DNA of 52,011 nt from Candidatus Omnitrophota bacterium (GTDB lineage: Bacteria; Omnitrophota; Gorgyraeia; Zapsychrales; Zapsychraceae). Location of the stretch: positions 166,364 through 218,374 of the forward strand of contig JAJDCB010000024.1 of assembly GCA_029261065.1 (NCBI GenBank), written 5' to 3'. Each line of letters opens with the position of its first letter. Within the stretch, counting starts at the first letter, position 1. A program made the position numbers and the translations under genes. Positions 1 to 52,011 of the stretch are shown here, piece by piece. The notes under the pieces were generated by a model that saw only the letters and a program-made list of their open reading frames with translations, ran no database searches and had not been told where the DNA came from.

Positions 1-1128
1 AAGTGAAGAGTCGGCTTTTGATCTAGTTGTATTTAATTGTTTTTCTAGTTTGGCTACCTCGGCCTTGTAATTATTTGTAATACTGCTTAATTCCGAGTCT
101 TTTGACTCCTTTAGAGCCTTTATTTCACTTTGATAATCCTTTTTAACCTTTGCCAAATCCTGATTTTTACTATCCATTTTTAGGATATTGGCCTTATTAT
201 CCGCATCTATTTTTTGATTAAGTTCATTGATTTGCCTAAGCATTACCTCACGCTTATCCATCAACTTGTTGATGTTATCTTCCATCTCCATTCTTTTAGC
301 GGACAATATTCCTATTGCATTATTTTTTTCCTCTAAATCAGCTTTTGTATCATCCAAAGCATCTTCAAGGACAAAAATTCGTTTTTGAAAGGGAAGTTTT
401 GCTTTCTGAGTTTCTTCAACAAGTCTTTCTTGAGTCAAATTCACTTGATCATCCACATTACTTAAGCTATTATTCAATTTTTGATTCTTATAATTTAAAT
501 CCTCAATCTTTAAGGTTAATTTTGACTTAACTTTTCTTAAACTCTCGATTTCTCCTGCTAAACTTTCAATTCTTCCTGCATACTTTTCAATTTCTCCAGC
601 CTGATTTTCAAACAATTGTTCATATTCAAATAATTGATCTCTCAGAGCCCTAATATCTTCTTTAAGAACTTCTTTATCACCTTCAATGCCTTCTTTCGTT
701 TGATTAACCCTATTTACAAATTCAAACTCTTTATCTTGTAAATTTTCTTTCAATTTGACGAGTTGAGACTTTAATCTCTTATTTTCTATGCCCAATTGAC
801 TTATATCTTTTGTTAGCCGTGCTTTTTCGGTTAACGCCTCTTGCAATAAATCTTCATCAGATAATTTTGTTCGCTTAACATTGGCCCATTTTCGTTTGAG
901 TTCAATAATTTCTCTTTCTAGCAGCTGCTCTGTATTAGTAAGTTCAATCATCTGCGCTTTAAGCTGATCTCTTTGATCACGCAGTTTATTAACCACATTT
1001 CTTTTTCGCTCAACGGCAATGGATAACGAGTCATCTTTTTGCGCGTATAAATGGGGCGTTAAGAAACATATGTTAAAAGTTATGAGGATTAATGTTATTT
1101 TGTAAAATGGATACTTTCTATTCTTCAT
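1..1128 (-). CDS. Exported coiled-coil protein, C-terminus cut by window edge
   Basis: I read this frame by hand: it stays open from an ATG at 1128 to the left window edge (376 codons, no stop), so the C-terminus is missing. The protein begins MKNRKYPFYKITLILITF and has a hydrophobic stretch ending near LTPHLYAQ, a typical Sec signal peptide. The rest is almost entirely Lys/Glu/Leu/Asn-rich heptad-like sequence without prolines, i.e. a long coiled coil. It overlaps the end of the upstream gene by 11 bases (ATGAAGAATAG), so the two are probably translationally coupled. Exact function unknown; a periplasmic or envelope-spanning structural role is an inference from signal peptide plus coiled coil. 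Confidence 0.8.
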   Translation of the reverse strand, partial: MKNRKYPFYKITLILITFNICFLTPHLYAQKDDSLSIAVERKRNVVNKLRDQRDQLKAQMIELTNTEQLLEREIIELKRKWANVKRTKLSDEDLLQEALTEKARLTKDISQLGIENKRLKSQLVKLKENLQDKEFEFVNRVNQTKEGIEGDKEVLKEDIRALRDQLFEYEQLFENQAGEIEKYAGRIESLAGEIESLRKVKSKLTLKIEDLNYKNQKLNNSLSNVDDQVNLTQERLVEETQKAKLPFQKRIFVLEDALDDTKADLEEKNNAIGILSAKRMEMEDNINKLMDKREVMLRQINELNQKIDADNKANILKMDSKNQDLAKVKKDYQSEIKALKESKDSELSSITNNYKAEVAKLEKQLNTTRSKADSSL

Positions 1129-1900
1129 TTGTAAACCCTTTTTGTGCCACTAAATCGGCCATACGTGTTAATTTTTTCTTTAATCGAAAGATTGTTTTTT
1201 TAAGCTGAACAACTTCCTTTTTTGATTTACTTTTATTTGCTGTTTTTTCAATATAAGAGAGCTCCATAACCTTATTTTCTAACAACCCATTCTCACTCTC
1301 TAAATGGCTTAATCGATCTTGAGCCTCATTAAGTTCAACTTTAAGTGATTGCACCTCAGTCTCTAAATCCTTCTTGTTATTTATCAAACCTGCTAAATTA
1401 ACAGAAAGTTCTACATATTTCTTGTGCAATTTTTTATAATCGCTTGAATTTTCTTGTGCAACTTCCGGAAACTCTTCAATTGATGTTAAATTTGTTAAAA
1501 TAACTTCTGTGGTTTGTAGATTTGGTTTAGTCGTTGCACTAGAGCTTTGAGACGTATTAACTTTTAATACCTTTTGACCAATATGAATTTGAGTAAAATC
1601 TACCTTATCGGAAAAACCACCCTTATCTTCAACAGGAACCAATTTTGAGATAGCGGTTGTTGCCTCAGATACTAATAAATGGGTCACCAACGTCTCCCCA
1701 TCTCGTATTTCAACGACATCACCAACACGCAAAAATTGATTACTTAAATCTGTAAATGCAATTTTGTAATGAGAATTAACATTAATGATCTCACCTTGAA
1801 TTTGTTCTGCGGATAAAGAGGATGTCTGCGCCATTATAGAAAGCATAAACATACAAACAACAATCATTCTAACTCTACAAGTTTTTGTCATTTTAATCAT
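1118..1900 (-). CDS. Exported protein with beta-rich domain and C-terminal coiled coil
   Basis: From ATG 1900 (alternative ATG 1891) the protein starts with a basic N-region and a hydrophobic segment (IVVCMFMLSIMAQTSS) ending SLSA-E, a likely Sec signal. Next comes a beta-rich stretch (GEIINVNSHYKIAFTDL and VGDVVEIRDGETLV) resembling small SH3-like or FlgT-C-like folds, a Ser/Thr-rich linker, then about 100 residues of coiled coil. A farther ATG at 1966 would overlap the HD-GYP gene by 74 bases and lengthen the N-region unnaturally, so the downstream start is preferred. It lies between an HD-GYP gene and another exported coiled-coil gene with end overlaps, suggesting one operon. No family assigned with certainty. 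Confidence 0.7.
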   Translation of the reverse strand: MIKMTKTCRVRMIVVCMFMLSIMAQTSSLSAEQIQGEIINVNSHYKIAFTDLSNQFLRVGDVVEIRDGETLVTHLLVSEATTAISKLVPVEDKGGFSDKVDFTQIHIGQKVLKVNTSQSSSATTKPNLQTTEVILTNLTSIEEFPEVAQENSSDYKKLHKKYVELSVNLAGLINNKKDLETEVQSLKVELNEAQDRLSHLESENGLLENKVMELSYIEKTANKSKSKKEVVQLKKTIFRLKKKLTRMADLVAQKGFTNEE

Positions 1901-2972
1901 CTTCTGCTTTTTGAGGGTCATTATATTGATTTTTAATTTCCTGAATTTCTGGTAAAATTTCAACAAAAAGGTCGACGAAACTCGGATCGAAATGTTTTTC
2001 TTTTAAACTTTTTATTTCTTCGATCGTTTCACTGACATCCCACGCTTTTTTATAAGGTCGTTTCGTCGTTAAAGCATCAAAAACATCACATATCGCAGAA
2101 ATCCTACCTTCGATAGGAATTTCTTCTTCCACAAGACCTTTGGGATACCCCGATCCATCCCATCGTTCATGATGTGTTAAGGCTATCCTACGCGCTGCTT
2201 CTAAAAACTCAGACTGTGAACCGGATAAAAGTTCAGCGCCAATAGTTGTATGCGTCTTCATGATCGCCATTTCTTCATCTGTTAATCTTCCCGGTTTTAG
2301 CAATATATTATCAGGAATGGCGATCTTTCCAATATCGTGCAAAGGACTAGCTGTCAATATTTGGTCACACTTTTGAAAACTTAAACCAACTTTAGCCGCC
2401 AAAGCTGCTGAATAATGGCTCATACGAATAATGTGTAAACCCGTTTCAGAATCTCTATACTCCACAGCTCGCGCAAGCCGTTGAATAACATCAAGCTGCG
2501 TATCATGTAACTCTCGGGTTCTTTGCCTAACTTTTTCTTCTAAAAGAACGTTTTGATTAACAACTTGATCATGAAGCATTCGTACTTCCAAAATATTATG
2601 AATACGAATTAAAACCTCAACACGATCATAGGGTTTTATTAAGAAATCTTTAGCACCAGATGCTAACGCTTTGAATCTTAAATTTTTATCTTCAACACCA
2701 GATATAACTAAAATTGGCAAGTAACTTCCCTCATCAATTCTTGCCAATTGTTTCATGACTTCAAAACCATCACAACCAGGCATATTTAAATCGAGAAGTA
2801 AAATATCAGGTCTAATCTGTTTATATGTTTCAAAAGCCTTTCGAGAGTCAGTAATAGCCGTAATATGTTTATAACCAGCCTTACGTAAAATGCTATCCAA
2901 TAATTTTATACTGACATCTTGATCATCGACAACTAAAACCTTAGCATTATAAATTTGTTCTTCTGATAACAT
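1893..2972 (-). CDS. Response regulator with HD-GYP domain (RpfG-like c-di-GMP phosphodiesterase)
   Basis: Residues 10-125 form a receiver domain: acidic pair D16/D17, phospho-acceptor D61 in LLLDLNMPGCDG, and K113 in LIKPYD. A short coiled linker leads to an HD-GYP domain from about 165: H180 in the TGLHIIRMSHYS segment, the metal-binding pair H212-D213 in LHDIGKIAIPDN, HH at 267-268, and the GYP signature at 275-277 (DGSGYPKGL). This family hydrolyses cyclic di-GMP when its receiver is phosphorylated. All metal-ligand motifs look intact, so it is probably active. The start abuts the stop of surE and the end overlaps the next exported coiled-coil gene. The cognate kinase is not adjacent; a hybrid kinase lies at 28.5-29.7 kb, but a link is only a guess. 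Confidence 0.93.
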   Translation of the reverse strand: MLSEEQIYNAKVLVVDDQDVSIKLLDSILRKAGYKHITAITDSRKAFETYKQIRPDILLLDLNMPGCDGFEVMKQLARIDEGSYLPILVISGVEDKNLRFKALASGAKDFLIKPYDRVEVLIRIHNILEVRMLHDQVVNQNVLLEEKVRQRTRELHDTQLDVIQRLARAVEYRDSETGLHIIRMSHYSAALAAKVGLSFQKCDQILTASPLHDIGKIAIPDNILLKPGRLTDEEMAIMKTHTTIGAELLSGSQSEFLEAARRIALTHHERWDGSGYPKGLVEEEIPIEGRISAICDVFDALTTKRPYKKAWDVSETIEEIKSLKEKHFDPSFVDLFVEILPEIQEIKNQYNDPQKAEDD

Positions 2973-3727
2973 TAGTCATTAAAAGTACTGTTTAATTGCT
3001 CAAGATAATCATAGTCTGTTGCATCACTCTGTATAGGTGTTACTGTTACATATCTATTGGCCAAGGCAAAAGTATCAACGCTATTGTTTTTTTTCTTTAC
3101 AGGAACCTTACCCGACATCCAATAATAATCCCTTAAATTAGGATCCTTTCGTTTAAGAAAGTTTCCATGAATAGGAATAGTCCCCTGCTTGACCCATTTA
3201 ATACCTTTAATTTGAGAATGTTTAACAGAAGGGATATTGATATTTAGAAATGTACCTTTTGGCATAGGGCACTTGTGAATTTGTTTAGCTATTCTGGCAC
3301 CACACTTTGCAGCGTAGGCAAAATCTGGATTGACAAAGGTATCTAACGACAAGGCGATTGAAGGAATTCCTAAAAGAGACCCTTCGCGAGCTGCTGCTAC
3401 TGTTCCTGAATAAAAGATGCTACAGCCATCATTACAGCCCAAATTAATTCCTGAAATAATTAGATCCGGTTTCTTTTTTAGCATGACACCAATAGCAAAT
3501 TTAACACAGTCAGCGGGAGTGCCACTAACAGCTGTTCCAAAAATTTTTTTATTCCTATAAAACTTACGAGCCACAATTGGATGCGCTAAAGTGATACCAT
3601 GGCCGACAGAACTTCGTTCTGAATCAGGAGCTATAACATCAATATGCGCAAATTTTTTTATTTGCTCATAAATAGCATTAATACCAGGGGCATGAATGCC
3701 GTCATCGTTAGTTAATAGAATTTTCAA
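2972..3727 (-). CDS. surE: 5'-nucleotidase SurE
   Basis: Survival protein SurE, a metal-dependent nucleoside monophosphate phosphatase. The N-terminal signature LKILLTNDDGIHAPGI carries the metal-binding Asp pair; the conserved segments ISGINLGCNDG and YSGTVAAAREG follow. The family normally starts right at M-K-I-L-L-T-N-D-D-G, so I chose the TTG at 3727 (251 residues). An upstream in-frame TTG at 3775 would add 16 residues that do not belong to the family. No good ribosome binding site precedes either codon. It sits immediately upstream of the HD-GYP regulator. Confidence 0.92.
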   Translation of the reverse strand: MKILLTNDDGIHAPGINAIYEQIKKFAHIDVIAPDSERSSVGHGITLAHPIVARKFYRNKKIFGTAVSGTPADCVKFAIGVMLKKKPDLIISGINLGCNDGCSIFYSGTVAAAREGSLLGIPSIALSLDTFVNPDFAYAAKCGARIAKQIHKCPMPKGTFLNINIPSVKHSQIKGIKWVKQGTIPIHGNFLKRKDPNLRDYYWMSGKVPVKKKNNSVDTFALANRYVTVTPIQSDATDYDYLEQLNSTFND

Positions 3728-3865
3728 ACTAAGCTGTAAGTATAATATTTGGTAAAGGTTTATAGAATATCGCAAACACTATAACATAATGTGAAAGGAG
3801 TTTCTATAAAATATAGCTTATTTTAATATTGTATTAATGTCTAATAATACTTATATTAGATTTTT

Positions 3866-4618
3866 TCATTCATCAGTCAAATTAAAACGCACTGGGACAA
3901 TTGTGCTTGATACGTAATGATTGGAAATATTATCACCTGATGTAAATCGCCATTTACGAACAGCCTTTAAAGCGGATTGATCCAAAATGGGATAGCCCGA
4001 ACTTTTGTGGATATGAATATCAATTACACGACCATTTCCTGCAACATCGACTTTTAACAAAACGCGACCTTCCCACCCTCTTTTATAAGCAAGTCGTGGA
4101 TAAACAGGAGAATTATTTAAATGCTCTAACGCTTTAGGTTCTGCTCTAACGCCCACATCCGGATGACTTGTGTTGGGTTGGCTATAGGGTTGATAAGGCT
4201 TAATTTGTGATACCATTGTATCCGAAATCGTCTTTTCAAACGGTTTATGCTGAGAAATATCTTTAAGAGATGATTTCATATCTTTAAACTTCAACTTTTG
4301 ATCAGGTAATTGAGCAAGAGCGCCCTTTTCAACCACTATTTTTCCTTTATTTGATGTCAAAACATCATTTTTAGACATAATATTTTTTTGATCGATTGGC
4401 GTATTTGGAATCGCTTTTTCTTGTTTCGTTATCACAGCCTTTGGGGTTAATTGTTTTTCAACAAAAATTATTTCTAAGCTACTTAATGCTGGTTTTATTG
4501 AAAGTTCCTGTTTTTGTGGCGCAAATCCTGAAAAAGCAACTAACAAAAGATGGATGCCTACAGAGATAACGATAATAGGATAAAAATAATCAATTTTGTA
4601 GGAATAAAACAAAGACAT
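3866..4618 (-). CDS. tonB: TonB energy-transduction protein
   Basis: 250 residues. One N-terminal membrane anchor (about 11-32, YFYPIIVISVGIHLLLVAF), including the His found in the TonB/TolA transmembrane helix, then a Lys/Gln/Ser-rich periplasmic spacer. The C-terminal TonB domain spans about 165-248: YPRLAYKRGWEGRVLLKV, then VIDIHIHKSSGYPILDQSA and VRKWRF. It couples the proton motive force to TonB-dependent outer-membrane transporters. It is the last gene of exbB-exbD-tonB, 6 bases after exbD, and continues the cys operon. No TonB-dependent receptor lies in the window. Confidence 0.93.
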   Translation of the reverse strand: MSLFYSYKIDYFYPIIVISVGIHLLLVAFSGFAPQKQELSIKPALSSLEIIFVEKQLTPKAVITKQEKAIPNTPIDQKNIMSKNDVLTSNKGKIVVEKGALAQLPDQKLKFKDMKSSLKDISQHKPFEKTISDTMVSQIKPYQPYSQPNTSHPDVGVRAEPKALEHLNNSPVYPRLAYKRGWEGRVLLKVDVAGNGRVIDIHIHKSSGYPILDQSALKAVRKWRFTSGDNISNHYVSSTIVPVRFNLTDE

Positions 4619-4624
4619 AATTTG

Positions 4625-5017
4625 CTATTTTTGGTGAATAATGTTGAGTTGAGCAGCTCCGGCTTGACGCGCCAAATCCATAATTTCCACAAACAAAGCA
4701 TAAGGCATGGCTTCATCGCCTTTTATATTAACGGAGTTTTGTTCTTGATTTTTCAATAGCACATTTAAACGTGTCAAAAGTTTATCTTTTGAAATTTCTT
4801 GATCGTTAAGATAAATAGATAAATTGGAATCAACGCTTATTTCAATAATTTTACTATCAACTTTGTCGTCTGTAGATCCTTTTGGTAGAGTCATCTTAAT
4901 GGCGGGATTAGCAAAAGCAGATGTGAGCATAAAGAAAACAAGCAATTGAAAAACAACGTCAATCAAAGGGGCTAAATCCATACTTAATTTTGGTTTTTTT
5001 AGGCGAATAATGTCCAT
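4625..5017 (-). CDS. exbD: ExbD/TolR biopolymer transport protein
   Basis: 130 residues with one transmembrane helix (about 15-36, LAPLIDVVFQLLVFFMLTSA) containing the conserved Asp D20 that carries protons in this family. The periplasmic part has the usual short domain (LNDQEISKDKLLTRL, VNIKGDEAMPYALFVEIMD). It forms the ion-driven motor with ExbB. It lies 2 bases after exbB and 6 bases before tonB, so the assignment to ExbD rather than TolR rests on the tonB neighbour. Confidence 0.92.
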   Translation of the reverse strand: MDIIRLKKPKLSMDLAPLIDVVFQLLVFFMLTSAFANPAIKMTLPKGSTDDKVDSKIIEISVDSNLSIYLNDQEISKDKLLTRLNVLLKNQEQNSVNIKGDEAMPYALFVEIMDLARQAGAAQLNIIHQK

Positions 5018-5019
5018 AT

Positions 5020-5703
5020 TTACTGAGCAGCATTTTTGTTATCTGAATCCGCTTGATCAATTGTTTTTGAAATCTTTAATTGGGAATGCTCATTGAAAAA
5101 CTCATCTAATTCAGAAACGATAGATTGCAATCTTCTAGCAATTTCATCCGACTGACTTTCAAAACTATGATACGCAACCATGCAAGGAATAGCGACGATA
5201 AGCCCAAAGACGGTACTTAATAATGCCTCCCAAATACCACCCGCCAAATTTTGAGCCTGAACTTGGCCCACGGATAATTCAATCTGATGAAAGGCTGCAA
5301 CAAGACCAGCAACTGTTCCTAACAAACCTAATAACGGCGCAACATGTGTAATCGTTGCCAATCCACGTAATCGAGATTCGACGCGCTCCATGGCAAACGT
5401 CCCTTCTCTCGATAGGACATTATTTTTACTTCGATTATCTAAGTTTTGTAAATAAATTTTGGTAAGATGAGCAACAGGATGACAATAATTTTGAGTAAAC
5501 TTGATGGCATCAGATATTTGATTGGATTGTAAAAACGAAAAGAGTTTGTTTGAAAACTTCTGATAGTTGAGTCTAAGGCTTAGAAAAAAAATACTTCTCT
5601 CAAAAATAATAGCAATGGCAATAATCGAACAAAATAATAAGGCCCACCGCGTAAAACCAGCCTTTTGAAATAAACTAATTAAATTGTGATCCCATATTTG
5701 CAT
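5020..5703 (-). CDS. exbB: ExbB/MotA/TolQ proton channel protein
   Basis: 227 residues with three predicted membrane segments: about 18-40 (WALLFCSIIAIAIIFERSIF), then two after the cytoplasmic loop, HVAPLLGLLGTVAGLVAAF and EALLSTVFGLIVAIPCMVAY. The Leu-Leu-Gly-Leu-Leu-Gly-Thr-Val run is the MotA/TolQ/ExbB signature. It follows cysNC by only 8 bases, so the energy-transduction genes appear to be co-transcribed with sulfate assimilation genes, an unusual arrangement. Confidence 0.92.
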   Translation of the reverse strand: MQIWDHNLISLFQKAGFTRWALLFCSIIAIAIIFERSIFFLSLRLNYQKFSNKLFSFLQSNQISDAIKFTQNYCHPVAHLTKIYLQNLDNRSKNNVLSREGTFAMERVESRLRGLATITHVAPLLGLLGTVAGLVAAFHQIELSVGQVQAQNLAGGIWEALLSTVFGLIVAIPCMVAYHSFESQSDEIARRLQSIVSELDEFFNEHSQLKISKTIDQADSDNKNAAQ

Positions 5704-5711
5704 AACAATTT

Positions 5712-7520
5712 TTAGATCGAATAATCAGGGTCTACTAAAATTGACTTAAGTAATAAATCAACGATCTTTCTTACCCCCACATCGCTTTTTTCCTTCTCTC
5801 CTAGCTGAAGATCAACACCCTCTCCCGCCAACTGATTATCACCAACATTGACAACAAAAGTTTTATTGGGACGATTTAAAGATTTTAACATCTCAATTTC
5901 ATAAACATCCACATCAGAAACACTCGTTATCAAAATAAGACCAGAATCCGTCATGACATGAGCCAATTCACCCAATTGTTGAAGGTGTTGTAATTTATTA
6001 ATCGTCTTGTCATTGGCATTGGCCCCACGCGTTAGAAATTCGTTAGATATCCCCAGAAAATAAGTAAACTTACCTAACTTAAATAATTCTTCTTCAAGCG
6101 CTTTTGCTATGTCTATCTTTCCAACATTCGTCTCACCCGTAATTACAATAAGGGCAGACTTATGTTGATATTTAAAACCTCGTTTTTCAGGAGTAATATC
6201 ACTTCTCTCCCAGCTAAATTCACGCTTCTTTATATGCTCTGTTAATTGCGACGCCCCTTCAAAGACAGGAGCAATAATAATTCCGCCCCCAGCAATTTCA
6301 TAATTATCAACAACAACAAAACGACCTGTTTCAGCAATATGATTAACATCATCAAAGGTGATTGGTTTTAAAGTTTCTAAAACACACTCAGCCACATCAT
6401 GACGATCTATTTGTGATTTATTCGCAATTGAAGAAAGTTCGGACGCATCTAGAACACTGATAATCTCAGATAACACAACAGGCACCTGTGTTGTGGCAAT
6501 TTTTAGTTTGTAATTTTTATTTTTAACAAAGGGTTGTTTGCCCATCCAAAAAATATTTACTTTAATCTTACGACTAACATGAGCTAAGCGTTGATCCGCC
6601 CGGCACATGATCTCACCGGGACGTAGATAAATTTGAGTATCTAAACAAACCCCCGAGCTTTGACCGGCAAAGGCTTCATTTGTCTCAGAGATATTAAATC
6701 CTTCGACACTCGTAACCTTAGATTTTTTTCCTGATGGAAGAAAAACAACATCATCACCTTTGCGTATAGATCCCGATTCCACACGACCAGCAAAAATGCG
6801 ACGATCATCTCCTTGTGAGGTAAATTTATAGATATCTTGAATTGGGAATCTTAAATCTTTAGCGTAATTTGGCAGGGCTTTTTTAAAATAATCAAGAGCA
6901 TCTAAAACATTAACGCCTTTATACCAGGGCATCATTGATGAGGTCTCTGTCATATTTTCTCCGTCACGAGCAGAGATTGGAATAAAATGTAAAGGTATAA
7001 GATTAATTTCATCTAAAAATTCTGAATATTCTTTCTTAATATCCTCAAAAATCTTCTCATCATAATCAACCATATCCATTTTATTCACACAGACTGTAAT
7101 ATTTTTGATGCCTAAAAAAGACATCATATACCCATGACGTTTTGAATTTTCCTTAATACCTTCATGCGCATCAATCACTAACATAGCAGCTTCAGCACGA
7201 GCCGCACCTGTAATCATATTTTTTAAAAATTCAATGTGTCCCGGGGCATCTATGATGATGTAGTCTCGCGTCTCCGATTTAAAAAAGCAGCGAGCCGTAT
7301 CAATCGTGATTCCTTGCGATTGTTCGTCTTTCAAGGCATCTAACAAAAAGGCATATTCAAATGGCTTTGACGTTTTACGACAATTCTCTTTAACGGCCTC
7401 AAGTTTGCCATCTGGAAGCGATCCCGTGTCAGCAAGCAATCGTCCAATTAGGGTGCTCTTGCCATGATCGACATGACCGACAATAACAACATTCATTTGT
7501 TCACGCGTTTCTTGATTCAT
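5712..7520 (-). CDS. cysN: Sulfate adenylyltransferase subunit 1 fused to a degenerate APS-kinase domain (CysNC)
   Basis: 602 residues. Residues 1 to about 420 are the CysN GTPase, an EF-Tu-like protein that drives ATP sulfurylase CysD: P-loop [31 protein letters not shown], then beta-barrel domains. Residues from about 430 align with APS kinase CysC, but its P-loop reads [11 protein letters not shown] instead of the usual GLSGSGKST, so the last Ser/Thr is Ile. The DGDN motif is replaced (LGISNEFL) and the basic lid segment near the C-terminus is not recognisable. I infer that the kinase half is inactive while the GTPase half is intact. It lies downstream of cysD by 19 bases and upstream of exbB. 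Confidence 0.93.
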
Positions 7521-7539
7521 AGTCTTTCACTTCTTTCCA

Positions 7540-8430
7540 TTACATATAACCATCAGCTCTTAACGTTTCAAGACCACCACCATCTTCTTTGTCTTGAGCA
7601 CGGCCAGAACGCTCAGCTATATTCGTAAATTTTCCGGTTCTTAATTCTTCAACAATTTCAGCAACATTTTTTGCTGTTGATTCAACAGGCGTGGTACATG
7701 GGTAACATCCTAAAGAACGATAGCGCTTACCCTCACCTTTATCGAAATATAATGATGTGATAGGAATATTTTCTTTCTCAATGTATTCCCAAATGTTTAA
7801 TTCCGTCCAGTCAAGTAACGGATGGATTCTTAAATGAGTACCTGGTGCGAAATCCGTTTTAAATTGATTCCAAAGTTCGGGGGGCTGATCACCAATATCC
7901 CAATCATTATTTAAATCACGTGGAGAAAAATAACGTTCCTTCGAACGAGAACCTTCTTCATCAGCACGAACACCTACAATGACACCCGTATAGGGTTCGG
8001 TATTTTTATCAATTTCATACTCACCCTTCTCTAAATTTAATCTCTTCCTTGGCCAATCTCCAGCTAAAGTGTGTTTCAGGGCTTCTGTCTTTAGAGCTTT
8101 ACAGCAGGCGATGCGATCAACTTTGCCATCAGGAAAAGTATTTTTTAATTTTAAGGCGTCCGTATTTTGACCGACAATCATATTAACCTTCCATTCAAGA
8201 GCTAATCGATCACGATATTCAATCATTTCAGGAATTTTAAAATTGGTATCAATATGAACAAAAGGAATCGGAAGATGACCAAAGAATGCCTTTCGAGCAA
8301 GCCATGCTAACACGGTAGAATCTTTTCCAATAGACCACAGCATAACCAGACTCTTAAACTCACGATAAGCCTCACGCAAAATATAAATACTCTGCGCTTC
8401 AAGATGTTCTAATTTCGTCATATGTTGCAT
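7540..8430 (-). CDS. cysD: Sulfate adenylyltransferase subunit 2 (ATP sulfurylase)
   Basis: 296 residues, close to the family length of about 300. CysD makes adenosine 5'-phosphosulfate (APS) from sulfate and ATP, driven by CysN. Visible signatures: PP-loop [36 protein letters not shown], the [12 protein letters not shown] segment and the C-terminal [21 protein letters not shown] second ATG three codons downstream ([11 protein letters not shown]) is a possible start. It sits between a small exported-protein gene and cysNC in the cys operon. Confidence 0.96.
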
Positions 8431-8436
8431 AATAAC

Positions 8437-8811
8437 TTATTTCCTTTTAGAGTGATCTCCCTTTTTATGGGAATACACAACAGGATTTAGATAAGAGTTA
8501 ATCGATTGAATATTACTTAAAGGTATAAAAGCATACCCTTCTTTTGAAAAAACGCCACCCCGTTCGCCATAAAGCTTTAAAAATGCGATTTCGCCGATAT
8601 ATTCGACACCAATGACCTCAACTTCAATTAATTTATGAACTTCAAATTCGCCAACTTGATAATAAACATCAAATTCTCGGTTGTTATCTTTTAGCGGATC
8701 ATACTTATCATTCGCCGAAATCAGGGGCGTATAAAGCATATATCCTAACATAATCAGAGAAAAAATGAATAAAAAAGAGCTACGAGTCCGTTTAGAATCA
8801 ATTCCTTTCAT
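8437..8811 (-). CDS. Small exported protein of unknown function in the cys operon
   Basis: 124 residues. The N-terminus is basic (KRTRSS), then a hydrophobic segment FLFIFSLIMLGYMLYTPLIS ending before ANDKYD, i.e. a signal peptide or anchor. The mature part is a short beta-rich domain (VHKLIEVEVIGVEYIGEIAF and KEGYAFIPLSNIQSI). No family recognised. It is wedged between cysH (9 bases upstream) and cysD (6 bases downstream), so it is almost certainly co-transcribed with sulfate activation. A role in that pathway or in the envelope part of the operon (exbBD-tonB) cannot be decided from sequence. Confidence 0.75.
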   Translation of the reverse strand: MKGIDSKRTRSSFLFIFSLIMLGYMLYTPLISANDKYDPLKDNNREFDVYYQVGEFEVHKLIEVEVIGVEYIGEIAFLKLYGERGGVFSKEGYAFIPLSNIQSINSYLNPVVYSHKKGDHSKRK

Positions 8812-8820
8812 ATAAACCTC

Positions 8821-9549
8821 CTATTTCGAAATTGGTCTATTTGGATTATTATGAAGTCCACATTCTTTCTTCTCAGGAGACTCCCACCACCAACGTCCTG
8901 CGCGAATATCTTCTCCTTCTTTTACGGCACGCGTACAACTGGCACATCCAATACTAACAAACCCTTTATCATGCAAAGGGCTAACATCCACATCATTTTC
9001 TTTAATATATTGATGAACATCTTCTAACGACCAATCTGCTAAAGGATTAATCTTTATCTTTTGATTCCCCTCATCCCACTCAAATGTCTTTAATTCTGTT
9101 CGCGTCACAGATTGCTCCCGCCTTAAGCCTGTCATCCAAGCATCAACTTTTGATAATGCGCGCCTTAATGGTTGTACTTTACGAATCCCACAACATAATT
9201 TTCGATTTTCGATACTCTCATAAAATAAATCAATCCCTTTTTCTTCAACCATCTCTTCAACCGCCTTAGTATCGGGATAATAGATCTTAAAGGTAATAGG
9301 ATATTTCTTTTGCGTTTTAGCAATGAGCTGATAAGTCTCTTGAAACAATCGCCCTGTATCCAAAGTAAAAACCTCTAATTCAGGCGCCACCTTTGCAATC
9401 ATATCCGTAATCACCTGATCTTCTTCCCCAAGACTTGACGCAAAACTTAAACGATCACCAAACGCATCAAACCCCAACTTAATAATCTCCTGAGCCTTTA
9501 ACCCCGTCGCTTTTTCTTGAAGGTCTGTAAGCTTATCTTTTAATGTCAT
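8821..9549 (-). CDS. cysH: Phosphosulfate reductase, APS-type with Fe-S cysteines
   Basis: 242 residues of the CysH family: PP-loop SFASSLGEEDQV, the FTLDTGRLFQETY segment, and the C-terminal catalytic ECGLH (C230). The enzyme reduces the activated sulfate to sulfite. Two cysteine pairs, C119-C120 (LCCGIRK) and C202/C205 (GCASC), are the 4Fe-4S ligands of APS reductases and are absent from PAPS-only enzymes. APS is therefore the probable substrate, which agrees with the degenerate APS kinase half of the neighbouring CysNC. First gene of the cys operon; the start follows AAAGGA at a usual distance. Confidence 0.94.
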   Translation of the reverse strand: MTLKDKLTDLQEKATGLKAQEIIKLGFDAFGDRLSFASSLGEEDQVITDMIAKVAPELEVFTLDTGRLFQETYQLIAKTQKKYPITFKIYYPDTKAVEEMVEEKGIDLFYESIENRKLCCGIRKVQPLRRALSKVDAWMTGLRREQSVTRTELKTFEWDEGNQKIKINPLADWSLEDVHQYIKENDVDVSPLHDKGFVSIGCASCTRAVKEGEDIRAGRWWWESPEKKECGLHNNPNRPISK

Positions 9550-9603
9550 AATATTATTCCTTTACGTTTTAAATTAGCTAATTGAATGAAGCTTCACATA
9601 TCA

Positions 9604-9693
9604 AGCGGAATACTAGACCCTGTCCGGCTCAGACATTCGCCCTGGCCTTCTGGGCCGGGCTCAAACTCGCCTGACAGGGTCTAGTATTCCGCT
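9604..9693. repeat. Palindromic element copy 1: conserved core, variable perfect arms
   Basis: Arms 9604-9624 and 9673-9693 are perfect 21-bp inverted repeats enclosing a 48-nt core. Inside the core, CTGGCC (9642-9647) and GGCCGG (9653-9658) pair around the loop TTCTG. The core matches, in inverted orientation, the core of the element at 9763-9863, including CGGCTCAGA and GCTCAAACTCGCCT. The arms of the two copies are unrelated apart from the innermost CTGTC/GACAG. Neither side has the T-run of an intrinsic terminator. Element class unknown. Confidence 0.9.
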
Positions 9694-9762
9694 ATATAGC
9701 TAAATTTCACAAAAATTAGAAAACATTAAAAATTAACATTGTTATACTGCTAAATTCTTCCT

Positions 9763-9863
9763 AAAGACAGAACAGGCTAAAGTCTGTCAGGCGAGTTTGA
9801 GCATTTGCCCAGAAGGCAAAGGCGAATATCTGAGCCGGACAGACTTTAGCCTGTTCTGTCTTT
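9763..9863. repeat. Palindromic element copy 2: same core inverted, different perfect arms
   Basis: Arms 9763-9788 and 9838-9863 are perfect 26-bp inverted repeats around a 49-nt core. The core is the reverse complement of copy 1 with few changes. Its inner hairpin is TTTGCC (9804-9809) and GGCAAA (9815-9820) around CAGAA, so three of the six inner base pairs differ from copy 1 while pairing is kept. It begins 69 nt after copy 1 ends and stops 20 nt from the cysK stop codon. Confidence 0.9.
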
Positions 9864-9883
9864 CTGGCTCCCCTTGCAAGCTT

Positions 9884-10816
9884 CTAAGCTTCAAAATATT
9901 GCTCCATGGAAAAATAACGTTCGCCGGTGTCACATAATATGGTGACTACGCGTTTATTGGGGCCTAAGCTTTTGGCAATTTGTAATGAGGCGACAACGTT
10001 CGCGCCTGATGAAATGCCTACGCATAAGCCTTCTTCTTTGCCAAGGCGACGAGACATATTAAAAGCTTCTTGATCATCAACTAAAATGATTTCATCAATA
10101 ATATCTTTATTTAGAATCTCTGGGATAAATCCAGCACCAATACCTTGGATTTTGTGATGTCCAGCGGGCCTCCCTGATAGGACAGCACTTTTTTTTGGTT
10201 CTACAGCAACAATTTTGATGTCTTTATACTTTTCTTTAAGAACTTCGCCAACGCCTGTAATTGTGCCGCCTGTGCCAACGCCAGCGACTAGAGCATCGAT
10301 ATGACCATCGCAAGCTTCTAAAATTTCTAAGGCTGTTGTCTTACGATGCGCCTCCGGATTATCTAAACTTTTAAATTGTAATGGAATGAAACTATTTCCT
10401 ATATTGCCATGCAACTCTTTAGCCTTTTCAATAGCACCGCGCACACCCTTCTTCGCTGGTGTCAATATAACCTCCGCTCCATAATTACGTAACAAATAAA
10501 TGCGCTCTAAACTCAAATCTTCTGGCATTGTTAGGATACATCTATACCCTTTAACGGCACAAATCATGGCAAGACCAATACCCGTATTACCTGTGGTTGG
10601 TTCGATAATGGTTGAACCTTTTTTTAAAATACCTTTTCTTTCAGCTTGCTCAATCATAATCAAACAGGGTCGATCCTTAATACTTCCACCTGGATTCATA
10701 GATTCAAGCTTACCTAAAATTTCCGCACACGACTGATTAGCTACAATTTTGTTTAGCCGTACCAAAGGCGTCTTACCAATTAACTCTGTCACATCATTGA
10801 CTATTTTATGAACCAT
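9884..10816 (-). CDS. cysK: Cysteine synthase (O-acetylserine sulfhydrylase)
   Basis: 310 residues, normal family length. PLP-dependent enzyme joining sulfide and O-acetylserine to make cysteine. PLP lysine K47 in the NPGGSIKDRP motif; substrate loop EPTTGNTGIGLAM; phosphate-binding GVGTGGTITGVG; C-terminal SSGANVVAS. It overlaps the permease gene upstream by 16 bases, so it belongs to the rrf2-permease-cysK transcript. Serine acetyltransferase and sulfite reductase are not in the window. Confidence 0.96.
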   Translation of the reverse strand: MVHKIVNDVTELIGKTPLVRLNKIVANQSCAEILGKLESMNPGGSIKDRPCLIMIEQAERKGILKKGSTIIEPTTGNTGIGLAMICAVKGYRCILTMPEDLSLERIYLLRNYGAEVILTPAKKGVRGAIEKAKELHGNIGNSFIPLQFKSLDNPEAHRKTTALEILEACDGHIDALVAGVGTGGTITGVGEVLKEKYKDIKIVAVEPKKSAVLSGRPAGHHKIQGIGAGFIPEILNKDIIDEIILVDDQEAFNMSRRLGKEEGLCVGISSGANVVASLQIAKSLGPNKRVVTILCDTGERYFSMEQYFEA

Positions 10817-11757
10817 ATTGCTAGCACCCAGCTTAAGAAAAAGGTTAATATTGGATTAATTGTCCACGTATAAAACGTTCTAATAATATATTTATTTTTG
10901 AATGTTTCAGCAACGCCATCTTTTAAACTTGAAATCGCAAAAATGGCTCCCATCTGCAACATCACTAAAGATTGAGGAACGCCAAAACAAGAAGCAATAA
11001 TCATCAAAGTTCCACTGACTAAAGAAATGATCGATGCCGTTGGTAAACCTAAAGGAACAATTTTATTACCAGCGGTCTTAATGGGCCCTGTAAATATAAA
11101 AGCGCCAAGACCATAAATAATCGCGTATATAAAAAAAACATTAATTAAGGATATATCGAGTCGTCCAAATAAAGGGCCCACGACGTTTGCGACATTATTT
11201 GTACCAACTGAAAAAGCACTGTAACAACTGCAAAAAATAACAAACTTTCTTAATTTAGATTGATGATTGATAAATCGTTCATACAACCAAAAATTTGATT
11301 TGCGTGGAGGATAAATAAAACCGCCTAAATAATAACTTAATGCAAAACTAATTAAAGGCAAGACTATCCAAAAAGGTATAAGAAAACCTAACGTGGCTAA
11401 GTTCACCGCAGAAAATCGAGCCCCCACACCTGCAATAGCTGCTACCGTAACAAGAGACGTAGATTGCGGGATCTTTGTTAAATTGGCAACAAACATGCTT
11501 AAGCCCGCGCTAAAAAATATAATTACTAACGCCTTTGTACCCAAAAGATGTGAAGGAACAATGCTTTTTCCCAACGTTGTCGCAACCGAGTCACCAAAAA
11601 TTAGCGCCCCTAAAATTACAAATACGATAAACAATAAACCCGCTCTTGCCTTTGGTAAAATATTACCACCATAACTGGCCGCAAACGCAGCTGCAAAGCT
11701 AGCGCCCCCCATGTTTATGGCAAAAAACGTTGCTAAGATATAAATGAGAAAGAACAT
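10801..11757 (-). CDS. PiT-family permease, probably sulfate (CysP-type)
   Basis: 318 residues, about nine or ten membrane segments, with the two internal repeats of the inorganic phosphate transporter (PiT/Pho-4) family: an N-terminal FFAINMGGASFAAAFAASYG and a C-terminal AFSVGTNNVANVVGPLF. Members of this family carry phosphate or, in the CysP branch known from Bacillus, sulfate. The gene lies between an Rrf2 regulator and cysK, next to the cysH-D-N operon, so sulfate uptake is the likelier role. This is inferred from context only. The start is 9 bases after rrf2. Confidence 0.88.
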   Translation of the reverse strand: MFFLIYILATFFAINMGGASFAAAFAASYGGNILPKARAGLLFIVFVILGALIFGDSVATTLGKSIVPSHLLGTKALVIIFFSAGLSMFVANLTKIPQSTSLVTVAAIAGVGARFSAVNLATLGFLIPFWIVLPLISFALSYYLGGFIYPPRKSNFWLYERFINHQSKLRKFVIFCSCYSAFSVGTNNVANVVGPLFGRLDISLINVFFIYAIIYGLGAFIFTGPIKTAGNKIVPLGLPTASIISLVSGTLMIIASCFGVPQSLVMLQMGAIFAISSLKDGVAETFKNKYIIRTFYTWTINPILTFFLSWVLAIWFIK

Positions 11758-11766
11758 GTCTTCATT

Positions 11767-12192
11767 TTAGATATCAAAGGTAACCACATTATTCCTTTGA
11801 ATCTGCCTTTGAGAAATGATTTCAAAAGTAATATTTTCCATTGATTTTAGGACAGCTTGATCAATACCTGACCAAATCGATTCAAAGACATCATCCCCTT
11901 TTTGGGGATCGCGTTCGATGGAATTAATCTGACCATTTCCAAAACTAACCAAAAGATCTGTTAATAATATACTTTGAGGGGATTTACTCAATAAATACCC
12001 CCCATTTTTCCCTCTAACACTTTTAACAAACCCCAAATTCTTAAGTTGAATGAGGATTTGGGTCAAAAATTTCATAGGAATACTCTGATTCTGAGCAATC
12101 TCATTGATCCTCAGTGGGTTTTCTTTGGGCCAATGTAAAGATAGCTCTAACAAGGCTTTACACGCATAATCTATTTTTGCTGATATCTTCAT
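11767..12192 (-). CDS. Rrf2-family transcriptional regulator, probable sulfur regulator
   Basis: 141 residues. Rrf2 winged helix: KISAKIDYACKALLELSLH, helix-turn-helix RINEIAQNQSIPMKFLTQIL, wing VRGKNGGYLL. The three-cysteine cluster of IscR-type Fe-S members is missing (the only Cys is in YACKAL), so it resembles CymR more than IscR. It leads a transcript with a PiT permease and cysK, which points to control of sulfate assimilation and cysteine synthesis. The upstream promoter carries two inverted repeats suitable for autoregulation. Confidence 0.92.
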   Translation of the reverse strand: MKISAKIDYACKALLELSLHWPKENPLRINEIAQNQSIPMKFLTQILIQLKNLGFVKSVRGKNGGYLLSKSPQSILLTDLLVSFGNGQINSIERDPQKGDDVFESIWSGIDQAVLKSMENITFEIISQRQIQRNNVVTFDI

Positions 12193-12202
12193 TTTTAATC
12201 TC

Positions 12203-12224
12203 TACTAACTTGATTATATTAGTA
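12203..12224. promoter_or_regulatory. Candidate operator in the rrf2 promoter
   Basis: Inverted repeat TACTAA - 10 nt - TTAGTA placed just downstream of the -10 box, over the predicted transcription start of rrf2. Location and dyad symmetry suit Rrf2 autorepression. A second dyad, TGACACTATTGTCA, overlaps the -35 box. Confidence 0.5.
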
Positions 12225-12253
12225 AAGATACAATAAAATGACACTATTGTCAA
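12225..12253 (-). promoter_or_regulatory. Sigma-70-type promoter for rrf2-permease-cysK
   Basis: On the minus strand TTGACA (12248-12253), a 17-nt spacer, then TATCTT (12225-12230). The -35 matches consensus exactly; a second TATAAT lies a few bases downstream. The promoter falls between the mutY stop and the rrf2 start. Confidence 0.7.
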
Positions 12254-12256
12254 TAA

Positions 12257-13321
12257 CTATTTGTGAGAAACAGAGGTAAGGGAACTTTGAAGCTTTTCGA
12301 CAATTTTAGCACTACCAGAAGGCATAGGATAGCGTGATAATTCTTTAAGAGAAACCCATTTATGCCTCTCGTCCACAGGAGGATCATTTTCAATCACGCA
12401 GAAGGCCACCCACAAATTCACCCGAAATTGCGTATAATAATGCTTCACATTCATCATATGTTTATGCCCTCGCACATTTACCCCAATTTCTTCCCGTAAC
12501 TCCCTAGATAACGCACCTGGATGCGTTTCATTTGCCTCTAGCTTCCCACCTGGAAATTCCCACAAATCAGCAAGAAGACCTTTTGAAGGACGCTGTTGGA
12601 TATAAAATTTATTTCTTTTTTTTATAATCCCAATGACAGCATCAATATTTTTTATCGTTTTGGATTGCTTATCAGGAATAATTTCTTGTATTCCTTTTTT
12701 ATACGCCAGACATTTTTCTTTAACAGGACACAACAAACACAGAGGTTCTTTATTCCTACAAATAAGTGCCCCTAATTCCATAAGAGCTTGATTAAAGGTT
12801 CTATTATTTTTTTTCGGCATGACTTGATCTAAAAACTTATATATGGTTTGATCATTTTTAAGATCAGCTTTTCCTTTTATAGCTAACACTCGCATAACCA
12901 CACGTCTGACGTTAGCATCAATAATAGGTTCACGTTTATCAAAGGCGATGCTTAACAAGGCCCCTATCGTGTATGGTCCAAAGCCTGGTAACTCTTTAAG
13001 CTCTTCTCTTTTTGAAGGGACTTTCCCATTAAAATGATCGACAATATATTTAGCAGCTTTATGGATGTTCTTAGCCCTACTATAATAACCAAGGCCTTGC
13101 CATAAATTTAAAATTTGCTGCTCTTCGGCCTTTGCTGCAGAATGAACATTTGGAAACTTTTTAGTCCAACGTTCATAATAAGGTATAACGGCTTTAACAG
13201 TTGTTTGCTGTAACATGATCTCAGATATCCAAATTTTGTAAGGATCTTTTGTTTCTCTCCAAGGCAAATCTCTTGCATTTTTAAAATACCATCGATTTAA
13301 TTCTCTTGAAAATTCGGACAT
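12257..13321 (-). CDS. mutY: A/G-specific adenine DNA glycosylase MutY
   Basis: 354 residues. Removes adenine mispaired with 8-oxoguanine. Catalytic E34 (WISEIMLQQT) and D135 (IIDANVRR), helix-hairpin-helix LPGFGPYTIGALL, and Fe-S cluster cysteines C188, C195, C198, C204 with C-X6-C-X2-C-X5-C spacing. The C-terminal NUDIX-like domain has the signature GGKLEANETHPGALSRELRE, used to read oxoguanine. It ends just before the rrf2 promoter and starts 9 bases after the CbiX-like gene. Confidence 0.96.
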   Translation of the reverse strand: MSEFSRELNRWYFKNARDLPWRETKDPYKIWISEIMLQQTTVKAVIPYYERWTKKFPNVHSAAKAEEQQILNLWQGLGYYSRAKNIHKAAKYIVDHFNGKVPSKREELKELPGFGPYTIGALLSIAFDKREPIIDANVRRVVMRVLAIKGKADLKNDQTIYKFLDQVMPKKNNRTFNQALMELGALICRNKEPLCLLCPVKEKCLAYKKGIQEIIPDKQSKTIKNIDAVIGIIKKRNKFYIQQRPSKGLLADLWEFPGGKLEANETHPGALSRELREEIGVNVRGHKHMMNVKHYYTQFRVNLWVAFCVIENDPPVDERHKWVSLKELSRYPMPSGSAKIVEKLQSSLTSVSHK

Positions 13322-13330
13322 AAGAAATTC

Positions 13331-13693
13331 CTATGATAGGTAATCTAAAAATAAACTAACAATATTAGGATGTTGACCAATAGGCGGGCTAATGACAAAT
13401 GTGTGCGTGGGGTACTCCGCTTTTATCTTATCTACGATGGCTGGAATATCTTCATCAACATGGCGTCCTGAATTTAGAAAATTAAGAAGAACGATAATTT
13501 TTTTTGCACCAGAATCAATGCAATTTTTTAATCCACGCGGGATATCAGGATTTTCAATTTCAAGAAAGGCAAAATCGACAAATTTATATTTTGATTCCGC
13601 CTTAATTTTCTCAACCAAACGAGAAACCTCTTCTTTCGTTTGAGGCGAATGGCTTCCATGGGATACAACTAATATAGCGGTTTCTTCAGGCAT
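13331..13693 (-). CDS. CbiX/SirB-type sirohydrochlorin chelatase-like protein
   Basis: 120 residues, the size of the short, single-domain chelatases. N-terminal LVVSHGSHSPQTKEEV carries the metal-binding His seen in CbiX; the second His is in LLNFLNSGRHVDEDIPAIV. The C-terminus IGQHPNIVSLFLDYL is also typical. Such enzymes insert cobalt, nickel or iron into sirohydrochlorin. With sulfate reduction genes nearby, an iron chelatase making siroheme for sulfite reductase is plausible, but metal specificity cannot be read from sequence. Confidence 0.85.
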   Translation of the reverse strand: MPEETAILVVSHGSHSPQTKEEVSRLVEKIKAESKYKFVDFAFLEIENPDIPRGLKNCIDSGAKKIIVLLNFLNSGRHVDEDIPAIVDKIKAEYPTHTFVISPPIGQHPNIVSLFLDYLS

Positions 13694-13699
13694 AGTAAG

Positions 13700-14572
13700 C
13701 TACAATTTAATTGTTTTTATAGGATGAGGAGAGAATTTAACTTCTAAAACAGAACCATAAGGAAACAAATGTTTGTGATGGGCCCCATCTAGGTAAACGA
13801 CTCCTTTACGCATTAATGAAGTAACCAAAATTTTTTCCCCCTGATGTAACACCCCTCCCGTTAAGCGATAATCTTCGTTTTTTCCAGCATATAATTCTCG
13901 AGGCAAATATTGCAATTTCTTATCAAATTGAGAAATAATTTTTCCTCCCGCTGAATGAATGGCGCCTGAGCTTCCAGCAGGTGTTGAAATCCAAATGCCT
14001 GAACTTCTTTGTTCTTCAACACGATCCTTAATCTTTAAATAATAACGGCATAACATAGCAGGATTTTGATGACACATCAGAATATCATTGAGAGCATCAA
14101 TAGGCTCTACATCTTTATCAACCTTAACCCTTAAACGTTGAAAATGAGCTATTTGAATTTTTTTAGATAATATTCTTTTAAGTATTTTTTCAAAATTTGC
14201 AGCATTTGCGATACAAAAACGACCAACACTATGATTAGGGGCTGAATTGACTCCAATCATAACTTGATTCGAACAATGCCGAGCGGCTTCTAAAAACGTA
14301 CCATCCCCTCCAACCGTAATAATAAGATCATATCTAGCGTAGTCAATCTTCCGACCTCTATAACATTCCGTATATCTAACCCCATGACTTAACAAACACC
14401 TCGAGACACTCTTAAGTGTTGCATAATGATCTTGATGCGAGGCTTCAAATCTCTTTCTTTCTTTTTTGACAATGGCATTACGAGGATTAAGCGACCCCCT
14501 CTTATCAAGAAAATAGATTTTATAGGCACTACGTTTATAGAGAAGTAATACGTTTTTAAAAGTCATAGTCAT
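13700..14572 (-). CDS. NAD kinase family protein
   Basis: 290 residues. Signature GGDGT in IITVGGDGTFLEAARH, the GVNSAPNHSVGRFC segment, and STPAGSSGAIHSAGG, which corresponds to the STPTGSTAY region of NAD kinases. Phosphorylates NAD to NADP. The N-terminal part (LLYKRSAYKIYFLDKRGSLN) and an Asn-Ser-Ala in place of the usual Asn-x-Gly are divergent, so this may belong to the diverged branch rather than the canonical NadK. It lies 6 bases upstream of the CbiX-like gene. Confidence 0.85.
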   Translation of the reverse strand: MTMTFKNVLLLYKRSAYKIYFLDKRGSLNPRNAIVKKERKRFEASHQDHYATLKSVSRCLLSHGVRYTECYRGRKIDYARYDLIITVGGDGTFLEAARHCSNQVMIGVNSAPNHSVGRFCIANAANFEKILKRILSKKIQIAHFQRLRVKVDKDVEPIDALNDILMCHQNPAMLCRYYLKIKDRVEEQRSSGIWISTPAGSSGAIHSAGGKIISQFDKKLQYLPRELYAGKNEDYRLTGGVLHQGEKILVTSLMRKGVVYLDGAHHKHLFPYGSVLEVKFSPHPIKTIKL

Positions 14573-14637
14573 TATACGCTCAGCTACTATCCCAACATGG
14601 ACTTCCTTACTCTTTATTAATTCATCATGCTTTACAA

Positions 14638-14775
14638 TTACTGTTTAATTGCCTTAATGAATATCTTCAATCGTTTCTTTTTATCAAAACCAAAACTTCC
14701 ATCGAAAGCTTCGACGAATTCGTCGCCTTCAATGATACTAGAGCCTTTATGCGAAAAACAGAAAACATTCGGAAC
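14638..14775 (-). other. In-frame 45-codon continuation after the stop of the preceding small gene
   Basis: After the TAA at 14776 the same frame stays open for 45 codons, reading VPNVFCFSHKGSSIIEGDEF and ending KAIKQ-stop. The segment CFSHKGSS repeats the CLHKGSS found just before the stop. Around the stop is an inverted repeat TTCGGAA...TTCCGAA, and 14712-14725 is a perfect palindrome CGACGAATTCGTCG. It could be a broken C-terminus, a partial duplication, or read-through. No start codon or ribosome site of its own was found. Confidence 0.45.
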
Positions 14776-15141
14776 TTAGATTTCATTCCGAACACTACTC
14801 CCTTTGTGTAGACAACCTTCAATTTCGGACTCTACAATTAACAAATTGTCTTTAACAATCGGTTTTACATTAACGGCTATATTTTCTTCAAAATAATTGA
14901 CTTCCGGATCACCTTGCTTTGGCCAGTAAGGTGTCTGTGAATCATTTTTATAAACACCAATTTGCTCATTTTTAAGGAAAAATTTGTATTCATCACCTTC
15001 AATTTCTTGATCATCATAAACAACAGCAATTTTGACAACTAATGCAACATTCTGCTCTGTTACACTTAATAAATCCTTTGCATCAACCGATGATGAAATA
15101 AATAGCATCATAAAAGAAACTAATAGGAATAATTTTCTCAT
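14776..15141 (-). CDS. Small exported protein, weakly DsbD-alpha-like, possibly truncated
   Basis: 121 residues from an ATG preceded by AAGGAGAG at good spacing. Signal peptide MRKLFLLVSFMMLFISSSVDA then K. The mature part (KIAVVYDDQEIEGDEYKFFL, then PYWPKQGDPEVNYFEENI and a beta strand before EIEGCLHKGSS) is beta-rich and, with Gly-Cys near the end, vaguely recalls the periplasmic N-terminal domain of thiol:disulfide interchange protein DsbD, which has a Gly-Cys-x(6)-Cys-Tyr pattern. This similarity is weak. The frame continues beyond the stop with a second cysteine, so the gene may have been cut short. Confidence 0.6.
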   Translation of the reverse strand: MRKLFLLVSFMMLFISSSVDAKDLLSVTEQNVALVVKIAVVYDDQEIEGDEYKFFLKNEQIGVYKNDSQTPYWPKQGDPEVNYFEENIAVNVKPIVKDNLLIVESEIEGCLHKGSSVRNEI

Positions 15142-15224
15142 TTTGTCTCTCCTTATTAATAGATTTCGGTAATATTTTCATATTTTCAATGCCTTAACAA
15201 TTTTTACCATGCTCATTCATTTCT

Positions 15225-15899
15225 TTATCCATCTACTAGTTGAAACTCCATTAAATCTTCCATTTCTTTAATACTTGAAAAAGTAATATCTGCAGCTTTC
15301 AAATGAGATTTAGGCAAAGATGTTTCCAGTGCCAAACACCGAATACCAGCCTTTTTAGCAGACTCTATTCCAAAAGGTGCATTTTCAATAACAACGGCGT
15401 CATGACTTTGAACATTCAATTTAAGAAGAGATTTCATATACGGTTCTGGATGAGGCTTACCATGAGTGACATCATTTCCCGTTATAATCACAGAAAATAA
15501 TTTTTTAATATGCACTGGCAGAATTTGTTCCAATTCATGCCGTGATGTTCCCGTAACTAAACCTAAATGAAAACGATTTCGATACAATTTTTTAATAAAA
15601 TTGCGTGACCCTTGAATAAAGCGTGCACGAACAATCTTTTTAAATAAAACTTCCTTTTTCGTTAACAAGCGCTTGGCATGCGATTCGCTAAAAGGCTTTT
15701 TATATTTGGTAAATAACTCTTTAACACTCTGCAATCCTCTTTGCCCTTCTCGAGTGTAAATATCAAGATAATTCACATGCACATCCTCATCCGCTAGCAC
15801 TTTTTTCCAAGCGCGATAATGGTCGGGCATGGTGTGCGTGATGACGCCATCCATATCAAAAATGACTGATTTACACTTAATCGTCGTTGTCTTCATCAT
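15225..15899 (-). CDS. HAD-superfamily phosphatase, beta-phosphoglucomutase-like
   Basis: 224 residues. HAD motif I VIFDMDGVITHTMPDHYRAW, motif II LVTGTSRHE, the Lys of motif III in THGKPHPEPY, and motif IV as VIENAPFGIESAKKAGI, with Glu-Asn instead of the usual Glu-Asp. The helical cap between motifs I and II puts it in the beta-phosphoglucomutase/phosphatase branch acting on small sugar phosphates. Exact substrate unknown. It stands alone between a small exported protein and an amino-acid symporter. Confidence 0.9.
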   Translation of the reverse strand: MMKTTTIKCKSVIFDMDGVITHTMPDHYRAWKKVLADEDVHVNYLDIYTREGQRGLQSVKELFTKYKKPFSESHAKRLLTKKEVLFKKIVRARFIQGSRNFIKKLYRNRFHLGLVTGTSRHELEQILPVHIKKLFSVIITGNDVTHGKPHPEPYMKSLLKLNVQSHDAVVIENAPFGIESAKKAGIRCLALETSLPKSHLKAADITFSSIKEMEDLMEFQLVDG

Positions 15900-15946
15900 T
15901 AAGATTATAATATTGAAAAAACCAATAGCAAGGCATTTTGCATGCT

Positions 15947-17308
15947 TTACTTGCCGTCGGTAGAAAGATATTTATGAAAATAGGCCTGCGTCAACTGATA
16001 CACAATGGGAGATAATGCCATTAAGGCAATTAGATTGGGAATAGCCATCAACCCATTTAAGGCATCACAAAAATTAATCACATCATTCATCGGCCATAAG
16101 GCTCCGATAAGGATAAAACCAACATAGACCCATCTATAAATCCCTACAAAATTACGACCAAACAAATAATCAACGGCACGATCCCCATAATAAGACCAAG
16201 CAATTAATGTAGAGAAAGCAAACAACACAATACCAACTGAAACAAGCCAACCAGATCCTTTTAAACCTCGTTCAAAAGCAAAACTTGTTAATTGGGCCTT
16301 GGTATCCATCAATTCATATGCCCCCGTACATATAATAACTAACGCTGTGATAGAACATACAATGATCGTATCAATAAAGGGACCTAGCATCGCAACTAGC
16401 CCCTCCCTTACAGGCTCAGCCGTTTTAGCTGCCCCATGAGCCATGGCAGCGGACCCTAATCCTGCTTCATTAGAAAATAAACCACGAGCCACACCAGAGC
16501 GAATAACACCGCCTAATAAGCCACCTGCAACTGCTTCAGGAGCATGAAAAGCATGATAAAAAATTAATTTAAATCCTGGCAAAATAAGATGATTGTTTTT
16601 AATTAAAATAAAACAACCCGCCATAATATAAAAGGCGCACATCACCGGAACTAAAAAAGAAGCGACAACGGCAATACGCTTAATACCACCCAAAATAACT
16701 AAACCCACACAGATAGCAATAACAAAGCCTATTGTTATTTTAAAAACAAAAGGAACAGCGATACCATTGCTATATATCAATGAGCCCATAGCTGACACCA
16801 TGCTATTAACTTGAAACATGTTGCCTATTCCAAAACTAGCCATGGCCGTAAAACTTGCAAAGATAATCGCCAACCATTTAAAATTTTTCCCCATACCCAA
16901 TTCAATAAAATGCATGGGACCAGCATGAGTCTCTCCATGTTCATCGATACGTCTAAAATGAACCGCTAGCGTACAACTCGCAAATTTGGTAGCCATACCA
17001 ACAAGCGCTGTAATCCACATCCAAAAAACAGCCCCAGGACCACCCGCTAAAATGGCGGCGGCAACACCAACAATATTACCTGTTCCAATCGTTGCAGAAA
17101 GAGCGGTACTTAATGCACGAAAATGCGAGATCTCACCGGGATCTTTCTTATCATCATACTTACCCGTAACGACCTGCCAAGCATGCAGGAATCCACGCCC
17201 TTGTATAAACAGTAAACGTAGTGATAAAAACAAACCCGTCCCAACCAACAACACCATCAAAGGAACACCCCAAACCCAAGTACTAAAATTTTTCAATAAC
17301 AGACTCAT
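15947..17308 (-). CDS. Sodium:alanine symporter, AGCS family
   Basis: 453 residues, typical length, with about ten to eleven membrane helices. Signatures of the AGCS family: ALSATIGTGNIVGVAAAI, GGPGAVFWMWITALVGMATK, VARGLFSNEAGLGSAAMAHG and FAFSTLIAWSYYGDRAVDYL. Imports alanine or glycine with sodium. No neighbouring catabolic genes to narrow the substrate. Confidence 0.95.
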   Translation of the reverse strand: MSLLLKNFSTWVWGVPLMVLLVGTGLFLSLRLLFIQGRGFLHAWQVVTGKYDDKKDPGEISHFRALSTALSATIGTGNIVGVAAAILAGGPGAVFWMWITALVGMATKFASCTLAVHFRRIDEHGETHAGPMHFIELGMGKNFKWLAIIFASFTAMASFGIGNMFQVNSMVSAMGSLIYSNGIAVPFVFKITIGFVIAICVGLVILGGIKRIAVVASFLVPVMCAFYIMAGCFILIKNNHLILPGFKLIFYHAFHAPEAVAGGLLGGVIRSGVARGLFSNEAGLGSAAMAHGAAKTAEPVREGLVAMLGPFIDTIIVCSITALVIICTGAYELMDTKAQLTSFAFERGLKGSGWLVSVGIVLFAFSTLIAWSYYGDRAVDYLFGRNFVGIYRWVYVGFILIGALWPMNDVINFCDALNGLMAIPNLIALMALSPIVYQLTQAYFHKYLSTDGK

Positions 17309-17350
17309 TTAAGAATATCCTTATGAAATCAAAATTGGAACGCTACAATT

Positions 17351-17725
17351 TTATGATTTGGCTAAAAAAGCTCCCAAAGAAACAGCCAATAAACAAACTG
17401 AAACTTGTAGGACGACGTTAAAAATAGCAGCAGCTATCTTTCCATCAGAATATAAAATCAAATTATCATAACTAAATGAAGAAAATGTGGTGAAACCACC
17501 GAGAAGGCCAACGATCAAAAAAAGATGTAATTCTTGATTAGCACCACCCTTGGCTTTCACCCAAGAGCTAATCAAACCGATAAGAAAACATCCAAGAAAG
17601 TTGACAAAAAATGTAGCGCATGGAAACCAATGTTGGTTGGTTATACGTAAAATACCGATACCAGAAAGGTAACGAAGTGAAGCCCCTATAAAACCTCCAG
17701 AACCAACGATCAAAACTTTAATCAT
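17351..17725 (-). CDS. crcB: Fluoride exporter CrcB/Fluc
   Basis: 124 residues, four membrane segments, family length. GSGGFIGASLRYLSG at the N-terminus, FVNFLGCFLIGLI with the conserved Asn, and GLLGGFTTFSSFSYD, the central phenylalanine-rich pore motif. Forms a dimeric fluoride channel. Its ATG overlaps the stop of the upstream radical SAM gene by 4 bases, so the pair is translationally coupled; I saw no fluoride riboswitch in front of that pair. Confidence 0.95.
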   Translation of the reverse strand: MIKVLIVGSGGFIGASLRYLSGIGILRITNQHWFPCATFFVNFLGCFLIGLISSWVKAKGGANQELHLFLIVGLLGGFTTFSSFSYDNLILYSDGKIAAAIFNVVLQVSVCLLAVSLGAFLAKS

Positions 17726-19068
17726 AAGCTTTCATTACTTCTAAATTGTTTAAGAGGTGACGATTGAGATTCCGAACATGTCGATTTATCTTCCATACAT
17801 AAATACATCGCTAATTGAGGAGCATAATCTTTAATCCATGCCTTAATTTTGGAATACATCTCTAAACGTAGATTCTGATCATAACGAAGCTTCTCATCGT
17901 AACTCACATAAAATTCCTCATCTAACATCGATGAATCAGGAAAACGATTCTCAATAATATGTTTAAGCCGTGGTGTCATCCTTAAAGCGCCCAAACTCAT
18001 CCATTTGATACTTTCCTTTGGAACACTTTGAAAAATTTGATCGATCAGCCCTTTGTACTCTTCTTCCCAATCCTTAAAATAAATGATCGGATCAAAATGA
18101 AAGGCCACTTTATATCCTGCTTGAGCACATTTCTTTGCCGCCTCAATCCGCTTATCCAAACTTGCCGTCAGATGTTCCACACTATCAATAATCACCTGCG
18201 GATTCATAGACCAAGAAATAATAATATTACCCGCAGATCTCGCGTTAAGTAATAAATTCACATTATCACTTTTTGTTTTAAATTCAAACTGACTTTTTGG
18301 AAATTTTCGGAAAAACTCTACAATACGTGGCGAAAACTCCGTGATGTGATCAAACACAAGAGAATCGGTGAGCTCCCCAGAACCGATACGAATATCTTGT
18401 TTGTATTTTAAAAATTGATCGAAGAAATCTTCAATATTAGCTGGAATGATAATCCCTGGAGAGTTGATGTAATCTTGGAGATAACAATATCGACATTCAA
18501 AGGCGCATCCACTTCCTAAGTTAATCACATGATACCCGCAAAAAACACTTTTATTTGAACAAGGGCACTGCTTAAAAAAATCATAATTTTCTTTCATCAA
18601 AAACAAACTATTCATCCGCTCATTATAATCTTTAATCCCAAATTTGATTTTGCCTACATGTTTTTTATAACTCTCTATATATTGAATCTTGGCATCGGGA
18701 CAACGTTGAGAAATATTTTGAGCAAGCAATGTATCTTTGATTGCCTCTTCGATATAAACATTCTTAAAATCTATCGTTTTTTTGTTTAATTCAACGCGAT
18801 AATCCGGATTGATATCTAACTTGGTCAACGCAAAACGTTTATTGTCCTTTTCTTTGGTTAATTGTGGAAATCGACGTCTCATTAGATATTTTTTTAAATG
18901 ATCAAACTCTAATGATTGACCTTGATAATCTTTTAAGACATCATCAACCTGACATTGCTCTCGCTTGGCAATTTCATAAATCAAACGAGACAATTCCTGC
19001 TTTCGCGTGACACCAAACTGCGAAAAGTTTTGATCAATATAGGTTTTTACTTTACTTGTACTAATCAT
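17722..19068 (-). CDS. Spore photoproduct lyase-like radical SAM protein
   Basis: 448 residues. Radical SAM cluster cysteines C188, C192, C195 in GSGCAFECRYCYLQDY. Further family segments: IRIGSGELTDSLVFDH, FEFKTKSDNVNLLL, IISWSMNPQVIID, YKVAFHFDPIIYF and KWMSLGALRMTP. SplB directly reverses the thymine dimer of spores; close relatives are found in many non-spore-formers with unproven substrates. The roughly 160 residues before the SAM domain make it longer than the Bacillus enzyme (about 340). It overlaps the aldo/keto reductase and crcB genes by 4 bases each. Confidence 0.88.
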   Translation of the reverse strand: MISTSKVKTYIDQNFSQFGVTRKQELSRLIYEIAKREQCQVDDVLKDYQGQSLEFDHLKKYLMRRRFPQLTKEKDNKRFALTKLDINPDYRVELNKKTIDFKNVYIEEAIKDTLLAQNISQRCPDAKIQYIESYKKHVGKIKFGIKDYNERMNSLFLMKENYDFFKQCPCSNKSVFCGYHVINLGSGCAFECRYCYLQDYINSPGIIIPANIEDFFDQFLKYKQDIRIGSGELTDSLVFDHITEFSPRIVEFFRKFPKSQFEFKTKSDNVNLLLNARSAGNIIISWSMNPQVIIDSVEHLTASLDKRIEAAKKCAQAGYKVAFHFDPIIYFKDWEEEYKGLIDQIFQSVPKESIKWMSLGALRMTPRLKHIIENRFPDSSMLDEEFYVSYDEKLRYDQNLRLEMYSKIKAWIKDYAPQLAMYLCMEDKSTCSESQSSPLKQFRSNESL

Positions 19069-19991
19069 GTTTGAAGCACCTGAGTATTATCTATCATGAG
19101 AAGCTCCTCTTTAGTTAATTCAAACTGCAGAGCTTCTATATTATCTTTTACCTGCTTAGCATTGCGCGCACCGACCAAAATACTGCCAACCTCTTGTTTT
19201 TGCCTAACCCAATTCATAGCCACATGGTGCGCTGGCTTTCCTAATGACTTTAATATCTTAACAATTTCTAAAGCTTTTTCAAATGACTTTCCACGATAAT
19301 GTTTGTAAAAAAACATCCGTACATCCGGATCCTTAAAAAAGGGTTGCTTCTCATATTTTCCGGTCAAAACCCCACCGGCTAAAACCCCATAAGCAATGAC
19401 TGAGATATTTCTATCAGAGCAACCAGGCAATATTTCTTCTTCAAGGCCTCGTTCTAATAGTGAAAGCTGCGATTGAAGCGAGATAACCTCACCAAACTGA
19501 GAAGCCTCATCAATCTGAGACAGATCAAAATTAGACAGCCCTATATAACGAATTTTTCCTTGATTTTTCAACTGACTTAAAGCAGACATCGTCTCCTCTA
19601 AAGGCGTACTTTCATCCGGCCAATGACATTGATACAAATCGATACATTCAATATTTAAATTTTTCAAAGACTGCTCAAGCTCTTCTACAATGCGTTCTTT
19701 CTTTAAATTATGAGATATCCCATCGGCATCATTTTTTAAACCGCATTTGGTTGCAATGATAAGCTTATCTCGCCTCCCTTTAATAGCCTCACCTACAATT
19801 TGTTCAGAAAGGCCGTTACCATACAAAGGGGCGGTATCAATAAAATTTATACCGGAATCGATGGCACAATGAACAGCTTCAATGCAACCTTCTCTTTGAG
19901 CCCCTTGCCAAAATTTCCCAGCGAAAACCCAAGTTCCAAGTCCCATTTGTGACACCGTCAAATCAGATTGACCTAATTGGTTATATTTCAT
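19065..19991 (-). CDS. Aldo/keto reductase
   Basis: 308 residues, family length. NADPH-dependent TIM-barrel oxidoreductase: MGLGTWVFAGKFWQ, catalytic Asp and Tyr in NFIDTAPLYGNGLSE, Lys in IIATKCGL, His in YQCHWPDESTPL, and the cofactor segment ILVGARNAKQVKDNI. Substrate unknown. First gene of a coupled set with the SPL-like gene and crcB; divergent from the plus-strand nucleosidase-like gene. Confidence 0.95.
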   Translation of the reverse strand: MKYNQLGQSDLTVSQMGLGTWVFAGKFWQGAQREGCIEAVHCAIDSGINFIDTAPLYGNGLSEQIVGEAIKGRRDKLIIATKCGLKNDADGISHNLKKERIVEELEQSLKNLNIECIDLYQCHWPDESTPLEETMSALSQLKNQGKIRYIGLSNFDLSQIDEASQFGEVISLQSQLSLLERGLEEEILPGCSDRNISVIAYGVLAGGVLTGKYEKQPFFKDPDVRMFFYKHYRGKSFEKALEIVKILKSLGKPAHHVAMNWVRQKQEVGSILVGARNAKQVKDNIEALQFELTKEELLMIDNTQVLQT

Positions 19992-20036
19992 CCCGATTCC
20001 CTTAACTGCAAAACTGATAGTATCTTAATTTATTCT

Positions 20037-20045
20037 TGGTATAAT
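20037..20045 (+). promoter_or_regulatory. Extended -10 promoter for the plus-strand gene
   Basis: TGGTATAAT: a perfect TATAAT preceded by the TG of an extended -10, 31 bases before the chosen ATG. No good -35 box, which extended -10 promoters can do without. Confidence 0.6.
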
Positions 20046-20075
20046 ACATTTTTCATACTAAAGGATATAATACTT

Positions 20076-20783
20076 ATGTCAAATTTTAAATCACTCTTTG
20101 GTCTTGCCCCAGAAGAGGTTAAAACAAATGTATTGGTAACCCCATTTCTGTCAAAGGGGTGGAAAACTACCTTTAAACTCGATAAAATTTGCAAAGGAAA
20201 ACCCTATACTACAGCCCAACATAGCAACTTTACATTCATTCATTCTGGAATTGGAGCAACCTTTGTGGGTGATGCCATTCTCCACCTAAAAGAAACCCCT
20301 TGTCAAAATATCTTCTTTTTAGGCGCCTGTGGTATTCTGCCAACCATTAAAAATCTCAATATAGCTGATTTAGTTTTAGTAAAGGAGACTCTAGCCATTG
20401 AAAGTTTTTCTCAAGTTTTAGAATCAAACTTTCAGGATATTAAAACTTATCAATCAGATGAATCCCTAAATAATAACTTTTTAAAAAATCATAACCCCAT
20501 TGTAACCCCCGTAACAAACGCCTCATTTGGATCACTGCTTTTGGAGGAAGACAATCTTCCGTTATTTGAAAAACATAACATTCAAACTGTTGATATGGAA
20601 TGTAGTGCTTTTTTAAGCGCTAGTCAAAAAATAAAAAGGAGAGCCTTAGCCCTCCTTTTTATTACCGATATTATTATCAATAAACCCTTTCATAGAACAA
20701 TGACATCATCCGAGCAAACATTGATCAATAATTCCATGAAAAAAGCAATTGATTACCTCATTCAATTTACAGAAAACAATTAA
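20076..20783 (+). CDS. Nucleoside phosphorylase/MTAN-superfamily protein
   Basis: The only plus-strand gene. 235 residues from the ATG at 20076, which has AAAGGA upstream and follows an extended -10 box; a longer frame from 19977 would run through the promoter and into the divergent gene. Superfamily features: SGIGATFVGDAILHL, FFLGACGIL, and VDMECSAFLSASQK, which matches the substrate-binding Met-Glu region of purine nucleoside phosphorylases and methylthioadenosine/futalosine nucleosidases. Catalytic Asp is seen in FITDII. Exact nucleoside unknown. The coding sequence contains a terminator-like hairpin. Confidence 0.85.
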   Translation: MSNFKSLFGLAPEEVKTNVLVTPFLSKGWKTTFKLDKICKGKPYTTAQHSNFTFIHSGIGATFVGDAILHLKETPCQNIFFLGACGILPTIKNLNIADLVLVKETLAIESFSQVLESNFQDIKTYQSDESLNNNFLKNHNPIVTPVTNASFGSLLLEEDNLPLFEKHNIQTVDMECSAFLSASQKIKRRALALLFITDIIINKPFHRTMTSSEQTLINNSMKKAIDYLIQFTENN

Positions 20784-20815
20784 TACAATCTAAAAAATTA
20801 TTCTAAAACAATCTC

Positions 20816-21157
20816 TTAGATAGCATCAGACCCTTTTTCTCCTGTACGAATGCGAATACATTCATCCAAAGATGAGATAAAGATCTTTCCATCACCTAAT
20901 TTTCCATCTTCATGCCGAGCATTTTTGATGATGATATCACATATCACATCGACAAATTCATCATTACAAGCTATTTCGATCCTAACCTTTGGACTTAAAT
21001 CGATACCGACCTCTTGACCACGGTAAAGATCTCCTTCAACTTTTCGTCCATGTCCGGTGACACGTCCTGCAGTGATACGTGTAATATCCTTTTTTATTAG
21101 CGCTTCACTTACAGCATCTAATTTATCTGGCTGAATAACAGCTGTAATAAGTTTCAT
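20816..21157 (-). CDS. glnK: Nitrogen regulatory PII protein (GlnK/GlnB)
   Basis: 113 residues. PII signatures: KLITAVIQPDKLDAVSEAL, T-loop GDLYRGQEVGI, B-loop GKLGDGKIFIS, C-terminal IRIRTGEKG. PII senses ATP/ADP and 2-oxoglutarate and plugs the ammonium channel. It follows amt in the same transcript, so GlnK is the natural name. The tyrosine that is uridylylated in Escherichia coli (Y51) is Val here (V50), while the first T-loop Tyr (Y45) is kept; regulation by uridylylation is therefore unlikely. GGAAGGATGG precedes the ATG. Confidence 0.95.
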   Translation of the reverse strand: MKLITAVIQPDKLDAVSEALIKKDITRITAGRVTGHGRKVEGDLYRGQEVGIDLSPKVRIEIACNDEFVDVICDIIIKNARHEDGKLGDGKIFISSLDECIRIRTGEKGSDAI

Positions 21158-21200
21158 AATGATCCATCCTTCCTCAATATATAATAATTATGGGATACCC

Positions 21201-22532
21201 TTAATTTAAGTTTAAAAGACCATAACCATGTTCCCCATGGCAACTTTGATCAAGACCAGTCATTTCTTCTTTGTCACTTATTCTAAAACCTATGGTCTTA
21301 TCAATAATAATAATTATGACCCACGTAAGAACACTAGCATAAGCAATTGTAATTCCAACAGCTGATACTTGCACAAGAAGTTGTTGAAAAACAGTCCAGG
21401 TGCCGCTCGTTGTGGCTGCTGCCGCATCAACCATCCAACTCTCACGAATCCAGAAAGTCAACAAAATGGCACCAGCTATACCGGATACACCATGAATACC
21501 AAAAACATCTAACGTATCATCATAACCTAATTTGGATTTAATCTGTATCGCCGAATAACTAACAAACGATGCCATCGCTCCAAGAAAAATAGCTCCTGGA
21601 ATTTTAACAACACCAGCAGCGGGCGTAATAGCAACTAAGCCAGCTAAGATCCCACTGGCCAACCCTAAACTTGTCACCTTTCCGTGCTTCACCCCTTCAA
21701 TGATCATCCACACTAACGCTCCTGTGGAGGCAGCCACTTGAGTTACAGCCAAAGCACGCGCGGCATCTAAACCACTACTCACAGAACTTCCAGCATTAAA
21801 ACCAAACCAACCGACCCATAACAATCCAGCACCTAACAACGTTAATACAAGATTATTCGGATGCATGGCGGTTTTTGGATAATCGCGTCGCGCCCCACAA
21901 TATAAGGCAATAACTAAAGCACTGATACCAGAAGAAATATGAACAACTGTTCCCCCTGCAAAATCAATGGCCCCATTGGCTCCCATATTAAATAAAAATC
22001 CATCTTCCGCCCAAACCCAATGACAAAGCGGACAGTAGACAAATAGTACCCATAACGTAATAAAGACACAATACGATTTAAATCGCACACGTTCGGCAAA
22101 GGCCCCTGCAATAAGAGCTGGCGTTATAATGGCAAACTTTCCCTGAAACATAGCAAAAACATAATCTGGGATGCCGCCATCTGCGACCGCATCATCCAAA
22201 CCTTCTAAAAATAATAAATTAGGATCCCAGCCAATCCAACCTCCAAGAACGTTTGGCCCAAAGCACATTGAGTAACCACAAACAGCCCAAATAACCCCAA
22301 CAATGGCCATAGACGCATAACTATGCATCATTGTCCCTAAAACATTCTTAGTACGCACCAAGCCCCCATAAAATAAGGCTAATCCAGGAACCATCAATAA
22401 TACTAATGATGTTGATGTTAACATCCAAGCCGTTGCCCCTGAATCTGGGGTGCCTTCAGCTGCCAAGGCCATTCCCGGCCATAAAACGAGCCAAGAAAAA
22501 AACAACAACATTACATTTTTCCAATTTTTCAT
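21201..22532 (-). CDS. amt: Ammonium transporter
   Basis: 443 residues. Signal-peptide-like start ending GMALAAEG, then eleven membrane helices. Signatures: TSLVLLMVPGLALFYGG, the pore segment DFAGGTVVHISSGISALV with the conserved twin-His partner, WVGWFGFNAGSS, and DVFGIHGVSGIAGAIL. Takes up ammonium and works with the PII protein encoded 43 bases downstream. It is preceded by a consensus promoter and a 250-nt leader rich in secondary structure. Confidence 0.96.
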   Translation of the reverse strand: MKNWKNVMLLFFSWLVLWPGMALAAEGTPDSGATAWMLTSTSLVLLMVPGLALFYGGLVRTKNVLGTMMHSYASMAIVGVIWAVCGYSMCFGPNVLGGWIGWDPNLLFLEGLDDAVADGGIPDYVFAMFQGKFAIITPALIAGAFAERVRFKSYCVFITLWVLFVYCPLCHWVWAEDGFLFNMGANGAIDFAGGTVVHISSGISALVIALYCGARRDYPKTAMHPNNLVLTLLGAGLLWVGWFGFNAGSSVSSGLDAARALAVTQVAASTGALVWMIIEGVKHGKVTSLGLASGILAGLVAITPAAGVVKIPGAIFLGAMASFVSYSAIQIKSKLGYDDTLDVFGIHGVSGIAGAILLTFWIRESWMVDAAAATTSGTWTVFQQLLVQVSAVGITIAYASVLTWVIIIIIDKTIGFRISDKEEMTGLDQSCHGEHGYGLLNLN

Positions 22533-22544
22533 TTATCCTCCTTT

Positions 22545-22582
22545 CTGCTTCGCTCGAATGTTTTCTCGTTCGAGCTACGCAG
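22545..22582. repeat. Palindromic hairpin copy A in the amt leader
   Basis: 38-nt hairpin: CTGC - 3 nt - GCTCGAA - 10-nt loop - TTCGAGC - 3 nt - GCAG. It sits directly before the amt ribosome binding site. It aligns in inverted orientation to copy B at 22606-22643, with paired changes in the 7-bp stem. Confidence 0.85.
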
Positions 22583-22605
22583 CAATTAAGTTAAGTTTAA
22601 AGCTC

Positions 22606-22643
22606 CTGCGAAGCCCAAACGTAAAAACATTTGGGCGTAGCAG
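22606..22643. repeat. Palindromic hairpin copy B in the amt leader
   Basis: 38-nt hairpin: CTGC - 3 nt - GCCCAAA - 10-nt loop - TTTGGGC - 3 nt - GCAG, extended by AGCT on both sides. Same length, same loop size and same 3-nt internal loops as copy A, in inverted orientation, 23 nt away. The stem bases that differ from copy A differ on both sides. Confidence 0.85.
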
Positions 22644-22667
22644 AGCTAATTTTTTCTATGCCGTAAC

Positions 22668-22739
22668 GGTGGCAATAAAAAATCCTTCCCTATAATTACA
22701 GTTTTCTGCACTTATTGAGGAAGGACGTCATTGCCCACC
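22668..22739 (-). promoter_or_regulatory. Structured leader segment upstream of amt, riboswitch-like
   Basis: Nested pairing: GGT-GGCAAT (22668-22676) with ATTGCC-C-ACC (22730-22739), then TCCTTCC (22683-22689) with GGAAGGA (22719-22725), then TACAG with CTGCA around TTTT. It lies about 45 nt downstream of the predicted transcription start and well before the start codon. I compared it from memory with the glutamine-sensing glnA RNA and did not find that motif's conserved GGAAGUAGG, so the class is unknown. Confidence 0.5.
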
Positions 22740-22790
22740 AAATTTATATTGTAAGAACTTTCAGACACCAATGCCTAAAAAGTTAAAGAA

Positions 22791-22819
22791 AGTATAACTT
22801 TATCCCAATTTTTTGTCAA
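22791..22819 (-). promoter_or_regulatory. Sigma-70-type promoter of amt-glnK
   Basis: Minus strand TTGACA (22814-22819), 17-nt spacer, TATACT (22791-22796). Near-perfect consensus. It predicts a start near 22784 and hence a leader of about 250 nt. No sigma-54 motif (GG...GC) was seen. Confidence 0.8.
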
Positions 22820-22841
22820 CAAATTTTCTAAATCAAGGAAT

Positions 22842-23786
22842 TTATTTTCTTGATAAAACAGAAGTTTTAGATGAAGCATTAAGGGCTAAGGTCAAGAAAC
22901 AGCCCAAACCCATAATGGCAAGAGCTAATAGAAATTCGCCATTAAATTGCTGGGGCCAGTGATTGATTTGGCTTATCGGTGTGATTTTACCCTTGCTTGA
23001 AGTTACAAATTCGAGCGTCTCCTTCCATGGCCATATCTTATTTAGGGATCCTGCGACAACACCAATGAGAACCACAACCGTTAAATCGTGAAACTTGTGA
23101 AAAAGCCAACTTAAAATGCGAACAAAGGTCACAACTCCTAAAATTACTCCTGAGCCAAAAATCATTAAAGTCCCAAGCTCTCTTTCATGAATGGCATGTA
23201 AGACATATTCATATTTTCCTAAAAGAAGCAAAATGAATGACCCAGAGATACCGGGAAGAATCATCGCACTTATAGCAATCGCACCACTAAAAAAGATAAA
23301 CCACGGGGCTTCAGGTGTTTTTAAAGGAACCATGGCCACTAAATGAAATGTGAAATAAAACACGAGCGCCGCTATCACAATCAATAAAAGATTCCATCTC
23401 TTAACCAGACGTTTCATAACAAAAATAGTCGCAAAAATAAGACCAAAGAAAAAAGAATTAATAAAAATGGGCTTATTATTTAATAGCCAAATGATAACTT
23501 TTGAAAGACCAACAACAGCCAATCCAATTCCGCATAAAATGGATCCTAAATATTTCCAAGCCACGTTATCAAAGGCTTCCCCCCACTTTCCAGTTAAGAG
23601 ACGCTTTATAAATTTTTCATCAAATGATTTTATAGACTCAATAAAATCCTCATAAATACCAAGCAACAACGCGATTGTCCCACCAGAAATTCCCGGTATA
23701 ACATCGGCATTGCCCATGCAAAAACCCTTGGCCACAAGAAGACAATAATCGCTTAATTTTTTATTGGAGGTGATTGGATCCGACAT
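22842..23786 (-). CDS. DUF368 membrane protein
   Basis: 314 residues from ATG 23786, which follows the protease stop by one base; an in-frame codon at 23813 would overlap the protease gene by 26 bases. DUF368 signatures: GFCMGNADVIPGISGGTIALL and AISAMILPGISGSFILLLLGKYE, the two copies of the PGISG motif, with about eight membrane helices. Members relate to undecaprenyl-phosphate flippases of the PopT type; that role is established for some relatives only. It ends close to the amt promoter. Confidence 0.9.
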   Translation of the reverse strand: MSDPITSNKKLSDYCLLVAKGFCMGNADVIPGISGGTIALLLGIYEDFIESIKSFDEKFIKRLLTGKWGEAFDNVAWKYLGSILCGIGLAVVGLSKVIIWLLNNKPIFINSFFFGLIFATIFVMKRLVKRWNLLLIVIAALVFYFTFHLVAMVPLKTPEAPWFIFFSGAIAISAMILPGISGSFILLLLGKYEYVLHAIHERELGTLMIFGSGVILGVVTFVRILSWLFHKFHDLTVVVLIGVVAGSLNKIWPWKETLEFVTSSKGKITPISQINHWPQQFNGEFLLALAIMGLGCFLTLALNASSKTSVLSRK

Positions 23787-23787
23787 C

Positions 23788-25263
23788 TTATTTCTTAAGC
23801 CACTCCTTAACATTCTCAGAATAGGCAGAACCTATATTATTTCTTTTAAGAATACGCATATTAATATTTTCTATATTGGTGTTATCCATAATGAGAGTAT
23901 TGGCATTTTCTGTTTCAATAATGGTATATTCTTCTGAATCTTTAACCTTATCTAACGCCTTGACTAAATCCTTAAATGATTTAATTTGCTGACCGTTTAC
24001 TTTTTCAACAAGAGCATTATTCACGCCATGATAACCGACATTAATGTCATCCGATAAGACACTTAAGAGAACGACCAAATCTTCATTTCGTTCTTTATTA
24101 CGACGCCCATGCCCCATAAGGTAATAACGATAATCAAGAGGCGCTTTATCCCAATAATTGCCCCAAGAAGCCATAAAGTCCGTACTCAAAATTGTAAAAA
24201 CCAGGCCTCCGTAAATATAATATGTGGGCGTATCATAATACTTTGGATATGGAACTAAAGTCCTAAAAGACGTTAGCTTAATTTTCTCAGAGGAGAATTT
24301 TCCATCTCTACTAATCTCAATACTAATCACATCATTCACTTGCTTTTGAGTGATCAAATGTGAGAGCGTTAACCTTTCATTGTCTCTAAACTTAAATGTG
24401 CCATCCTCACCAATTTCGACTCCGTTTATTGAAAAAATGGTATCACCCTTCTTTAGGATATTTTCAGCAGATGAAAAAGGCAATATTCCCGTTACTAAAA
24501 CACCACCCTCTTTTTGATTTATTTTATAATATGTCCTTAATGCCTTATTTTCTGTACTCACATAATCAATACCTAATAATGGAAATCCATCAAACTTATC
24601 ATCCTTTAAATCCTTAAAAAAATGTTGAATGACAGGCATTGGAATCATATACCCTATACTCTGACCCGTTTGCAACACCTGCATAGCAACGCCAACAATC
24701 TTACCATCCTGAATAACAGGACCACCGCTATTGCCTGGATTAATGGCTGCATCAATTTGAACTGTTAGTAAATTGCGCGAACTTTGTGAATACGCGGTCA
24801 CCTCAACGCGTGAGACAACGCCTTCTGTGATGGAAAGTTTACCGCCTCCCTTTGGATATCCAAAAACAGAAACGGTATCTTGTAACTTAGGTAGAACACC
24901 AAACTCTAAAGGTTTGACACCTTTAAAAAATTGAGGATCATCAACAACAAGCAAGGCCAAATCGCATTCATGACCAATAGCCTCAACACGGGCTGTATAT
25001 TTTTTGGAATCACCATCTTTTTTAACTTGAATAAAGGTATAATCGGAAACAACATGAGCATTCGTTAAAATTTTATTACCTTCAATAATACTTCCAGATC
25101 CTCCAGAGGCCATAATGCCTTTGGATTGCCAAGGTCTATAAAAATCTCTTGGATTGGCTGTGGTAAAAATTTTGACTACAGAATCCGTTATTTGAGCGGC
25201 TTGCACCTCGATAGGTATAAAAACTAAAACACATAAAACGAGATATTTTATCAATTTAATCAT
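23788..25263 (-). CDS. Exported trypsin-like serine protease with PDZ domains (HtrA/Deg-like)
   Basis: 491 residues. Signal peptide LIKYLVLCVLVFIPIEVQA. Protease domain about 30-220 with catalytic His H70 (LTNAHVVSDY), Asp D101 (ECDLALLVVDD) and Ser S179 (INPGNSGGPV). A PDZ domain follows (GGVLVTGILPFSSAENILKK, GDTIFSINGVEIG) and a second, divergent one (VEKVNGQQIKSFKDLVKAL) near the C-terminus. Acts in the periplasm. The long C-terminal part is reminiscent of Deg proteases of plants more than of short DegP. Directly upstream of the DUF368 gene. Confidence 0.92.
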   Translation of the reverse strand: MIKLIKYLVLCVLVFIPIEVQAAQITDSVVKIFTTANPRDFYRPWQSKGIMASGGSGSIIEGNKILTNAHVVSDYTFIQVKKDGDSKKYTARVEAIGHECDLALLVVDDPQFFKGVKPLEFGVLPKLQDTVSVFGYPKGGGKLSITEGVVSRVEVTAYSQSSRNLLTVQIDAAINPGNSGGPVIQDGKIVGVAMQVLQTGQSIGYMIPMPVIQHFFKDLKDDKFDGFPLLGIDYVSTENKALRTYYKINQKEGGVLVTGILPFSSAENILKKGDTIFSINGVEIGEDGTFKFRDNERLTLSHLITQKQVNDVISIEISRDGKFSSEKIKLTSFRTLVPYPKYYDTPTYYIYGGLVFTILSTDFMASWGNYWDKAPLDYRYYLMGHGRRNKERNEDLVVLLSVLSDDINVGYHGVNNALVEKVNGQQIKSFKDLVKALDKVKDSEEYTIIETENANTLIMDNTNIENINMRILKRNNIGSAYSENVKEWLKK

Positions 25264-25348
25264 AAAGATAGGGTAACGTGTTTTTATAATTTTGTAAAAG
25301 GAAATCTAAGATTTAAAAGGTGGGGTTTGATATAACTTTGGGAGGAAT

Positions 25349-27370
25349 TCAATTAGATTTGAGACGATTAAAATAATCAAAACTATCAATGCCAGCAGCT
25401 TGTGGCGTATCGAGTTGTTTTATTTCTTCTTGCACATAGTCATTAACTTTATTAACTTTAAATTCTAAAGCATTTATCTCTTTATCTTCTTTTGTGTTTT
25501 TTGCATTATTAATTTTAGATTCGCCTGTCTTTAATTGAGTAACCTTTTGTTGAATATCAGATAATTGCGTTTCTAAGGCAAAAATGCTTTTCTTTGCATT
25601 TTGAAGAACATCATCTTTTTCATACAATACATCTTGAATAGATGTTAATCGAGATTCTAGATTATTAATGGCCTCATCTTTGCCAGCCGTTTCTGTTCGA
25701 ATATCGTTTAACTGCGATCTATACGCTTGCATCATTCCTTTAATTTCACCAATTTCTTCATCTTTCTCTTTAACGAGGTTACGTAAATTGTCATTATAGA
25801 CATCTCGTTTTTCTTTAGCTTCTTTTAAGGCTTGAGTAAGCAAAGTAATGCGTTTCTCGCTATTCGATTCTTTATTAAATTTCTGAGCATAACTTTCTCT
25901 TAAATTCATAATCTCTTCATTCACTTTTACAATTTCTTGATCCTTCTGCTCAATGCTTTCTTTGGCCGCACCCATACTTTTACGATACATATTTAAAGTA
26001 TCTTTTAAGTCATTTAAGCGTCGATTTCTTATTTTAATATTCTTAACTAATTTTTTCTCTCTAACGGATGGTCGTTGCACTTTTTTGATATTTGACTGAA
26101 GAGTAAGAATTTTCATCTCTTTATCTTGAACAAGCGTTTTACTCTTACTAAATTTAGTTTTAATATTGTCAAACTCTTGATTAAGAGCTAACATCTCAAC
26201 TTCTTGAGTTTCAACTTGCTCTTTAGCCACATTAAGCTCTTTGTAATATTTATCGGCCTTCTGCGTTAATTCTTCTATGCTTTTATCTTTATTTTCTATA
26301 AAGCCTTCTAATTGTTTTTCTCTTTTTGCGTAATCTTTTTTAGAAACCTCAATTTCTGTCTCCAATTCATCGATCCTGATATCTTTTTCACCAATAATTT
26401 TTTGGCCTATTTCATATCGGTCATAAAGTTTATTCATTTTTTCTGTAAGATCTTCAACCTCTTCTGTGCGTTCGGTAAGCATACTGTCCATCTCTGTTAA
26501 CTTCAATGCTGAACTCACCAATTGCTTTGTTAATTCCGACACTTTTGAATCTTTATGATCGACAATTTCTGATAATTCACCAAGTTTCTTTTGAACAACA
26601 CTCATTTCTTGTTTAAAACGTTTATTATCAACATCCTTGGTTTGATCAACGTCATTAGATATGTCCTTAACTATTTTGTCCATCTCTGCATTATTTTTCT
26701 TTATTTCCGATTTCTTAGAATTGCTTTTTATTTGAGCCAATTGAAGTCGACTTCTTGTTTCATCATTTCCACGAACAACTTCTCTTAAATGATTATATTG
26801 TTTAATCAAATATTTCAGCTTAAAGGCCAATTTTTCTTTGTCATGATCTAGGGAGTCATTTACCGCTTTGAGTGGCTCGGTATGTTCTAGAAGTTGGTCA
26901 TCCGTTAGGACAATATTCATATTTAACCCATTAAGGGTTTCATTTTTTATTTTTAAAAGTTCATCTTCAAGGCCAGTACTCATAAATCCGCTTTCTATGA
27001 CTTCTTGTCCGAGCAGATTACGCTTTAATTCGTATTCTTCAATTTTTTTCTTAAGAGATGACGTTTTTTTGATTAAATCTTCAAAATGGAGGAGATCCAT
27101 TTTTTGCTCTGTACTGAGATCATCCCTTGATGAGATGTCTAAAAGAAGGGCTTTGGCATCTTTGTTGGCTGGCTCAACTAACAAAGCACGACTAAAATCG
27201 TTGATTGCTTTATCAATTTTTCCTTTTTTAATCAGCTTTTCACCATGAGCTGTAAAAGAATTTGCTATTTTCGATTCATCTTGTGCAAATAAAACCGTAG
27301 GTAACACAGCTGAAAGGCACAAACAAAGACAAATAATGTGTGATTTTTGTATTTTCATGATATTAAACAT
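25349..27370 (-). CDS. Exported TPR and coiled-coil protein
   Basis: 673 residues. Signal peptide ICLCLCLSAVLPTVLFAQ after a short basic N-region; a second ATG four codons in (27358) is an equally good start. Residues 38-75 look like one TPR unit (KLIKKGKIDKAINDFSRALL). From about 100 to 650 the sequence is nearly pure coiled coil. It resembles the exported coiled-coil genes at 1-1.9 kb in composition. It has its own TTGAAA/TATACT promoter. Specific function unknown; a periplasmic structural or polar-scaffold role is an inference. Confidence 0.8.
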   Translation of the reverse strand: MFNIMKIQKSHIICLCLCLSAVLPTVLFAQDESKIANSFTAHGEKLIKKGKIDKAINDFSRALLVEPANKDAKALLLDISSRDDLSTEQKMDLLHFEDLIKKTSSLKKKIEEYELKRNLLGQEVIESGFMSTGLEDELLKIKNETLNGLNMNIVLTDDQLLEHTEPLKAVNDSLDHDKEKLAFKLKYLIKQYNHLREVVRGNDETRSRLQLAQIKSNSKKSEIKKNNAEMDKIVKDISNDVDQTKDVDNKRFKQEMSVVQKKLGELSEIVDHKDSKVSELTKQLVSSALKLTEMDSMLTERTEEVEDLTEKMNKLYDRYEIGQKIIGEKDIRIDELETEIEVSKKDYAKREKQLEGFIENKDKSIEELTQKADKYYKELNVAKEQVETQEVEMLALNQEFDNIKTKFSKSKTLVQDKEMKILTLQSNIKKVQRPSVREKKLVKNIKIRNRRLNDLKDTLNMYRKSMGAAKESIEQKDQEIVKVNEEIMNLRESYAQKFNKESNSEKRITLLTQALKEAKEKRDVYNDNLRNLVKEKDEEIGEIKGMMQAYRSQLNDIRTETAGKDEAINNLESRLTSIQDVLYEKDDVLQNAKKSIFALETQLSDIQQKVTQLKTGESKINNAKNTKEDKEINALEFKVNKVNDYVQEEIKQLDTPQAAGIDSFDYFNRLKSN

Positions 27371-27397
27371 CTTAAGTATTTAACTCTAAGAGGTAAA

Positions 27398-27426
27398 AGT
27401 ATAGCACTTAGTTGGTGAGGTTTCAA
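27398..27426 (-). promoter_or_regulatory. Promoter of the TPR/coiled-coil gene
   Basis: Minus strand TTGAAA (27421-27426), 17-nt spacer ending TGC, then TATACT (27398-27403), so both a -35 and an extended -10. Predicted start about 20 bases before the ATG. Confidence 0.7.
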
Positions 27427-27466
27427 GGGAAGGGTTTTTACGTAAACTACTGGTAATAAAAGACTT

Positions 27467-28018
27467 TTATTTTTGTTTCTTTTTTTTCTTTTTTGCAGCC
27501 TTCATTCGACGAAATTTGGGCCAATACTCTTCACCCAATATATAACCTATACAATTCTTGGCTCCACAGCGACATTTATGGTCTTCATAGCTATCTATAT
27601 CATACCCATAATTATAGGAAAGCTCCTCACCTTTTTTAATGTCCCGAATGGCAACTATCCAGATCTTTCCTCTAATAATGTCTGATTCACAATTTGGATC
27701 GCAGGAATGATTAATAAAGCGTGCCGTATTGTAACTGACATACCCATCAATATCATGTCTTTTCGTTAATTGAAAAAGATAGACCGCACCATTTTCTTTA
27801 CTGTGCTTATGATTACCTAATGGGATATCAGCCCTACGATCAGACTCTGCTTTTGTGACTCTTTCTCCGACATACTCTATAACGCGCGTGCCTTCTTCAA
27901 TATCTTTTCTTGCAAAAACACCCTTGTTATGAATACTAGACATTCGCACAACAGCATAAGGACTTTTCGTATTGGGGATGGATTTGGTTCTTTTTGCTCC
28001 GGAATATTTAGTCGTCAT
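27467..28018 (-). CDS. SET-domain protein lysine methyltransferase-like
   Basis: 183 residues. SET motifs: SIHNKGVFARKDIEEGTRVI, active-site RFINHSCDPNCES (NHSCDPN at 103-109), and ELSYNYGYD with the catalytic Tyr Y137. A post-SET cysteine motif follows (C149, C151, C156 in HKCRCGAKNC), and with C106 this can bind zinc as in eukaryotic enzymes. The tail is Lys-rich. Such proteins in bacteria are scattered; targets may be a DNA-binding or ribosomal protein or a host protein. Substrate unknown here. Confidence 0.9.
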   Translation of the reverse strand: MTTKYSGAKRTKSIPNTKSPYAVVRMSSIHNKGVFARKDIEEGTRVIEYVGERVTKAESDRRADIPLGNHKHSKENGAVYLFQLTKRHDIDGYVSYNTARFINHSCDPNCESDIIRGKIWIVAIRDIKKGEELSYNYGYDIDSYEDHKCRCGAKNCIGYILGEEYWPKFRRMKAAKKKKKKQK

Positions 28019-28074
28019 AGTGAAATATAATACAACAAAAATGTTTATTAGAAAAGCAATAGATTAATTATTTT

Positions 28075-28458
28075 CTAATAGACCATCCCTGCATTTTTTT
28101 CAATGGAACTAACAAGCTCCTCGAAGTTCGTTGGTTTAGCTACAAAGGGGTGTCCGCCAATGATCCCTTGTTGTTGGTCAACTTCTTCCTGTGTCACTGT
28201 TGCTGTTAAAAAAACAACTGGCGTATTCTTAATGGATTCATTTTCTTGCAAAGCCATCACAACATCAGGACCTTCAAGAAATGGCATAATAATATCTAGC
28301 AAGATTAAGTTGGGTCGAAAAGCAATGGTTTGTTTAACAGCTTCTCTTGCATCGTTAACAACTTTCACTTCATAATCACCTGTTGATTCGAGGTTTAAGC
28401 GTAATACATCAGTGAATCCTTTTTCGTCATCAACTAACAGGATCTTCTTTGTATTCAT
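28075..28458 (-). CDS. Single-domain response regulator
   Basis: About 127 residues from ATG 28458, which has GAGGAGG seven bases upstream; the longer frame to 28479 overlaps the kinase gene by 4 bases and would put the Shine-Dalgarno inside the coding region. Receiver motifs: LLVDDEKGF, phospho-Asp in LILLDIIMPFLEG, Thr in VVFLTAT, Lys in FVAKPTNFEEL. No output domain. It follows the hybrid kinase and is its likely partner. Confidence 0.92.
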   Translation of the reverse strand: MNTKKILLVDDEKGFTDVLRLNLESTGDYEVKVVNDAREAVKQTIAFRPNLILLDIIMPFLEGPDVVMALQENESIKNTPVVFLTATVTQEEVDQQQGIIGGHPFVAKPTNFEELVSSIEKNAGMVY

Positions 28459-28475
28459 GGTGGCCTCCTCTTCTC

Positions 28476-29684
28476 TCATAATGAAGTTCTAAAAATTAAT
28501 GTAGCTCTCGCCCCTTCATCTTCTTTATTCTGCACACATAAAGAACCTTCATGAAGTTCCATTATATTCTTTGATACAGGTAATCCTAAACCAATCCCTC
28601 CTTTTGCTCGACGTGTTGTAAAAAATGGATCGCATAGCTTATCAAGATTTTCATTCTTGATACCAGATCCATTATCTTCAATATGCATAAACAAATACCT
28701 ATCCCCATTCTTAAAATAATGTTCACTTAAACCCATCGACTTTATCATCTCACTAGACAAACAACCGTTATGAACTCTAATATGAACATTACCGCCTTCC
28801 GTTATAGAATAAATGGCATTGAGAAGCAAATTGACGACAACTTGTTCAATTCTATTTTTATCCACAACAATATCTTGCAAATCCTTTGTAATTTCTTTAG
28901 ATACTGACACCTTATGTTTATCAATTTCATGACCAACCAAAGAAAGAGATTTTTCAATAATATCTTCTAGGGATGTTGCCTTTTTATTTAAACGGCTTAA
29001 ACTAGCAAAATCCAATAAATCAACAATAATATTATTCGCTTTATGCGTCGCTGCTCTAATGTTATCAAGGACCACCTGATATTTTTCATCATCAACCTGC
29101 ACATGATCCGTAAGATACGTCACGCCATAAAGAATAGTGGCTAAAGGATTTTTAACTTCATGAGCAACACCACTAGCCAAACCACCAATGATACGCATAC
29201 GCTCTGCTTCAATCAGTTGACGCTGGGTAACCGATAATTGCTCCATAGTATCTTTCAATTCTAATTCTAAACGTTTTCGTTCAATTGCATAACGCAAGGC
29301 TTTTATAAGGGTGTACGCTGTATATTTGCTTTTGACCAAGAAGTCCTGAGCACCGTAACCTAAAGTCTTAAGCCCTAAGTCATCTTCATAAGCCCCTGTA
29401 TTAACGACAACAGGTAATAAAGGAAATTGTTCTGTAATTTCCTTTAAAGTAAGCTCCCCTTTTGAATCTGATAAATTCAAATCAACAATAGCGACATCAA
29501 ACGATTTTTCTTTTAAGGCCTTTACAGCATCCGCTAAAGTTTCAGTAACTTGGGAATAAGAAATTTTATAAGATTCATCCTTTAACATCGAAGATAACAT
29601 CTTATAATCAACTTCATTATCTTCCACAATTAGCACGGACAGTGGATCTGAAAAATTTACAACATTTTTTTCTTTTTCAGCCAT
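28476..29684 (-). CDS. Sensor histidine kinase with N-terminal receiver domain
   Basis: 402 residues. N-terminal receiver (D22, phospho-acceptor D68 in DVAIVDLNLSDSKG, K118), coiled linker, HisKA with H175 in ASGVAHEVKNPLATILYG, and HATPase_c with N-box NLLLNAIYSI, G1 DNGSGI, and GGIGLGLPVSKNIMELHEG. No membrane segment, so a cytoplasmic kinase that may receive phosphate from another system. It overlaps the outer-membrane protein gene at TAATG and is followed by a single-domain response regulator, forming a three-gene unit. Confidence 0.94.
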   Translation of the reverse strand: MAEKEKNVVNFSDPLSVLIVEDNEVDYKMLSSMLKDESYKISYSQVTETLADAVKALKEKSFDVAIVDLNLSDSKGELTLKEITEQFPLLPVVVNTGAYEDDLGLKTLGYGAQDFLVKSKYTAYTLIKALRYAIERKRLELELKDTMEQLSVTQRQLIEAERMRIIGGLASGVAHEVKNPLATILYGVTYLTDHVQVDDEKYQVVLDNIRAATHKANNIIVDLLDFASLSRLNKKATSLEDIIEKSLSLVGHEIDKHKVSVSKEITKDLQDIVVDKNRIEQVVVNLLLNAIYSITEGGNVHIRVHNGCLSSEMIKSMGLSEHYFKNGDRYLFMHIEDNGSGIKNENLDKLCDPFFTTRRAKGGIGLGLPVSKNIMELHEGSLCVQNKEDEGARATLIFRTSL

Positions 29685-30808
29685 TAAAAATGAGCTCCCA
29701 TCTTAACACCATATTCTTTGGATGTATTCTTCGGTTCAATACCGACTCCAATAACACCCCCATTAAATATGATAGGATTTGTTTCGGAATCCTTAATTTT
29801 CCAGAATCTAAAAAATGGTTCCACAAAAAAGTTGGCTTGATAAGTATGTTTCGATAATCGCATTGATCCTCTTAACCCAAAACCGCGTGACTGAGAATTT
29901 TTTAAGGTTTCAAGACCCGGCGCTACGTCTTCAAGATGATCGACCTGCTTTCCAAACAACAACTTATCAATTTCAAAATTAGCCATCAAAGACCACTCAT
30001 GATCTAAGGCCAAATTAACCTCAATTCCAATCGGAAAATAAACATAACCCGATGTTCTTAAGAAACCCGTTGCACTCGTGGTGGTTGTTCCATTTAAATC
30101 ATCGCGCAGAAATCGATAACCTAAGCCACCATATAGCATGCTATTAATCTCCTTGCTCAAAGGAATGTCATATCCAAGCAAACCTCGCCATTCTGTCATC
30201 AGATTAAAATTATCATCTAGCTCACCTGTTGTGGCTGATTCAAAATCAACCTGACCTAAACTTAACTTTCCTTCAAATCTAAAGACATTTGGTTTACTAA
30301 AACTTGTAAAGGCATCTTTAAAATTTTTGATATGTTCACTGCGATGTTTACGATGCGTATAGGAGGCAAAAATGCCAAACATCGCTCCCTTTTCTTCAAT
30401 AGAATCAGACTCTTCATAAAGAATTCCAGAGAATTCTGTTCCAATCTCAAAGGTATTAAATTCATCATTTTTTATAAATAAATTTTTGAAAATATGTTTA
30501 GGGGTAATTTTCTGATTTTGTCGGTAATCTGGGTAGGGATTTTCAAGGGTTGAAAAAGAGGTTTCATAGTCTATAGGATCGACAATAGGCTCTCTTCCTT
30601 GCATTTCGCGCGCATGTTCTTTATTGTGTCGTCTCTCAAGCATATCTAATTCACGGCTTACATTCTCATTCTTAAACCGTTCAACCTCCGTTTTGTCAAG
30701 GTCGGTATAAGCAACATCCTGCCAAGTTATTGAGGCCTGGACTGATGGTACAAAAATGCAGATCATTAAAATGATCCTGAGCATATAAATTAGACATTTT
30801 CTTTTCAT
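29684..30808 (-). CDS. Probable outer-membrane beta-barrel protein upstream of the kinase
   Basis: 374 residues. Signal peptide LRIILMICIFVPSVQASI. After an acidic/basic linker (to about 120) the rest shows alternating amphipathic strands: TFEIGTEFSGILYEESD, LGQVDFESA, LYGGLGYRFLRDD, YVYFPIGIEVNLALDHEWSL, and a C-terminal KEYGVKMGAHF ending in Phe, as outer-membrane barrels do. No family recognised. The overlap with a cytoplasmic sensor kinase gene suggests joint expression, not necessarily a joint function. Confidence 0.75.
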   Translation of the reverse strand: MKRKCLIYMLRIILMICIFVPSVQASITWQDVAYTDLDKTEVERFKNENVSRELDMLERRHNKEHAREMQGREPIVDPIDYETSFSTLENPYPDYRQNQKITPKHIFKNLFIKNDEFNTFEIGTEFSGILYEESDSIEEKGAMFGIFASYTHRKHRSEHIKNFKDAFTSFSKPNVFRFEGKLSLGQVDFESATTGELDDNFNLMTEWRGLLGYDIPLSKEINSMLYGGLGYRFLRDDLNGTTTTSATGFLRTSGYVYFPIGIEVNLALDHEWSLMANFEIDKLLFGKQVDHLEDVAPGLETLKNSQSRGFGLRGSMRLSKHTYQANFFVEPFFRFWKIKDSETNPIIFNGGVIGVGIEPKNTSKEYGVKMGAHF

Positions 30809-30944
30809 AATAATTACTAGTATTAATCTAAGTATATAACACTAGTCTAATTTATATTGTATGGGTGTATGCTTTGCTCGCAAGTTAAATTTGTCTTTTT
30901 TTAGTTTTTTCTATTCATTTCCTCCATTAAAATCTTTGCTATTT

Positions 30945-33900
30945 TTAAAAAGCTACACAATCTGAGAAACAATTTAAGAATGTCTCTCCTGATTCACACA
31001 CATTATCTCCACAAGTGGCTCCAATCTGACATGAGCTATCACATCCATCTACAGGATCCGTATTACCATCATCACAGGATTCCCCTGATTCAACAATACT
31101 ATTACCACAAACAGATGCCGTTGTTCCTGTACATCCACTATTACATTGATTAGGCTGACCGTTCAATGAGGAACCATCATCACAAACCTCTGTACCATTG
31201 ATAACGGAATCTCCACAAAACTCTGTTGTACTACATGTACCAAACCCTGTACAGGAACCGTTACAACTTTCTGTTCCTGCATATCCAGTAGATGTTGTAC
31301 AGGATTGCGAGTTTGAATCGCACGTTTCGCCTAACCCTGCTTGGATAACACTATCTCCACAAATTTCTAGAACACAAGCACTACTACAACCATCCTCATT
31401 GGCTGTATTGCCATCATCACAACTCTCACCGGAATCAACGCTGCCATCTCCGCAGAAAGGATCAAACGAACAATCAGCGGCGCAACCATCGCCACCTACC
31501 GTATTCCCATCATCACAAGACTCACTAGGGTCAAGATTTCCATCTCCACAAAATGCTTCGACAACACATAGTGAAGAACAACCATCACCAGATACCGAGT
31601 TGCCATCATCACAGGCCTCACCCGAATCAATGATGCCATCTCCACAAAAAGGCTCAAGAACACAAACCGATGAACATCCGTCATTATTAAAGATGTTTCC
31701 ATCATCGCAACCCTCACCTGAATCAACGGTTCCATTACCACAAACCTCAGTTTGGCAACTTGAAGAACACCCATCCCCATTTGAAGTATTTCCATCATCA
31801 CAGCCTTCTCCACTTCCCACAACACTATCCCCACAAACAGGAATCACAACACATCCATCAATCGTGGTATCACGCGTTCCATTTGCATTACACCAGGCAA
31901 AAACACTTCCGGTACATCCCGTGGGGCAACTTGCTGGTACGATTCCAACTGGAGAAACTGGCAAAGTAGCATTTCCACAAGCCGTAACAACAACTAATTC
32001 GCCGCAAGCATTAGGAGATATTGCTGTTTGAAAGACATAATCGTCAGATGAAAACGTTCCATTTTGTAAATATTGTAAGGTGACATAAATAGGAGATCCA
32101 TCAATCGTTATAGATGAAACGGCAACTGAAGTACTTGTCCCCATCGCCTGGGCAAATATATCTGAGTCTCCTAGAGAGGTTCCAACCGTCAACCAAAACT
32201 GTGTCACACCAACGCTACTTGACCACTGAAAAGTTGTTGTCGGTAATGAGACTGTTGATGCTGGCGCCGGTGATGTAATCTCAGGAGAAACAATTGCGGT
32301 TGTAAAAACATAGGCTTGATCATTAAAGACGCCACTAATTTTTGAACGTAACGTCACATAAAATAAATTCCCTTGTAAAGGTAACTCTGAAATAGTGACA
32401 GATGTTGCAGTTCCTTGAGAGGAATCATACACATCTCCTGCTCCTGATGTGGTTCCAATCTTTAACCAATATTCTGTCACGCTTTTCCCTTGCGTCCAAC
32501 TAAACGTTGTTGTTGTCGTACTTAATGTTGTTCCTATGACTGGCGCCGTCAACGTTGCTGGCGTATCTGCTTGAAGTGTTGAATACATATAATCCCTGGT
32601 ATACCATTGCCCATTAATCTGCGTCCATAAACGAACATAAACAGGATTATCGTCAATAGGAACGATATTAGAAAGTGTCACCGACGTATTTGTTCCCTGG
32701 CTTGCTCCGTAAGTATCAAAATACGGTGGTGTTGAAACAGCTGAAAAACTTGTTCCTATTCCTAACCAATATTGTGTTACGTTTGTTCCAGCGCTCCACT
32801 GAAATGTGATGCTTGAGGAACTAAGAGTTGACGCATCGACAGGAGATGTAATCTTTCCTACATCAGCAACGGTCACTGTTACACGTTCAGTATCTGTCGC
32901 ACTACCTGAATCTGTGACCGTAAAATCGATTCCAAAGGAAGCCCCTAATTGAGCAATATCTGAAGTCCAAGAAAAATTCCCTGTGCCATCCCCATTGTCT
33001 GTAAAAGTCGCACCAATACTACTTAAAGCATTTCCATTATCCAGCAAAGCCGATAATGTTAAGGCATCTGCATTCGGATCTGTTGCTGCAACTGCAAAAC
33101 TTAAAACATCTCCATCAACCGTGAACTGAGAACCAATGGCTGTTAATATTGGAGGCAGATTAGCTGGTGTTACCGAAATTGTAATGGTTTCTTGATCAAG
33201 AAAGGTGTCAGGGTCTGTCGTCGTAAAAACAAGAGTTTGAGTTGTTCCGCTTTGTCCGAGAGCGGGTGTCCAAGAGAAACTTGCTGTGTTATCACCATTG
33301 TCTGTATATGTCGCTCCAATCGTTGAAAGCGGATTTGCATTGGATAAAAGAGCTGTCATTGTTGTTGTATCACTATTAGGATCTGTGGCTGTGACAGTAA
33401 AGGCTAAATTACTAGCTTCAACAACGCTTTTATTTCCAACGGATGTAAGCACAGGAGATACTGTTGTAAGAGTTAAGGCATTAAGTCCATTAATACGCCC
33501 ATAACCTGAATTAATATCAAAACCTGTTGTTTCAACATCATCTGCTGTTTTACGCAGAACGGTTCTTACCTTTTCATTACTATATGTAGGATATTCGGCT
33601 AAAATTAATGCCGCCAAGCCAGCAACATGTGGCGCTGCCATAGACGTTCCCTGCCATGAGCTGTATGTATTACTGGGGGTCGATGACCAAATACTAACTC
33701 CAGGGGCGGTAACATCTAATAAACTCCCATAGTTTGAAAATGTCGCTTTATTATCACTTTGATCAGAAGCGGCTACTGTAATTGTTGTCGATTTATTTTG
33801 AGGGCTATAATTTGCAACATCGTCCGTTTCATTTCCTGCAGAAAATACGACAACAACACCTAAACCATGCGCTGTTTGAACAGCAGATTCTGTCGTAGGA

Positions 33901-35849
33901 TTTGATGGACAAGGGTTTACACATCCCCAACTATTATTTATGACATCCACGCCGTTATTAGCTCCATAGACGATGGCCTCAGCAAGTTCTGAACTTAAAC
34001 CTGAACCATCATCCGATAGTGCTTTTAAGGGCATTATTTTCGCTTGCGGAGCAATACCAATAATACCAGTCGAATTATTACCTATCGCAGCAATTGTTCC
34101 TGAAACGTGTGTTCCATGTCCATGAACATCAGTTGGATTATTATCAGGTGATTTAGCAGTAACACAATTATCAAATGCATCATAGCTCACACATGTTGTA
34201 AAATCATAACCTCTTACATCATCAACATATCCATTACCATCCGAATCAGACCCATTTACGGTTTCACTCGTATTAGACCAAATATTAGTAACAAGATCCG
34301 AATGCACCCAGTCAACACCTGTATCAACAACACCCACAACAATTCCTAAACCTTGCTCAAGATCCCAAGCCGATTCCATCTGCATTTTTGTAACATTCCA
34401 TAGACTGCTATAAAAAGTATCATTAGGTGTTAAATCCGCTTTCATCACATAATCTGGATGAGCGTATTCAACGTGAGGATCATCGGAAAAAAGTTCACAA
34501 ACCTTCTCAATATCTAGATTCGCTGGAACCTCCATAACATAGGTATTTGTTAAATCAGGAGTTTGCGCACCTGGATCAATCCGTTCAGATCTATCGCTAA
34601 ATTTTGTTTTTGCGGTTTGTATCATCTGATCTAAATGCTGTTTTGCCTCATGTGTTGTTTTATTATGTTTCTTGAAAAACAACCCCTTAGCACCACTAAC
34701 CTTACAATGCGCATTAAGTTTATCAATCGAATCTGAGCCATCGGTAACAGCATCTTGAAATTTCTTATTTTTAGCTAGTAGACAATGTGCACATTCATTT
34801 AAAGCATGATCCCCTTCACTCTTAAACTTAATAACAAATCGTCCCTTTGCATGATTTAATTGTTGTGGTTCCTCTATTTGGGCATCATCCTCTATACTTT
34901 CATCTAAAATTCTTTCTCCCATTTGTTCTCCAACGCCCCCTCTGACAACAGGATCCACTGATGGCTGGGAATCGAACTCGGGTATTGAATCGGTTACTTC
35001 ACTAACATCCGCTAACAATACAACCTCCTCAATTTTTTTAACCTCTTGCTCAACTTGAATCTCTATACTCTCTACAACATCTTTCACCATTTCTAAAGCT
35101 GGCGATTGAAGCTCTTGGGTTTCCTCTATTACACCTTGTGTCTGTTCGGCAACGTCTTCAAAATAATCAACAAGAAAATCACTAAATTCTTCTTCATATC
35201 CGGTATTATCCTCAAGCTCTAAATGACTTGCTTGGGATTCTAAGCTCTCTGATTCTTGCGTTGCAACATCCAATGCCACAGCCCCTTCATTTGATGTTAT
35301 AGAAACAACTTCTAATTCCTCAAATGTATTATCATTTTTATTTTCTATTTCATTACTATTTTGGAAATAAACTTTCGTTACGCTTGAAGTATTTTGGGTG
35401 GGGGTATCAATTATATTTTCGTTTTGAACATCGTTAAACGCAAAACTATCAAAATCTTCTTCTATATCATCAAAGTGTGTCGTTTCTATATTTTGAAAAG
35501 TTACATCAACAGATACATCATCTTGCTGATTCTCTTTAACATTAGTAGTTTGTAAAAAAAGACTCTCATTTTCTTCATCAACCTCGCCAACAGCTACAAT
35601 AGATATACGAATGACGTCTTCAATGGTATTGGTCTCAACGACTGAGGCAAACTCTAGATTATCATAATCAATATTTTCTGCTATAGGCGCCTTAACAAAA
35701 TTCACGTAAGCATCCCTTAGAGAGGTCATTTGTTCTATCGTATATTCTTTAAAATTCTCAACCTGACTTGAAGATAGCGTTGCAAACAAAAAAAGAAACA
35801 TCACACAAAACAGACCAATTTTGGTCCAAATAATCGCTTTATTTTCCAT
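30945..35849 (-). CDS. Very large exported subtilase with Ig-like repeats and a DUF4215 Cys-rich C-terminus
   Basis: About 1634 residues from ATG 35849, chosen because AAAGGA lies 9 bases upstream (a GTG at 35873 has no such site). Order: signal peptide (IGLFCVMFLFLFATLSSS); a strongly acidic Glu/Asp/Val-rich stretch to about 330; an I9-like propeptide (GRFVIKFKSEG to PHVEYAHPDY); peptidase S8 with D509 (GVVDTGVDW), H578 (HGHGTHVSG) and S736 (GTSMAAPHVAG); two putative Ig-like domains; three related modules starting ITSP or LTAP with FQWS/FSWT; then from about 1335 to the end tandem Cys-rich DUF4215-type units (CDDGN...DGCSS). Secreted or surface proteolysis is expected. No sorting anchor was recognised. 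Confidence 0.93.
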   Translation of the reverse strand: MENKAIIWTKIGLFCVMFLFLFATLSSSQVENFKEYTIEQMTSLRDAYVNFVKAPIAENIDYDNLEFASVVETNTIEDVIRISIVAVGEVDEENESLFLQTTNVKENQQDDVSVDVTFQNIETTHFDDIEEDFDSFAFNDVQNENIIDTPTQNTSSVTKVYFQNSNEIENKNDNTFEELEVVSITSNEGAVALDVATQESESLESQASHLELEDNTGYEEEFSDFLVDYFEDVAEQTQGVIEETQELQSPALEMVKDVVESIEIQVEQEVKKIEEVVLLADVSEVTDSIPEFDSQPSVDPVVRGGVGEQMGERILDESIEDDAQIEEPQQLNHAKGRFVIKFKSEGDHALNECAHCLLAKNKKFQDAVTDGSDSIDKLNAHCKVSGAKGLFFKKHNKTTHEAKQHLDQMIQTAKTKFSDRSERIDPGAQTPDLTNTYVMEVPANLDIEKVCELFSDDPHVEYAHPDYVMKADLTPNDTFYSSLWNVTKMQMESAWDLEQGLGIVVGVVDTGVDWVHSDLVTNIWSNTSETVNGSDSDGNGYVDDVRGYDFTTCVSYDAFDNCVTAKSPDNNPTDVHGHGTHVSGTIAAIGNNSTGIIGIAPQAKIMPLKALSDDGSGLSSELAEAIVYGANNGVDVINNSWGCVNPCPSNPTTESAVQTAHGLGVVVVFSAGNETDDVANYSPQNKSTTITVAASDQSDNKATFSNYGSLLDVTAPGVSIWSSTPSNTYSSWQGTSMAAPHVAGLAALILAEYPTYSNEKVRTVLRKTADDVETTGFDINSGYGRINGLNALTLTTVSPVLTSVGNKSVVEASNLAFTVTATDPNSDTTTMTALLSNANPLSTIGATYTDNGDNTASFSWTPALGQSGTTQTLVFTTTDPDTFLDQETITISVTPANLPPILTAIGSQFTVDGDVLSFAVAATDPNADALTLSALLDNGNALSSIGATFTDNGDGTGNFSWTSDIAQLGASFGIDFTVTDSGSATDTERVTVTVADVGKITSPVDASTLSSSSITFQWSAGTNVTQYWLGIGTSFSAVSTPPYFDTYGASQGTNTSVTLSNIVPIDDNPVYVRLWTQINGQWYTRDYMYSTLQADTPATLTAPVIGTTLSTTTTTFSWTQGKSVTEYWLKIGTTSGAGDVYDSSQGTATSVTISELPLQGNLFYVTLRSKISGVFNDQAYVFTTAIVSPEITSPAPASTVSLPTTTFQWSSSVGVTQFWLTVGTSLGDSDIFAQAMGTSTSVAVSSITIDGSPIYVTLQYLQNGTFSSDDYVFQTAISPNACGELVVVTACGNATLPVSPVGIVPASCPTGCTGSVFAWCNANGTRDTTIDGCVVIPVCGDSVVGSGEGCDDGNTSNGDGCSSSCQTEVCGNGTVDSGEGCDDGNIFNNDGCSSVCVLEPFCGDGIIDSGEACDDGNSVSGDGCSSLCVVEAFCGDGNLDPSESCDDGNTVGGDGCAADCSFDPFCGDGSVDSGESCDDGNTANEDGCSSACVLEICGDSVIQAGLGETCDSNSQSCTTSTGYAGTESCNGSCTGFGTCSTTEFCGDSVINGTEVCDDGSSLNGQPNQCNSGCTGTTASVCGNSIVESGESCDDGNTDPVDGCDSSCQIGATCGDNVCESGETFLNCFSDCVAF

Positions 35850-36116
35850 GTTTAACGTCCTTTTTAATGACACAATTATTGCTTATAACTACACTCTAAA
35901 TATGCCATTTATGGTTGTATTTGCAATAGGTTATGATATCTACGAGAAAGCGTTTTCTCGCATTGAGACAAAAATTTTCTAACTATTGTAAGGTTAAAGA
36001 GTTTAACTCGTAATTAAAAAGTAAGGTGTTTGAATTTTTTAAAAATTATTGTAAATTGTTTTTAAAGGGTAAGAAAATGGTAGGAATACCACTCATAACT
36101 GCGGTATTTATTTGAT
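35850..36116. other. 267-bp intergenic stretch upstream of the subtilase
   Basis: AT-rich. Contains a short hairpin CGAGAAA-GCGT-TTTCTCG (35943-35960) without a T-run, and AATACC...GGTATT (6 bp) just after the preceding gene's stop. A weak TTGCAA-18-TATTTA pair is the only promoter candidate for the subtilase. Nothing else seen. Confidence 0.5.
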
Positions 36117-37670
36117 TTAAAACCTTGCTGTAGCACCTAAACGGAGGGCAAAAGAGTCCCAATTGACCTCATTAAGTTGAGTCTCAAGAATAGCACCACT
36201 ATTAAAAAAGGTGCGATCAACACCCGCATCTGTCTCCCAACTTTGGATATCCCAATTAAAATTGAAGCTCCAGGTATCATTAACATAATATTCGCCACCG
36301 GTTCTAAAAACATAACCCCTTCCTTCAGCTTCATGCTCAAAGCTTTTAGGGTGTTTAAAATCGGTTCTAAGATTCCAATCGGCTTCCGCGTAATAATCAG
36401 CCCAATGATACTCAAATCTAACAAAACCACTAAATCTATCTTTTTGTCCAAATAACGAAAAGCCAGCCCAAGGACCGTCCCACTCTGTTTCATAACGACT
36501 ATCCAACCCGGAAAACGCTCCGAAACCAGGAAGCGATTGAAACCCATCTTTTGTTTCTAAATTTTGTTCGTGATAAGAATAACCACCTAATAACGTCAAA
36601 TGCAATTTATCAGATTCAAGCATTTCTGCGTATTGATCTAAATGAATACGAAATCCAACCCCTCCACTTAAATCAAGGGTATTACCATCTTCGGTCTTAT
36701 TATTTGATCTAGAAAACTCAAGCGTTCTATTGTCTCCAAGAAAATCAGAATCTTGATTATCCCCGCCGACAATTTGACCATATCCACCAATACCATCTAA
36801 CACAATGTGTTCAGCTAAGACAACTTCTGCTTTTCCTTGTAATTCAAATATTTGTATATCTGTCCACTCTAATTCTGAAAGAATGTTGGGTGAGGTGCCA
36901 GCGCTTGTTCCAGCAATCGTCCAGTTGAGTTCATCTTGACGATAACCGCCAGTCGCTTCAAAGCTTGCTTCAATCCCATCAAATTCATCTGAACTATAGG
37001 AATACTTACTTTTAGTAAATCGACTTTTCGTCTTTCTAGGTTTGTAGGCCTCTTCTTCCCACTCCATATCCTCATCGTATTCGCCTAAACTCTCAATAGC
37101 AATCTCAGCTTCACGTTCAACATCTTCTTCATAGGAGTAGTCTGATACATCCTCTTCATAATAATTTTCCATATCAGACTGAGGTTCAAAATCAACATAA
37201 GAATCATCGTATTCTTCTTCAGGCGATTCATAATCATAATCAGAATCATACTCATCAGAATAATTAGCAACAACTTTATCTGGATAAACGGTTATTTGAA
37301 AATCATCGATAGGATCAGCATATGCCGCTTGTTCTTCTATAATAGAGGGCCCTAGATCTTCTTCAGGTGAATCGTATTTCTCTATATATTCGGCATAATA
37401 GTCAGTTGACTCGTTAAATGCATATTCATCTGGTTCTTCCGTCATTTCATCAGAAATGATCTCAGATTCGTTATAACATACATCACTCCAGTCCAAATCC
37501 AAATCAGCGTTTTGACGTTTAGCTATACAACCGAATTCCTGATCAATTTTTGCATTTTTATCTATTAGTTCAACAGCATAAACATTTGAAAATAATAAGC
37601 TTACAGCTGTGAATTCGAAAATAGCAACAAAAAGAACACAATTTTTTAATTTTTTAATCATTTTTCTCAT
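36117..37670 (-). CDS. Acidic outer-membrane protein, Protochlamydia-type barrel
   Basis: About 517 residues from ATG 37670 (TTG 37679 and ATG 37661 are alternatives; none has a clear ribosome site). Signal peptide LKNCVLFVAIFEFTAVSLLF...VYA. Residues 60-215 are extraordinarily rich in Asp, Glu, Tyr and Ser. From about 230 on it is a barrel with DELNWTIAG, NILSELEWTDIQIFELQGKA, IVLDGIGGYGQIVGGDN, and a final DSFALRLGATARF ending in Phe. The NWTIAG and NILSELEW motifs resemble the Protochlamydia outer membrane protein family. I recognise that from motifs, without alignment. Own promoter of the TATGGTATACTT type. Confidence 0.8.
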   Translation of the reverse strand: MRKMIKKLKNCVLFVAIFEFTAVSLLFSNVYAVELIDKNAKIDQEFGCIAKRQNADLDLDWSDVCYNESEIISDEMTEEPDEYAFNESTDYYAEYIEKYDSPEEDLGPSIIEEQAAYADPIDDFQITVYPDKVVANYSDEYDSDYDYESPEEEYDDSYVDFEPQSDMENYYEEDVSDYSYEEDVEREAEIAIESLGEYDEDMEWEEEAYKPRKTKSRFTKSKYSYSSDEFDGIEASFEATGGYRQDELNWTIAGTSAGTSPNILSELEWTDIQIFELQGKAEVVLAEHIVLDGIGGYGQIVGGDNQDSDFLGDNRTLEFSRSNNKTEDGNTLDLSGGVGFRIHLDQYAEMLESDKLHLTLLGGYSYHEQNLETKDGFQSLPGFGAFSGLDSRYETEWDGPWAGFSLFGQKDRFSGFVRFEYHWADYYAEADWNLRTDFKHPKSFEHEAEGRGYVFRTGGEYYVNDTWSFNFNWDIQSWETDAGVDRTFFNSGAILETQLNEVNWDSFALRLGATARF

Positions 37671-37719
37671 TTTTTTCAATTATTTACTAAAAAGAACATC
37701 TTTTAGGAAGAATAATGGA

Positions 37720-37748
37720 AGTATACCATATATCGATGCAAAAGCAAA
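37720..37748 (-). promoter_or_regulatory. Promoter of the acidic outer-membrane protein gene
   Basis: Minus strand TTTGCT (37743-37748), 17 nt ending TATGG, then TATACT (37720-37725) in an extended -10. Same pattern as the promoters at 40041 and 41708. Confidence 0.6.
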
Positions 37749-37780
37749 TTTTCATGGTTGTGTGAATTGCGGGAGACCAC

Positions 37781-37816
37781 AAAAAGCTTTAGGAGCCCAC
37801 AGTGGGCCCCTCTAAA
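37781..37816 (-). terminator. GC-rich hairpin with T-run after the NTF2-like gene
   Basis: On the minus strand the stem TTTAG-AGGGGCCCAC with GTGGGCTCC-TAAA (one mismatch) is followed by GCTTTTT. It lies 60 bases after the NTF2-like stop codon, and a second palindrome GTGGCCCGGCCAC (37841-37853) lies between. The 75-bp block is far richer in GC than its surroundings. Confidence 0.55.
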
Positions 37817-37876
37817 TACTCTCATGCTTCCGCGTACTGTGTGGCCCGGCCACCGCGCCAGCCATAAATTAAACAA

Positions 37877-38305
37877 TTACCCGCGTATCGTTTCGTCCAT
37901 AAGATTATTATGACTCCCAATAACAACCCATCTTTCCGGTTGTCGTTGCCAGGTCATGGTATAACGGCGGATAACTCTTTTACCACCTTCTGAATTTTTC
38001 TCGATCGTAAAAATAAAGTACTGAACAATTGCGATGTCGCCATGGAGACGGATATCGATAGGGCGCAGCTCACATATGATAATTTTAGTCGATTTCGTCC
38101 AAAAACCTACCCACTTATTTAACCAAGGTCGATCAATGTTAATTGGACTCTCATGTCCAAAGCCTAAAAAATCATTATGAATATATTTAATAAATTCATC
38201 AACACGCCCATTAATCAAATGATCCCAATGCTCTTCCAACGAGCCCCATACACTCAATTGATCTTCATTCCAGTGACTTGGTTTAGATGAGGTTAAATGT
38301 GACAT
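37877..38305 (-). CDS. NTF2/SnoaL-like protein
   Basis: 142 residues, no signal peptide. Segments WGSLEEHWDHLINGRVDEFI, HNDFLGFGHESP, and a C-terminal strand pair MTWQRQPERWVVIGSHNN match the NTF2-like (DUF4440/SnoaL) cone fold, in which an N-terminal helix covers a curved sheet. Members bind or convert small molecules; many are of unknown function. Stands alone between the outer-membrane protein and the cold-shock gene. Confidence 0.75.
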   Translation of the reverse strand: MSHLTSSKPSHWNEDQLSVWGSLEEHWDHLINGRVDEFIKYIHNDFLGFGHESPINIDRPWLNKWVGFWTKSTKIIICELRPIDIRLHGDIAIVQYFIFTIEKNSEGGKRVIRRYTMTWQRQPERWVVIGSHNNLMDETIRG

Positions 38306-38429
38306 GATTTTTTGATCTCCCCGTTCAATGACTTAATTTGGTTTTTATAAAGTGTAGTAAATTTATTACGAAAGGACCCATTTACGCTCAAAAAAACTAT
38401 TCTTAGTAACGTCTTTGGATAAGACAAAT

Positions 38430-38475
38430 AAAAAAAGAACAAGACCTTTCATCTCATTGATAAAAGATCTTGTTC
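38430..38475 (-). terminator. Intrinsic terminator of the cold-shock gene
   Basis: Minus strand GAACAAGATCTTT pairs with AAAGGTCTTGTTC around an 11-to-13-nt loop and is followed by seven Ts (plus-strand As 38430-38436). It begins 9 bases after the stop codon. The clearest intrinsic terminator in the window. Confidence 0.9.
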
Positions 38476-38483
38476 ATTTTGGT

Positions 38484-38684
38484 TTATACTTTCACAACGT
38501 TCGTTGCTTGTGCGCCTTTTGGACCATCAGTAATTTCAAATTCTACGTCTTCACCTTCAGCTAATGACTTATAACCATCGCCTTGAATTGCAGAAAAATG
38601 AACAAATACATCAGCTCCTGATTCAGGGGTTATAAAACCGTAACCTTTTTGATTACTGAACCACTTAATTTTTCCTTTAACCAT
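38484..38684 (-). CDS. Cold-shock protein (CspA family)
   Basis: 66 residues. RNA-binding motifs [12 protein letters not shown] (RNP1) and DVFVHFSAI (RNP2), then the standard C-terminus [19 protein letters not shown]. Single-stranded nucleic-acid chaperone. GAGGAGG ribosome site upstream. A leader of about 200 nt and a strong terminator make it a single-gene transcript typical of cspA-like genes, whose long leaders act in cold-dependent control. Confidence 0.97.
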
Positions 38685-38895
38685 TACTAACCTCCTCTTC
38701 TCTACGTGTTGCTAGTAAATAATGGTTGCCTCCTACAGGGAGTATTGTTTCTCCTCTATCTTACGAGGTACTCCTAAAACTTCTTACAAATGAAGAATAC
38801 TTTTAGGGGAAGAATGCTATCCCACTTTCCTTAAGAACAATATTTGGAAAACAAGAACCTTCTTAACCGTTATTTACCACTTAACTACTCATTTT
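38685..38895 (-). promoter_or_regulatory. Long structured 5' leader of the cold-shock gene
   Basis: About 200 nt between predicted start and ATG. Contains a hairpin 38773-38807 (CCTAAAA...TTTTAGG with inner TTCTT/AAGAA) and CTCC-TACAG-GGAG nearer the ATG. Long folded leaders that work as thermosensors are known for cspA mRNAs; this one shares the layout, not a recognised sequence. Confidence 0.55.
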
Positions 38896-38923
38896 AGTAT
38901 GAGCAAAGACTTTTTTTTGTCAA
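38896..38923 (-). promoter_or_regulatory. Promoter of the cold-shock gene
   Basis: Minus strand TTGACA (38918-38923) exact consensus, A-rich 16-nt spacer, CATACT (38896-38901). Confidence 0.6.
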
Positions 38924-38945
38924 TACCTTACTTTCTCCTAATTTG

Positions 38946-39998
38946 TTATACTTTCAGCATTCGCGGATCTTTAGCATACTCTCGTGCCGTCTCAATCGAG
39001 ATAAGATTTTTCCTTACAGCAAGCGATAAACACCGCTCATAAGTATGCATACCTGAGCCATCCTCAGCATCAAGCTGTCCACGAATTTCTACCAAAGCAC
39101 CACGACGAATCATGTTACGAATAGGTAACGTGGCGATTAATATTTCTGTAATAAGAACGCGCTCTTCTCTCTCTTTTCCTGGAACTAACGTTTGACCAAT
39201 GACGCCAGCTAAATTTTCAGCCATTTGAATACAAATCTGCTCTCTCATTCCTGTTGGATAAACATCAATGATTCGATTAATCGTTTCTATGGCATCTGGG
39301 GCATGAACAGTCGTAATGACTAAATGGCCTGTCTCTGCTGTCGTTAAAGCCATCGCAATGGAATCAAGATCTCGAATTTCTCCTACAACAACCACATCAG
39401 GGTCTTGTCTAAGTGAGTATTTAAGAGCATTTGAAAATGTTTGTGTATCTGAGCCTACTTCTCTTTGCACGATCAAACTTTGTTTAGATGTATGAATATA
39501 TTCGATAGGATCTTCAATGGTAATAATCTTACATTTCCGCTCACTATTAATACGATCAACCATAAAATTAAGCGTCGTGGACTTTCCACTTCCAGCCGTA
39601 CCTGAAAGAATAATTAAACCTTTACGTCTTTTCGTTAGTTTAATAACACCTTCAGAAAGCCCCAACTCTTCTTGAGTTCCAATATGACTTGAAATGATAC
39701 GGATAGTAGCAGCGATTTTTAATTTTTCTTTATATACGTTTACACGAAATTGATAATTATCCATACACATAAATGAAAAGTCCAGCTCATGCATGGATAA
39801 AAAGAGCTGTTTTTGCTGCTCATTCATCATGTTATATAACAATTCTTCCATTTCTGAAGCAGGAATAGAAGGCAATTCTGTTGTTTTTAGGTGGCCATGA
39901 ATACGAATAATGGGAGGTTTATCTGAAATGAGATGAACATCTGAGGCGTCTTGATCGATGGCGCTTTGAAGAATGCTTTTTATTTTACTTTGATCCAT
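38946..39998 (-). CDS. Type IV pilus retraction ATPase PilT-like
   Basis: 350 residues, PilT length. Walker A SGTAGSGKSTTLNFMV, Asp box IITIEDPIEY, Walker B QDPDVVVVGEIRDLDSI, His box GHLVITTVHAPDAIETINR. The N-terminal PAS-like half begins KSILQSAIDQDASDVHLIS, as in PilT/PilU. It powers pilus retraction and twitching. The C-terminus lacks the AIRNLIRE signature of PilT in exact form (PIRNMIRRG is present). No other pilus genes here. Confidence 0.92.
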   Translation of the reverse strand: MDQSKIKSILQSAIDQDASDVHLISDKPPIIRIHGHLKTTELPSIPASEMEELLYNMMNEQQKQLFLSMHELDFSFMCMDNYQFRVNVYKEKLKIAATIRIISSHIGTQEELGLSEGVIKLTKRRKGLIILSGTAGSGKSTTLNFMVDRINSERKCKIITIEDPIEYIHTSKQSLIVQREVGSDTQTFSNALKYSLRQDPDVVVVGEIRDLDSIAMALTTAETGHLVITTVHAPDAIETINRIIDVYPTGMREQICIQMAENLAGVIGQTLVPGKEREERVLITEILIATLPIRNMIRRGALVEIRGQLDAEDGSGMHTYERCLSLAVRKNLISIETAREYAKDPRMLKV

Positions 39999-40040
39999 AT
40001 CTTGTTACTTTGTTTCTTAAATCTAGTTACTTATAAGCCA

Positions 40041-40068
40041 AGTATACCATACAACAGATAAAAGCAAA
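40041..40068 (-). promoter_or_regulatory. Promoter of the PilT-like gene
   Basis: Minus strand TTTGCT (40063-40068), 16 nt ending TATGG, then TATACT (40041-40046): an extended -10 of the same TATGGTATACTT type as at 37720. Confidence 0.6.
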
Positions 40069-40087
40069 ATTATATTTAGGCCCTCCG

Positions 40088-41686
40088 TTAAGATGGAATA
40101 AGGCTTAATTGCTGATCAATTTCATTAACCATACTCTGATTGCCTTGATTGGCATATAAATCCTTAGCAATATTAAAATTATCCTTCGCCTCTCTATAAT
40201 CTTTGAGGGCAACATGCGTATATCCTAAATAAGCATGTATGTCCGGTGACCGTGGAAGATGCTGTAAGCCGGCATAAAGCAATTCTAAAGAATTCCTATG
40301 TTGACCTATTTGATTGTACATATTTGCCAAGCTGACATAAGCTTCAATTTGTTTAGTATTAATTCTCAAAGCCCTCTTAAACAGCAAAATCGCATTATTA
40401 GAATCACCTAAGGCTGAATAGGTATCTCCTAGAACGACACATAGACTCGGATCATCAGGCGTATAATTAACAGACATCTTAAGATGATAAAGAGCGGTTT
40501 GATAATCTCCTTGGAACAAATAGCCATAGCCCATGTACTGATGCAAACCAACCATAGCTGAGTTTAATCCCAATGCCTTTTTTAAATATTTAAGAGCCCT
40601 TTCATCCTCTCCCATTTCGTAATAAAGAACCCCTACATTTGAATGTGCTAAGGCCTCATCTAAATTATCATTTAATACTTTTTTTAAATAGTACATAGCC
40701 TCAATTTTATCATCAACAGCTAAATAAGCTAGTGCAAGAGCGTGATACAGCTTTTTATTTATAGAAGAATTTTCTGTATACGGCTTAAACGTTTCAATCG
40801 CCTTTCTATAGTCACCTTCTAAGTAAAAATCCCAACCAATCAAATACGGCTCTTCTCCTAAAATATCCTCCACTTCATTTTTATTAAATCTATCTTGTAT
40901 GTATTCATCATTGAACATTTCACTAAATGACAAAGGAGATTTTTCATTGACCGAAATATTTTTTAAATACGCTAATGGATCTTTTCCAAATCCATCTTCT
41001 AAAACATTCTTAATCCTCTCAATAGCCTTGGCCGGTGCCTTGGCATATTTCTTAGGTAAAATACTTTCTGATTTTTCATCCCCACCAAAATATTGCTGAT
41101 CATCAAAGACAGAAGCCAGCGTATCTGCTCTAACCCGATCATTTTTCTCTTGCATGATTTGCTGCTCTGTCACAAGATGTTCTTTTCGAATAATTTTAAT
41201 GATCCATTCTGGGTTCAAAGCTAAATCTGGAACGATATCAAGAACATATTTGGAGGGTTCCACGCGCCCTTCTGAAAGATATTTAGCGGGAAGTTTTAAT
41301 AAACGAATATACTCCTTAAGAGGCTCGTTAACGACACGAACGCCCTCAATAGATACTTCAATTTCAACAAATTCAGAATTTAATTCGGCAATGTGGGCAA
41401 CCAGTTGTGAAGAATCATACCCACAACCCATTTCGGTGAGGTCATATTTGATGTTATAGAAGGATTCTATAATAGGAGGTTGGGCGATGGCATTATGATC
41501 AACGGTGGTACCTGTTTCAGGATCAATCGTATAGACATTCCACAGATCTACGGGTATTTCTTTCTTTTGGGCGCAAGGGTCATTTGATTCGAATATAGAA
41601 TAATCAAATTCAGAAGATTCTGCCACAACTGTCAAAAACATCAAAATAACACATAGCGTGAAACATCGCTCAAACTTCATAAGCAT
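40088..41686 (-). CDS. Exported TPR protein
   Basis: 532 residues. Signal peptide FTLCVILMFLTVVAES-SE. Residues 40-270 have no recognised domain; from about 285 to 525 seven or more TPR units follow, with typical YLEGDYRKAIETF, ALAHSNVGVLYYEMGEDERA, YLFQGDYQTALYHLKMSVNY and YLGYTHVALKDYREA segments. Periplasmic protein-protein interaction is expected. An extended -10 promoter lies upstream. It neighbours another TPR gene but is separated by 133 bases. Confidence 0.85.
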   Translation of the reverse strand: MLMKFERCFTLCVILMFLTVVAESSEFDYSIFESNDPCAQKKEIPVDLWNVYTIDPETGTTVDHNAIAQPPIIESFYNIKYDLTEMGCGYDSSQLVAHIAELNSEFVEIEVSIEGVRVVNEPLKEYIRLLKLPAKYLSEGRVEPSKYVLDIVPDLALNPEWIIKIIRKEHLVTEQQIMQEKNDRVRADTLASVFDDQQYFGGDEKSESILPKKYAKAPAKAIERIKNVLEDGFGKDPLAYLKNISVNEKSPLSFSEMFNDEYIQDRFNKNEVEDILGEEPYLIGWDFYLEGDYRKAIETFKPYTENSSINKKLYHALALAYLAVDDKIEAMYYLKKVLNDNLDEALAHSNVGVLYYEMGEDERALKYLKKALGLNSAMVGLHQYMGYGYLFQGDYQTALYHLKMSVNYTPDDPSLCVVLGDTYSALGDSNNAILLFKRALRINTKQIEAYVSLANMYNQIGQHRNSLELLYAGLQHLPRSPDIHAYLGYTHVALKDYREAKDNFNIAKDLYANQGNQSMVNEIDQQLSLIPS

Positions 41687-41707
41687 ACTCCTTCTATTAT
41701 ATATAAA

Positions 41708-41716
41708 AGTATACCA
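41708..41716 (-). promoter_or_regulatory. Extended -10 promoter of the exported TPR gene
   Basis: Minus strand TGG-TATACT, third member of the ATGGTATACTT set; no clear -35. Confidence 0.5.
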
Positions 41717-41819
41717 TTAGGTCATTGATATGCTATGAGGAATTAAAATATTAATTTCCAATAGAAAAATAAACTCTAAAGCTTTATATTAGAAGAACTT
41801 ATGATAACACACTGAGAGA

Positions 41820-42998
41820 TCAATAAAGCTTAGTTAAAATCTCATCAACCTTATTTAACATCAATTTATTATTTTCAGCTAAAAATAATTTTTGAGCCTT
41901 TTCAAACAATGGTCGGGCCTCATCTTTTTGATCAAGGGTTCCTAAAGCCACCCCAAGATTAAAAAGCGATTTGGCATGATTGGGATCTAGGATAATCGCC
42001 TGTTTTAAAACATCACGAGCCTGATGATAGTCGTCTATCGCGGCATAGGTAATACCTAAATTATAATAGGCCTCAACAAATTCAGGATCTTCTTTAATGG
42101 CCAAATTAAGGTTAAGGATAGCCTCTTCTTCTTGTTTAAGAGCTCCACAGACTACTCCCAAGTTATAATGGGCTTTAGGATAGAAATCGTCTATTTCGAT
42201 TACGCGCAATAAGCTTATTTTTGCATTTTCAAATTCTCTTAACATCCCGTAAGTGATGCCTAAATTATAATGAGCTTCAACATAAAGGGGATTTAAGCTA
42301 GTTGCTTCTTTTAGATACGTAATCGATTGCGTAAAATTTTTTCGTGCGCTTGCAATAACACCCATATTAAAATAACTCTCTGCTGAAGCAGGATTTAACT
42401 CTACACACAACTTAAGATGATACATAGCCTTTTCATAATCACCTGACTCACCATGTATAATCCCTAAATTAAAATGGGCATCAGCATATGTTGGGTCAAG
42501 TTGAAGGATTTCTTGGAATTCCCTAATGGCCTTTACACCCTCCCCACTATTGTAATAAAATAATCCTCGCGTGAGATGTTCATCAAAAGCCTTTTTTGTC
42601 TTTTGATCTTGCTCTATAGTTTCTTTTGTCAACACCTCGCTCTCATCAATTTCCTGAATCTCTTGCTTTATCGGTTCATCAGGCAATATTGTTTTAATTT
42701 CATCTTGATAATATGTAATGTTTACACCTAACAGCGTCTTTACCTTTATTTCATCATCCTGCTTTTCTATAATTTCTCCAACAATTTTTTGACCCGAGTG
42801 TAACTCAATTATCTCAGCCCTAAGAGGAGAACTCATTACAGCGCTTATGAGAACAATTAATATTTGTAATCTACTGAACTTCGTAAATGTAAAAGGACGG
42901 TCTCGGGCTTTGATTCTCCGCCTGAGGAGTCGATTAAGGAATGCACTATTACTTTTGCGAAGTTCAGTAAATGTCAAAATTAAAACACCTCTTAGCAT
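41820..42998 (-). CDS. Exported TPR protein with an in-frame palindromic insertion in its signal-peptide region
   Basis: 392 residues from ATG 42998; a TTG at 42977 preceded by AAGAGGTG is the likelier original start. Signal hydrophobic core LQILIVLISAVMSSPLRA, then a small beta domain (IIELHSGQKIVGEIIEKQDD, VNITYYQDEIKTI) and about seven TPR units (YYNSGEGVKAIREF through KDEARPLFEKA). Between LTFT and FTFTKFSRLQ lie 28 extra residues, many Arg/Lys (NRLLRRRIKARDRP), encoded by an 84-bp element bounded by an 8-bp direct repeat. Removing them leaves a normal signal peptide. The element's effect on export is unknown. Confidence 0.85.
   Translation of the reverse strand: MLRGVLILTFTELRKSNSAFLNRLLRRRIKARDRPFTFTKFSRLQILIVLISAVMSSPLRAEIIELHSGQKIVGEIIEKQDDEIKVKTLLGVNITYYQDEIKTILPDEPIKQEIQEIDESEVLTKETIEQDQKTKKAFDEHLTRGLFYYNSGEGVKAIREFQEILQLDPTYADAHFNLGIIHGESGDYEKAMYHLKLCVELNPASAESYFNMGVIASARKNFTQSITYLKEATSLNPLYVEAHYNLGITYGMLREFENAKISLLRVIEIDDFYPKAHYNLGVVCGALKQEEEAILNLNLAIKEDPEFVEAYYNLGITYAAIDDYHQARDVLKQAIILDPNHAKSLFNLGVALGTLDQKDEARPLFEKAQKLFLAENNKLMLNKVDEILTKLY
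42872..42974. repeat. Palindromic element inserted in frame in the TPR gene
   Basis: TACTGAACTTCG (42872-42883) and CGAAGTTCAGTA (42958-42969) are perfect 12-bp inverted repeats. GTAAATGT occurs at 42883-42890 and again at 42967-42974, exactly 84 bases (28 codons) apart, so the insertion keeps the reading frame. Inside are CTCC-GCCTGA-GGAG and a GC-rich block unlike the surrounding gene. Confidence 0.75.
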
Positions 42999-43085
42999 TT
43001 TGAAATAGGATTAAAAAATACAGTATAAATAAATTTATTAATTTTAAATTAAAATATTTTGAAGAAAAATATATTGAAGAACATA

Positions 43086-43706
43086 TTAGAACAACGAGGC
43101 TTGTTCAAGCTGTTGGATTTTAAAGTTTGGTTTATTGACACCAAATTCTTTAATAATTTTCTTAAACGTATTGTGACCTTGACTCTCACCCATCTCAAGA
43201 AGTCGAATTAAAACAGCAGCAGTCGCCTTCACATCAGCTAATGCGCGATGCGCGTCCTCGTTGATAATACCAAAATTTTGCGTTAGTTTCCCAAGCTTAA
43301 AACTTCCCAAATGAGGTAAATACCGACGGGCCATTTTTAAGGTATCGACAGCAGGAATATTTTCGTTTAATTTCCTACCTATGCTTGCCAATTCATAACA
43401 CAAAAAATCAAGATCAAATTTGACATTATGCGCAACTAAACAGCCTCCCCCAATAAAATCTATAATATCAGGCAACACCTCTATCGCTTTTGGCGCGTCT
43501 GAGACCATTTCATCTGTGATATGATTGATGCGAGAAGCTTCCTCAGGAATAAGTCGTTGGGGATTAAGAAATGTTTCGAAGGTATCTATGATTTGTTTAT
43601 TTTTAAGTTTAACAGCTGCAATTTCAATAATGCGATCGCCTCTAAGCGGGGATAATCCTGTTGTTTCAACATCGTAAACGATAAATTCAATTGTGTTTAT
43701 ATCCAT
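43086..43706 (-). CDS. DnaQ-type 3'-5' exonuclease (DEDDh)
   Basis: 206 residues. Exonuclease motifs: D12 and E14 (VYDVETTGL), D98 (AHNVKFDLDFL), H153 and D158 (HRALADVKATAAV), the DEDDh set of the DNA polymerase III epsilon proofreading family. The extra C-terminal sequence after about 175 has no recognised polymerase-binding motif, so it may be an epsilon-like stand-alone exonuclease. AAGAGG ribosome site; single gene. Confidence 0.92.
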   Translation of the reverse strand: MDINTIEFIVYDVETTGLSPLRGDRIIEIAAVKLKNKQIIDTFETFLNPQRLIPEEASRINHITDEMVSDAPKAIEVLPDIIDFIGGGCLVAHNVKFDLDFLCYELASIGRKLNENIPAVDTLKMARRYLPHLGSFKLGKLTQNFGIINEDAHRALADVKATAAVLIRLLEMGESQGHNTFKKIIKEFGVNKPNFKIQQLEQASLF

Positions 43707-43816
43707 TGAGCCTCTTAAATTGTATTATTAAAAATATTTTGAACTAATGATTCAATTTAACATACTCAAAAAAGGAATGACATATATTTTTAGTCTTTTT
43801 TTAAAATTATCTTTAC

Positions 43817-44179
43817 TTAAATAACCTCTTCTATAGCATTTATTAATGACGGATAGTCATCATTCTTTTCACAAAATTCATCCACATAATGTTCGCGCGC
43901 TTTTAGGGCTTCTTCTGGAGAAATTGTTTTAGCCATTAGAATAATACGCATATGAGGAAAGGACGTTTTGAATTTTTTTATATCTCTATAAAAATTACTA
44001 TCTTCTAAATCTTTATCTACAAGAAGCGTTGTAATGGATTTATTTTGTAAAATACTTCCTACCTTAAGCATCGAATCTGAAATATAACAATGATAATTAA
44101 AATCAGAAAATTCTAGGATATCTTTTCTTAAACGGGCTGCTTCTTTATCTTTTTCTATTATCAGTATGCGGTTATTCAA
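43817..44179 (-). CDS. Receiver-like protein, atypical response regulator
   Basis: 120 residues with the receiver fold pattern: ILIIEKDKEA in place of the Asp-Asp pair, possible phospho-acceptor D55 in TLLVDKDLED, Lys K105 in FCEKND. The first acidic pair is changed to Glu-Lys-Asp, so Mg binding and phosphorylation may be weaker or lost. No output domain. It starts 8 bases after rsmJ. Confidence 0.7.
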   Translation of the reverse strand: MNNRILIIEKDKEAARLRKDILEFSDFNYHCYISDSMLKVGSILQNKSITTLLVDKDLEDSNFYRDIKKFKTSFPHMRIILMAKTISPEEALKAREHYVDEFCEKNDDYPSLINAIEEVI

Positions 44180-44187
44180 ATGAATTC

Positions 44188-44862
44188 TTAAGTAATACTG
44201 TAAATGTCAAAACGATGGTTTTTAGTTTTAACCTGATTTGTCGTTTCATGGTTTGATAAAAATGGGGCTTGGATAGGACGTTTAACAACAACACGATTGG
44301 TGGCTCGCTCTAAAGCAACATTCAGCAACTTTTTTTCATCAATCTTATCAATAACTAACACCTGCAACATTTGCATCTCTTTCTTAACGAGGGCAGATTT
44401 CTTTTTAAATGGATACATCGGATCTAAATAAACCACATCCGGCGTAAAGGGAAGAATTACCTCATCGCTGCAACTATCATTGTGAGAAAATGATAGGCGA
44501 GCCTTTACCCAACTACCAATATCTGAGCCTTCTTTAGCTCGATTTAGCCCATCTTCAAGCAAAGCCGCAATAAGCGGGTGTTGTTCTATCATATGAACAT
44601 GACAACCTAAGGAAGCTAACACAAACGCATCCGAGCCTAAACCTGCTGTTGCATCTAATACACTTGGGTTCGCCCCCTTTTTTAATCCAACAGCTTTTGC
44701 AAGGGCTTGCCTTCGTCCACCTCCAAATTTACGACGATACGTCTTTGTTTCATCTAAAAAATCAACACAAACACGACCTAATTCGGGCATTGTTGTGCAA
44801 AAGAGATATAATCGTTCGTCACTTTTTTGTATTTGAAAAGAATTCTCGTATTTGTTATCCAA
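44188..44862 (-). CDS. rsmJ: 16S rRNA (guanine-1516-N2)-methyltransferase RsmJ
   Basis: 224 residues. SAM-binding PSVLDATAGLGSDAFVLASL, the DPMYP active site in VVYLDPMYPFKKKSALVKKE, RRKFGGGRRQALAKAVGLKK before it, and VKRPIQAPFL at the end: the complete RsmJ pattern. Methylates G1516 of the small ribosomal RNA. It lies 21 bases after the glutaredoxin gene. Confidence 0.94.
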   Translation of the reverse strand: MDNKYENSFQIQKSDERLYLFCTTMPELGRVCVDFLDETKTYRRKFGGGRRQALAKAVGLKKGANPSVLDATAGLGSDAFVLASLGCHVHMIEQHPLIAALLEDGLNRAKEGSDIGSWVKARLSFSHNDSCSDEVILPFTPDVVYLDPMYPFKKKSALVKKEMQMLQVLVIDKIDEKKLLNVALERATNRVVVKRPIQAPFLSNHETTNQVKTKNHRFDIYSIT

Positions 44863-44883
44863 GAATAGGTAGGCCTTATGACT

Positions 44884-45279
44884 TTAAGTCAATACGTGTT
44901 GCGGTACTTTTTCATCGCTAAAACGCATTTTTAAATATCTTATAATTTCTTTAGACTCATACAACCATTTTACGTCTTCACCTTCTTCAATACGCAAACA
45001 GGGAACCTTCTTTGAGCCCCCCTTTTGTATCAACTCTTCTTTATAAACAATATTGTTCTGCGCATCTCGTGTCAAAATATCTAAATTCAGTTGATGCATA
45101 CATCGCCTAACTCGAATACAAAATGGACAGGCATAAAACTGATATAAATTTAAAGATTTTATTTGTTGATCTACTTCTTTTTGAGCTTCAATAGATCTTT
45201 GTAACTTTTTACCTCTTGTTAAAAAATTGACACAGACCATAATACGGCCTAACAGCTCTCTAATAATTCTTAATATCAT
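44884..45279 (-). CDS. Glutaredoxin-like protein
   Basis: 131 residues. Thioredoxin fold with active site C51-P-F-C54 in YQFYACPFCIRVRRC, cis-Pro segment KKVPCLRIEEG and YESKEIIRYLKMRF. The first 40 residues (ILRIIRELLGRIMVCVNFL) are hydrophobic and may be a membrane anchor or leader, unusual for a glutaredoxin. Reduces disulfides using glutathione or thioredoxin-like partners. Confidence 0.88.
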   Translation of the reverse strand: MILRIIRELLGRIMVCVNFLTRGKKLQRSIEAQKEVDQQIKSLNLYQFYACPFCIRVRRCMHQLNLDILTRDAQNNIVYKEELIQKGGSKKVPCLRIEEGEDVKWLYESKEIIRYLKMRFSDEKVPQHVLT

Positions 45280-45287
45280 ACTTTCCT

Positions 45288-45485
45288 TTAATAATGCGGT
45301 GGAGGCTCTTCATCTTCTTGATTTTTAACAAGAGATCCACTCATAACTTGCTTTTGAAGATCATCCCAACGTATTTTAAGACGATCTAATTCTTTCTGTT
45401 GTCCAACAACCACATCATTAAGATCTTCAATAACTTTTTCTTGATACGAGACCTTTTTTTCTAATTCAATAATTCTTTCTTCCAT
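45288..45485 (-). CDS. slyX: SlyX family protein
   Basis: 65 residues: a single coiled coil (ERIIELEKKVSYQEKVIEDL) and the C-terminal PPPHY found in SlyX. Function of the family is not known. Between the glutaredoxin and SRPBCC genes with 8-base gaps, so probably one operon. Confidence 0.9.
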   Translation of the reverse strand: MEERIIELEKKVSYQEKVIEDLNDVVVGQQKELDRLKIRWDDLQKQVMSGSLVKNQEDEEPPPHY

Positions 45486-45493
45486 TTTAAAAA

Positions 45494-45928
45494 CTACTTT
45501 TCAATATTTATATCATGAGGAAAAGCTTTTCCTTTTCCCGTTTCACAATATTCTTTCATGCTTAGCATAAAAACAGCCCATTTCGTGTTACAATGCGCAA
45601 AAAAATCTGATTGATCAGCCCATCCAGACTGAGCAAAAAGAAGTTCGCAGCCGCCATTCTTTTCTTCCATTTCAAATGTGAAAATAGTATCTTGCCACTC
45701 CTCGACACTACCTGTACACTTCCATTTGACAAGTTCATTCGTATAAAGCTCTAAAACCTCCATAACAGGTCCCGTTTCAGGAAAAAGAAAAGTAAGCTTC
45801 TCACCTTCCTTACTTTCCCCATCGACATGTTCCGTCCACCATCCCTTAAGCCCCTCAGATGTCGAAACCGCATCATAAACTTTTTCTACTGGAGCATTAA
45901 TATTTATTTTGTGTACAATATCTGGCAT
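45494..45928 (-). CDS. SRPBCC/AHSA1-like protein
   Basis: 144 residues. Start VHKININAPVEKVYDAVSTS, then GLKGWWTEHVDGES and the C-terminal WAVFMLSMKEYCETGKG match the START-like AHSA1/polyketide-cyclase fold with a hydrophobic ligand pocket. Ligand unknown. Confidence 0.88.
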   Translation of the reverse strand: MPDIVHKININAPVEKVYDAVSTSEGLKGWWTEHVDGESKEGEKLTFLFPETGPVMEVLELYTNELVKWKCTGSVEEWQDTIFTFEMEEKNGGCELLFAQSGWADQSDFFAHCNTKWAVFMLSMKEYCETGKGKAFPHDINIEK

Positions 45929-45989
45929 GACTTATCCCTTTCTTAAAATCAGCAAGTTTAACATATATAGATATTAAACTGCTAGTTAA

Positions 45990-46262
45990 TTATTTCGGAT
46001 GACCATATTGAGTATAATCAATATTAAGTTCATCCATATCATTTTTCATTGGCCCATGAAATCCAAATGGTGTTTCGGCAAAAAAGGCATCCACGAGATC
46101 CTTTTCACCAATAACAACTCGCTTTTCATCAGTGGCCAAACTTACTGCCTTTTTACTAACATTTTTCTCAGCCATTGCTCTTAAAACAATAGGGATTTTT
46201 TCAAGCATCGATTGAAAATTTTTAAATGTATACTCATCCCAACTCACCTTTAGATCTTCCAT
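45990..46262 (-). CDS. Small protein with PCP_red-like domain
   Basis: 90 residues. FQSMLEKIPIVLRAMAEKNVSKKAVSL then VVIGEKDLVDAFF resembles the short C-terminal domain of light-independent protochlorophyllide reductase (PCP_red), which also exists as free-standing small proteins: conserved Pro and Arg, then a helix and a Thr/Gly-Glu-x-x-Val-x-x-Ala motif. No photosynthesis genes here, so another role. Similarity judged by eye. Confidence 0.6.
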   Translation of the reverse strand: MEDLKVSWDEYTFKNFQSMLEKIPIVLRAMAEKNVSKKAVSLATDEKRVVIGEKDLVDAFFAETPFGFHGPMKNDMDELNIDYTQYGHPK

Positions 46263-46276
46263 AACAATTCCTTAAT

Positions 46277-46678
46277 TTACGTTAGATCAAAGTCCTCATC
46301 ATCTTCTTCTATTTTTTCTTCAACACTATATTTTCCTGGTCGGGCCACACGATGACTATCTTGACGACGCTTAATTTCTTCGCGTAACAAAATTTGACCA
46401 CGTTTAAAAATTTTGTTCACCGCAGTAATTAACGGACCTTCCCCTTCTACACATTTTTCATTAATGAAGATGTCTTCAAAATGAGGAACTTTTAAATCCA
46501 ATCGTGCACAAGATGTGTTACCAGATTGATGATGTTTGCTTAATTTTTCTAAACTCACATGGCATTTGGTTACATCAGGACTAATAGTTTTTATTTTTTC
46601 AAACTTCTCTTGTATAATAGTTTCTATCGTTGCGTTTTGATGCATATCATGAAAGGTGATTTCTAGTGGATTTTGCAT
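46277..46678 (-). CDS. Ribosome hibernation factor (HPF/RaiA family)
   Basis: 133 residues. beta-alpha-beta-beta-beta-alpha pattern of the S30AE family: PLEITFHDMHQNATIETII, VTKCHVSLEKLSKHH, RLDLKVPHFEDIFI and an amphipathic helix ending REEIKRRQDSHR. Acts on 70S ribosomes in stationary phase. No long C-terminal dimerisation domain, so short HPF type. GAGGT ribosome site. Confidence 0.88.
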   Translation of the reverse strand: MQNPLEITFHDMHQNATIETIIQEKFEKIKTISPDVTKCHVSLEKLSKHHQSGNTSCARLDLKVPHFEDIFINEKCVEGEGPLITAVNKIFKRGQILLREEIKRRQDSHRVARPGKYSVEEKIEEDDEDFDLT

Positions 46679-46732
46679 ATGACCTCTTTTTTTATAATGT
46701 TAATGCCTTCAACTTAAATATCATATCACTGA

Positions 46733-46963
46733 TTAGGACTTTTCTAAATAACGAAACCGAGGAACTTTTTGACTATTTATTGTAACATCTTCTTGAAACA
46801 TTGCCAAAGGTCTCACCCAAAGAGCCCCATCTCCAAATTCAGATGGGTATAAGGCTTTATAGAGAACCATAAATTCATCGGTTTCACTATGACGAACCAT
46901 CCCCATAACTTCGTAACGATTCCCCTTATAATGCTCATAAATACCTTTAAGCACCTCTTGCAC
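46733..46963 (-). CDS. DUF1653 protein
   Basis: 76 residues, family length. GIYEHYKGNRYEVMGMVRHS, the MVLYKALYPSEFGDGALWVR segment and the PLAMFQEDV end are typical of DUF1653. Function unknown. It overlaps the rlmL stop by one base. Confidence 0.92.
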   Translation of the reverse strand: MQEVLKGIYEHYKGNRYEVMGMVRHSETDEFMVLYKALYPSEFGDGALWVRPLAMFQEDVTINSQKVPRFRYLEKS

Positions 46964-48102
46964 TAATTATCCTTTGGTTTTTTCCCATAATACTGATAAT
47001 AATTCACCTCAATATTTCCGCTAAACAATTTTCTAGTCCTATCAGGCTTTCCTCTATTAAAACTTTGAGGAAAACTTTTATCAGCTGTTAAAACATACGA
47101 TGAGGCACAAGCGGGATGTTTAAAAACATTGCTTAATTGACGATAAATGGGTTTAAGATCCTCATCACTTGCAAGTTTAATGCCATAAGGAGGATTAGTA
47201 ATCATGATACCATACTCATCTTCGATGACTAAATCTTTAATATCCTTTTGTTGAAATTCGATTAAATCATCCACCCCTGCGTTACGTGCATTATTCTTCG
47301 AGTCCTCAATCCTTCTTTCATCCACATCATAGCCTCTTAAATTTAACGTTGCAGCAGAATCAACGGCTTCTAAGGCCGCCTGTCTAGCACCCAACCAATC
47401 CTGTGAATCAAAACAAGACCAATTCTCTGAGATAAATTCTCGATTTAAACCAGGAGCCCTATTACAACCCATCATGGCTGCCTCTATTAAGATTGTTCCT
47501 GAGCCGCACATCGGATCAATGAACATCCTTTTTTTATTCCAAAAACTTAAAAGAACTAACGCAGCTGCCAAATTTTCTCTTAAAGGAACCTCACCTGTTT
47601 GTGTCCGATATCCTCTTTTATGTAATCCTACGCCTGTGGTATCAAGAGTAATTAGGGCGCGATTATTAGACATGGCACACGAGACAACAAATTCAGGACC
47701 AGATTCCTCAAACCACTCTTTGTGATACTTTCCTTTTAACTGCTCGATAATTGCTTTTTTAACAATGGACTGAATGGCACGCGGCGCTTCTAACTTTGAT
47801 TTAGATGACTTAGCGACAACCGTCATCTTGCCATCAACTTCAATCCACTGATCCCAATTTAAACCTTTTGTCTGATCAAAAAGCTCATCAAAATCCGCTG
47901 CATTAAACTCAGCGATTTTGATAACAACACGATCAGCCACTCTTAACCACAAATTAAGTTTAGGAATGTCTTTTAGCTCAGCCAAAAATTCAACGCGGCC
48001 ATCAACAACACAAGAAATCTTATACCCTAATTGCATAATCTCTTGCTTAACGACTGCTTCTAAACCAAACGTTGTTAAAGCTATTAATGTTAATTCTGAC
48101 AT
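46963..48102 (-). CDS. rlmL: 23S rRNA (guanine-2445-N2)-methyltransferase RlmL
   Basis: 379 residues from ATG 48102 (MSELTLIALTTFGLEAVVKQ), with GAGAG upstream; longer starts run into the DUF445 gene. N-terminal THUMP RNA-binding region to about 160 (RVADRVVIKIAEFNAADFDE), then LHKRGYRTQTGEVPLRENLA, SAM-binding IDPMCGSGTILIEAA and active-site ITNPPYGIKL. Matches the RlmL half of the fused RlmKL enzyme of Escherichia coli. The other half is encoded separately at 50.6-51.6 kb. Confidence 0.92.
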   Translation of the reverse strand: MSELTLIALTTFGLEAVVKQEIMQLGYKISCVVDGRVEFLAELKDIPKLNLWLRVADRVVIKIAEFNAADFDELFDQTKGLNWDQWIEVDGKMTVVAKSSKSKLEAPRAIQSIVKKAIIEQLKGKYHKEWFEESGPEFVVSCAMSNNRALITLDTTGVGLHKRGYRTQTGEVPLRENLAAALVLLSFWNKKRMFIDPMCGSGTILIEAAMMGCNRAPGLNREFISENWSCFDSQDWLGARQAALEAVDSAATLNLRGYDVDERRIEDSKNNARNAGVDDLIEFQQKDIKDLVIEDEYGIMITNPPYGIKLASDEDLKPIYRQLSNVFKHPACASSYVLTADKSFPQSFNRGKPDRTRKLFSGNIEVNYYQYYGKKPKDN

Positions 48103-48122
48103 GACAACATCTCTCGGTTGGG

Positions 48123-48842
48123 TCAATGAATAAAACTCATAACAAAACCGATAATCCCTCCAAAAACGCCACCCCAAACAACCAACCACCCTAAATGTTT
48201 CCGAATCATCTCTTGAATAATTTCTTTAACCATCTTAGGCGTCAACTCTTCCAATCGTTGATTAACAATTTCCTCTACCTTTGAAACAACCTCCGAACTT
48301 AAATGTGATGGAAGAACATTGTCTTCCAAGGCTTTTAAAAAGGCTTCTGTTTTAGTCAAATCAGAAACCTTTACTCGAATATTTGAAATAAAAGGCTCTC
48401 GCATCGGCTCTAAAGCCTCAGCGCCTCCCACCATACTTAACATTCCTCCAAAAGTTGATTTTTGAACAACTTCGATAAATCCTTCAAACACTTCATTAAA
48501 ATCAATGGCATCTATGACAGGAGTAAAATCCATATGAGCGACCGTCGAATCTTTTTGACCTTGAAAAAAACGATCTACATTTTCATCTGTGAAAAATTCT
48601 GACATGATTAAATGTTTGATCCCGGCTTTAAATTCTTTAAATTGGGAGGGAATAACACCGGAACCATATAAAAATGGAACCTTATCAAACAACATATATA
48701 TCGCTAACCAATTAGTAATCGCTCCTGAGAAGGCAAAAAAACCAACTGATAAAATTTGATCACGATACACAGGAGAAAAACACCCCCCCACAATGATGAG
48801 AAGCGCCAATATATTCGTTATCAAACTTTTATTTACTACCAT
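48123..48842 (-). CDS. DUF445 membrane protein
   Basis: 239 residues. Two N-terminal membrane segments (LITNILALLIIVGGCF; VGFFAFSGAITNWLAIYMLF, with the family motif ITNWLAIYMLF), a charged middle part (VIPSQFKEFKAGIKHLIMSE) and a C-terminal membrane segment (WLVVWGGVFGGIIGFVMSF). DUF445 function unknown. Shorter than many members. Confidence 0.9.
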   Translation of the reverse strand: MVVNKSLITNILALLIIVGGCFSPVYRDQILSVGFFAFSGAITNWLAIYMLFDKVPFLYGSGVIPSQFKEFKAGIKHLIMSEFFTDENVDRFFQGQKDSTVAHMDFTPVIDAIDFNEVFEGFIEVVQKSTFGGMLSMVGGAEALEPMREPFISNIRVKVSDLTKTEAFLKALEDNVLPSHLSSEVVSKVEEIVNQRLEELTPKMVKEIIQEMIRKHLGWLVVWGGVFGGIIGFVMSFIH

Positions 48843-48875
48843 ATCTCTAGCCTCTCAAGTTTTTAAATGAGTCCT

Positions 48876-48891
48876 ATTATCCTAGGATAAT
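48876..48891. repeat. 16-bp perfect palindrome
   Basis: ATTATCCTAGGATAAT, between the end of the TylF-like gene and the DUF445 gene start. It lacks a T-run. It may be an operator for the DUF445-rlmL transcript or a protein-binding site; nothing else shows its role. Confidence 0.4.
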
Positions 48892-48931
48892 CTTGGGGTG
48901 AGCTTATTGTGATGTTTAATGAAGAATTCCT

Positions 48932-49699
48932 TTACTCTTTAACAATATAACTAAATAAAGGATCCCAATAGAATCGTTGTATTTTATATTTATCCAAACC
49001 AACGCTTTCCATAAAAGCAACCGTCTCGCCAGCAGTCCCTTTGTAATTCAAGTGATCGAAAGCGATAATGCCCCCCTTTGGAATGCGTTCCATAAATATA
49101 TCCAACGCCTCTTTGGTAGGATGATAAATATCAAAATCTAAAAACAATAATGCTATTGTTGTGTGGGGATTATCTATTAAGTATTGCTTTCCAGTTTTTG
49201 TAAAGTCTCCCTTAACAAGTTCAATTTTAGGCACATGATTTTTAAAACGAAGAATATCATATATGCGCGCGCACTCCTGTAAATCTTCATAAGAATGCGA
49301 GGCAAAATCACCCTTCTCGCCAAATTCTCCAGGACCATCCTTTTCATGTTTTCCCGGAAAACCTTCAAACGTATCAAACCCAATAATTTTACGTGTTAAA
49401 TTAATAGGCTCATAAATCGCGCTAAAATGCGCCCAAGACATAAGGCCTCCACCAAAAAGCACACCACATTCAACAATGTTCCCGTGCACATCTAGTATTT
49501 TTCTAAAAATTTCATTTCGGGAAAGAAAGGAAATGATATTTTTTTGAGGAACGTATTTGGAGAAATTTTGAAGCTTTTCTATAGTGGCTTCATTCTCATG
49601 ACCAAAATACTTCTCAAGCTCATTTAAATAATCGTGATCCAACCGAACTCTTGTTTTCTTACATTGAAAACGAACATTACTATCAACGTCTTGACTCAT
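48932..49699 (-). CDS. TylF/MycF-type methyltransferase
   Basis: 255 residues from ATG 49699, with AAAGGA upstream; the longer frame overlaps the dioxygenase gene. VECGVLFGGGLMSWAHFSA (SAM-binding Gly-rich loop), IIGFDTFEGFPGKH, LLFLDFDIYHPTKEALDIF and GGIIAFDHLNYKGTAGET match the TylF O-methyltransferase family, which acts on sugars. Co-transcribed with a PhyH-type dioxygenase; a small biosynthetic pair, product unknown. Confidence 0.88.
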   Translation of the reverse strand: MSQDVDSNVRFQCKKTRVRLDHDYLNELEKYFGHENEATIEKLQNFSKYVPQKNIISFLSRNEIFRKILDVHGNIVECGVLFGGGLMSWAHFSAIYEPINLTRKIIGFDTFEGFPGKHEKDGPGEFGEKGDFASHSYEDLQECARIYDILRFKNHVPKIELVKGDFTKTGKQYLIDNPHTTIALLFLDFDIYHPTKEALDIFMERIPKGGIIAFDHLNYKGTAGETVAFMESVGLDKYKIQRFYWDPLFSYIVKE

Positions 49700-49712
49700 A
49701 ATTAATTTTCCT

Positions 49713-50459
49713 TTAGCAAATAGTTTCTGGTGGGCCACCGCGATGGTGGGATTGATCGTCGGCCGATTGATAGGTAAATATAAGAGTATAGCGATCTTTA
49801 CCTGTTTCATTCTGACCGGAACCGTGAATAACGGTCGAATGAAATAAAACCATATCGCCTCGACTTGTTTCAGCTACAATTGATTTTGATTTATCAATAT
49901 ACTTGTCTTTTAAGGTGATTGAAAAAACTTCATTTTGCACCTCTGTTTCATCAATCAATGTTTTATGCGTTCCAGGAACAAATTGCATAGCACCTGTATC
50001 TTTATCCACATCATCCAATGAAATCCAAACGGAAACTTTATTCCCGTCCCCTTTCCAATAAGCCATATCCTGATGCCAACCGACGGGTTGACGATACCCT
50101 TTTGGCTTAAAAACACTTAAGGAGCGATACATAACAATATCTTCCCCTAGGATGGGTTTGATAGCCTCTAAGATACGTTCATCTTTAGCTATATTCATAA
50201 AATAAGCATCTCGATGAGCAATGTCTTGCAACATCCCCTTATGAATCCCACGTGGGACATCCGCAATCTTATCACGATCGTGCCCCCCTTCAACGCCTGA
50301 ATTAATTTCATCCTCTAACTGCTTCTTGCCTTTTTCTATTTCATCTAATAAATGCTTCTTAAATTCTAAACATTCTTCATTTGAAAAAACATTTTTGAGA
50401 TGAAAATAACCTTCTTCCTGATAACGCTTGGTATCAAATGGGTTGATTTGTGTTTTCAT
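49713..50459 (-). CDS. PhyH-type Fe(II)/2-oxoglutarate dioxygenase
   Basis: 248 residues. Iron ligands H129, D131 (GWHQDMAYW) and H212 (VIHGSGQN), 2-oxoglutarate-binding R223 (DRYTLIF), with WISLDDVDKDTGAMQFVPGT between: the phytanoyl-CoA dioxygenase family, all ligands present. Likely hydroxylates a small molecule. Ends 13 bases before the TylF-like start, behind a strong promoter with an operator-like palindrome. Confidence 0.93.
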   Translation of the reverse strand: MKTQINPFDTKRYQEEGYFHLKNVFSNEECLEFKKHLLDEIEKGKKQLEDEINSGVEGGHDRDKIADVPRGIHKGMLQDIAHRDAYFMNIAKDERILEAIKPILGEDIVMYRSLSVFKPKGYRQPVGWHQDMAYWKGDGNKVSVWISLDDVDKDTGAMQFVPGTHKTLIDETEVQNEVFSITLKDKYIDKSKSIVAETSRGDMVLFHSTVIHGSGQNETGKDRYTLIFTYQSADDQSHHRGGPPETIC

Positions 50460-50500
50460 AGATCCTCTTAGAGATATGGGGTTATAAAATTAATAAAAAA

Positions 50501-50528
50501 ATTATAGCACACCAATAGTATTGGTCAA
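50501..50528 (-). promoter_or_regulatory. Promoter with internal operator for the PhyH-TylF pair
   Basis: Minus strand TTGACC (50523-50528), 16-nt spacer ending TGC, TATAAT (50501-50506). The perfect dyad ACCAATA-G-TATTGGT (50511-50525) fills the spacer and overlaps the -35, a position where a repressor would block polymerase. Confidence 0.7.
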
Positions 50529-50596
50529 TGGAACAAACTGAAAGTATCTGAATAAGACTATTTTGACTTTTTTATCAATTAATTTCGTTTTATGTT

Positions 50597-51571
50597 CTAT
50601 AGAGTCCTCATCTGCCAACAACTATGGATATTTTGATTACGATAATCCTCTGGGATTGTTTTAGGGGTCAGTTCTTTTAAATCTTTGACAGGAAGATCCT
50701 TAAAAACAGGCTCAAAACGTTGATGATTCGTAGAAAAGAACACCAATGCATTTGGTGCCATAACTTTAAACACTTCTCTGAGTAATGTTGGATGATCCCG
50801 ATTAATATCAAAGGATACTTTTGTACTACGATCTTGAAAAAATGATGGAGGATCAACAAAGGCTAATGTAAATTTTTTCTTAAGTTTCGCTGTTTTCAGT
50901 AAATATTTTTGAACATCCGATCGAACAAATTCATGACCCTTTACAGGAATACCGTTTAATTTGAAATTGTCTTGAGCCCATTTTAAATACGTCTCAGATC
51001 GATCCACAGTAACAACTTTTTTGGCACCTGCTAGAGCTGCCACACAACTAAAAGCGCCTGTATAACCATACAAATTTAAAAACTCCGTATCCTTTGCAAG
51101 CTTACCAATAATAACACGCGTGTTACGATGATCAGAGAATAATCCTGTATCTAGAAAATCACTGACATTAACCCACAACTTAAGGTCCCTCTCTTTGACT
51201 TTCAAACGAATCGCTTTTGAAGTCATCTTACTGTAACGGGCAACACCCTCCTCACCTGTATGACGGCGTTTTAAATGAATGTTTTCTAAAGGAATATCTA
51301 ACGTTGCCACTAGCGCTTTTGCCATCTTAGGTAACCACGCCTTTGATGTCTGCGTTCGTTCGTATTCCGCCATGACCACATGCCCGGCATACCAATCAAC
51401 GACGGCTCGCACCTCAGGAATATCCCAATCATAAAGACGAAAACACTCGATATCTTGTTTTCGAAACCGACGAGATAAATGACGAAACCGCGTGCGCACA
51501 CGATTTGATAAAATTTCGGCATGACGATCCATCTTCTCAGGCGTCATAAAGGGCTTACCGGCTATACTCAT
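50597..51571 (-). CDS. rlmK: 23S rRNA (guanine-2069-N7)-methyltransferase RlmK
   Basis: 324 residues. NRVRTRFRHLSRRFRKQDI, CFRLYDWDIPE, LHLKRRHTGEEG, LKLWVNVSDFLDTGLFSDHR, SAM-binding EFLNLYGYTGAFSCVAALAG, FVDPPSFF and VFFSTNHQRFE follow the C-terminal half (RlmK) of Escherichia coli RlmKL in order. RlmI-type relatives share part of this but lack the N-terminal segment. AAGGAGG ribosome site. Confidence 0.88.
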   Translation of the reverse strand: MSIAGKPFMTPEKMDRHAEILSNRVRTRFRHLSRRFRKQDIECFRLYDWDIPEVRAVVDWYAGHVVMAEYERTQTSKAWLPKMAKALVATLDIPLENIHLKRRHTGEEGVARYSKMTSKAIRLKVKERDLKLWVNVSDFLDTGLFSDHRNTRVIIGKLAKDTEFLNLYGYTGAFSCVAALAGAKKVVTVDRSETYLKWAQDNFKLNGIPVKGHEFVRSDVQKYLLKTAKLKKKFTLAFVDPPSFFQDRSTKVSFDINRDHPTLLREVFKVMAPNALVFFSTNHQRFEPVFKDLPVKDLKELTPKTIPEDYRNQNIHSCWQMRTL

Positions 51572-51635
51572 CTTTTTCTTCCTCCTTATAAGGCAAAAAT
51601 ATTTTGAGCCAATAAAATATAAATGAATGTAAGAA

Positions 51636-52011
51636 TTAGGAATTTAACTTTAACCAGTCCTCGGCTAATTTTTCAGCCATAATTTTTTGGGTTTGTTTAT
51701 TAGACCAATACATAATATGAGAAATGCCAAAAAGGCCTGTGTTGACTTCATAATCTTTTTTTACAGCATTATCGTAGGATGCGTTTAGGGGCTTAAGAGG
51801 ATATGCGATAGGATCATCGCGATCAAAGATGTTGATCCACTGCCCATCAGGGTTTTCTAATGAAATGGGACTAGCAAAAGCTTCAACTCCATAACGAAGA
51901 GCAAATATCGCTATGGGAGAGCCTAGCGTAAAGAAATTATTTAAATCAATATTAGCAGGCCATTCAATTTTTTGATGCTGGTAATCATAAATCAAATCAG
52001 AGGTGATAACT
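51636..52011 (-). CDS. C-terminus of a larger protein, alpha/beta-hydrolase-like, cut by window edge
   Basis: The frame is open through the right edge: VITSDLIYDYQH precedes a TTG at 51995, so this is not a 119-residue gene but the last 124 residues of a longer one. NNFFTLGSPIAIFALRYG recalls the turn after the nucleophile region of lipase-like alpha/beta hydrolases; HIMYWSNKQTQKIMAEKLAE ends it. Family tentative. Confidence 0.6.
   Translation of the reverse strand, partial: VITSDLIYDYQHQKIEWPANIDLNNFFTLGSPIAIFALRYGVEAFASPISLENPDGQWINIFDRDDPIAYPLKPLNASYDNAVKKDYEVNTGLFGISHIMYWSNKQTQKIMAEKLAEDWLKLNS

Follow-up and report, generated by a model that had tools for sequence, protein, structure and literature searches.

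When the paired positions of a stem covary, a functional RNA is normally considered proven, and it is this assumption that is at stake here. The closest described systems are made of DNA. REPs (defined in PMC8266576 and PMC3733652) are palindromes of 20–50 nt (PMC8266576); with REPINs and BIMEs, they are short, intergenic, many-copy, mobile but non-autonomous palindromes that often occur in opposed pairs and often just after stop codons, carry a fixed GTAG/CGTC tag, and flank RAYT genes. In attC sites, which also lie just after stop codons, a folded single strand is recognised by its structure; the outer R/L boxes are conserved and another part is variable. The ends of IS200/IS605 elements, and of the derived MITEs (PATEs), are strand-specific hairpins with a replication polarity, recognised by loop and mismatch (see also PMC8266576). 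A different kind of precedent is polymerase template switching between inverted repeats, which homogenises their arms and inverts the spacer (PMC8604942), is strand-biased in E. coli (PMC7202029), and, according to one proposal, creates stems and also maintains them (PMC8794818). Such quasipalindrome correction has been described in E. coli lacZ reporters, in yeast and in rRNA stems, where it is a mutational process at incidental palindromes.

The locus studied here lies in a 52,011-nt stretch of DNA from a Candidatus Omnitrophota bacterium (hereafter the window), in the spacer between a cysK-like and a cysH-like gene. Its features are as follows.

8821–9549, minus strand: downstream gene, PAPS reductase family, cysH-like (PF01507, E = 1.6e-49)
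9588–9877, no strand: candidate mobile unit, consisting of the opposed hairpin pair, the AT-rich spacer and short outer flanks
9604–9693, minus strand: hairpin 1, core GCGAGTT..TGTCTGAGC on the minus strand; perfect 21-bp arms at 9604–9624 and 9673–9693, core at 9625–9672
9642–9658, minus strand: inner hairpin of hairpin 1, reading CTGGCC-TTCTG-GGCCGG on the plus strand and covarying with the inner hairpin of hairpin 2
9694–9762, no strand: AT-rich spacer between the 5' sides of the hairpins, alignable to the spacer of a sister unit on contig C33
9763–9863, plus strand: hairpin 2, core GCGAGTT..TATCTGAGC on the plus strand; perfect 26-bp arms at 9763–9788 and 9838–9863, core at 9789–9837
9804–9820, plus strand: inner hairpin of hairpin 2, TTTGCC-CAGAA-GGCAAA
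9884–10816, minus strand: upstream gene, PLP-dependent cysteine synthase, cysK-like (PF00291, E = 2.9e-75)

An earlier, sequence-only reading had described the positions, the perfect 21- and 26-bp arms, the oppositely oriented core of about 48 nt and the inner hairpin that covaries, and all were reproduced. The two hairpins are opposed, with their 5' sides facing each other, and the fold of the region has an energy of −131 kcal/mol (z = −11.9), a value equalled by none of 200 shuffles. That reading had counted two copies of an element. Both hairpins are real, but the unit is the pair and not two independent copies: when the window unit is aligned with C33:7929–8215, where the gene context is different, the two are 79.7% identical over 296 columns, and homology begins and ends at 9588 and 9877, a length of 290 bp, with divergent sequence outside. 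The cysK-cysH spacer is 334 nt long in the window and 44 nt after removal of the unit. The comparison with orthologous spacers that had been proposed found them without the element in two genomes belonging to the family of the window's genome, at only 12 nt (G063) and 29 nt (G050), and therefore the pair is an addition to an operon spacer that is otherwise tight.

We searched the 2.71-Mb genome that holds the window with the core pattern GCGAGTT..T(G)TCTGAGC and, as the sequence-only reading had suggested, with a covariance model. About 19 hairpins were found, with arms of 20–37 bp that are almost all perfect and mutually unrelated; the reversed control pattern gave no match. The pattern search yielded one further opposed pair, C33:7938–8204. 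Relatives contained further copies, again with a fixed core and variable arms. The earlier proposal thus gained from both outcomes on which it had staked itself, the existence of more copies and the absence of arm conservation.

The arms keep their complementarity and not their sequence, as had been claimed. In the window's genome 99.0% of arm pairs are Watson-Crick and 3 of 403 are G.T, while identity between copies is 30%, which is near random. The further claim that the arms bear no similarity to one another holds within the window pair; the corresponding hairpins in the sister unit are clearly homologous, and their changes are compensated. Between the arms of these two units, 15 pairs have changed on both sides and 3 on one side, two of the latter being at the outermost pair, and none by way of a G.T wobble. 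When the four hairpins of both units are taken together, 18 of 26 outer-arm pairs carry changes on both sides, and their covariation score was reached by none of 500 shuffles and collapsed in slid controls.

Two other arrangements in this genome were considered and rejected. The ends of contigs C9 and C24 do not represent a recent inversion; they are apparently one hairpin split across contigs, with a 34-nt overlap of the core, at which the assembler halted. Such halting at palindromes means that these repeats are under-counted in short-read genomes. The hairpins that flank 7 kb on C12 and 3 kb on C19 do not form a composite transposon, since they enclose no transposase; the genes between them are ordinary glycan, algI-like and SGNH-like genes.

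Among Omnitrophota, the core pattern was present in 19 of 384 genomes (3 hits for the control), among them G124 with 39 copies and G288 with 18; 24 of 150 Coriobacteriia genomes also carried it. One core subtype was scanned through 85,000 named species genomes, and among the matches listed most were Coriobacteriia, with others from Omnitrophota, Lachnospiraceae, Chloroflexi, Dormiibacterota, Bdellovibrionales and Phycisphaerales. A phage origin was rejected (the core occurred in only 12 of 2.9 million viral contigs), no plasmid matched the core, and a literature search on the core sequence returned unrelated matches only. The repeat family, apparently undescribed, spans Omnitrophota, Coriobacteriia and other groups, its many copies lying in unrelated gene contexts.

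Across these copies the conserved part is an internal loop, GCGAGTT / TGTCTGAGC, and the variable parts are the inner hairpin and the outer arms. The conserved tip measures about 35–50 nt and the arms 11–50 nt (mode 20); the hairpins are 80–130 nt long. By our own arm score, the outer arms were paired in 124 of 182 cores, as compared with none of 676 control placements, and 96.1% of outer-arm pairs were Watson-Crick over 147 distinct hairpins from many genomes. In G124 the figure was 98.1%, with 2 wobbles in 483 pairs. Despite this near-perfect pairing, copies are only 30–44% alike in their arms in the window's genome and G124. Opposed pairs recur in Olsenella and other Atopobiaceae; other genomes often have single hairpins. 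With crude ORF calls, the median distance between the 3' side of a hairpin and the stop codon of a convergent gene is 19.5 nt; on the 5' side the next gene is about 160 nt away.

How can arms diverge so freely and remain complementary? The sequence-only reading had offered an element that copies flanking DNA as an inverted duplicate. The part of this idea concerned with copying fared well. Slow compensatory evolution should leave many intermediates, and one-sided or wobble intermediates are few in the window's genome; copying therefore explains the arms better than slow compensatory selection. Inversion of the core at orthologous loci points the same way. At two orthologous sites the tip is inverted between homologous arms, in L179 relative to L121 and L181 (flanks aligned within 1–2 nt) and in L126 relative to L162. 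Comparison of orthologous sites often shows an inner arm that is retained and an outer arm that has been replaced and yet is paired, although register shifts inflate some of these counts. The other part, that arms are made anew from the flank at insertion, finds no support in the data. Identity over the inner 12 arm positions ranges from 0.44 to 1.0 within G124, Olsenella, Gordonibacter-like genomes and G405 (0.30 in the window's genome). Arms homologous across loci in these four genomes or genera, and in the sister unit, indicate that the element carries its arms along when it moves and that they are rewritten afterwards.

Changes on both sides with few one-sided intermediates, together with spacer inversion at orthologous sites, form the signature of an inverted repeat maintained by template switching, and both are seen here. 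The resemblance to quasipalindrome correction extends to arm homogenisation, spacer inversion and strand bias, except that here the process seemingly acts on a dispersed element family whose arms are free to drift. From this comparison of sequences we infer that template switching may be at work on these arms, and the arms probably stay complementary as DNA polymerase copies one from the other. Near-perfect covariation, almost without wobble, combined with loop inversion points to arm copying at the DNA level in a large natural set, and it becomes possible in bacteria to test directly whether template switching makes and maintains stems, a role that is under debate.

A family of structured RNAs, also raised in the sequence-only reading, would account for a conserved internal loop with free stems: the GCGAGTT strand would be transcribed as an sRNA or UTR element, its tip would bind a protein, and compensatory substitutions would keep the stem. 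Mismatches on the GCGAGTT strand speak to this reading, with G.T exceeding A.C by 76:12 in 120 hairpins and 88:16 in 147, whatever the direction of the neighbouring genes, an excess that derives from Coriobacteriia and other non-Omnitrophota copies partly related to one another. More G.T than A.C on the GCGAGTT strand means that this is the strand that folds. The ratio is 2:5 in G124 and 3:0 in the window's genome; outside these two genomes the excess suggests selection on one folded strand, either RNA or single-stranded DNA. A simple role in mRNA 3' UTRs was rejected, as the wobble asymmetry is unrelated to gene direction. The near-absence of wobble in Omnitrophota (the 3 of 403 and 2 of 483 pairs given above) fits an RNA less well. 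In Rfam 15, no model scored above gathering threshold (the window region gave only sub-threshold plant miRNA models), and none of 8 other carrier loci matched. The copies have no promoter or terminator pattern in common. Intrinsic terminators were likewise rejected: a run of at least 5 T within 8 nt after the 3' arm occurred in 0 of 133 hairpins, compared with 11 of 133 on the other strand (6.3 expected), and a terminator scan of the window was at chance. Inversion of the tip would, moreover, swap the coding strand, which counts against an RNA.

Orientation relative to replication provided further evidence. In five genomes with mostly single copies, the GCGAGTT strand coincided 36 times out of 38 with the C-rich (lagging) strand: in G124 it lay opposite the local G-rich strand in all 17 hairpins tested (20-kb regions), and in G481, G544, G548 and G405 combined it did so in 19 of 21. 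The copies of G405 occupy one strand per contig (8/8, 2/2, 2/2 and 2/2). The direction of the nearest gene is mixed (10:4) and explains less than the replication strand does. RNA genes would not be expected to take their orientation from replication independently of genes; a process at the fork agrees with such a polarity. With this poorer fit to strand polarity, we regard a structured RNA as rather unlikely. One feature that would suit an RNA was seen in G124 (20-kb loci L257–L276), where a second hairpin with a fixed heptaloop, CTCGATG, and a free stem of about 13 bp lies 63–76 nt 5' of nearly every core hairpin; the unpaired linkers are C/A-rich with few G.

The better-folding GCGAGTT strand is the leading-strand template. 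The same polarity, seen in G124 and Eggerthellaceae-type genomes, would be expected of an attC-like recombination site, or of a DNA structure used in fork restart, pausing or segregation, with its orientation fixed for function; a folded strand on the leading-strand template is also the orientation that limits attC folding (PMC8191803). The resemblance to attC comprises the folded single strand, structural recognition, a variable part and the position just after stop codons. Here, however, the tip is conserved and not the outer boxes, and the arms are long and perfect. The outer R boxes (RYYYAAC/GTTRRRY) are absent, the outer arms having no sequence in common, and no integron integrase (TIGR02249) exceeded the cut-off in any of 7 carrier genomes, sub-threshold hits being as in controls; attC had been set aside in the sequence-only reading, where its core boxes were not seen. 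Cassette arrays are absent, the window's genome, which is rich in pairs, has no polarity, and the patchy distribution of the family would be odd for a core replication function. We consider an attC-like site or a replication-fork structure very improbable.

Evidence for mobility came from several genomes. In Atopobiaceae, L136 and L180 carry an opposed pair of about 180–200 nt where L156 has 18–23 nt, with flanks about 92% identical. Copies at different loci of G405 have in common their arms and about 160–220 bp of surrounding sequence. Neither a target-site duplication nor a terminal repeat beyond the hairpins was found, and the cleanest "empty" sites show differences beyond the element itself.

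A REP/REPIN-type element moved by the genome's own RAYT (TnpA-REP, a Y1 HUH transposase) would be intergenic, often near stop codons, and in opposed pairs like those of REPINs and BIMEs, all of which applies here, and 11 of the 12 carrier genomes tested have Y1 genes (PF01797). Yet the fixed GTAG/CGTC tag is absent: GTAG or GGAG within 10 nt of the 5' arm was found in 15 of 133 hairpins (6.2 expected), CTAC or CTCC after the 3' arm in 10 of 133 (9.6 expected), and CGTC or GACG in 22 (17.2 expected). In this family it is the tip that is conserved and not the stem; the arms are unrelated between copies, and the hairpins, at 80–130 nt, exceed the 20–50 nt of REPs (PMC8266576). The core was found within 1.5 kb of none of 27 Y1 loci in 11 genomes, and no transposase or recombinase was tied to the element, though it may be an IS200/IS605-derived MITE with a distant autonomous Y1 (TnpA) parent. 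Several Y1 genes are flanked instead by other, short palindromes. A REP/REPIN proper is therefore improbable in our estimation, although in its workings the element would come closest to a REPIN, one whose tip is conserved and whose arms are free. In two core hairpins of G124 (L263 and L276), the tip contains palindromes GTGACAGTCAC that resemble the ones next to this genome's Y1/RAYT gene; this suggests that REPs also insert into hairpin loops.

The explanation that we prefer, and hold on balance to be probable, is a dispersed, non-autonomous mobile DNA hairpin element whose tip is recognised and whose arms are kept complementary mainly at the DNA level. The tip, with its GCGAGTT / TGTCTGAGC loop and free inner hairpin, would be recognised as folded single-stranded DNA by a trans-acting enzyme, and we read its conservation as the result of such recognition. 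For the outer arms, complementarity would suffice and the sequence would be free. A polymerase crossing the palindrome would switch template from arm to arm, which would turn single mutations into matched double changes, could rewrite the outer arm, and would sometimes invert the tip. Several findings weigh against this explanation, including the lack of a linked enzyme and of target-site duplications and the G.T excess on the GCGAGTT strand described above. As compared with IS200/IS605-type elements, whose active strand is on the lagging-strand template, the GCGAGTT strand is on the leading-strand template, which counts against mobile single-stranded DNA, and no TnpA adjoins the copies at the 27 Y1 loci. 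Strand polarity is also missing from the window's genome, where copies are paired. Dispersed palindromic mobile repeats are of a known kind, and the unusual mode of evolution may be the real novelty. The fuller proposal of an undescribed mobile DNA family in several phyla, with a recognised tip, arbitrary arms, complementarity maintained by template switching and a polarity set by the fork (strict in some genomes), is one that we put forward tentatively.

Several further arrangements were noted. Elsewhere in the window, the minus strand at 30945–35873 encodes a subtilase of 1642 aa with DUF4215 repeats (PF00082, PF13948). Entire hairpins are nested, in either orientation, inside the apical loop of another copy (L055, L056, L027:1701–1900, L042, L113 and L169). 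At contig ends of G288 (L052, L067, L079 and L089) there are signs of recent amplification, the 18 copies having identical arms; these copies are embedded among longer repeats in a mosaic at which the assembly breaks and which is too tangled for unit ends to be placed. In Lachnospiraceae (L167, L174 and L185) the core recurs in direct orientation at a spacing of about 200 bp; a short GCCA/TGGC pairing is followed, outside it, by ..CTGCAGGGAT / CCCTGCAG...
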